Of a stretch of 34,558 bases of DNA, positions 1 through 34,558 are shown piece after piece; position 1 is the stretch's first letter; each line of letters begins with the position of its first letter. A model generated the notes under the pieces. That model saw only the letters and a list, made by a program, of their open reading frames with translations, searched no databases and was not told the origin of the DNA. The position numbers and the translations under genes were made by a program. Where the stretch lies: positions 1 through 34,558 of the forward strand of contig JAGOUN010000011.1 of assembly GCA_018061255.1 (NCBI GenBank), given 5' to 3'. This DNA is from Gammaproteobacteria bacterium (lineage in GTDB: Bacteria > Pseudomonadota > Gammaproteobacteria > JAGOUN01).

Positions 1-843
1 TAATAAAACGATCACGACAAAACCTAGCAGATTAATAATATTCGCTTGCTCAGTAGTTAAATGCGTGAATTTCACTAAAAAAGTCATGACATAAGCAAAA
101 ATGGTATGATTTCCTACGGCCATAATGCTGGTCAATGCAATAGCAATGCACATTTGTTTAGGATAATTCACAAAAACATAACTCAAAGGTAAGCGCTTGG
201 CGGTTTCTTTCTGAGATAAAAAACGCGCTGATTCTTGCATACGTAAACGAACTATCAAGCCAGTAACGCCAGCGAGTCCACCTAAAACAAACAATAATCT
301 CCATCCCCATGAGGCGAGTGCCTCAGGAGTTAATATCACCGTTAATAAAGTAGATAATGCTGCGCCAATTAATGCGCCGAAAAACACCGTTCCCATGACT
401 AAAGACCCTGCTAAACCGCGACGATTTTTTTTCGCATGCTCGACCAAAAAAGTTGCGGCGCTATTGAGTTCTCCACTAATCGCAATACCTTGTAATAAAC
501 GCAAAATGAGTAAAAAAATTGGTGCTGCAATACCAGTGCTAGCATAAGTGGGTAAAAAGCCAATGAGTAATGTTGGGACGCTCATTAAGCTAATGGAAGT
601 AATTAATGCAATGCGTCGGCCAAGGTGGTCTCCAATATAACCAAATAATACTGCGCCTAGCGGCCGGACTAGAAAGCTGGAGGCAAAAATCCCAAAAGTA
701 AGTAGTAAGGCAACGGTGGGGTTCTCGTTGGGGAAAAACAGGCGCGCAATAATTGTTGCAAAATTGGCATATAGAATAAAATCATACCACTCAAGCGCGT
801 TACCTAATAAGCCTGCTAATAATGGTGTTTTTCTCGTGTTCAT
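1..843 (-). CDS. MFS transporter, metabolite:H+ symporter (MHS) type, partial
   Basis: This is the first 281 codons of an inner-membrane secondary transporter; the rest lies beyond the left edge of the window. Translating the minus strand from the ATG at 843 gives an open frame without stops. It starts MNTRKTPLLAGLLGNALEWY, which matches the typical N-terminus of proline/betaine, shikimate and citrate symporters (ProP-like MHS family). The loop between helices 2 and 3 carries the family signature GYIGDHLGRR. Several hydrophobic helices follow, with a second conserved patch near LLILRLLQGIAISGE. The substrate cannot be told from this part. Nothing in the neighbourhood (a decayed ATPase, leucine dehydrogenase) points to one. 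The family call is firm and the substrate is unknown. Confidence 0.85.
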   Translation of the reverse strand, partial: MNTRKTPLLAGLLGNALEWYDFILYANFATIIARLFFPNENPTVALLLTFGIFASSFLVRPLGAVLFGYIGDHLGRRIALITSISLMSVPTLLIGFLPTYASTGIAAPIFLLILRLLQGIAISGELNSAATFLVEHAKKNRRGLAGSLVMGTVFFGALIGAALSTLLTVILTPEALASWGWRLLFVLGGLAGVTGLIVRLRMQESARFLSQKETAKRLPLSYVFVNYPKQMCIAIALTSIMAVGNHTIFAYVMTFLVKFTHLTTEQANIINLLGFVVIVLL

Positions 844-911
844 GTTGACAATTGTGACGTCTATCCCGAAATAGTCAAGACCAAAACGGAATTAGTGTCA
901 AAATAGCCAGG

Positions 912-950
912 CTTTAATTCCTTATAAGTTGTCTTTTTAAGGAGTTAAGG
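912..950 (+). promoter_or_regulatory. Hairpin sequestering the ribosome-binding site of the decayed ATPase
   Basis: Bases 912-924 pair with 938-950 over 13 positions (11 Watson-Crick, 2 G-U), leaving a 13-nt loop. The 3' arm contains AAGGAG (939-944), the Shine-Dalgarno for the GTG at 953, so the folded RNA would hide it. The intact DUF4143 ATPase at 14944-16095 has the same arrangement. The pairing is visible in the sequence; the function is inferred. Confidence 0.45.
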
Positions 951-952
951 TT

Positions 953-1262
953 GTGTTTGATCGGGTTTTAAGCATTTCTTTGCCTTCCAGGCAGTCTGCT
1001 TTTTTGTGGGGTGCTAGACAATCTGGGAAGTCGACTTACTTAAAAAGACATTTTCCAAATTCAATACTTTGATTTATTGAAAGCACTAAATACGGGATTA
1101 TTGCCGCCGCATTATTTGTCATCACAATCTAAAAAATCACTTCAAGCGTATATTGAGAATTATTTAACACAAGAAATAAAAGAAGAAAGTTTGGTCAGAA
1201 GCTTGCCGAGTTTTTCTCGACAGGTTATGGTCGCAGAATTATTTCTGACGAGCTTGTTCTAA
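953..1262 (+). pseudogene. Decayed AAA ATPase of the AAA_14/DUF4143 type
   Basis: This is a remnant of a roughly 380-residue ATPase. From the GTG at 953, 8 nt after AAGGAG, the frame reads FDRVLSISLPSRQ and then a Walker A motif, WGARQSGKST (20 to 29), followed by LKRHFPNS and a stop at 1070-1072. The expected continuation, YFDLLK, is found in another frame at 1065-1082, so a one-base indel has occurred. That frame then jumps directly to ALNTGLLPPHYLS and LQAYIENYLTQEI, a segment normally about 120 residues further on, so the Walker B and sensor region is deleted. The C-terminal DUF4143 half is also missing, because the frame stops at 1262 inside the end of the convergent dehydrogenase gene. 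It is a frameshifted, internally deleted and 3'-truncated relic. The piece at 1077-1262 should not be annotated as a gene. Confidence 0.8.
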
Positions 1263-2315
1263 ACGGCGTTTCGCAATTTTAAAAGAAACTTCAGTGGTAG
1301 AAATGCCCTCTGAGCGTGCTTCTTCAAAAATATTCAGCAATCGTCTATAGATGGCATTCACTTGTAATAAGATTTCATCTTCAGATTTATTGCCATAAGC
1401 CAGCGCGGCATAAATCACACCGCCGGCATTAAGCACATAATCAGGCGCGTATAAGATATTTTTTTGTTCTAACAATTGAATAAATCGTACATGGGCTAAT
1501 TGATTATTCGCAGCCCCACCAACGATGGAAGTTTGTAAACGTTCGATAGTATGTTTATTAATCGTGCCGCCAATTGCTGATGGAGAGAAAATATCGCAAG
1601 GTACGTCGTAAATGGCTTCTGGCTCAACAATGGTCGCACCAAATTCTTCTTGATAGCGTGGCAATGACAACGGGTTGGTGTCACAGATCGTGATTTTTGC
1701 TTTCGCCGCATGCAGTAATTGGCAGAGCGCGTAAGAAACTTTTCCAGCGCCTTGCAAAACAACGTGGATATTTTCTAGTGAATCACGGTGTAATTTAAAT
1801 TTTACTGCTGCTTCTAGGCCGCGAAATATGCCTAATCCTGTATATAATGATGGGTCGTTATGTAAGGTAGTGGTTGCGCCAATCACATACGAACTGCGTT
1901 CGTAGATCATATCCATATCTGCAGCTGTGGTGCCAACATCCATGGAGGTAATATATTTCCCCTGGAGTTGATTAATAAAATCTCCAAATGCGTGCATCAA
2001 CTTTTTTCTGTCAAACGCATGTTTCGGATATAGAATGACTCCTTTTGCACCGCCATGCGGCAATTCGCTGATGGCAGATTTAAGCGTCATCATGTACGCA
2101 AGGCGTAATACATCTTTGTAAGCATAACTAAATGAAGTATAGGGATAAAAACGACAGCCGCCGATTGCGGGACCTAGAGTCGTGTTGTGTACAGCAACAA
2201 TTGAACGTAACTGGTTAGTATCGTCTATTTTTGTATGAATATCACCAAACCCCAGCATGTCGGCATAGCGCATTAAAGTGTCAATACGAGGGGGTTTACG
2301 AGTTAATCTAGGCAT
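1239..2315 (-). CDS. Glu/Leu/Phe/Val dehydrogenase, leucine dehydrogenase-like
   Basis: A 358-residue NAD-dependent amino-acid dehydrogenase that oxidatively deaminates a branched or aromatic amino acid to its 2-oxo acid, in the cytoplasm. The glycine pair in GPAIGGCRF (near 52), Lys79 (MMTLKS), Lys91 (PHGGAKGV) and Asp126 (TSMDVGT) reproduce the spacing of the substrate-binding and catalytic residues of Bacillus leucine dehydrogenase (Lys68, Lys80, Asp115). The NAD-binding Rossmann motif GAGKVSYAL lies near residue 190. Its length matches leucine and phenylalanine dehydrogenases (350-370) rather than the longer glutamate enzymes. It follows dapB by 9 nt on the same strand, so the two are probably cotranscribed. 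AAGGA inside the dapB tail serves as its ribosome-binding site. Leucine or valine is the likeliest substrate; phenylalanine cannot be excluded. Confidence 0.88.
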   Translation of the reverse strand: MPRLTRKPPRIDTLMRYADMLGFGDIHTKIDDTNQLRSIVAVHNTTLGPAIGGCRFYPYTSFSYAYKDVLRLAYMMTLKSAISELPHGGAKGVILYPKHAFDRKKLMHAFGDFINQLQGKYITSMDVGTTAADMDMIYERSSYVIGATTTLHNDPSLYTGLGIFRGLEAAVKFKLHRDSLENIHVVLQGAGKVSYALCQLLHAAKAKITICDTNPLSLPRYQEEFGATIVEPEAIYDVPCDIFSPSAIGGTINKHTIERLQTSIVGGAANNQLAHVRFIQLLEQKNILYAPDYVLNAGGVIYAALAYGNKSEDEILLQVNAIYRRLLNIFEEARSEGISTTEVSFKIAKRRLEQARQK

Positions 2316-2324
2316 GCTGTATTG

Positions 2325-3011
2325 TTATCCTTCTAAACAAATATCCAAACCGTAATACATACGATTGAACGATGTTACTTTTTGGCAAGCAAGGATTAAT
2401 CCAGGCATATACGCTTCACGATTCAGAACATTATGCACGATACTGAGCGTTTCAGCTTCTGCGCCAAATATAATTTCTTGTTGCGCCACTAGGCCGGGAA
2501 GTCTAACCGAGTGGATGGGGGTCTTGCAAGCCGAGGTTGGGTGAACCTTCTCTATACGTGCGGCGGTAGCAAGTGCTGTGCCGGAAGGTGCGTCCAGTTT
2601 TTTCTCATGGTGCGCTTCTATAATCTCTGCTTTGGCGAAGTAGCGAGCAACTTGCTCTGCGCAACGCATTTGTAAGACGGCGCCTAAAGAAAAGTTGGGA
2701 ATAATTAAGCCGCCCAAGCTCACTTCATTTGACTTACTCAAAATACAATCAATTTGTTCTTTTTTTAATCCAGAAGCGCCAATAATCGGAAAAGCACGAT
2801 GTTGCAGCATGATTTGAGCATTTTCCCAAACACAAGTTGCATTAGTAAGATCAAGCACGATATCGGGACAATAAGTGGCTAATGCATGATTCAGATCATC
2901 GTTGCGACCTGTTTTGGCTATAAGCGTAAAATTAGGATGTTTTTCAATTGTAGCACAGGCTAATTGACCCATACGCCCGAATGCGCCGTTGATGAGGATT
3001 GTTTTTGGCAT
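2325..3011 (-). CDS. dapB: 4-hydroxy-tetrahydrodipicolinate reductase
   Basis: The enzyme reduces 4-hydroxy-tetrahydrodipicolinate with NAD(P)H in the diaminopimelate/lysine pathway, which feeds peptidoglycan. The N-terminal dinucleotide-binding loop NGAFGRMG is at residues 8-15. The catalytic signature AHHEKKLDAPSGTA is at 133-146, with His134 and Lys138 matching the E. coli proton donor and substrate-binding pair (His159, Lys163). At 228 residues it is about 45 shorter than the E. coli enzyme, with the shortening spread through the N-terminal domain, as in other short DapB proteins. It is the first gene of a minus-strand pair with the dehydrogenase at 1239-2315, and diverges from the glycan operon starting near 3157. 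The identification rests on the signature and is secure. Confidence 0.93.
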   Translation of the reverse strand: MPKTILINGAFGRMGQLACATIEKHPNFTLIAKTGRNDDLNHALATYCPDIVLDLTNATCVWENAQIMLQHRAFPIIGASGLKKEQIDCILSKSNEVSLGGLIIPNFSLGAVLQMRCAEQVARYFAKAEIIEAHHEKKLDAPSGTALATAARIEKVHPTSACKTPIHSVRLPGLVAQQEIIFGAEAETLSIVHNVLNREAYMPGLILACQKVTSFNRMYYGLDICLEG

Positions 3012-3097
3012 GATGTAATATCCTTTAAAGATGCCATGATACCTAAAACATATCGGCCAGTGTAGGGGCTACCGGCGGTCGCCCTCTTGGCCAAAGA

Positions 3098-3127
3098 TTG
3101 GCTAAAACGTACAGGTTTGTATATAAT
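3098..3127 (+). promoter_or_regulatory. Sigma70-like promoter of the glycan operon
   Basis: TTGGCT (3098-3103) and a perfect TATAAT (3122-3127) are separated by 18 nt, and the first gene starts about 30 nt downstream of the -10 box. It lies in the dapB/glycan divergent intergenic region. It is a candidate by consensus only. Confidence 0.55.
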
Positions 3128-3156
3128 CCCGAGCTCGTTCTTACCGGGTGAGTGCA

Positions 3157-4566
3157 ATGTTTCGACACGATCTAAATAGAGATTACCAATCCCTTTTTCG
3201 TTTTTTTTTATTTTGCTTTGACATTGTTTTGGTAGTGTTAGCTGGGGTGTTGGCGCATTACATCCGCTTCCAGAACGCAGCAATTGATTATCGTTATTGG
3301 CAGGTTTTGGGTTTGGCCTTAGTTGTATCTTTGGTAATTTTTCGTTGGTGTGGTTTATACAAACCATTAAGAGAAAAACGTTTACTATCGTATTTATTGC
3401 AAGGCACCTTTGCGATTTTTTTAGTATTTAGTGTGCTTAGTGTATTTGGCGTGCTGAGCAAGAGTAGTGTGCACTACTCACGTTTGTGGGTGGGATACTG
3501 GCTTTTTTTTCTTTGGGCGGGATTTGTTTGTTCGCGCTTATTTGTTTATGCGCTATTATCTTACTTGCGTTATAAGGGAGTGAATGCGAAGCGCATTATA
3601 GTGATTGGCGTCAATGCGCGCGCGCAAGCGCTGGTGAAAACTTTATGCCATACAGCATGGTCGGGTGTTAAACCTGTATTGTTTTTTTCTGAATCAGAAA
3701 TTCATGAAAAATCTTTCTTGAATATTCCAGTTGAAACATTTGAATTATCACGCTTGCGTGAATTTGTGCATAGTCTTTTAGTTGACGAAGTATGGATTGT
3801 TTTGCCTTTGCGTGAAGAAGTGCTTATTAAAAGTATTGCAGAAAATTTAATGCATGAAGTTGTTGCGGTGCGTTACGTCCCTGATTTTATGGGTTTATCT
3901 TTCCGGCGTCATACTATGACAGAGATTTCTGGTTATCCGCTTATTAATTTGTATGCAACACCTATGGAGGGTGGTAGGCGTTGGTTGAAAGCTATTGAGG
4001 ATCGTAGTTTGGCGTTGTTATTTTTATTAATAGCATCACCATTAATATTATTGATTAGTTTGTTAATTAAGATCACTTCACCCGGCCCGGTTTTCTTTAA
4101 GCAACAACGTCATGGTTGGAATGGAAAAAAATTTATGGTTTATAAATTTAGATCCATGGTCGTGCATCAAGAGCAAGTTGGCGTAGTTTCTCAGGCAATC
4201 AAAAATGATAGTCGTATCACAAAAATTGGTCGCATTTTGCGCCGTACAAGTTTTGATGAATTACCGCAACTATTGAATGTGTTGCAAGGCGATATGTCTA
4301 TTGTTGGGCCAAGACCGCATGCTGTTGAGCATAATGAATATTACAAAGATTTAATAGAATCCTATATGCAACGTTTTAAAGTAAAGCCAGGCATTACAGG
4401 ATGGGCGCAAGTTAATGGTTATCGCGGAGAAACGGACACCTTGGAAAAAATGCAGCGTCGTGTAGAGTATGATTTGTTTTATATAGAAAACTGGACGCTG
4501 TTATTTGACATTCGAATTGTATTTTTAACTTTGTGGCACGGATTTTTTCATCGCAATGCGTATTGA
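3157..4566 (+). CDS. Polyprenyl-phosphate sugar-1-phosphate transferase (priming enzyme)
   Basis: A membrane enzyme that transfers a hexose-1-phosphate from a nucleotide sugar to undecaprenyl phosphate, the first step of surface-glycan assembly. The N-terminal third has four or five hydrophobic helices, a Rossmann-like central domain follows (IIVIGVNARAQAL), and a C-terminal bacterial sugar-transferase domain begins near residue 285. Family motifs there are SPGPVFFKQQRHG (about 308), KFRSM, RRTSFDELPQLLNVL (about 363; catalytic Asp-Glu), GPRPHA (about 386) and KPGITGWAQVNGYRG. This is the WcaJ/WbaP-like architecture of about 470 residues. ATG 3157 is preferred because GGTGA lies just upstream; an in-frame GTG at 3148 would add three residues. 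It is the first gene of the long plus-strand cluster. The sugar cannot be determined, but a glucose-type hexose is common for this architecture. Confidence 0.9.
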   Translation: MFRHDLNRDYQSLFRFFLFCFDIVLVVLAGVLAHYIRFQNAAIDYRYWQVLGLALVVSLVIFRWCGLYKPLREKRLLSYLLQGTFAIFLVFSVLSVFGVLSKSSVHYSRLWVGYWLFFLWAGFVCSRLFVYALLSYLRYKGVNAKRIIVIGVNARAQALVKTLCHTAWSGVKPVLFFSESEIHEKSFLNIPVETFELSRLREFVHSLLVDEVWIVLPLREEVLIKSIAENLMHEVVAVRYVPDFMGLSFRRHTMTEISGYPLINLYATPMEGGRRWLKAIEDRSLALLFLLIASPLILLISLLIKITSPGPVFFKQQRHGWNGKKFMVYKFRSMVVHQEQVGVVSQAIKNDSRITKIGRILRRTSFDELPQLLNVLQGDMSIVGPRPHAVEHNEYYKDLIESYMQRFKVKPGITGWAQVNGYRGETDTLEKMQRRVEYDLFYIENWTLLFDIRIVFLTLWHGFFHRNAY

Positions 4567-4584
4567 TTTTTAAGAGGGAAAAGT

Positions 4585-6219
4585 ATGCAAGATTTTTTTT
4601 TAACACCAAGACAGCGTTGTGATATTGAATGTTTATTGAACGGAGCTTTTGCGCCTTTGAATAGTTTTTGTGATCAAAAAACTTATGAAAGCATTCTTGC
4701 GCATCGTCGTCTACCAAGCGGCGAAGTGTGGCCGATGCCAATTACCTTGGATGTTTCTCGGGCTCAGGCAGGGTCTCTTGCTCTTGGTGAAGTGATTGGT
4801 TTATACGATCAAGAAGGAATGCATTTAGCGAATATGACAATCACGTCTATTTGGGAGCCGGATAAAATGGCGGAAGCCAAAGCAGTTTTTGGCACAACTG
4901 ATGAGACGCATCCTGGTGTTGATTATCTGATGAATATTGCAGGTGATATTTATTTGAGCGGTGATTTGGAGAAAGTAACCTCACCTAGCCATTATGATTT
5001 TACACATTTGCGATTATCACCAGTGGAACTTAAGCAGCATTTCAAAGCAAATGGCTGGAAGAAAGTGGTTGCCTTTCAGACAAGAAACCCAATGCATCGC
5101 GCGCATCAAGAATTAACATTGCGCGCAGCCAAAGAACATGACGCGCATTTATTAATTCACCCTGCCGTTGGCATGACTAAACCTGGGGATGTAGATCATT
5201 ATACTCGTGTGCATTGTTATCAAAGTATTTTAACTTCTTATCCTGAAAAGACGGCGACTTTAAGTTTATTGCCTATCGCCATGCGCATGGCGGGTCCAAT
5301 AGAGGCGCTGTGGCACGCGTTAATTCGTAAAAATTATGGTTGTACGCATTTTATTGTGGGGCGCGATCATGCCGGGCCTGGCAAAGATAAAGATGGCCAA
5401 GATTTTTATGGGCCTTATGATGCGCAAGAGATGGTTCGCCAATATCAAGATGAAATTGGCATTCAAATGGTGCCTTTCTATGAACTGGTTTATGTGCAAG
5501 AACGAGATGCTTATCTTCAAGAAGATGAAGTTGAGCCTGGTGAAACTGTGTTAAAAATTTCCGGAACAGAATTTCGTCGCATGCTGAAAACAGGTGAAGA
5601 AGTTCCCGCATGGTTTTCTTATCCGGGAGTTATCCATGAATTGCGAAAAACTTTTCCTGCAAAAGAAAAGCAAGGCTTGACTATATTTTTCACGGGTTTA
5701 TCAGGCGCAGGTAAATCCACTATTGCAAATGCTTTGTTAATCAAACTGATGGAATTAACAGATCGTTCAGTTTCATTATTAGATGGCGATGTAGTCAGGA
5801 AAAATCTATCTAGCGAACTAGGGTTCTCAAAAGAACATAGGGATCTCAATATTCTGCGCATTGGTTATGTTGCGAGTGAAATTACTAAGCATGGAGGCAT
5901 TGCCATTTGTGCGCCAATTGCGCCGTATCGTAATACACGCCGCAAGGTGCGTGAGATAGTTTCTGAAACAGGCGCGTTTATTGAAGTCTATGTTTCTACA
6001 TCGCTAGCAGTATGTGAGAGCCGTGATCGAAAAGGGCTTTATAAAAAAGCACGTCAAGGAATTATCAAAGAATTTACTGGCATTAGTGATCCTTATGAAG
6101 TGCCAGAAAATGCAGAAATTGTGATTAATACATCAGAGCACTCGGTTGAACAAGAAGTGATGATGATTATCGATAAGCTTGTAGCGTTCGGATATTTGAA
6201 ATTACCTAATTTAGTCTAA
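4585..6219 (+). CDS. Bifunctional sulfate adenylyltransferase / adenylylsulfate kinase (PAPS synthase)
   Basis: A fused enzyme that makes APS from sulfate and ATP, then phosphorylates it to PAPS, the universal sulfuryl donor. The ATP sulfurylase half (about 1-345) carries QTRNPMHRAH (165-174) and GRDHAGPG (259-266), both nucleotide-binding motifs. The APS kinase half (about 355-544) has Walker A GLSGAGKST (371-379), then DGDVVRKNLS, GFSKEHRD and the CAPIAPYRNTRRKVR loop. The order sulfurylase-kinase and the 544-residue length fit the Sat-CysC fusion. AGAGGGAAAAG precedes the ATG. The gene sits second in the glycan operon, with cysQ and two sulfotransferases in the same locus. No cysH, cysI or cysJ is nearby, so the PAPS most likely serves sulfation of a glycan rather than sulfate reduction. 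Genes elsewhere in the genome could change that reading. Confidence 0.94.
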   Translation: MQDFFLTPRQRCDIECLLNGAFAPLNSFCDQKTYESILAHRRLPSGEVWPMPITLDVSRAQAGSLALGEVIGLYDQEGMHLANMTITSIWEPDKMAEAKAVFGTTDETHPGVDYLMNIAGDIYLSGDLEKVTSPSHYDFTHLRLSPVELKQHFKANGWKKVVAFQTRNPMHRAHQELTLRAAKEHDAHLLIHPAVGMTKPGDVDHYTRVHCYQSILTSYPEKTATLSLLPIAMRMAGPIEALWHALIRKNYGCTHFIVGRDHAGPGKDKDGQDFYGPYDAQEMVRQYQDEIGIQMVPFYELVYVQERDAYLQEDEVEPGETVLKISGTEFRRMLKTGEEVPAWFSYPGVIHELRKTFPAKEKQGLTIFFTGLSGAGKSTIANALLIKLMELTDRSVSLLDGDVVRKNLSSELGFSKEHRDLNILRIGYVASEITKHGGIAICAPIAPYRNTRRKVREIVSETGAFIEVYVSTSLAVCESRDRKGLYKKARQGIIKEFTGISDPYEVPENAEIVINTSEHSVEQEVMMIIDKLVAFGYLKLPNLV

Positions 6220-6231
6220 GAGGTCATATTT

Positions 6232-6663
6232 ATGCATCAAAGTTATCAGTTAAGAAGTCAAGCCATTATTCATGAGTTACTTGATCGGGAAATTATTGTC
6301 GCAGATCTTGATACGGGGGTTTACTATTCTCTTCGAGAAACAGGCGTTCCTGTGTGGCAAATGCTTTTAGCAGGTCAAACAAAAGAGTCGATTGTTCAGG
6401 CAGTTGTCGCTCGATATCCTGATGTATCGCCAGTAATGATTTGTGAAGATGTTGAAAAACATATTCAAGATTTGCTAAGTATTCAGATTTTAGTCCCTAG
6501 AAAAGAAGCTTCATCTGAAGCTTTACTTAATGAATCATTGGTTTGGGAGCTTGGATATTATTTCCCCGTTTTTGAACAGTTTAATGATATGCAGCAGTTA
6601 TTGATGTTAGACCCTATTCATGAGGTTGATGAGCAGGGTTGGCCTCATCAAGAAAAGATATGA
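6232..6663 (+). CDS. PqqD-like protein (RiPP recognition element fold) with C-terminal tail
   Basis: A 143-residue protein whose first 90 residues match the PqqD fold: ELLDREIIVADLDTGVYYSL followed by TGVPVWQMLLAG, then a helical segment. PqqD-type proteins bind leader peptides and present them to modifying enzymes, and they also occur in glycan clusters beside HprK-related kinases, where their role is unknown. The last 30 residues (about 114-143) form an extension with FNDMQQLLMLDP and IHEVDEQGWP, not part of the basic PqqD fold. The gene begins 12 nt after the PAPS synthase and its stop overlaps the kinase start by ATGA, so translation of the two is probably coupled. No separate short precursor peptide gene is visible next to it. 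The family assignment is fairly sure, the function open. Confidence 0.78.
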   Translation: MHQSYQLRSQAIIHELLDREIIVADLDTGVYYSLRETGVPVWQMLLAGQTKESIVQAVVARYPDVSPVMICEDVEKHIQDLLSIQILVPRKEASSEALLNESLVWELGYYFPVFEQFNDMQQLLMLDPIHEVDEQGWPHQEKI

Positions 6664-7676
6664 ATACAAGGCGGCAATTCGCTTTGTTGGACCAAGCGTG
6701 GCAGCGTGTTGTTGATGCCCATACTTTGTTTCACAGCGATTATCAAATTGGGAATCTGTGCGTTCGCATCAGTAGCCCTCATTGTGATTTTCTTCAGAAT
6801 ATGACTCGTGCATTTGCACATCTAAAAATACCACTATGTGACGCCCCTGATCTGATTATTAGTTTATGGGATACGAGCGCGACACATGTTAAGCTGCCCC
6901 CATTAGATTGGGGTCGACTTTTGTACCATGAATACCGAGGCTACCAAGATGAAGGCATATATTTTCATTTTTTTAAACATATTGAGGCGTTAAGCTGTGT
7001 CGATGCGGCGGCAGGTCAAGCCTATTATATTGTGCGCGATCAAACACAATTACCTTGGTGGGTAGCGGGTTCACCGTTTGTTATTATTTTAAATCAAGTG
7101 TTGCAACAACATGGCCTGCAACTAACGCACACAGCAGCAGTAGGCAATGAGCATCGCGCTGTTTTGTTAACGGGAAAGGGTGGAAGTGGAAAAAGTACTA
7201 CGTCTTTAGCCTGTGCCAAATCAGGGTTATATGTTATAGGTGAGGATTATTGCATTTTACAATCAGCAGAGTCAGCTTGTGTTTATAGTATTTATCAATC
7301 CGCAAAATGGACAACAAAGACGTGCGAGTTATTTCCAGAATATCAGCGCTTTATTGTCAATACGACAAAAGAAGCCGGTGAAAAATCGCTAGTTTATTAT
7401 AATGACTTTATCGCAAAGCAAGTAAAGCTATTGTTGCCGGTCCATGCGGTCATTTCATTGCAAGTTAACCCTACAGGTGAGACGCAACTTTTTTCGCAAT
7501 CCCCTGCTGAAGGAATAAAACATTTAATGCTGAGTACATTAGCGCAGCTGCCAGGCAGTAATAATAAAACGTTAGAATATTTCACGCAGCTTTCAAAAAG
7601 TTTTTCCTTCTATCAATTATTGCTTGGAAAAGAGCGCGAACAGAATGTTGATATTATACGGAGTTTTTTGCAATGA
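6660..7676 (+). CDS. HprK-related kinase / P-loop protein
   Basis: A 338-residue protein with Walker A TGKGGSGKST (171-180) in a context like HPr kinase/phosphorylase C-terminal domains, preceded by LTHTAAVG and followed by GEDYCIL as the probable acidic metal-binding segment. The N-terminal half has no family motif that I recognise. True HprK acts on Ser of HPr; HprK-related kinases in lasso-peptide clusters phosphorylate the peptide, and others in exopolysaccharide clusters have no known target. The ATG at 6660 overlaps the stop of the PqqD gene (ATGA), which is a better start than the upstream in-frame TTG at 6639. The 3' end overlaps the next gene the same way. The close coupling suggests that the PqqD-like protein presents or is the substrate, which is inference. 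Confidence 0.78.
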   Translation: MNTRRQFALLDQAWQRVVDAHTLFHSDYQIGNLCVRISSPHCDFLQNMTRAFAHLKIPLCDAPDLIISLWDTSATHVKLPPLDWGRLLYHEYRGYQDEGIYFHFFKHIEALSCVDAAAGQAYYIVRDQTQLPWWVAGSPFVIILNQVLQQHGLQLTHTAAVGNEHRAVLLTGKGGSGKSTTSLACAKSGLYVIGEDYCILQSAESACVYSIYQSAKWTTKTCELFPEYQRFIVNTTKEAGEKSLVYYNDFIAKQVKLLLPVHAVISLQVNPTGETQLFSQSPAEGIKHLMLSTLAQLPGSNNKTLEYFTQLSKSFSFYQLLLGKEREQNVDIIRSFLQ

Positions 7677-8773
7677 AAATTTTATTGTGGTCGCCCTACA
7701 GTTTTCCTCATATTGGAGGCATGGAAGTGCTCCTGCATACACTTGCATTGCAGTTAAAAGCAATGGGTCACGAAGTGAAGGTGTTATCTAGCAATATGGA
7801 GAGTGATGATTGCAAAGAGTTTGAGATAGACGGCATCCCTATTTTTTTATTTCCATTTATTCGTGCGTTAACGCATTTAAATTTACCTGTTGTTAAAAAT
7901 ATTCTTAATAAAGTGAAGATGTTTATCAACGACTTTTCTCCAGATATAGTCAATATTCATGGCTGGCATGAACTTCCTGCCTTTTATCAAGTTCGTGCAT
8001 TAGCCAATAGTAATATTCCATTGTTGTTGACGATACATGGCACTTTGGAGCAAGATGATTATAAAACGCCCTCGTGTTTACGTTTAATGGCCATGGCGCA
8101 TGCGGTGAGTGCTGTTTCTGAAGCTTTGAGGCGTGATTTTTGCTCCTTGGGGATTAATTCACCGCCAGTACAATTAATTCATAATGCACTTATTATTCCA
8201 AGAGCACCCATTAAACCTGTAGACACTCAGAGTCAGCATATTGTTATGATCGGCCGATTGAGTGTAGAAAAAGGATTTGAAATTGCATTTGCGGCAATAA
8301 AAAATTTATTACCACGCTATCCACAACTTCGATTGACAGTAGTTGGCGACGGGCCACTCATCAACACGTTGACAGCGCTTAAACGGGAATTAGGGATAGA
8401 ACATGCGATTACTATGATGGGCTTTGTCCCGCATGAAGAGGTGTTTGGCTATATTGATGCCGCGGCTTTTGTATTAATGCCTTCATCTTACGAAAGCTTT
8501 GGATTGGTAGCATTAGAAACTGCTATGCGTGGTCGCGCGATTATTGCGAGCAACGTCGTTGGGCTGCCTGAAATTATTGATCATAATACAACAGGTATTT
8601 TAATTGATCCTGTAAATGCAGAAACCTTGCAGCAAGCTATCGATTTTCTTTTGCAAAATCCAGATAAAATTCGTGAAATGGGTTTCGCGGCTAAAGAAAA
8701 ATCGAAATTATTTTGTGTGGAAAATATGGCAGATCAATATGAAAAAATTTACAATGACATCGCCATTGGTTAG
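7673..8773 (+). CDS. GT4-family glycosyltransferase
   Basis: A 366-residue retaining glycosyltransferase of GT-B fold, expected to add a sugar to the lipid-linked glycan on the cytoplasmic side of the membrane. The N-terminus SPYSFPHIGGMEVLLHTLA has the GG acceptor loop typical of GT4. The donor-binding half contains IGRLSVEKGFEIA, VVGDGPL and PSSYESFGLVALE (about 271-283), the EX7E motif. It starts with an ATGA overlap on the kinase gene and runs about 20 nt into the next glycosyltransferase, so the run is one operon. Sugar and linkage are not readable; GDP-mannose is a plausible donor because manC lies in the cluster. Confidence 0.9.
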   Translation: MKILLWSPYSFPHIGGMEVLLHTLALQLKAMGHEVKVLSSNMESDDCKEFEIDGIPIFLFPFIRALTHLNLPVVKNILNKVKMFINDFSPDIVNIHGWHELPAFYQVRALANSNIPLLLTIHGTLEQDDYKTPSCLRLMAMAHAVSAVSEALRRDFCSLGINSPPVQLIHNALIIPRAPIKPVDTQSQHIVMIGRLSVEKGFEIAFAAIKNLLPRYPQLRLTVVGDGPLINTLTALKRELGIEHAITMMGFVPHEEVFGYIDAAAFVLMPSSYESFGLVALETAMRGRAIIASNVVGLPEIIDHNTTGILIDPVNAETLQQAIDFLLQNPDKIREMGFAAKEKSKLFCVENMADQYEKIYNDIAIG

Positions 8774-9434
8774 CACCATTATTCCTGCTCATAATGGAGA
8801 GGAATATATAAAAGAAGCAATTGAAAGCGCTTTGCAGCAAGATTATTTATCTCAAGAAATTTGGGTCATTGATAATGCGTCTAGTGATAATACGGCTGAG
8901 ATTGTTCGTTCATTTTCTCAGGTTAATTATGTGTTTAGCGCTATTGCTAATACAGCAATGGCTCGAAATCTTGGTGCCACTTATGCTCAAGGAAAGTATT
9001 TGGCTTTTCTTGATCAAGATGATTGGTGGCCTAAACAAAAAATTTCATTACAGGTCGAGTTTTTGCAAAAAAATATAAATTACGGGGCGGTAATTGGTAT
9101 GCAGAAAATTTACCTCGAGCCCGGATGCGAGAGGCCGCACTGGGCAAAAGAAGCATGGTTTGAAAAATTACAGTATGCGTATTTACCTAGTGCGCTCATG
9201 GTTAGACGAAATGTTTTTTTGGATTGTCATGCTTTTAATGAAGACTTGCCATTTGCCAGTGACGTAGATTGGTTTTTAAGAATAAAAAATGCTGGAGTTA
9301 TGCTAAAGATTTTGCCCGATTTAATCGTTAATCGTCGTATTCATAGCAAAAACAACTCAAGCCAAATAGCAGCACTTCATAAAGAAATATTATTATCGCT
9401 TAAGGAATCTATTCGTTATGGAAGAAAAAGTTAA
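8754..9434 (+). CDS. GT2-family glycosyltransferase
   Basis: An inverting GT-A glycosyltransferase of about 226 residues. VSTIIPAHNGEEYIKEAI at the N-terminus, IDNASSDNTAEIV, the ARNLGATYAQGKYLAFLDQDD segment (split here by its DXD-like QDD motif) and a VDWFLRIKNAG acceptor region are the usual GT2 landmarks. The start is not certain: ATG 8754 puts the conserved strand four residues in, and ATG 8739 would add five residues (MKKFT). Longer in-frame starts reach back into the previous gene in another frame and give sequence unlike the family. It overlaps the preceding gene by 20 nt and the following GT2 gene by 17 nt. The specificity is unknown. Confidence 0.88.
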   Translation: MTSPLVSTIIPAHNGEEYIKEAIESALQQDYLSQEIWVIDNASSDNTAEIVRSFSQVNYVFSAIANTAMARNLGATYAQGKYLAFLDQDDWWPKQKISLQVEFLQKNINYGAVIGMQKIYLEPGCERPHWAKEAWFEKLQYAYLPSALMVRRNVFLDCHAFNEDLPFASDVDWFLRIKNAGVMLKILPDLIVNRRIHSKNNSSQIAALHKEILLSLKESIRYGRKS

Positions 9435-10110
9435 AAGTATAAGTATCATTATTCCGGTATTTAACGGTGAAGCCTATATCGCAGAAGCGATTCTTACCGC
9501 ATTAAATCAAGATTATGTATACAAAGAAGTTATCGTGATTAATGATGGATCTACTGACAAAACGGCTGAAATATGCCAGTTGTTTGGGGGGAAAATTATA
9601 TATTATGAACAAAAAAACAGGGGGTTGGGTGCTAGCAGAAATCAAGGTGTTTTGTTGGCAAAAGGCCAGTATATCGCATTTTTAGATTGTGATGATTTGT
9701 GGGAGCCTACAAAATTAAGTGGTCAAATGCAAAATCATGCAGACGATGCTTTGCATTTTACAATGATTAAGCAGTTTTATTGCTCTTCATTATCTGATGT
9801 TGAAAAATCAAATATTACAATACATAAAGAAATTTTGCCTGGATATTGTGGTAGTTGTTTGTTATTGAATCGAGATCTTTTTCAAAAAGTGGGTCTGTTC
9901 CATGAAAAAAATGAAGTGGGAGAATTTATAGAGTGGTATAGCCGAGCGATGGCGTTAAACATCCCGGTGCATCTTCTTGAAGAAGTATTAGCTTATAGAC
10001 GTGTGCATGCTAATAATATGGGCAGGCAGCGTGAGCGATATTCGCGACAAGAATATTTGAAGGTGCTCAAAAAGAACTTGGAATTACGTCGACAGAAAGA
10101 GTGTGTATGA
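9418..10110 (+). CDS. GT2-family glycosyltransferase
   Basis: A 230-residue GT-A glycosyltransferase and close cousin of the gene before it. The motifs are SIIIPVFNGEAYIAEAI (N-terminal), VIVINDGSTDKTAEI, RGLGASRNQGV and FLDCDDLW (the metal-binding DXD region, about residues 86-93). The acceptor-side residues include FIEWYSRAMA, and RRVHANNMG sits near the C-terminus. The two adjacent GT2 genes share length and order of motifs and probably arose by duplication, though the protein identity is modest. Start and stop overlap the neighbours by 17 and 4 nt, in keeping with coupled translation. The donor and acceptor are unknown. Confidence 0.88.
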   Translation: MEEKVKSISIIIPVFNGEAYIAEAILTALNQDYVYKEVIVINDGSTDKTAEICQLFGGKIIYYEQKNRGLGASRNQGVLLAKGQYIAFLDCDDLWEPTKLSGQMQNHADDALHFTMIKQFYCSSLSDVEKSNITIHKEILPGYCGSCLLLNRDLFQKVGLFHEKNEVGEFIEWYSRAMALNIPVHLLEEVLAYRRVHANNMGRQRERYSRQEYLKVLKKNLELRRQKECV

Positions 10111-11210
10111 AAAAATTAAATTGCTGGCCGAGAGAAGATCAAGAGCTATTATTAAAAGCAGCATTATCGAAATTCCCTGAAGCGATTATTGCTTGGACCA
10201 ATTACCTTGCAACGCATGACCTTGATCATATAGAGCATGCTTGTATTCACTTGTTGCCTTTAGTGTATATGAATATACAGCAAAATCACGTATGTAAAAG
10301 TGTTTATCGTTATTGGTGGGCTTCAAACCATTTATTTCTTAATAGGTTCAAGCAGCTTCTGCAAACACTCATTGAGCAAAATATTGAGCCTTGCTTGCTA
10401 AAAGGGGGCGCATTAATGTTGTGCTGCTATTCCAGTCCAGGAGCGCGTGTCATCGGCGATATCGATATCTTGATCGATAAATCACAGGTGAAAAAAACCA
10501 TAGAGCGCCTTATGTCTCTAGGGTGGCAGCCATCTTTTGAGATGGAAAATCTTGAAGATTATATGAAAATTAAGCATGGCTGCCATTTTACCAACCAACA
10601 TAATCAATGCGTTGATCTGCACTGGTTACTTTCTTTACGTCACGTTACAAATACATCTTTAGCGCAAGTTTCATATAAAACAGTGCGGCATTTTACTGAA
10701 AAACTTGGAAGAGAAGTTGTTATGCTTTGCCCAGAAGACCAGTTGCTTCATATTTTTATTCATGGCATTGCGGAGAGTGAACAGCCGCTAATTCGCTGGG
10801 TGCCTGACGCAGCCTTCATTCTTCGTCATCACACTTTGTTTGACTGGGATTACTTTTTTCAGCAAACAAAAAATGCTAAAATTTCTTTTATTGTCAAGCC
10901 CGCATTAGAATACTTGCATGAAAAAAATTTTATTATATTGTCAAAAAGAACACTGAAATCTCTTGGGAAACTCAAGGATCCATGGAGTGAAATTTTTTCG
11001 GCTAGTTTTTCTAGAACTAAAATAGTTCATACTATTAGATTTGTTCGTTTAACGTGGAAGGAATATCGACAAAAAACACCGGCTTGTTGTTGGGTGTTAG
11101 CATTACTTCGGCTGCCGAAATATTTATCGCAACGTTGGCGCTGCGAAAATAAGGTGGGTTTTTTCAGGAAGCTGCAGAAAAAATTTTTTAAGCATTTGTT
11201 AGGAAAATAA
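10107..11210 (+). CDS. NTP_transf_5-type nucleotidyltransferase family protein
   Basis: A 367-residue protein of the uncharacterised nucleotidyltransferase family (Pfam NTP_transf_5). The landmarks are LLKGGALML (about 97-105), the metal-binding GDIDILI segment (Asp118, Asp120) and a later VDLHW motif, the usual third acidic position of this fold. The family is known from glycan and lasso-peptide clusters with HprK-related kinases, but its substrate has not been established as far as I know. ATG 10107 overlaps the stop of the GT2 gene by ATGA; GTG 10101 is an alternative start. The C-terminal 100 residues are basic and have no motif that I recognise. It probably works with the PqqD-like and HprK-like proteins upstream, though three glycosyltransferases lie between them. 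Confidence 0.78.
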   Translation: MKKLNCWPREDQELLLKAALSKFPEAIIAWTNYLATHDLDHIEHACIHLLPLVYMNIQQNHVCKSVYRYWWASNHLFLNRFKQLLQTLIEQNIEPCLLKGGALMLCCYSSPGARVIGDIDILIDKSQVKKTIERLMSLGWQPSFEMENLEDYMKIKHGCHFTNQHNQCVDLHWLLSLRHVTNTSLAQVSYKTVRHFTEKLGREVVMLCPEDQLLHIFIHGIAESEQPLIRWVPDAAFILRHHTLFDWDYFFQQTKNAKISFIVKPALEYLHEKNFIILSKRTLKSLGKLKDPWSEIFSASFSRTKIVHTIRFVRLTWKEYRQKTPACCWVLALLRLPKYLSQRWRCENKVGFFRKLQKKFFKHLLGK

Positions 11211-11216
11211 GAGATT

Positions 11217-12011
11217 ATGTTGACGCAAGACCTGCTGAGAAATGTAATAAAAATTACACATCAAGCCGGTGAAAAAATTATGTCTGTATATGGCGAGCAA
11301 GCTACTGACATTAATATCATGCAAAAAGAAGATGGATCGCCTTTAACTAAAGCTGATTTACTTGCTCATCAAACTATTATTGATGGATTAAAATTATTGA
11401 CGCCTGATATTCCGATATTATCTGAAGAATCTAGCGAAGCAGAGTGCTCGCAACGACATCAGTGGCCCACGCTTTGGATGGTGGATCCTTTGGATGGAAC
11501 TAAAGAGTTTATTCATCGCACAGATGAGTTTACAGTCAATATCGCCTTGATTGTTAATTGTCGTCCAGTGTTGGGGGTTGTGTTTGCGCCTGCTTTGGGC
11601 GTGACTTATTTTGCTATGGATGGCCATGGCGCCTACAAAAAATATGCAGATAAAGCGCAACGCATTTCAGCGCGTTTTCCTATTACGCTGCCATATCAAG
11701 TGGTGGCAAGTCGTCGACATGGCGGCGAAGCTTTGGAAAAATTCTTGCAACAACTTCCTGATCATGTATTAGTGAATGCAGGCAGCGCGCTGAAAATTTG
11801 CTTGGTCGCCGAAGGTGTAGCTGATTTTTATCCACGACTTGGCCCTACGAGCGAGTGGGACACCGCTGCGGGCCATGCGATTATCAATAATGCTGGCGGT
11901 ATTTTATGTGATGCACAATATCGTCCCTTTCAATATAATATGCGAAATACCTTGCTCAATGGATCATTTATAGTTAGTCATAAAAATACGCCGCGATTTG
12001 ATTTTTGTTAG
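11217..12011 (+). CDS. cysQ: 3'(2'),5'-bisphosphate nucleotidase
   Basis: A 264-residue Mg-dependent phosphatase that hydrolyses PAP (3'-phosphoadenosine 5'-phosphate), the inhibitory product left by sulfotransferases, to AMP. Inositol-monophosphatase-fold motifs are in place: LSEESSE (68-74), DPLDGTKEF (90-98) and SEWDTAAGHA (212-221), which supply the metal ligands. The length is typical of CysQ. It follows the nucleotidyltransferase by 6 nt. Together with the PAPS synthase and two sulfotransferases in the same locus it completes the sulfation cycle: make PAPS, transfer the sulfate, clear PAP. A role in general sulfur metabolism cannot be ruled out if this is the only copy. Confidence 0.92.
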   Translation: MLTQDLLRNVIKITHQAGEKIMSVYGEQATDINIMQKEDGSPLTKADLLAHQTIIDGLKLLTPDIPILSEESSEAECSQRHQWPTLWMVDPLDGTKEFIHRTDEFTVNIALIVNCRPVLGVVFAPALGVTYFAMDGHGAYKKYADKAQRISARFPITLPYQVVASRRHGGEALEKFLQQLPDHVLVNAGSALKICLVAEGVADFYPRLGPTSEWDTAAGHAIINNAGGILCDAQYRPFQYNMRNTLLNGSFIVSHKNTPRFDFC

Positions 12012-12071
12012 CGGGTTGTGAAGTTTAGTCAATATGAGTAGAATTCATCATATTTAGAAAGCCATGTTATT

Positions 12072-12076
12072 AGGAG
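12072..12076 (+). promoter_or_regulatory. Ribosome-binding site that favours the TTG start of manC
   Basis: AGGAG lies 5 nt before the TTG at 12082. The upstream ATG at 12064 has no comparable site. Confidence 0.55.
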
Positions 12077-12081
12077 CTCCC

Positions 12082-13494
12082 TTGATTATCCCTGTTATAT
12101 TGTCTGGTGGTTCTGGTACGCGCTTGTGGCCAAGTTCGCGTGCTTTGTATCCCAAGCAACTGTTAGCATTGGCTTCAGAATACAGTATGTTGCAAGAAAC
12201 AGTGCTTAGGCTGTCTGGTTTTGAAGGAGTTTCTGCTCCTATCTTTATTTGTAATCAAGAGCACCGTTTTATTATTGCGGAGCAACTGCAACAGATTGGT
12301 ATTTCAGATGCAAAATTAATTTTAGAGCCAGAACCAAAAAATACTGCACCCGCAGCGCTTATAGCCGCACTTTATGCGCAGCAGGAGTATGGCGAAGATG
12401 TTACATTGTTGGTGTTACCTGCGGACCACTTGATTCGTGATGTTGCTAGTTTCCAACAAGCGGTTGATATTGCGGTTGCAATTGCAAAGCAAGGATACTT
12501 GGTGACGTTTGGTGTAAAACCTCTACATCCAGAGACCGGATACGGATATATCCGATATGGTGAGTCGCTAGCGAATCAGGTTTATTCTGTGGATAGCTTT
12601 GTTGAGAAGCCGAATGAAACAAAAGCAAACGAGTATCTTTTAGAAGGAAATTATTTATGGAATAGCGGTATGTTTGTATTTCTCGCCGCTGAATATCAAA
12701 GGGAAATGCAACAATACGCACCAGCAATTACCTCTGCTTGTCAATTAGCTTTGAAGTCCGCTCGAAGTGATTTAGATTTTGTAAGATTAGATGGAGAAGC
12801 TTTTGCGCTATGTCCTTCAGACTCCATTGACTATGCTGTTATGGAAAAAACAAAAAAAGCTGCAGTTGTTTCGTTGAATGCGAAATGGAGCGACTTAGGT
12901 TCCTGGTCGTCTTTATGGGAGGCAATGCCAAAAGATAAAAATGACAATGTATTGGTGGGTGATGTGTTGACGCACAATGTGACAGATTGTTATATACGTG
13001 CGGAACATAAATTAGTTGCCGCTGTTGGAATAAAAAACCATGTCATCATTGAGACAGATGATGCCATTTTGGTTGTTGATAAAAATAACACGCAAGATGT
13101 AAAAGAGATTGTAAAAAATTTACAACTGCAAAAACGCTTTGAACATCATGCGCATAGCATTGTTTATAGGCCTTGGGGAAGTTATCAATCTTTAGACATG
13201 GGAAAAAATTTTCAAGTGAAACGAATTTGCGTTAAGCCTGGCGCTAAACTTTCTTTACAAATGCACTATCATCGTGCAGAGCATTGGATTGTTGTTAAGG
13301 GGACTGCAAAAGTTGTGCGTGGCGAAGACAGTTTTATTTTGACAGAAAATCAATCGACATACATTTCTATTGGGCAGAAACATCGGCTAGAAAATCCCAC
13401 GTTACTGCCTTTAGAGATCATTGAAGTGCAGTCTGGTAATTACCTGGGTGAAGATGATATCGTGAGATTTGAAGATGATTACCAAAGAAAATAG
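12082..13494 (+). CDS. manC: Mannose-1-phosphate guanylyltransferase / mannose-6-phosphate isomerase
   Basis: A type II bifunctional enzyme giving GDP-mannose. The nucleotidyltransferase domain starts IIPVILSGGSGTRLWP and continues YPKQLLAL, EPEPKNTAPAAL, LPADHLI, GYGYIRYG, FVEKPN and WNSGMFVF. The C-terminal cupin isomerase domain (about 350-470) has YRPWGSYQ, VKPGAKLSLQMHYHRAEHW and ENPTLLPLEIIEVQSG, whose His and Glu residues bind the metal. TTG 12082 gives MIIPVILSGG, the usual family N-terminus, and has a good ribosome-binding site; ATG 12064 would add six residues. About 50 nt separate it from cysQ. It supplies GDP-mannose (or a derivative such as fucose or perosamine) for the glycosyltransferases around it; no GDP-mannose dehydratase is in the window, so mannose itself is the simplest guess. 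Confidence 0.93.
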   Translation: MIIPVILSGGSGTRLWPSSRALYPKQLLALASEYSMLQETVLRLSGFEGVSAPIFICNQEHRFIIAEQLQQIGISDAKLILEPEPKNTAPAALIAALYAQQEYGEDVTLLVLPADHLIRDVASFQQAVDIAVAIAKQGYLVTFGVKPLHPETGYGYIRYGESLANQVYSVDSFVEKPNETKANEYLLEGNYLWNSGMFVFLAAEYQREMQQYAPAITSACQLALKSARSDLDFVRLDGEAFALCPSDSIDYAVMEKTKKAAVVSLNAKWSDLGSWSSLWEAMPKDKNDNVLVGDVLTHNVTDCYIRAEHKLVAAVGIKNHVIIETDDAILVVDKNNTQDVKEIVKNLQLQKRFEHHAHSIVYRPWGSYQSLDMGKNFQVKRICVKPGAKLSLQMHYHRAEHWIVVKGTAKVVRGEDSFILTENQSTYISIGQKHRLENPTLLPLEIIEVQSGNYLGEDDIVRFEDDYQRK

Positions 13495-14302
13495 TGAATC
13501 TGAAGAATCAGCGATCTCGGAGCGTCAACGTCATCGCGCAAAATGGCGTCACTACTGGGAGTTGCTGTGGTTTAAGACGTATATGGATTTAAAAATTGAA
13601 ACCCAAATTACTTATTTGGGTTTCTTTTGGTGGTTTCTGGAGCCAGTTTTTTTTCTATTTATTTATTATTATATTTTTGCAATCATTTTAAAAACACGAA
13701 CACCTCACTTTATTGAATTTCTATTTGTAGGGGTTGTTGCTTGGCGTTGGTTTGCGCCAGCAATGAGCCGTTCTTGTCGTTCTATCAAGTCGCAGGCAAG
13801 ATTAATGCGTGAAATTTACGTTTCTAAACTGATATTTCCCGCTAGCGTGGTATTAAATGACGCATTTAAATTTGCAATTATTTTTTTTATATTGCTCACT
13901 TTTTTGACGGTTTTTCATAATAAACCAAACTTATTGTGGCTTGCCGTTGTGCCTAATTTTATTTGCCAGCTGACTATTATTTTTGGTTATAGTTTTTGTT
14001 TCGCTGCATTGACTCCTTTTATCCCTGACTTTCCTCTTGTTATACAAACATTCACATTTGCTTTGATGATGGTTTCAGGTATTTTTTTTGATGTGTTAGC
14101 AGCTCCGCCACATTTGGCTTATATGTTGCAACTTAATCCTATCGCCGATGTATTGATTAATTATCGCTTGCCTTTAATTAACCATCAATCTCCGCAGTGG
14201 GGGTATATGTTGTATACGTTTGTGTTTGGCTGCGTTTTGAATGTTATTGGAATTTATTTCATCCGAAAAAATGAACGCGTTTTTTCTAAGGTTTGCGCAT
14301 AG
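13475..14302 (+). CDS. ABC-2 type polysaccharide export permease
   Basis: A 275-residue inner-membrane permease with six hydrophobic segments, of the KpsM/Wzm/TagG type that moves finished polysaccharide or glycolipid across the membrane. The amphipathic N-terminus (WELLWFKTYMDLKIETQ) precedes the first helix and is typical of the family. Motifs FLFVGVVAWRWF and SRSCRSIKSQARLMRE are the cytoplasmic coupling region, and a PIADVLINYR segment lies near the C-terminus. ATG 13475 is preferred over the in-frame TTG at 13469; the gene overlaps manC by 20 nt. It pairs with the ATP-binding subunit immediately downstream. The presence of this pair, with no Wzy polymerase or Wzx flippase in the window, points to ABC-dependent export. 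Confidence 0.9.
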   Translation: MITKENSESEESAISERQRHRAKWRHYWELLWFKTYMDLKIETQITYLGFFWWFLEPVFFLFIYYYIFAIILKTRTPHFIEFLFVGVVAWRWFAPAMSRSCRSIKSQARLMREIYVSKLIFPASVVLNDAFKFAIIFFILLTFLTVFHNKPNLLWLAVVPNFICQLTIIFGYSFCFAALTPFIPDFPLVIQTFTFALMMVSGIFFDVLAAPPHLAYMLQLNPIADVLINYRLPLINHQSPQWGYMLYTFVFGCVLNVIGIYFIRKNERVFSKVCA

Positions 14303-14955
14303 TGAGCGAAATCATTGTTTCTCTAAAAAACGTAGGCTTGTGTTATAAAAAGCGTTTTTCACTTAAAAAAAGAAAGTCTAATACTTATTGGGCGCTGCAA
14401 GATATCAATTTAGAAATTTCTCATGGCGAATCTATTGGTATTTGCGGACGAAATGGCGCTGGTAAATCGACATTGCTTAGAGTATTAGCAGGCATAGTTT
14501 CCCCTAGTAGAGGGATGATTACTATTGCTGAAGGGGTTCGTTCAGGATTATTAACGTTGCAATCAGGATTCAATCCTTATTTGAATGGAGTAGATAATGC
14601 TATTCTAAAGGGGTTGTATATGGGCATGAAAAAAGAATATATCCAAAGTAAAATGAACGAAATCATAGAGCTTTCAGGTCTAGGCGTTGCTTTTTATAAT
14701 CCTATAGAGACCTATTCTTCCGGAATGGCGGCTCGTTTAGGTTTTGCGGTTAATTATTTTTGTATGCCGGATCTGTTGCTAATTGACGAAACTCTCAGTG
14801 TTGGTGACAAGCAGTTTAAACAAAAATCAAAGTTGCTTATTCGTGAGCTTATTCAATCCAATAAAACCGTGGTCATTGTGAGTCATGATGAAGAGGTTTT
14901 GGCTTCCTTGACAAGCAAAATTTACACTTTAGAAGAAGGGGTGCTAACTTTTTAG
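14302..14955 (+). CDS. ABC-2 type polysaccharide export ATP-binding protein
   Basis: A 217-residue ATPase subunit that pairs with the permease just before it. Walker A GRNGAGKST is at 49-57, the signature YSSGMAARL near 138-146, Walker B LLLIDE near 158-164, and the H-loop SHD near 194-196. The protein ends soon after the nucleotide-binding fold: the C-terminal carbohydrate-binding domain that Wzt-type proteins use to recognise a chain-terminating cap is absent, so it resembles KpsT-type ATPases. The GTG at 14302 shares one base with the permease stop, and TAAGG lies about 10 nt upstream; the in-frame TTG at 14293 is less likely. The 3' end overlaps the convergent ATPase gene by 12 nt. Substrate recognition must lie elsewhere. 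Confidence 0.9.
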   Translation: MSEIIVSLKNVGLCYKKRFSLKKRKSNTYWALQDINLEISHGESIGICGRNGAGKSTLLRVLAGIVSPSRGMITIAEGVRSGLLTLQSGFNPYLNGVDNAILKGLYMGMKKEYIQSKMNEIIELSGLGVAFYNPIETYSSGMAARLGFAVNYFCMPDLLLIDETLSVGDKQFKQKSKLLIRELIQSNKTVVIVSHDEEVLASLTSKIYTLEEGVLTF

Positions 14956-16095
14956 AGCCTCTATGAGACTTTGCAAACTTTGTACGTGGATTTTTTCCGA
15001 TAAACGGTAACTATGACCCTCGCCTGGGTGAATAATTGTCAGTTGATCAAGTTTTAAATCTTCGAGAGCTATGCGCATGGATTTACTTATTTTGGGCGAT
15101 TGTGTATATTTAAATTCATATCCTATGCGCGATTGTCCTTTCATGATGAGCAAATCCAGTTCAGCATTGGCATGAGTTGCCCAGAAATAGGCGTCATGCT
15201 CATCAATTTTTTGGCATCTTATTACTGTCTCTAATGCAAATCCTTCCCAGGATGCGCCTATTTTGGGCGTCGTTATTAATTGCGCGTTATTTTCAATACC
15301 CAAAAGAGAATGAAAAATGCCTGAGTCGCGAATATAAATTTTTTTCGCTTTGACTTGTCGTTTAGAGATATTTTCGTGCCAAGGGGATAATTGCCGAATC
15401 ATGAAGGTTCCTGACAGAATATCGAGATAATGTTTTACTTTGTGTTGTGAGATATCGAGAGAGTTGCTCAATTCTGAGTAATTAACAAGTTGTCCGTGAT
15501 AATGCGCTAGCATCATCCAGAAGCGCCTCAACTGTTGAGCGGGGATGGAGATGCCTAATGCAGGAATGTCTTGCTCAAGGAAGGTTCGAATATATTGTTC
15601 GCGCCATGCATAACTTTCTTGCTCTGTTTTTGCGAGATAAGATAATGGAAATCCACCTTGCAACCACAAACGATTGACATCATCTGCTTCATTGAGTGAA
15701 AAAGGAGTCATCTCAATATAATGAATGCGGCCAGCAAGTGATTCAGAGCTTTGCTTGATGAGTTCTCTAGAGGCGCTTCCTAAAATTAAGAATTGTCGCT
15801 GTTTGTGTTCTTGGTCAGATAAAAAACGTAGAAGTGGAAATAATTCAGGTGATCTTTGAATTTCATCAATTACGATAAGTCCAGAGAGGTTTTCTAGTGC
15901 AAGCAATGGTTCTGATAATCGAGCTAGGTCGCGAGGGTTTTCAAGGTCAAAGTAATGCTCCGGTGATCCTAGTTGTGCGTTAAAATATTGTCGCGCCAAG
16001 GTGGTTTTTCCGCACTGGCGTGGCCCCAATAGGGCGACGACCTTGCTGGTAGCATAGGCTTGCTGAATTTGAGAAAAGTAGAGCGGCCTTTCCAT
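14944..16095 (-). CDS. AAA_14/DUF4143 ATPase
   Basis: A 383-residue P-loop ATPase of a widespread family of unknown role, often found as a mobile or defence-associated accessory gene. Walker A GPRQCGKTT is at 24-32, Walker B LIVIDEIQ with Asp77-Glu78, and a sensor patch LILGSAS near 98. A winged-helix-like linker (HYHGQLVNYSELSNSL) leads into the C-terminal DUF4143 domain, with the PD-(D/E)XK-like stretch WEGFALETVI and ELDLLIMKG followed by IGYEFKYT. The gene is complete, unlike its decayed relative at 953-1262, and faces the export ATPase gene with which it overlaps by 12 nt. Its ribosome-binding site lies within a 16-bp inverted repeat. It is probably an accessory gene placed in the glycan locus; a function in glycan synthesis is not suggested by its domains. 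Confidence 0.88.
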   Translation of the reverse strand: MERPLYFSQIQQAYATSKVVALLGPRQCGKTTLARQYFNAQLGSPEHYFDLENPRDLARLSEPLLALENLSGLIVIDEIQRSPELFPLLRFLSDQEHKQRQFLILGSASRELIKQSSESLAGRIHYIEMTPFSLNEADDVNRLWLQGGFPLSYLAKTEQESYAWREQYIRTFLEQDIPALGISIPAQQLRRFWMMLAHYHGQLVNYSELSNSLDISQHKVKHYLDILSGTFMIRQLSPWHENISKRQVKAKKIYIRDSGIFHSLLGIENNAQLITTPKIGASWEGFALETVIRCQKIDEHDAYFWATHANAELDLLIMKGQSRIGYEFKYTQSPKISKSMRIALEDLKLDQLTIIHPGEGHSYRLSEKIHVQSLQSLIEALKS

Positions 16096-16143
16096 TTTTT
16101 CCTTGAAAATTCTAAATGATCATAATGATTTTCAAGGAAAAAA
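16095..16143 (-). promoter_or_regulatory. Perfect 16-bp inverted repeat over the ATPase start codon and ribosome-binding site
   Basis: Bases 16095-16110 and 16128-16143 are perfect reverse complements with a 17-nt spacer that itself contains the palindrome ATGATCAT. On the minus strand the 3' arm carries AAGGA and the A of the start codon of the DUF4143 ATPase (ATG at 16095-16093). In RNA the hairpin would block translation; as DNA it could be an operator. The structure is plain in the sequence; the function is inferred. Confidence 0.7.
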
Positions 16144-16268
16144 TGAACTTAGTCAAGTTGTTGTGTTGATTAAGGTAAGAAACCCGCGGCAATACTGATC
16201 ATTTAACGATCAATTTATACTATAATGCTCTTTCTTAAACTCTAAGCTGGTTCTTGGACAAGACTTGC

Positions 16269-17357
16269 TTATGCCTGTCTGGAAAAGCGAAACTTATGAA
16301 GCTTTCTTTTTAGACTTAAGCGTATTCTTTTTAAAAGCGGTGTTTCCCTTTCAATATCTAATTGGCCTTGTAAGCTTATTCGAATTTTTTCTAGTTGGTA
16401 ATGGCTTGCTAATAATTCATTTGAAAATATTTTTCTTTTTTCAGGATAAAGTGTGTGGAATTTTGCATTTAATATCTGCTGTGGCGACATGTTATTGATA
16501 CCCAAATGATCAAGTACACTGTCACACTCTTTTTCTACATTTTCTAACCATGCCACTTCTTCGATGCTATATTTCTTTGCCTCAGGAGTGATTTTTATCT
16601 TCTCATAACCTGATATTTCACTTTTATTTAAGCAAGTAGTTGACGCTATTTTTTCAATAAAATTATCAAAATTTTCTACTATATCTTTTTCAAATTCTAT
16701 TATCGTATCAGCGTGGTGACGTGCAAACAGCTCGCTCAATTTTGAGACAAAATAATGCAGGTGATAAGAAGAAGTGCTGGCATCAATAATAAAAGGGAAG
16801 TGTTCATCAAGAGAGATGACTAGTTGCACAAGCCCATAGGCGTTAAATTGAAACATGTCTCGTTCATATTCTTTTGGAAGATGTGTTCGAGAAGATTTCC
16901 AAGAGTCACGAGTATTTCTTTTTATATTAATAATTTTTGCATCAGGAAAGTTTTTTGCTATCCATGGCAATCTAAAGTCAATCCTGTTGAGTTTTATAGC
17001 AATCTGTCTGTCATCTTTTTTCTGAGTTAAATAATGAAGATAGTTTTTTAATGGCTCATAAGAGTCGCTCTCTTGAAGAGTCAATCTTTCGAAAGCAAAT
17101 GTTGAGGAATAAAAGCGAGTCAAGTCAGTAAGCGAGTGATATTCTTCCCAATAATTACTAACACCGTTATGTTGTTTTTTTGGATTAATATATTGAATGC
17201 TTTCTAATAACCCTTCGTGAAGTGCTTCATAATATGCGCAATAATGCTTTGACCAATTAAAGAAATTCCACAAAAAAGTGGTTCCAGAACAAAATCGACC
17301 GGTTATAAAGATAGGATGCACTCCATACTCCTGCGCTCTTTGTAAATCAAATGACAT
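16269..17357 (-). CDS. PAPS-dependent sulfotransferase
   Basis: A 362-residue soluble-looking protein with the sulfotransferase 5'-phosphosulfate loop TGRFCSGTTFL (19-29) and a 3'-phosphate-binding segment IINIKRNTRDSWKSSR (142-157), the second feature of PAPS binding. The family is Sulfotransfer_1/3-like rather than the carbohydrate type 2 of its neighbour. The C-terminus is strongly basic (RIRLSLKRKLHKFRFSR). It follows the other sulfotransferase on the minus strand with a 55-nt overlap, so both are probably translated from one mRNA. In the glycan locus, and with the PAPS synthase and CysQ, it most likely sulfates a sugar of the glycan. The acceptor cannot be read from the sequence; a lipid or other small acceptor is possible. 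Confidence 0.82.
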   Translation of the reverse strand: MSFDLQRAQEYGVHPIFITGRFCSGTTFLWNFFNWSKHYCAYYEALHEGLLESIQYINPKKQHNGVSNYWEEYHSLTDLTRFYSSTFAFERLTLQESDSYEPLKNYLHYLTQKKDDRQIAIKLNRIDFRLPWIAKNFPDAKIINIKRNTRDSWKSSRTHLPKEYERDMFQFNAYGLVQLVISLDEHFPFIIDASTSSYHLHYFVSKLSELFARHHADTIIEFEKDIVENFDNFIEKIASTTCLNKSEISGYEKIKITPEAKKYSIEEVAWLENVEKECDSVLDHLGINNMSPQQILNAKFHTLYPEKRKIFSNELLASHYQLEKIRISLQGQLDIERETPLLKRIRLSLKRKLHKFRFSRQA

Positions 17358-18238
17358 AGTTGTTGTTTAGCTTTTATAAGCTTCACTTGGTAGTTGTTTA
17401 AAATATAAGAATAAAGTTGAATATCAAGTTGACAGTTTTTTTCCAAAAATGCCAAGGTTTCTTTGCCAGGAGTGGCTTTTTCGTTTTCTGCGCTTGGATT
17501 CACAATGCGGTTTTCTACTCTGGGTCGTTGTAGTACATCGGCCAACATGTTGGCGAGTTCATGAGTTTTATTATAAGGGACGACAGCAAGATAATTATGA
17601 TCAAAACTCTTTTTGGCTTTTTCAAGCAGATTGGGTGAGTCGTGGCAGCGTGTTAGCTGTGAACAGATGCCATTTTTTATTTTAGGGCTATTTTTTGAAA
17701 TTAATATATCAATAAACTGATCAAAATTGTTATTTTTAATGCCTTCATTATATGCATTATGGCCGGGTCTGGTTCTTAAATAGCGAAAAAAAGATTCCAG
17801 CCTATCGACAGGATGGCGCACGGAGGCGATATAAAGTGGTTTTTTGCGAAAATAGGGAAAAATTTCTAGGGGAATTATGCTATTTGACCATTTTCTTTTG
17901 GGAAAAACTTTTGCCAAGGGGGTGCCATACCAAAGATGTCCAGACAGTAGTCTGGTGTCATACAAGTGTTTGCTAAGCTCTGGATAGCGAGTATTTTTAT
18001 TTGTTTTAACTGGTTTACAAGATCTCGCATCAAACACATGCTGATCACCAAGTAATGTGCGTAAGTGTCGCACTAATGTGCTTCCCCCGCATTTTTCTAC
18101 ATGCGTATGTATAAAAACATGTCGATTAAAAAATTTTTCCTGTGGTGAGGGCACGTGTAGTTTCCTGTTATCTATTGGTTTGGGTAAAATGCTTGCATAC
18201 ATTGTTAAACCGCGCATTCTACTTAAATAAGTTCGCAT
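17303..18238 (-). CDS. Carbohydrate-type sulfotransferase (Sulfotransfer_2-like)
   Basis: A 311-residue protein with a 5'-phosphosulfate loop HTHVEKCGGSTLVRHLR (44-60) and a 3'-phosphate-binding segment SVRHPVDRLESFFRYLR (139-155). Both closely resemble heparan-sulfate 2-O type and related carbohydrate sulfotransferases of the Sulfotransfer_2 family. No signal peptide or membrane anchor is evident, so the reaction would be cytoplasmic. Start 18238 is the longest; ATG codons at residues 8 and 13 are alternatives and no ribosome-binding site settles it. The region between this gene and the divergent glycosyltransferase at 18317 is only 78 nt. It acts with the second sulfotransferase 55 nt into its 3' end. 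Confidence 0.82.
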   Translation of the reverse strand: MRTYLSRMRGLTMYASILPKPIDNRKLHVPSPQEKFFNRHVFIHTHVEKCGGSTLVRHLRTLLGDQHVFDARSCKPVKTNKNTRYPELSKHLYDTRLLSGHLWYGTPLAKVFPKRKWSNSIIPLEIFPYFRKKPLYIASVRHPVDRLESFFRYLRTRPGHNAYNEGIKNNNFDQFIDILISKNSPKIKNGICSQLTRCHDSPNLLEKAKKSFDHNYLAVVPYNKTHELANMLADVLQRPRVENRIVNPSAENEKATPGKETLAFLEKNCQLDIQLYSYILNNYQVKLIKAKQQLCHLIYKERRSMECILSL

Positions 18239-18283
18239 TTTCTATTGTTTATGCGGCGGTCTGTTTTTTTCTTTGAATTCACC

Positions 18284-18289
18284 TATAAT
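18284..18289 (+). promoter_or_regulatory. Candidate -10 box for the glycosyltransferase gene
   Basis: A perfect TATAAT lies 28 nt before the GTG at 18317. Its -35 is weak (CTGTTT at 18261-18266, 17-nt spacing), so the promoter is only a candidate. Confidence 0.35.
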
Positions 18290-18316
18290 GGTTGCTCTTT
18301 GGCATAAGGAGTGGTT

Positions 18317-19621
18317 GTGAGTAAGAAATTACATATTTGCATTGATGGGTTAAATTTGTCCTTAATGAAGCCAACAGGCATTGCCACTTATGCTCGAAAT
18401 CTTGGCGCTCGTCTACATGATATGGATTTTAAAGTCAGTGTTTTATTTGATAAAAGACTGGATGAAAGGGCTCCTGAAATACTGTATGAGTCGACTTTCT
18501 ACGAAGCAATTAACAAACTTTCTGAGAAAGAGCGGAGACCGCGACAGAGTTTTATACATTACGCTTTGATTCCTTTCTATTTCTTAAAGAGCATTTCTTA
18601 CTTCATTAGGTCTCCATTGGCCAAGGAACATACATTTTCTGGCGTTGTTGAGCAAGAAAGCATGAAAACCAGGCTCCCTGTTTTTGATACTATGTATAAT
18701 AGTTGGGGCATATATCGATTAGCGCAATGCTATTTTTTGATGTTTGGAAAATTATTACCGATACGATTGCATCCGACTCCTGATGTTATGCACTGGACCT
18801 GCCCAATTCCTGCGCGCGTTGTCGGCGCTAAAAATTATTACACGATACATGACATCATTCCGTTGCGGCTGCCATATGCGACTCAAGATAATAAAAAATT
18901 TTTCCACGATATGTTATTGCAGATTATCAAGTCTGCTGATAAGTTGATTACGGTTTCCGAGTTCTCAAAAAAAGATATTGTCACTCATCTTAAGGTTTCT
19001 CAGGAGAAAGTGATTAATACTTATCAAGATGTGTGTTTGTCAGATGCTTGGTCGTCAGATAAAATATCTTTTTCGATTAACCAACTACGAGCACAATTTA
19101 ATTTATTGCCACAAGAGTACTTTTTATTTGTTGGAGCGATTGAGCCCAAGAAGAACGTGGTGCGTTTATTAGAAGCATATTTAAGCGCTAATGTAACGCA
19201 GAAGCTGATTGTTGTTGGGTCCTTGGCATGGCAGTCTGATAAAGAACAGGAGTTGTTTAAGCAACATCAAGAGCGCGTTCTTTATTTAAGCTATGTTTCA
19301 AGTGATGCTCTCAGTATTCTATTGCGACATGCACGCGCGTTAGTTTTTCCTTCTATTTTTGAGGGTTTTGGATTGCCAGTGATTGAAGCGATGTCGCTAG
19401 GATTGCCTGTAATTACTTCTAATGTCAGTAGCCTGCCAGAGATTGCAGGGAATTCTGCGTACTTTGTGAATCCTCATAATGTTGGTGAAATTGCAGTGGC
19501 AATTCATCGCTTGTCGACAGATGATGCATTGTGTTCGTCACTTTCTGAAAAAGGCAAAGAGCGTGTAAAGTTTTTTAGTAGTGAAGCGTATGCTGAGCGT
19601 CTTAAGGCGGTGTATGATTGA
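18317..19621 (+). CDS. GT4-family glycosyltransferase
   Basis: A 434-residue glycosyltransferase. The N-terminus ICIDGLNLSLMKPTGIATYA and the central YTIHDIIPLR form the acceptor and hinge region; the donor domain has FVGAIEPKKNVVRLLEAY and FEGFGLPVIEAMSLGLPVI (about 346-364). These are the hallmarks of mannosyl/rhamnosyltransferases of WbpY/MtfB-like type, close to the GT4 encoded next to it. GTG 18317 is chosen because AAGGAG (18306-18311) ends 5 nt before it; GTG 18311 would overlap its own ribosome-binding site. It is divergent from the sulfotransferases and convergent with the minus-strand glycosyltransferase, with which it overlaps by 20 nt. An insertion of about 60 residues near 75-135 (basic and hydrophobic, IPFYFLKSISYFI) is longer than in its neighbour. 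Confidence 0.88.
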   Translation: MSKKLHICIDGLNLSLMKPTGIATYARNLGARLHDMDFKVSVLFDKRLDERAPEILYESTFYEAINKLSEKERRPRQSFIHYALIPFYFLKSISYFIRSPLAKEHTFSGVVEQESMKTRLPVFDTMYNSWGIYRLAQCYFLMFGKLLPIRLHPTPDVMHWTCPIPARVVGAKNYYTIHDIIPLRLPYATQDNKKFFHDMLLQIIKSADKLITVSEFSKKDIVTHLKVSQEKVINTYQDVCLSDAWSSDKISFSINQLRAQFNLLPQEYFLFVGAIEPKKNVVRLLEAYLSANVTQKLIVVGSLAWQSDKEQELFKQHQERVLYLSYVSSDALSILLRHARALVFPSIFEGFGLPVIEAMSLGLPVITSNVSSLPEIAGNSAYFVNPHNVGEIAVAIHRLSTDDALCSSLSEKGKERVKFFSSEAYAERLKAVYD

Positions 19622-20783
19622 TTTTCTTATAAACATCGAATAATTTTTTAGAAAAATTTTCCCATGAGAATTTTTTTGCTTGTGTAAGTGAGCGCTGTAC
19701 TTGGTCTGTGTATATTGCATCATTGGCGGTGAGTATTTCTTCCATGGCAAGGGCAATTTCAGATTCATTGAGCGGGTTGACTAATATACCCGCTTTCCCA
19801 CAAACTTCTGGCAGACTACTAACATTAGAAGTGATGACTGGGAGGCCAGATTGCATTGCTTCTAAAACAGGAAGTCCAAAACCTTCGTACAGTGAAGGAT
19901 AAACAAATGCTTTAGCCGCTGAGTAAAGATGAAAAAGTGTTTTTTCATCTACGTAACGTAATAACAAAATGGTTGATGATTGGCTTTCATTGATTAAGGT
20001 TAACAATTCTTCGTATAGCCATCCTTTATTTCCAACCAATACCAGCGGATATTTTTTCTGCATGCTGTTGGGTAGTGTTTGGTAAGCGTTAATTAATCGA
20101 ATAAGATTTTTTCTAGGCTCTAGTGTGGCAACACAAAGTAGAAATTGTTTGTAAACTAATGAGAATTTTTCAAGACAAACCTGTACTTCATTTTTTGGTC
20201 TTGGCATGAAATTTTCGTTGGCACCTGGAGGAATAATATGTATTTTTTTTTCAGGAATGTTAAGCAGGGAAACTGTTTGATCTTTAATAAACTGACATGA
20301 GACGATTAGTGCATCTGCTTTTTGCATGCCGCGCCGCATTTGCTGTTGCAGAAATTTTGCGCGGCCTTTGGGAAGAAATTCTGGGCAAGAAAACATTGAA
20401 ATGTCGTGAATGGTTAAAATTTTATATCCATCATGCGGAAGAAAAACGAAATTAGGCTCGTGATAAAGATAGTCTTTAGTCAGTTTTTTAAGCTTGAAAT
20501 AATGTCGACAGTTATACTGCCATTGAATGATGGTGCGCGCAAAAGCAAACTGATTAATTATTTCAATGAGCGCCCCTTTCCATGCAGGAGCTTTTTTTGG
20601 CGCCTCGGTAAATTGTGAGCATACTTCAAGAATTTCTTGTTTAGACAGTAAGATGTTATGACGGCAAGCAATGATTTCTACCTCCGGATAGTGATGAATC
20701 ATCGCCAAAACCATGTTTTGTGTGTAATACCCTATGCCTGTCATCGGTGCGCGAATACAGTCAAGGTTATAGATAATTTTCAT
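19602..20783 (-). CDS. GT4-family glycosyltransferase
   Basis: A 393-residue glycosyltransferase, paralogous to the convergent gene before it. The start is the ATG at 20783, giving MKIIYNLDCIRAPMTGIGYY, the typical N-terminus; the longer frame to 20909 adds 42 residues without family features. KILTIHDISMF and CVATLEPRKNLIRLINAY match their counterparts in the neighbour, as does YEGFGLPVLEAMQSGLPVI (about 295-313), followed by TSNVSSLPE, identical in both proteins. It is probably another mannosyl- or related sugar transferase of the same glycan. It diverges from the next GT4 gene across a 176-nt gap, and no ribosome-binding site is obvious before 20783. Confidence 0.88.
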   Translation of the reverse strand: MKIIYNLDCIRAPMTGIGYYTQNMVLAMIHHYPEVEIIACRHNILLSKQEILEVCSQFTEAPKKAPAWKGALIEIINQFAFARTIIQWQYNCRHYFKLKKLTKDYLYHEPNFVFLPHDGYKILTIHDISMFSCPEFLPKGRAKFLQQQMRRGMQKADALIVSCQFIKDQTVSLLNIPEKKIHIIPPGANENFMPRPKNEVQVCLEKFSLVYKQFLLCVATLEPRKNLIRLINAYQTLPNSMQKKYPLVLVGNKGWLYEELLTLINESQSSTILLLRYVDEKTLFHLYSAAKAFVYPSLYEGFGLPVLEAMQSGLPVITSNVSSLPEVCGKAGILVNPLNESEIALAMEEILTANDAIYTDQVQRSLTQAKKFSWENFSKKLFDVYKKINHTPP

Positions 20784-20900
20784 GCAGCTGAGTTTGTATG
20801 TTGAGATGACCCAGGATAAACACCTCGTGGAATATTGTCTAGTATGTGTCGTACAAAGTGAAGCTGAGATTTTTTCGGCTGGCCTTGCGCCTAAAATCTC

Positions 20901-20929
20901 TTGTCGCAACTTCCATGCTTAGGTAAGAT
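20901..20929 (+). promoter_or_regulatory. Candidate promoter for the GT4 / GT-C gene pair
   Basis: TTGTCG (20901-20906) and TAAGAT (20924-20929) are 17 nt apart, about 30 nt upstream of the ATG at 20960. Each matches the consensus in four of six bases. Confidence 0.4.
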
Positions 20930-20959
20930 CTAGCCCTCTTTCTAAAAAGGATCCTCTAA

Positions 20960-22081
20960 ATGAAAACTGCCATCGTTGTCGATTGGCTGGTGGTTTACGC
21001 TGGTGCGGAGCGTGTCATTGAGCAAATGATCGCGTGTTTCCCAGACGCGGATGTATTTGCAGTGGTTGATTTTTTGCCAGAAAAGCAGCGGGCTTTTTTG
21101 CAAGGTAAAACAGTCATCACTACTATGATACAGCGATTACCATTTGCTAAACGTTGGTATAGGCATTATCTGCCATTAATGCCTTTGGCGATTGAGCAAC
21201 TGGATTTATCTGCATATGACCTGGTGTTATCCAGTTCGCATGCGGTAGCGAAAGGCGTCATCACCGGCCCGGATCAACGACATATCAGTTATGTGCATTC
21301 GCCTATGCGTTATGCTTGGGATTTGCAGCACCAATATTTACAGGAATCCAATTTAGACCAGGGATTAAAGTCATGGATAACGCGTTACTTATTACATCGC
21401 TTGCGATTATGGGATTATGCCAGCGCAGCCAGAGTAGACGAATTTTTGTGTAACTCACATTATATTGCCCGGCGCATTGAGCGTGTGTATAGACGATCAG
21501 CCGCCGTTATTTATCCGCCAGTCAATATAGAAAACTGCATTTTTTCAGCGAAAAAAGAAAATTTTTATGTCACAGCTTCACGCATGGTGCCTTATAAAAA
21601 GATGACGCTGATTGCTCAAGCGTTTAAAGCGATGCCAGAAAAACGTTTAGTAATGATTGGTGATGGTCCAGAGTTAGAGCGGGTGAAGGCAGTAGGGGCG
21701 AATAATGTCGAGATTCTAGGTTATCAGGAAACGTCGTCATTAATGAGTTATTTATCTAGGGCGCGAGCTTTTGTGTTTGCAGGAATGGAAGATTTTGGCA
21801 TCACCTTAGTTGAAGCGCTAGCCTGTGGCACGCCAGTTATTGCGTTTGGCCAGGGAGGCGCTACAGAAATAGTACAGGATGGTAGTCAAGGATCTGCTGC
21901 AAACGGCGTGCTTTATTCGCAGCAAACAGTTGCAGCCATTATTGATGCTGTGCAGCGTTTTGAGCAAACTTCTTTTTGTGCAGAAGCTTGTGCAGAAAGT
22001 GCGAAAAAATTTAGTGTTAATCAGTTCACAGAACAATTAAGAGATTTTGTCAGTCATGCAGTACAAAAAAAGCTCCATTAA
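20960..22081 (+). CDS. GT4-family glycosyltransferase (probable mannosyltransferase)
   Basis: A 373-residue glycosyltransferase. KTAIVVDWLVVYAGAERVI at the N-terminus, the SSSHAVAKGVI motif, and YVHSPMRYAWDLQHQYL in the middle are distinctive of GDP-mannose-using O-antigen GT4 enzymes (WbaZ-like). The donor domain has VTASRMVPYKKMTLI, IGDGPELE and GMEDFGITLVEALACGTPVI (about 275-294). AAAAGGA precedes the ATG by 9 nt. Its 3' end overlaps the GT-C gene by 26 nt, so they are probably expressed together. It fits with manC in the same locus. Confidence 0.88.
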   Translation: MKTAIVVDWLVVYAGAERVIEQMIACFPDADVFAVVDFLPEKQRAFLQGKTVITTMIQRLPFAKRWYRHYLPLMPLAIEQLDLSAYDLVLSSSHAVAKGVITGPDQRHISYVHSPMRYAWDLQHQYLQESNLDQGLKSWITRYLLHRLRLWDYASAARVDEFLCNSHYIARRIERVYRRSAAVIYPPVNIENCIFSAKKENFYVTASRMVPYKKMTLIAQAFKAMPEKRLVMIGDGPELERVKAVGANNVEILGYQETSSLMSYLSRARAFVFAGMEDFGITLVEALACGTPVIAFGQGGATEIVQDGSQGSAANGVLYSQQTVAAIIDAVQRFEQTSFCAEACAESAKKFSVNQFTEQLRDFVSHAVQKKLH

Positions 22082-23684
22082 ACCCTATTTTATACTTGTT
22101 CTTGCGACAATATTGCTTTATGTGTGGCAGTTACATTTATACCCAATGATTAACCCTGATGGCGTTATTTATATACAAGCTGCCGCTGCTTATTTAAAAG
22201 GCGGGATGCAGTCGGCGGTTGCCGTCAACGCTCAAGCGAGGTGGCCGTTTTATTCCATGCTTATTGCGGGCGTATATTCCTTAACGGGTTTAACTATGTT
22301 TGCCGCAGAGCGAGTTTTGGACGTCACTTTAATTTGCGTGAGCGCTGGATTTTTTCTTTTTTTGGTGAGCCTATTTTCTCGGCATAGACATGCTGCTTGG
22401 TGGGCAATTTTAATTTGGTTAACGTATCATTCGTATATTAAATGGTGGCCAGTCGTTGTGCGCGACCATGGTTTTGTTACTTGTTTATTGATGTCATTTT
22501 TTTGTTATTACCGTTATACATTGACCTACCGCTTTTTCTGGGCGCTTGCGTGGACTGTTTCTATTATATTGGCCGAATTTTTTCGTATTGAAGCAATGCT
22601 CTATTTGTTATTAATCCCTTTTTCTATTTTTTTTGTAAAAAATATTACATTGAAGCAGAAAATAGTATATTGGTTGAAATTAAATGTCTTAACCTTGGTT
22701 GCCGGTATTTGTATTGCTATGTTGTTTGCAAATAAAACGTTGACGTCGGATAGCTTGCGATTTGGTTACATGTGGCAAGAGTTCTCACTGTTTTTTTCTA
22801 CAATGTCTAATGGATTTATACAGCGCTATCAAATTATTCGTCACAGTATTTTTTACCAAGAAAATGATTTTGCAGTCTATGTTTTGTTGTTTTCTTATAT
22901 GCTTGTCTTTGTTTCATATGTTGTTTCTCAGGTGAGCTTAGCGGCAGTGTTTCCGCTGTTGTTTATTAAAGATGCTTGGCGAAAACTTGATAACAACATG
23001 TGGCGACAGTCATTTCCGATTTATCTTACTGTTACCTGTTGTATCCCATTGTTTTTCTTTGTAGAACATGTATTTCTTAATGGCCGCTATTTAGTGCCAT
23101 TAGGGATATTTATTTTATTATTTATTGCAAGTGTTCTGCCGCATATAGTTGAGTCACTATGTGGCCGAAAAAAAATGCTCGTTGTAGGCTTGATGAGCAT
23201 TTTATTTGCCGTTAATTTAATTGCCAGTTTATTCCATTTTGGTCATGCTAACCGAGATGAGTTCGTTATGGGTCAGTGGCTAAAAGAGCGTTATCCTAAT
23301 AAAACGATTTTTACTAATAACAAGGGCATTCTTTTTCATGACAGTTCATCTCCGGATTATCAAAATGGTGCTGTGCGCGAAATATGGGTAAAAGGTAATG
23401 AGGATAGCAAGGCTCTCTGGTTTAGGAAAAATGATGTATGGTGCCAATATGATTTTCTAGTGTTGGTGGTTCCTGTAGAAAGAATGGAACAGCAGAGTAA
23501 GCTATTCATAGAGCTACAAAACCAAAACGCGATCGGTTCGGTGATCAAGCGCTATAAGCGAAAATTTCATGGGGAATATATTGTGGTTGCGCCTATTTTT
23601 TCTCAGGGATGCAGGGCCATGATTGAGGCGGATCGCGATCGCAGCAGATCAATTTCAAAACGCAATATGCTCGTAAATACCTGA
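22056..23684 (+). CDS. Membrane glycosyltransferase, GT-C-like (PMT/ArnT type)
   Basis: A 542-residue protein with about ten hydrophobic helices and a soluble C-terminal region (from about 400), the layout of lipid-phosphate-dependent GT-C transferases. The first periplasmic loop carries INPDGVIYIQAAAAYLKGG, the acidic position that holds the donor in this fold; WPFYSMLIAG then marks the second helix. It probably adds a sugar from a polyprenyl-phosphate donor on the periplasmic side, but no donor-making synthase is evident in the window. ATG 22056 overlaps the preceding gene by 26 nt; the in-frame TTG at 22047 would add three residues. The family link rests on topology and one motif, so the exact function is open. 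Confidence 0.7.
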   Translation: MQYKKSSIKPYFILVLATILLYVWQLHLYPMINPDGVIYIQAAAAYLKGGMQSAVAVNAQARWPFYSMLIAGVYSLTGLTMFAAERVLDVTLICVSAGFFLFLVSLFSRHRHAAWWAILIWLTYHSYIKWWPVVVRDHGFVTCLLMSFFCYYRYTLTYRFFWALAWTVSIILAEFFRIEAMLYLLLIPFSIFFVKNITLKQKIVYWLKLNVLTLVAGICIAMLFANKTLTSDSLRFGYMWQEFSLFFSTMSNGFIQRYQIIRHSIFYQENDFAVYVLLFSYMLVFVSYVVSQVSLAAVFPLLFIKDAWRKLDNNMWRQSFPIYLTVTCCIPLFFFVEHVFLNGRYLVPLGIFILLFIASVLPHIVESLCGRKKMLVVGLMSILFAVNLIASLFHFGHANRDEFVMGQWLKERYPNKTIFTNNKGILFHDSSSPDYQNGAVREIWVKGNEDSKALWFRKNDVWCQYDFLVLVVPVERMEQQSKLFIELQNQNAIGSVIKRYKRKFHGEYIVVAPIFSQGCRAMIEADRDRSRSISKRNMLVNT

Positions 23685-23717
23685 AGCCTGTAAAAAATAG
23701 TTGATTGTCGAGGGCGC

Positions 23718-23745
23718 TTGTCGTAAGGTAATTGCCAATTATACT
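23718..23745 (+). promoter_or_regulatory. Candidate promoter of rppH-ptsP
   Basis: TTGTCG (23718-23723) and TATACT (23740-23745) are 16 nt apart. The start codon follows 17 nt after the -10 box, so the leader would be short. Confidence 0.35.
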
Positions 23746-23761
23746 TTATATCGGGGTCGTT

Positions 23762-24289
23762 GTGATTGATCCTGCAGGGTACCGCGCTGGCGTTGCCATC
23801 ATCATTTTCAATCGGCAAAAAAAGCTTTTTTGGGCGAAAAGAGTACGTCAGAATGCCTGGCAATTTCCTCAAGGGGGGATTAACGAAGGTGAGGCGCTTA
23901 AACAGACCATGTTTAGAGAGCTGAAGGAAGAGACTGGTCTTGACCCTGAAGATGTCAAAGTTGTGACCATCTCTAAGCAATGGTTGTATTATCGTCTTCC
24001 TAAGCATTTGATTCGTCATCGCTCGGAGCCCTTGTGTATAGGGCAAAAACAGAAGTGGTTTTTGTTAAAATTTGTGGGCGATGAAACCAAATTTAATTTT
24101 AATTTATCAGAGAAGCCCGAATTCGATGATTGGCAGTGGGTGAGTTATTGGCAGCCTATGAAAGAAGTTATTTTGTTCAAAAAACAAGTTTATCATAAAG
24201 CATTGAAAGCTTTTGCGCCTTACGTATTTCGTCACAAAACTGGGGCAATAGAGAAAAAACAAGAACCGCCGCCATCTTCAGGCGAGTAA
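23762..24289 (+). CDS. rppH: RNA pyrophosphohydrolase
   Basis: A Nudix hydrolase that removes pyrophosphate from 5'-triphosphate RNA and so starts RNase E-dependent decay. The start is GTG 23762, which yields MIDPAGYRAGVAIIIFN, the family N-terminus, and a 175-residue protein like the E. coli one (176); the longer frame from 23732 adds ten unrelated residues. WQFPQGGINEGE with FRELKEETGL is the Nudix box. The C-terminal half has QKWFLLKF and EFDDWQWVSYWQP as expected for RppH. It leads directly to ptsP 13 nt downstream, an arrangement conserved in gammaproteobacteria. Confidence 0.93.
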   Translation: MIDPAGYRAGVAIIIFNRQKKLFWAKRVRQNAWQFPQGGINEGEALKQTMFRELKEETGLDPEDVKVVTISKQWLYYRLPKHLIRHRSEPLCIGQKQKWFLLKFVGDETKFNFNLSEKPEFDDWQWVSYWQPMKEVILFKKQVYHKALKAFAPYVFRHKTGAIEKKQEPPPSSGE

Positions 24290-24302
24290 TGGACTGAGAA
24301 AT

Positions 24303-26576
24303 ATGTTAGCCGTCTTAGATAAAATCATGAAAGAAATTCGTAATGCTCATGATTTTGATGAGGCAGTACTTATTCTGGTGCAGCGTGTTCGTGAAAGCAT
24401 TGAAGCCGATTCTTGCGCTATTTTTATACACGATCACCATCTCTCGCAGCTGGTGATGTTGGCGACCAAGGGCTATAAAGTTAAATCTGTAGGCACTATT
24501 AGGCTAGGTCTTAATCTTGGGCTTATAGGTGCTATTGCCACGCATAAAGAATTGCTCAATGTAGCTGATGCCCAGCTACATCCTGCTTTTTACTCTTTTC
24601 CTGAGTTAGGGGAAGATCAATATCATGCCTTTATTGGCGTTCCCATTGTTTACCAAGCGCGCTTGTTAGGCGTTATTGTTGCGCAAAGAGAGGTGGCTGA
24701 ATGTTTTTCAGACCGTGAGGAATCTTTTCTTGTCACGCTTGCTTTGCATTGCTCTCAAGAAATTGCGCGTGCAGAGATGCTTGGCGCTATTACGCAATTA
24801 TCTCATGCAGCGATTCAACATAAGGAAGTACTGCTTAACGGCAGCCCAGGTTCCCCAGGTGTGGGGTTAGGGGTTGGTTTTGTTGTTTTTCCGAAAGCCG
24901 ATTTGGATGTTGTTCCCGATAAGGTGATGCAAGACGTTGTTAGTGAAATAGAATTGTTTCGTTTAGCAGTTGAGACTATTCGTGAAGAAATTGCCGATTT
25001 GAGTGCGCGTTTAGAATCTAATTTAGCGCCTGAAGATCGTGCGTTGTTCGATGCTTATTTATTGATGTTAGACGAAAATAGCTTGGGCTTTGAGGTGGAG
25101 CAAGAAATTCGTCGTGGAAATTGGGCGCAGGGAGCGTTGCGAAAAGTGATTAAATTGCATATTCGACAGTTTGAAAGTATGGATGATCCCTATCTACGCG
25201 ATAGAGCGGAGGATGTGCGAGATTTAGGTCAAAGAGTTTTAGCGGCATTACAAAAAAGAGAGAAGCAAGCGCCCGTCGATTATCCTGAAAAATTAATTTT
25301 GGTAGGAGATGAGATTACCGCAGCAGATTTAGCAGAAGTTCCTATTGCAAATTTGAAAGGGATTGTGTCGCGGGCAGGTTCTAGTAATGCACATATTGCA
25401 ATTTTAGCCCGCACATTGGGTGTGCCAGCCATTATGGGTGTTGAAGGGTTGATTCCTAGCCGATTCGAGAATAAAAATGTTGTAGTTGATGGTTATTACG
25501 GACATGTTTATTTAGATCCTTCAGATATTATTGTGCGAGAGTTTAATCGTCTACTGCAAGAAGAGCATCAGCTCAATGAAGATTTAAAGGGATTGCGGAA
25601 GCTACCCGCAGAAACAACCGATGGTCATGTAGTGACGTTGTTAGTTAACACCGGTTTATCATCAGATTTAGGATTGTCCTTAAGTGTTGGTGCTGATGGT
25701 GTAGGTTTGTACCGGACAGAAATTCCTTTTCTTGCGCGAAAATTATTTCCTTCTTCAGAAGAACAAAAAATTATTTATCGACAGTTGTTAAACGCATTTT
25801 TCCCAAGACCCGTCACAATGAGAACATTGGATGTTGGTGGAGATAAGACGCCTGACTATTTTCGTATCAAAGAGGATAATCCTTTTCTTGGTTGGCGTGG
25901 CATTCGTATTTCATTAGATCATCCGGAGCTTTTTTTGATGCAAGTGCGAGCGATGCTCAAGGCCAGCATTGGTTATGATAATTTAAAAATCATGTTACCC
26001 ATGATTAGTGATATAGCTGAGGTTGATGATGCGATGCAGTTAATTAAATTGGCGTATGCAGGTTTAGTATCCGAAGGGTTTCAAGTAAAAATGCCAGAAG
26101 TTGGCGTGATGATTGAAGTGCCTTCTGCGGTTTATCAAATTTATGCGATTGCAAAAAAAGTGAATTTTATTTCAGTGGGAAGTAATGACTTGACGCAGTA
26201 TCTATTAGCAGTCGATAGAAATAATGCCAAGGTTGCTAATTTATACAATAGCTTTCATCCTGCTGTGTTGATGGCGTTAACCCATATTGTTCATGAAGCT
26301 CATCGTGCAGGCATTCCGGTTTCGATTTGTGGTGAAATGGCCGGAGATCCTCTCGCGGTATTGTTGTTGCTGGGTATTGGTTTTGATGCATTAAGCACGA
26401 GTGCTTCGAGGTTGCTAAGAATTAAATGGGTTATACGACAGTTTTCTTTTGAGAAAGCTAAAGCGCTGGTGGCAGAAGTTTTAGAGATGGAAGACGCTGC
26501 CGCGATTCGAGCCCGATTAGAATTCGAACTTGAGTCAGTCGGGCTGGGAAGTTTGATTCATGCGGGTCGAGATTAA
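24303..26576 (+). CDS. ptsP: Phosphoenolpyruvate-protein phosphotransferase, nitrogen PTS enzyme I
   Basis: The first enzyme of the nitrogen-related PTS: it takes phosphate from PEP and passes it to NPr. The N-terminal GAF domain (about 5-165) is what separates it from sugar PTS enzyme I. The swivelling domain has GSSNAHIAILARTLGVPAIM with the active His at 364; the usual residue before the His is Ser and here it is Ala. The PEP-binding barrel carries GVGLYRTE, MRTLDVGGDKTPDY and SVGSNDLTQYLLAVDR, and the catalytic Cys676 lies in ICGEMAGD. At 757 residues it is full length. It is the second gene after rppH, and it ends 13 nt before a convergent Sel1 gene. Confidence 0.95.
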   Translation: MLAVLDKIMKEIRNAHDFDEAVLILVQRVRESIEADSCAIFIHDHHLSQLVMLATKGYKVKSVGTIRLGLNLGLIGAIATHKELLNVADAQLHPAFYSFPELGEDQYHAFIGVPIVYQARLLGVIVAQREVAECFSDREESFLVTLALHCSQEIARAEMLGAITQLSHAAIQHKEVLLNGSPGSPGVGLGVGFVVFPKADLDVVPDKVMQDVVSEIELFRLAVETIREEIADLSARLESNLAPEDRALFDAYLLMLDENSLGFEVEQEIRRGNWAQGALRKVIKLHIRQFESMDDPYLRDRAEDVRDLGQRVLAALQKREKQAPVDYPEKLILVGDEITAADLAEVPIANLKGIVSRAGSSNAHIAILARTLGVPAIMGVEGLIPSRFENKNVVVDGYYGHVYLDPSDIIVREFNRLLQEEHQLNEDLKGLRKLPAETTDGHVVTLLVNTGLSSDLGLSLSVGADGVGLYRTEIPFLARKLFPSSEEQKIIYRQLLNAFFPRPVTMRTLDVGGDKTPDYFRIKEDNPFLGWRGIRISLDHPELFLMQVRAMLKASIGYDNLKIMLPMISDIAEVDDAMQLIKLAYAGLVSEGFQVKMPEVGVMIEVPSAVYQIYAIAKKVNFISVGSNDLTQYLLAVDRNNAKVANLYNSFHPAVLMALTHIVHEAHRAGIPVSICGEMAGDPLAVLLLLGIGFDALSTSASRLLRIKWVIRQFSFEKAKALVAEVLEMEDAAAIRARLEFELESVGLGSLIHAGRD

Positions 26577-26589
26577 GTATTCATCTTCA

Positions 26590-28185
26590 TTATGTCTTTT
26601 TCGGAGCTTCAGAGGTTTCTTTCTTCGTAGAATCATCCACCGCATAAACTTCCGTGCCCACTTTAGGTTGAGTAATTTTTTTGTAATATTCTTGTGATAA
26701 CGCTTGAGCTTTATTCAATTCATCTGAAGACATAGTGGCTTCAAGCAAGGCGCGTGCGCTTAATGCAGTGCTACGAATATCGGCCTGACTGCTGCTGGCA
26801 GCAATATTAAGCCAGGCGTATGAATTAATTTTATCAAATTTAACTGCCTTACCTTGCGTGTACAGCATGGCTAATTGCAATTGCGCATTGGCGATACCAT
26901 TAAATGCTGCAAGTTGATAATAGTTAAAAGCCTCAGATAAATTTTGTGGAGCACCGGAGCCATTTTGGTACAAATAACCCATCATATATTGCGCACTGGC
27001 AACTTGTTGATTAGCCGCAAGTAAATAGTATTTTAATGCTTGTGTGTTGTTTACCGTTGTACCAATGCCGTTGTGATAAAGATATCCGACCATGTTTTGA
27101 GCGTCACCATTGCCAGCATCTGCTGCCTGTGTAAATAAATCCAGCGCTTTTACAGGATCTTTTGTAGTTCCTGTGCCGCTAAGATAAATTTGTCCTAACA
27201 AAGTTTGTGCTTCAGCAATATTTCCTTTGGCCGCAATCGTGAGATACTGAATAGCAAGAGGAATATTTGCAGGTATTTTTTCTGGAGCATCTTGTCCGTA
27301 AAGATAGATGTTGGCTAGTTTAAATGCCGCATCGGCATTGCCTTTATTTGCTGCGGTGGTGAGTAAGTCAGCGGCGCGGGTATAACTTTTGGTGACTCCT
27401 CGACCCTCATAAAAGAGCAGGCCAAGATAGTATTTGGCCTCTTCAACTTTGGCGTCTGTAGCTATTGTCAGCCAATGAGCCGCGGCGTAATCATTTTTGG
27501 CAACTAATTTTCCGTCAAAATACAGTTTGCCGAGTTCGTAGGCGGCATTAGCATTATTTTGTTGTGCAGAAGCTAACAGCCAATCATTGGCTCGATTTGT
27601 GTCACTGCCTTGTAATTCAGGGCTCTCCAATAAAATCATTCCTTCATAGTATTGTGCTTTGGCATTGCCTTGTGTTGCGGAGGGAAGTAGGTTTTCATAA
27701 GCTGACTTGCTGTCTTTACTGATGCCCTCACCTAGATATAATGCTTCTCCAAGCGCTAACTGTGCTTCGGGTTGGTTTTGTGCTGCCGCCTTTTGATACC
27801 AAGCAGCGGCGGCGCGTGAATCTCGGATAACTCCAGTGCCTGTTGCATAGACTTGTCCTAGCCAATATTGAGCATTTGCGTCATTAGTTTGTGCTGCTAG
27901 GGTTAGCTGGTTTATGGCCGCCTTTAGATCTTTTTCAGTGCCTTGGCCGTTAAGTTGCATATACCCCATCATAAACTCGGCGCGTGGGTATATTTTGGCC
28001 AATAATTTATAGCTATTAAAAGCTTGAGCATATTGTCGGTTTTTATAGGCTTGATCTGCTTGTGTCAGTAATTGTTGATTCGCTTGTTGCTCAAGGCTGA
28101 CTGTCGTATTTTGAGCTTGGATTTGTTCAGAAAAGGTCAAAGCAAGGCAAGTGGCTAAACTGCTTATGATGAGTATTTTTTTCAT
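26590..28185 (-). CDS. Exported Sel1-repeat (SLR) protein
   Basis: A 531-residue protein with an N-terminal signal peptide (MKKILIISSLATCLALTFS, cleaved near QIQAQ) followed by about eleven 36-residue Sel1-like repeats from about residue 70 to 490, each with the A-x-L-G-x-x-Y-x-x-G-x-G-x-x-x-D/N core. The tail is polar and Lys/Thr/Glu-rich. Such proteins are alpha-solenoids that bind partner proteins; in intracellular gammaproteobacteria some act in host interaction, others in signalling or envelope functions. The start is ATG 28185 with AGAGG 7 nt before it; a longer frame from 28245 adds residues unlike a signal peptide. It faces ptsP head-on and is divergent from lgt. The partner and role are unknown. 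It sits between ptsP and lgt, neighbours in E. coli. Confidence 0.88.
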   Translation of the reverse strand: MKKILIISSLATCLALTFSEQIQAQNTTVSLEQQANQQLLTQADQAYKNRQYAQAFNSYKLLAKIYPRAEFMMGYMQLNGQGTEKDLKAAINQLTLAAQTNDANAQYWLGQVYATGTGVIRDSRAAAAWYQKAAAQNQPEAQLALGEALYLGEGISKDSKSAYENLLPSATQGNAKAQYYEGMILLESPELQGSDTNRANDWLLASAQQNNANAAYELGKLYFDGKLVAKNDYAAAHWLTIATDAKVEEAKYYLGLLFYEGRGVTKSYTRAADLLTTAANKGNADAAFKLANIYLYGQDAPEKIPANIPLAIQYLTIAAKGNIAEAQTLLGQIYLSGTGTTKDPVKALDLFTQAADAGNGDAQNMVGYLYHNGIGTTVNNTQALKYYLLAANQQVASAQYMMGYLYQNGSGAPQNLSEAFNYYQLAAFNGIANAQLQLAMLYTQGKAVKFDKINSYAWLNIAASSSQADIRSTALSARALLEATMSSDELNKAQALSQEYYKKITQPKVGTEVYAVDDSTKKETSEAPKKT

Positions 28186-28228
28186 AATACAACCTCTTTT
28201 GTAGTGATTTTTATCGTAGTATGGCATA

Positions 28229-28242
28229 TTGACGTAAATCAA
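28229..28242. promoter_or_regulatory. FNR/ANR-like palindrome in the Sel1/lgt divergent region
   Basis: TTGAC-GTAA-ATCAA matches the FNR half-site consensus TTGAT-N4-ATCAA at nine of ten positions. It lies 43 nt upstream of the Sel1 start and 41 nt upstream of lgt. A match of this kind could occur by chance. Confidence 0.35.
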
Positions 28243-28283
28243 CACTACCGTTTTTTTTAGCTTATATATCTGGTGTAATTCTT

Positions 28284-29075
28284 ATGTTGCAATATCCTTC
28301 AATTAATCCTGTTGCGTTTTCATTGGGCCCTGTTGCGGTACACTGGTACGGGTTAATGTATTTAGTGGGATTTCTCGGCGCATGGGTTTTATTAACGTGG
28401 CGCACGCGCAAATTTAATTCTGTGTGGACGAAAGAAAATGTCAGCGACGTTATTTTTTACGGTGCTTTAGGTGTGATTATTGGCGGCCGCGTGGGTTATA
28501 TTTTATTTTATAATTTCGGAGAATTTTTACACGCTCCTTGGACCATTTTTCAAGTATGGAAAGGGGGGATGTCTTTTCATGGCGGGCTCATGGGCGTAAT
28601 CCTCATGATGTGGCTTTATTCACGTAAAGTTCATAAACATCTAGCAGATTTAACTGATTTTATTGCGCCGGTGGTCCCGATTGGTTTGGGCGCTGGGAGA
28701 GTAGGTAATTTTATTAATGGCGAGTTGTGGGGCAGGGTAACCGATGTGCCCTGGGCGATGGTGTATCCTCAATCAGGGCCGCAGCCACGCCATCCTTCCG
28801 AGTTGTACGAATTCTTATTAGAAGGCGTTTTATTTTTTATTATTTTATGGTGGTTTTCTTCTAAGTCCCGCCCGCGTTATGCAGTTTCTGGTTTGTTTTT
28901 ATTATGCTATGGGGTGTTTCGATTTTTTGTAGAATTTTTCCGTGAGCCGGATGTGCAAATAGGCTATTTATTTTTTAATTGGATGACGATGGGGCAGCTA
29001 TTATGTGTTCCTATGATTCTGATTGGGGCTGGCATGATGGCGTATGCTTTTGGTCACTTTAACGATAAATCTTAG
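28284..29075 (+). CDS. lgt: Prolipoprotein diacylglyceryl transferase
   Basis: A 263-residue inner-membrane enzyme that puts the diacylglyceryl group from phosphatidylglycerol onto the lipobox Cys of prolipoproteins, an essential step. Seven hydrophobic segments are visible. The catalytic loop GGMSFHGG has His99, and the Lgt signature [16 protein letters not shown] is at about 136-151. [12 protein letters not shown] and [12 protein letters not shown] are also conserved. No strong ribosome-binding site is visible before the ATG. In E. coli it directly follows ptsP; here a Sel1 gene lies between. A large inverted repeat overlaps its stop codon, before thyA. Confidence 0.95.
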
Positions 29076-29121
29076 TCTGGCAGCAAAAGAAAATCCAACT
29101 TTCTTTTGCTGTCAGGCTAAG
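29071..29121 (+). repeat. 22-bp hairpin between lgt and thyA
   Basis: Bases 29071-29092 pair with 29100-29121 (20 Watson-Crick pairs, 2 G-U) around a 7-nt loop. The lgt stop codon lies in the left arm. No run of T follows the right arm, so it is not a standard intrinsic terminator. It may be an mRNA-stabilising or attenuating element between the two genes. Confidence 0.6.
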
Positions 29122-29155
29122 AAAGTTTACTTTATCAAAACAGAAGAGCTCAATA

Positions 29156-29950
29156 ATGAAACAATATCTCGATTTTCTTCAGCATATTTTAAAGTATGGC
29201 GAACAAAAAAATGATCGTACTAATACCGGAATAATCAGCACCTTTGGTAATCAAATGCGTTTTGATTTATCGCAGGGGTTTCCGTTGGTGACCACGAAAA
29301 AAATGCATCTACGTTCTATTATTCATGAGTTATTGTGGTTTTTGAAAGGTGATACAAATATTGCTTACTTAAAAGAAAACAAGGTAAGAATTTGGGATGA
29401 GTGGGCTGATGCAGAAGGTGATTTAGGACCAGTATATGGAAAACAATGGCGCGCGTGGGAAACGAAAGATGGGAATGTAATTGATCAAATTTCACAAGTC
29501 GTTGAGCAAATTAAAACAAATCCTGATTCACGACGGTTGATTGTTAGCGCTTGGAATGTCGGTGAATTGTCAGAGATGGCCTTGCCACCTTGTCATTTAT
29601 TATTTCAATTCAATGTGAATGCGGGGCGCTTATCGTGTTTGCTTTATCAACGTTCCGCTGATGCGTTTTTAGGTGTGCCGTTCAACATTGCCAGTTATTC
29701 ATTGCTCACGCATATGGTGGCACAGCAATGTGATCTTGAAGTAGGCGAATTTATTTGGACGGGAGGTGACTGTCATGTTTATCAAAATCATCTTGATCAG
29801 GTAAACTTACAACTTTCGCGCGAGCCATTTCCACTGCCACACTTGAATATAAAGCGTCGACCACCTTCTCTTTTTGAATATCAATTTGAAGATTTTGAAA
29901 TGATCAATTATCAAAGTCATGCGGCCATTAAAGGCGAGGTAGCGGTATGA
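29156..29950 (+). CDS. thyA: Thymidylate synthase
   Basis: A 264-residue enzyme that methylates dUMP to dTMP with methylene-tetrahydrofolate, matching the length of E. coli ThyA. The active Cys146 lies in [11 protein letters not shown], numbered as in E. coli. [18 protein letters not shown] and GPVYGKQWR are in the N-terminal half, and [20 protein letters not shown] and [14 protein letters not shown] complete the dUMP and folate sites. AGAGCTC lies before the ATG. The last codons overlap the next gene by ATGA. It follows lgt, as in E. coli. Confidence 0.96.
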
Positions 29951-30396
29951 AATACTTAATAAAAACTGTGTTTTTTTTCTTTTTATTTACCACAGCTGCT
30001 TATGCAACTGTCACACAGCAATCCGGAAAAATATTGATTGAAAAGGTTTCTTCGCCAGAGCTTTATGCTTTTTGTAATCAAAAAAATTCCACTATTGTGC
30101 TTGATCGTGTAGATTTTGAAAACCCAGGCGTGCAAGCGGGCTGGTCGTCGAGTGTTCCCGCACATATGTGCTCTGTTTTTCTCGCCAATACAAGCCCTTA
30201 TACATTTGCGTGCAGTGAAGAAGCTGCTGGTGTTTTAAATGAGGTGGATTGCAAGACGGTTTTATTAACAGGTCGTTTCCCATGGGGCGGCCAGGCTAAG
30301 TCCAAAGAGATTGACGCGGTGAGTTATTGGATAGCAGAAGCGGTGACTTCTGATGAAATTCCAATTGCATTGCGTCAGCGAGGCCTGGATCTATAA
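29947..30396 (+). CDS. Small exported protein with four cysteines
   Basis: A 149-residue protein with a signal peptide ([20 protein letters not shown], cleavage after residue 20). The mature part has four Cys (AFC43, AHMCSV, FACSEE, VDCKT), which could form two disulfides in the periplasm. No known domain is recognised. The start overlaps the thyA stop by ATGA, so it is probably co-expressed, and it faces a small lipoprotein gene with only one nucleotide between the stops. No function is proposed. Confidence 0.75.
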
Positions 30397-30397
30397 A

Positions 30398-30619
30398 TTA
30401 TTCACACTCTTCGTGATAAAGCGTTTGGTAATCAATTTGTTGTGAATTAGAAACTGCAGTTGGCGTGTTATTATTGTTTGAACCAACTTGCGTCATTTTC
30501 GCACGAATCGCCGCGCACTTTGATTTTTCAGTCGGTTGAGTGTCTTGCGGGCTAGGCAAGTTAGCGCAAGCAGTTAAAGCCAAACAGATTGCAGAGAGGG
30601 CAAGTAATTTTTTACGCAT
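30398..30619 (-). CDS. Small outer-membrane-type lipoprotein
   Basis: A 73-residue lipoprotein. The signal peptide MRKKLLALSAICLALTAC ends in the lipobox LTAC, with Cys18 as the lipidated residue; the next residue (Ala) does not signal inner-membrane retention, so the outer membrane is likely. The mature part is polar and low in complexity (TQVGSNNNNTPTAVSNSQQ). The start is ATG 30619, with AGGA about 9 nt upstream; the longer frame from 30679 lacks these features. It resembles the many short lipoproteins of gammaproteobacteria, without a recognisable function. Confidence 0.78.
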   Translation of the reverse strand: MRKKLLALSAICLALTACANLPSPQDTQPTEKSKCAAIRAKMTQVGSNNNNTPTAVSNSQQIDYQTLYHEECE

Positions 30620-30765
30620 GGCATATATTCCTAATTCTGTGCTGCTTACAAGTATAGGGCTTGTGTCAGTGAACAACAATTGGTTTATTCAAACAAACAA
30701 TTGATAAACTTGGCTAAGCGTAAATTGCCATTGCTTTTTAGGTTTTAACCCAATAAATCTGCTAC

Positions 30766-30805
30766 ACTATATAAGATCGCGACATGAGTCGTGATCTTAT
30801 ATAGT
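30766..30805 (+). promoter_or_regulatory. 18-bp hairpin upstream of rnr
   Basis: Bases 30766-30783 pair with 30788-30805 at 18 positions (17 Watson-Crick, one G-U) with the loop ATGA. It ends 17 nt before the rnr start. An extended -10 candidate TGCTACACT (30760-30768) overlaps its left edge. It may be a leader-RNA hairpin or a DNA operator; no T-run follows, so it is unlikely to be a plain terminator. Confidence 0.65.
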
Positions 30806-30822
30806 ACAATAGATGAGACCGA

Positions 30823-33081
30823 ATGAGCAAAAAACCGTTAATTAAAGATCCTTTTGCCGCTAGAGAAGCGCAAAAATATGAAGATCCAATCCCCAGTCGT
30901 GAATTTATCCTTTCTCACATGGAGAAAGTGGGTAAACCCGTTAGTTTAAGAGCGCTATTAGAAAGCCTGCATATAGAAGCGGAGCCGCAGAAAGAGGCTT
31001 TGCGTCGACGTATGCGTGCTATGGAGCGTGATAGCCAAGTCGTGCGCAATAAACGCGGTGGGTACACTCCTATTAAAAACATGGGGTTAATTAAAGGGCG
31101 GTTCTCTTCGCATCGTGATGGTTATGGCTTTGTTATTCTTCATGAAGATGATGGTCAGGGTGACGTTTTTATTGCTTTTCGAGAAGCGCAGTCTGTATTT
31201 CATGATGATGAAGTGCTTGTTCGAGTGACGGGGAACGACGCTAAAGGCAAGCGAGAAGGTATTATCGTTGAGATATTGCAGCGTAATACGCAACAAATTG
31301 TTGGCCGATATTTCGAAGAAAATCAAATCGGCGTGGTCGAGCCGGCGGGGAAGCGTGTCAGAAAGCCAATTTTGATTCCCAAACAGGGTGCGCTGAATAG
31401 CGTCGTTAAGCCGGGTCAATTTGTGGTTGCAAAGATTACACAACAACCCACTAAGCATACTCAAGCCTTGGGTGAAATTGTCGAAATTATAGGTGATCAT
31501 TTAGCTCCCGGAATGGAAATTGATGTCGCGATGCGTAGTTATCAATTACCGCACGTCTGGTCTCAAGAAGTACTAAATGAGCTGAAATCCTTGCCTGATG
31601 AAGTGACCGCTGCAGATCTAGAGGCAGATTTCAAACAACAACGACGTCGTGATTTGCGTGGCTTATCTTTTGTGACGATTGATGGTGAAGATGCGCGTGA
31701 TTTTGATGACGCGGTTTATAGTGAAAAAAACAAACACGGTTGGCGGCTTTGGGTCGCGATTGCGGACGTTAGCCATTATGTAAAACCAAAAACTGCATTA
31801 GATAATGAAGCATATTTGCGTGGCACATCCGTGTATTTTCCAAATCGTGTTATTCCGATGTTGCCAGAAAAACTATCGAATGAATTATGCTCCCTGAATC
31901 CACATGTTGATCGTTTATGTATGGTCGCTGAAATGACCATCAATGAAGAGGGTGGAATTACCCGCTCAAGTTTTTATCCTGCAGTGATGCATTCACGCGC
32001 AAGATTAACCTACACGCAAGTTGCAGCTTATTTGGAAAAAAAAACATCTGATATTATTCCTAAAGAAATATTTACGCATTTAGAAACCTTGCATGATTTA
32101 TACGAGAATTTGCGTCAAGCGCGAGATAGACGTGGTGCAATTGACTTAGATACCGTTGAAACAAAAATTCTATTTGATGATCAAAAAAAGATAGAAAAAA
32201 TTGTTCCGTCAGAACGTAATGTGGCACATAAAATTATTGAAGAATGTATGTTGGCAGCAAATGTTGCAACTGCTAAATTTATTGTACGCCATAAATTAGT
32301 CAGTCTTTTCCGTGTGCATGAATTGCCGAAATCAGATAAGGTTGAAAAATTTCGCGGTTACCTGAAAGAGCTTGGATTGAAATTTGTAAAAGCAGATACG
32401 CCAACTCCAAAAGATTATGAGGCGTTATTATTACGCATTCAGGATCGACCGGATAAAAACATTATTAAACTATTATTATTGCGAACATTGAGTCAGGCTC
32501 GTTATAGCCCAGAGAATGTTGGGCATTTTGGTTTGGCCTATGAAGCTTATGCGCATTTTACTTCGCCGATTCGCCGTTATCCTGATTTATTTGTGCATCG
32601 ATGCATTAAAGCTTATTTGCACGAGCAGGCACCTAAAGAGAATGTGGAGTCTGTGCAAGCGATGGGAATACATTGTTCTGATATGGAACGACGCGCGGAT
32701 GAAGCAACACGCGATGTTGTAGAATGGTTAAAATGCGAATATATGTTGGATAAAGTGGGTGAAGTTTTTGATGGCGTTGTTTCATCAGTCGCTGCCTTTG
32801 GGTTATTTGTTGAGCTAAAAGAAATATACGTGGAAGGAATGCTGCACATTACTAATTTAGGCAATGATTATTTTAATTTTGATGCAGCCCGTCATCGCTT
32901 GATTAGCGAGCGCACTGGCGCACAATTTCAATTAGGTGATAAGGTGACTATTCGTGTTGCGCGTGTTGACTTGGATGAGCGTAAGATTGATTTTGAGTTG
33001 ATGAACAAACCAAAATCTAAACCGGCAGTTTTTTCTAAGTCAAAGCCTAGGAAAAAACTATCAAATAAAGGTAAGAAATAA
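30823..33081 (+). CDS. rnr: Ribonuclease R
   Basis: A 752-residue processive 3'-5' exoribonuclease that degrades structured RNA and aids rRNA and tmRNA quality control. An N-terminal winged-helix (FILSHMEKVGKPVSLRALLE), two cold-shock domains (about 85-250) and the RNB catalytic domain come first. The active-site Asps lie in DGEDARDFDDAV (287-298; Asp287, 293, 295 and 296, matching E. coli Asp272, 278, 280 and 281). The C-terminal S1 domain has VFDGVVSSVAAFGLFVEL, followed by a Lys-rich tail. It is about 60 residues shorter than E. coli RNase R, mostly in that tail. It precedes rlmB by 12 nt, as in E. coli. The strong hairpin in its leader may regulate it. Confidence 0.95.
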   Translation: MSKKPLIKDPFAAREAQKYEDPIPSREFILSHMEKVGKPVSLRALLESLHIEAEPQKEALRRRMRAMERDSQVVRNKRGGYTPIKNMGLIKGRFSSHRDGYGFVILHEDDGQGDVFIAFREAQSVFHDDEVLVRVTGNDAKGKREGIIVEILQRNTQQIVGRYFEENQIGVVEPAGKRVRKPILIPKQGALNSVVKPGQFVVAKITQQPTKHTQALGEIVEIIGDHLAPGMEIDVAMRSYQLPHVWSQEVLNELKSLPDEVTAADLEADFKQQRRRDLRGLSFVTIDGEDARDFDDAVYSEKNKHGWRLWVAIADVSHYVKPKTALDNEAYLRGTSVYFPNRVIPMLPEKLSNELCSLNPHVDRLCMVAEMTINEEGGITRSSFYPAVMHSRARLTYTQVAAYLEKKTSDIIPKEIFTHLETLHDLYENLRQARDRRGAIDLDTVETKILFDDQKKIEKIVPSERNVAHKIIEECMLAANVATAKFIVRHKLVSLFRVHELPKSDKVEKFRGYLKELGLKFVKADTPTPKDYEALLLRIQDRPDKNIIKLLLLRTLSQARYSPENVGHFGLAYEAYAHFTSPIRRYPDLFVHRCIKAYLHEQAPKENVESVQAMGIHCSDMERRADEATRDVVEWLKCEYMLDKVGEVFDGVVSSVAAFGLFVELKEIYVEGMLHITNLGNDYFNFDAARHRLISERTGAQFQLGDKVTIRVARVDLDERKIDFELMNKPKSKPAVFSKSKPRKKLSNKGKK

Positions 33082-33093
33082 GCGGAGAGAATT

Positions 33094-33876
33094 TTGTCAT
33101 CAGTTGTTTTTGGTATTCACGCGGTAGTAGCGTTGTTAAGTTGTCAGCCGGAATCTGTGCAAATCTTGTGTTTTACGAAGGGCATGTCAAATCCACGCTT
33201 GCTTGCGTTGGAAGAAAAGGCAAAAAAAGCGCAGATTAAAATTCTTTATAAAACACCCCAACAGCTTGATGAGCAAGCAAATAATCAAAGTCACCAAGGC
33301 GTTATCGCCATACTGAATACTGCAGTGCCGCCAAAGGTGCTGACGCATTTTTCTGAAGACATGTTGCCCGATTTTCTTGAATCAATCACGGGCGTTCCTT
33401 TTTTATTAATTTTAGATGCTGTGCAAGATCCACATAATTTGGGTGCTTGTTTACGTAGCGCAAATGCTGCCGGTGTTCATGCGGTTATTGTGCCTAAAGA
33501 TAAAGCAGTTGGACTAACTCCCGCCGCCATTAAAGTAGCGAGTGGGGCGGCAGAATTTACACCGTTTTTCCAGGTGACTAATTTAGCGCGTACTTTAGAA
33601 ATGTTAAAACAAAAAGGTATTTGGTTATTTGGTGCTGCTGGAGAGGTAGATGCCAGTATTTATCAGCACGATTTTCGCGGCCCGATTGCGCTTGTATTGG
33701 GCAATGAAGAAAAAGGCTTGCGGCGTCTAACCCGTGATTTATGCGATCATCTTTTTCAAATACCTATGCATGGCCAGGTGGAAAGTTTAAATGTTTCTGT
33801 TGCTGCAGGAGTTTGTTTGTTTGAAGCGCAGCGGCAGCGCACTCATTTTATTAATGAGAGGGTTCTGGCTTCTTGA
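33094..33876 (+). CDS. rlmB: 23S rRNA (guanosine-2251-2'-O-)-methyltransferase
   Basis: A 260-residue SpoU-family (SPOUT-fold) enzyme that methylates G2251 of 23S rRNA with S-adenosylmethionine. The N-terminal substrate-binding domain starts VVFGIHAVVALL. The catalytic domain has the three family motifs: LDAVQDPHNLGACLRSANAA, LVLGNEEKGLRRL and IPMHGQVESLNVSVAAGVCLFE, which form the trefoil-knot SAM site. The start is TTG 33094 with GGAG 6 nt upstream; no ATG fits. It is cotranscribed with rnr. Confidence 0.94.
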   Translation: MSSVVFGIHAVVALLSCQPESVQILCFTKGMSNPRLLALEEKAKKAQIKILYKTPQQLDEQANNQSHQGVIAILNTAVPPKVLTHFSEDMLPDFLESITGVPFLLILDAVQDPHNLGACLRSANAAGVHAVIVPKDKAVGLTPAAIKVASGAAEFTPFFQVTNLARTLEMLKQKGIWLFGAAGEVDASIYQHDFRGPIALVLGNEEKGLRRLTRDLCDHLFQIPMHGQVESLNVSVAAGVCLFEAQRQRTHFINERVLAS

Positions 33877-33938
33877 TTATTGATGGTTTCTCAAGTATCT
33901 TAAGATGGTGATTAATTTTTACTTTTAAGGGATAGAAA

Positions 33939-34220
33939 ATGAAAAAGACACTTGTTGCACTTTTTTTAGCTGCTGGTTTAGGTTTAGCTGCTGGCAACGC
34001 AATGGCTCAAGAAATTGTAGCTCCTGCAGACCAAGCTGCTGCTGCTGCTGATCCTTCTACTGCTGCTGCTGCTGATCCTTCTACTGCTACTGCTACTGCT
34101 ACTGCTACTGCTACTGCTGATATTAATGTTGAAGAACCTACTACTACTACTGATGAGTCTACTACTGATGACTCTACTACTGATGACTCTACTACTGATG
34201 AGTCTACTACTGGAGTATAA
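33939..34220 (+). CDS. Exported low-complexity Ala/Thr/Asp/Ser repeat protein
   Basis: A 93-residue protein with a signal peptide (MKKTLVALFLAAGLGLAAG, cleavage after NAMA). The mature part is almost wholly low-complexity: Ala-rich, then six Thr-Ala pairs, then an acidic Thr-Thr-Asp-x-Ser section. Nearly every Ala is GCT and every Thr is ACT, so the protein repeats are DNA repeats too and probably expand or contract by slippage. AAGGGA lies 7 nt before the ATG. It ends with an intrinsic terminator downstream, so it is a single-gene unit. Disordered, possibly O-glycosylated or surface-exposed, is an inference. No family is recognised. Confidence 0.7.
   Translation: MKKTLVALFLAAGLGLAAGNAMAQEIVAPADQAAAAADPSTAAAADPSTATATATATATADINVEEPTTTTDESTTDDSTTDDSTTDESTTGV
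34083..34118 (+). repeat. Six tandem ACTGCT units
   Basis: Six perfect 6-bp units, which encode the Thr-Ala pairs of the exported repeat protein. The imperfect GCT-rich run at 34035-34075 lies just before it. Confidence 0.9.
34146..34205 (+). repeat. Four tandem 15-bp units ACTACTGATGAxTCT
   Basis: Four units that differ only at one base (G or C), encoding Thr-Thr-Asp-Glu/Asp-Ser. Unit changes keep the reading frame. Confidence 0.9.
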
Positions 34221-34266
34221 GCTCAATACCCAGGCTATTAGTTAGCTTCGGGATATCTGTCTTATT

Positions 34267-34299
34267 TGTAACCCACTAAAACGTGGGTTACATATTTTT
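34267..34299 (+). terminator. Intrinsic terminator after the repeat-protein gene
   Basis: A 10-bp perfect stem (34267-34276 with 34283-34292) and a 6-nt loop, followed by TATTTTTG. It lies 47 nt after the stop. On the minus strand the stem could also serve ychF, though a T-run there is weaker. Confidence 0.8.
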
Positions 34300-34361
34300 G
34301 TTAGTAAGAAAATATTGAGTAACGTGAGTGAATTGGTAGTGATTCTTTTCTCGGGTGGGTT

Positions 34362-34558
34362 TTATACATTAAATCTAAAGTGTATAACATCACCGTCGCG
34401 TACGGTATATTCTTTACCTTCTGAGCGCCATTTTCCAGCTTCTTTAGCGCCTTGTTCGCCACGGTATTTGACAAAATCCTCATAGGCAATGACTTCTGCG
34501 CGCATAAAGCCACGTTCGAAATCGGTATGAATGACGCCAGCGGCCTGAGGTGCGGTTG
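34362..34558 (-). CDS. ychF: Redox-regulated ATPase YchF (Obg-like), partial C-terminus
   Basis: The last 65 codons of the gene, with the N-terminus outside the window. The minus-strand translation reads [20 protein letters not shown], then [20 protein letters not shown], then [11 protein letters not shown], and ends [11 protein letters not shown] before TAA (34364-34362). This is the TGS-domain tail that defines YchF, an Obg-family ribosome-binding ATPase. The longer unrelated open frame over the same bases is a shadow. Gene content to the right is not known. Confidence 0.93.

Follow-up and report, generated by a model that had tools for sequence, protein, structure and literature searches.

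A six-gene PqqD/kinase/glycosyltransferase/NTP_transf_5 cassette as a candidate for an undescribed system of peptide-guided phospho-sugar modification

Positions 6232 to 11210 of the window (the whole stretch of 34,558 nucleotides that was analysed) hold a tight run of six genes, encoding in order a PqqD-like protein, a kinase, a GT4 glycosyltransferase, two GT2 glycosyltransferases and an NTP_transf_5 protein. The cassette appears to encode an undescribed system in which a peptide guides phospho-sugar modification, distinct from lasso-peptide biosynthesis; no description of the gene set was found in the literature searched, which took in few subscription journals. The best explanation, to which we give an even chance, is that of a mobile, self-contained cassette for RRE-guided phosphoryl and glycosyl transfer. 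At the level of sequence, its PqqD protein combines an RRE domain, its own [FY]xxP recognition-like sequence and a conserved arm, and travels with the kinase, GT2 and NTP_transf_5 genes.

Genes of the cassette and their spread

All six genes lie on the + strand, with overlaps of 4 to 20 bases at their junctions. The first (6232..6663; PF05402, E=8.5e-12) encodes the PqqD-like protein, with an RRE fold and a C-terminal extension. The kinase gene (6660..7676) most likely starts at the ATG at 6660, which overlaps the PqqD stop codon (ATGA), and stops at 7676. It is followed by the genes for the GT4 enzyme (7673..8773; PF00534/PF13439), GT2 enzyme a (8754..9434; PF00535), for which a start at 8754 is more likely than one at 8616, GT2 enzyme b (9418..10110; PF00535) and the NTP_transf_5 protein, of the minimal nucleotidyltransferase family (10101..11210; PF14907, E=1.6e-31). 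The earlier note had singled out the triad of PqqD-like protein, HprK-like kinase and NTP_transf_5, which proved real by the PF05402 match, the HprK/PEPCK-fold model and the PF14907 match; the unit, beyond that triad, is all six genes.

By sequence, the kinase gave weak HprK-related matches that did not reach the cut-off (24.1 bits to TIGR04352, cut-off 200), whereas its AlphaFold2 model (pLDDT 92) matched the structures of PEPCK (E~1e-11) and HPr kinase (E~1e-7). The fold, the Walker A motif and the catalytic His and Asp of the HPr kinase/PEPCK group are all present, and Walker A, H164 and D203 are invariant across the kinase family. Residues 202-203 are Glu-Asp in the window kinase, Glu thus replacing the first Asp of the pair, and Asp-Asp in most relatives; lasso kinases need a His-Lys-Asp-Asp set (PMC9266682). 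The kinase is intact, and the loss of nucleotide-binding residues that the earlier note had named as a ground for refutation was not seen. In the kinase tree, which contains long branches, the window sequence paired with that of an unrelated MAG contig (L061) with full support, while the split from lasso-linked kinases was weakly supported.

For its part, the NTP_transf_5 protein scored 110 bits against the curated PF14907 cut-off of 31.2, with the DxD motif intact (DIDIL) and the third Asp also present. Copies without the catalytic DxD were found in four other loci (L015, L018, L064 and L077), and a second NTP_transf_5 match lies near the DxD-less copy in L015, L064 and L077. Neither PADLOC nor PHROGs gave a match for the PqqD, kinase or NTP_transf_5 proteins.

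A search for the kinase in 369 gammaproteobacterial genomes returned matches in 10, strong in four only. More kinase loci came from a Crinalium plasmid, further Pseudomonadota and a wider genome contig collection, which contributed 24 loci with record titles naming Cyanobacteria, Armatimonadota, Chlamydiae, Bacillota, Planctomycetota, Verrucomicrobia, Bacteroidetes, Actinomycetota, Acidobacteria and others. A seven-sequence kinase alignment tried as the query for scanning the collection was dropped as too divergent. The kinase family occurs with PqqD and GT2, and usually NTP_transf_5, in about ten phyla, although single phylum assignments may be wrong because many loci are MAG contigs. PqqD was found near 26 of 30 strong family kinases (one PqqD-less locus ends at a contig edge), and most loci also contained GT2 homologues (one to three) and NTP_transf_5. 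Three kinase loci (L071, L074 and L075) had no PqqD gene within the sequence stretch examined. The absence of co-occurrence elsewhere, which would have spoken against the triad, was thus not observed. In four loci from cyanobacterial genomes (L112-L115; 1.7-2.1 Mb), the kinases measure ~500 aa, with an added PqqD-like stretch in three of the four; these loci show a longer arm ending in GWTPEK, plus GT2 enzymes, two of which, in L113, are fused to GT8 or MptE-like domains.

Genomic surroundings of the cassette

In the window, the cassette lies within a wcaJ-sat/cysC-cysQ-manC-ABC operon. The host locus (3148-6219, 11217-13494 and 16269-18238) encodes a WcaJ-type transferase, a fused sulfate adenylyltransferase/APS kinase, CysQ, ManC and two sulfotransferases, and probably directs the synthesis of a sulfated surface glycan. 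A cassette-sized stretch (6159..11242) is missing from two sister species. In the first (G002), the sequence homologous to the window breaks off at 6158 and picks up again at 11243, the surrounding operon being ~95% identical and sat/cysC abutting cysQ; similarly, cysQ directly follows sat/cysC in the second (G001). The kinase is absent from both. In G002, two small ORFs with a RelE/CopG-type toxin-antitoxin look, judged by eye, lie between cysQ and manC (L125:10238-10809, - strand), an interval that spans no more than ~50 bases in the window. Elsewhere in the window, an ATPase gene (14944-16095, - strand), which we take to be of the DUF4143 kind, matched the PADLOC candidate-defence models PDC-S01 (E=1.9e-81), and a small protein that ends in a Ser/Thr/Asp repeat and is probably secreted is encoded at 33939-34220 (+ strand).

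The MAG contig L061 carries all six genes in identical order, at 31-49% identity each (42% for the GT4 enzyme at the equal position, 47% for GT2 a and 49% for GT2 b). Its flanks are unrelated to those in the window, with genes for a YhcG nuclease and a DUF1186 protein on one side and for an epimerase/DUF2867 protein and a DUF7309 protein on the other. A Chlamydiae MAG (L066) carries PqqD, the kinase, three GT2 genes and NTP_transf_5, with UvrB, Thy1 and MscS genes nearby. No clear GC shift was seen at the window cassette, and no direct repeat was obvious by eye at its ends. The cassette is self-contained and most likely horizontally mobile. A specific tie of the triad to sulfotransferase and ABC export loci was not supported, given the unrelated surroundings elsewhere and the absence of the cassette from the operon of the sister species.

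The C-terminal extension of the PqqD protein and its possible role

The AlphaFold2 model of the PqqD protein shows the beta3-alpha3 winged-helix fold of PqqD and B1 proteins, and the structure that it matched best was 5v1v, a lasso B1 protein in complex with its leader (TM 0.89, normalised by target length). Beyond the RRE domain and a linker, the protein contains an RRE-recognition-like segment at residues 108-124 (6553..6603, + strand), with Y109-x-x-P112 and then F117-x-D119-M120, followed by the arm MLDPIHEVDEQGWP at residues 125-138 (6604..6645, + strand). Among 15 homologues, the arm showed the highest mean pairwise identity (67%), followed by the recognition-like segment (40%), the RRE domain (31%) and the linker (10%). 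The arm has the pattern DP[IV]H[DE]V..GWP, in which D, P and H are invariant, and no Ser, Thr or Tyr is conserved in it. Of 26 PqqD proteins from loci that had been found via the kinase, without use of the tail, 24 ended in [FY]xxPxLxx[FY]xD[ML]xxLLxLDP[IV]H[DE]V..GWP or a sequence much like it.

Searches with the tail itself were in agreement with this distribution. Among 399 genomes of Pseudomonadota the tail profile matched in 6, and among 194 of cyanobacteria in 8, every time in a PqqD-sized ORF, and in the nine newly examined loci found in this way the kinase and GT2 were always nearby (9/9) and NTP_transf_5 nearly always (8/9). No stand-alone arm was detected in the about 590 genomes scanned. 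The tail had no match in phages, Crinalium as its sole match among plasmids, and no match to solved structures; a text search of the literature for the motif also gave none. The DNA pattern for DPIH[DE]V returned 14 matches in 369 gammaproteobacterial genomes, compared with 4 for the reversed control, and lay in a PqqD gene only in the window and in G036.

Sequences of the W/Y/LxxP type dock onto RREs as a strand that runs alongside beta3 (PMC12710340, PMC5067487). In the AlphaFold2 model, residues 113-117, just past Y109xxP112, form an extra strand (pLDDT ~90), which, as read from the predicted secondary structure, is most likely docked on the protein's own RRE; residues 125-143 have a pLDDT of ~60, the arm being predicted as free or flexible. 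The earlier note had stated that there is no precursor gene. This holds for separate ORFs, since no small precursor ORF recurred near the cassettes, but the PqqD protein itself bears a precursor-like C-terminal extension, a candidate for the missing precursor. Its idea of tailoring an unnamed target had likewise overlooked the arm, which is the best candidate for that target or for a docking element.

According to the explanation that we favour, the recognition-like segment would occupy the RRE groove of its own protein as an extra strand, and the arm would thus be held out freely. In this way, an RRE that has its recognition sequence in the same chain would present its own arm to the kinase, the GT2 enzymes and the nucleotidyltransferase. 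By analogy with PsmK and PsmN (see below), the kinase, nucleotidyltransferase and glycosyltransferases may act in sequence on the arm, which would then most likely be a precursor joined to the very domain that recognises it, and the product would be a phospho-glycosylated peptide-protein. The weakest link in this scheme is the role of the arm itself as acceptor, to which we give a little less than an even chance. The known acceptors of lasso kinases are of the Ser/Thr/Tyr kind, and RiPP cores are usually variable while their leaders are conserved. The arm, in contrast, is the most conserved part of the PqqD protein, which fits a docking tag too, and, as it has no conserved hydroxyl residue, either Asp, His or Trp would be modified or the arm would serve for docking. 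Besides the lack of Ser/Thr/Tyr, the points against the favoured explanation are the loss of DxD in some NTP_transf_5 proteins, the Glu-Asp pair of the window kinase and the PqqD-less loci.

A docking tag, through which the PqqD scaffold would gather the kinase and/or the nucleotidyltransferase while these enzymes modify another acceptor (a glycan, a lipid or a small molecule), is a serious but rather less probable alternative. The arm resembles a short binding motif: LLxLDPIH and GWP are hydrophobic, and hydroxyl residues are lacking. In addition, the arm-less family members (L017/L076 and L019) have either no NTP_transf_5 alongside or only a divergent one; these two independent cases, few as they are, suggest a joint action of the arm and the nucleotidyltransferase, which speaks for the favoured explanation as well. 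The position of the window cassette within a sulfated-glycan locus would suit a glycan acceptor, but the cassettes of L061 and L066 lie beside unrelated genes, with no polysaccharide locus, and the sister species keep the glycan locus without the cassette, so that a specific glycan acceptor is not evident. Less likely still is a new kind of system in which a recognition domain bears its own substrate: the PqqD protein would act as a carrier, with its arm (DPIHEVDExGWP) modified at Asp/His by phosphorylation or nucleotidylation, or at Trp by glycosylation, and holding a sugar chain built by the glycosyltransferases of the cassette.

Relation to known systems and significance

In pseudomycoidin biosynthesis, the kinase PsmK phosphorylates the lasso peptide and PsmN, an NTP_transf_5 protein, adds a hexose to the phosphate (PMC8498205, PMC9266682). 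Systems of this type (PsmK, PsmN, split B1) have in common with the cassette a B1-kind RRE, an HPr-kinase-like kinase, the His-Lys-(Asp/Glu)-Asp pattern, an annotated nucleotidyltransferase and guidance by a peptide. However, the cassette has no protease and no separate precursor, GT2 enzymes belong to its set, and its RRE protein carries a conserved arm with no C-terminal Ser. Most of its kinases branch apart in the tree, but the support for this is weak.

The lasso B2 leader protease (PF13471) was not found anywhere in the window genome. It was also absent from 20 of 28 kinase-bearing genomes or records, and elsewhere it lay away from the cassette. No asparagine-synthase-like cyclase is encoded among the window cassette genes; in L018, such a cyclase adjoins a separate HprK/PqqD set about 1.7 kb from the cassette. 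A separate precursor gene with a C-terminal Ser was not encountered either, there being no recurrent small ORF and no conserved Ser in the arm. Thus, the conserved triad without lasso genes that had been proposed is borne out by its recurrence across phyla and the lack of PF13471 in the window genome; the cassette is not a lasso cluster, although its mode of action may resemble that of lasso tailoring genes. That it consists of degenerate or orphaned lasso tailoring genes is very improbable: the B1, kinase and NTP_transf_5 families are common to pseudomycoidin-type clusters, and the best matches of the PqqD model are lasso B1 structures, but in the genomes and records checked PF13471 was never beside the cassette, and the GT2 enzymes and the arm, conserved across phyla, are both missing from the lasso-linked loci L026, L090 and L091. 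Scarcely credible is a chance grouping of accessory genes of the host sulfated-polysaccharide operon, in which the genes do sit, as more than 30 loci from many phyla show the combination in other surroundings and sat/cysC adjoins cysQ without the cassette in the two sister species.

Among other known systems, the HprK-related kinases A and B (TIGR04352 and TIGR04355) are similar in the P-loop region and of the HprK kind, but the cassette kinase scored only 24 and 23 bits against these models, far from the cut-off of 200. In PQQ and mycofactocin biosynthesis, as is proposed here, an RRE delivers a peptide of constant sequence, and a GT2 enzyme acts in mycofactocin biosynthesis too. The cassette differs from both in having no regular radical SAM enzyme and in the fusion of the precursor-like segment to the RRE.

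Enlarged PqqD-family proteins without a second annotated domain are reported to form an open group that makes up 21% of PF05402 proteins (PMC12710340). The cassette may explain some of them, as a recognition sequence and a strongly conserved arm in one chain, and provides the poorly understood NTP_transf_5 family with a recurrent set of partners outside lasso peptides. The arm motif is short and open to mutation, which could tell carriers from scaffolds.
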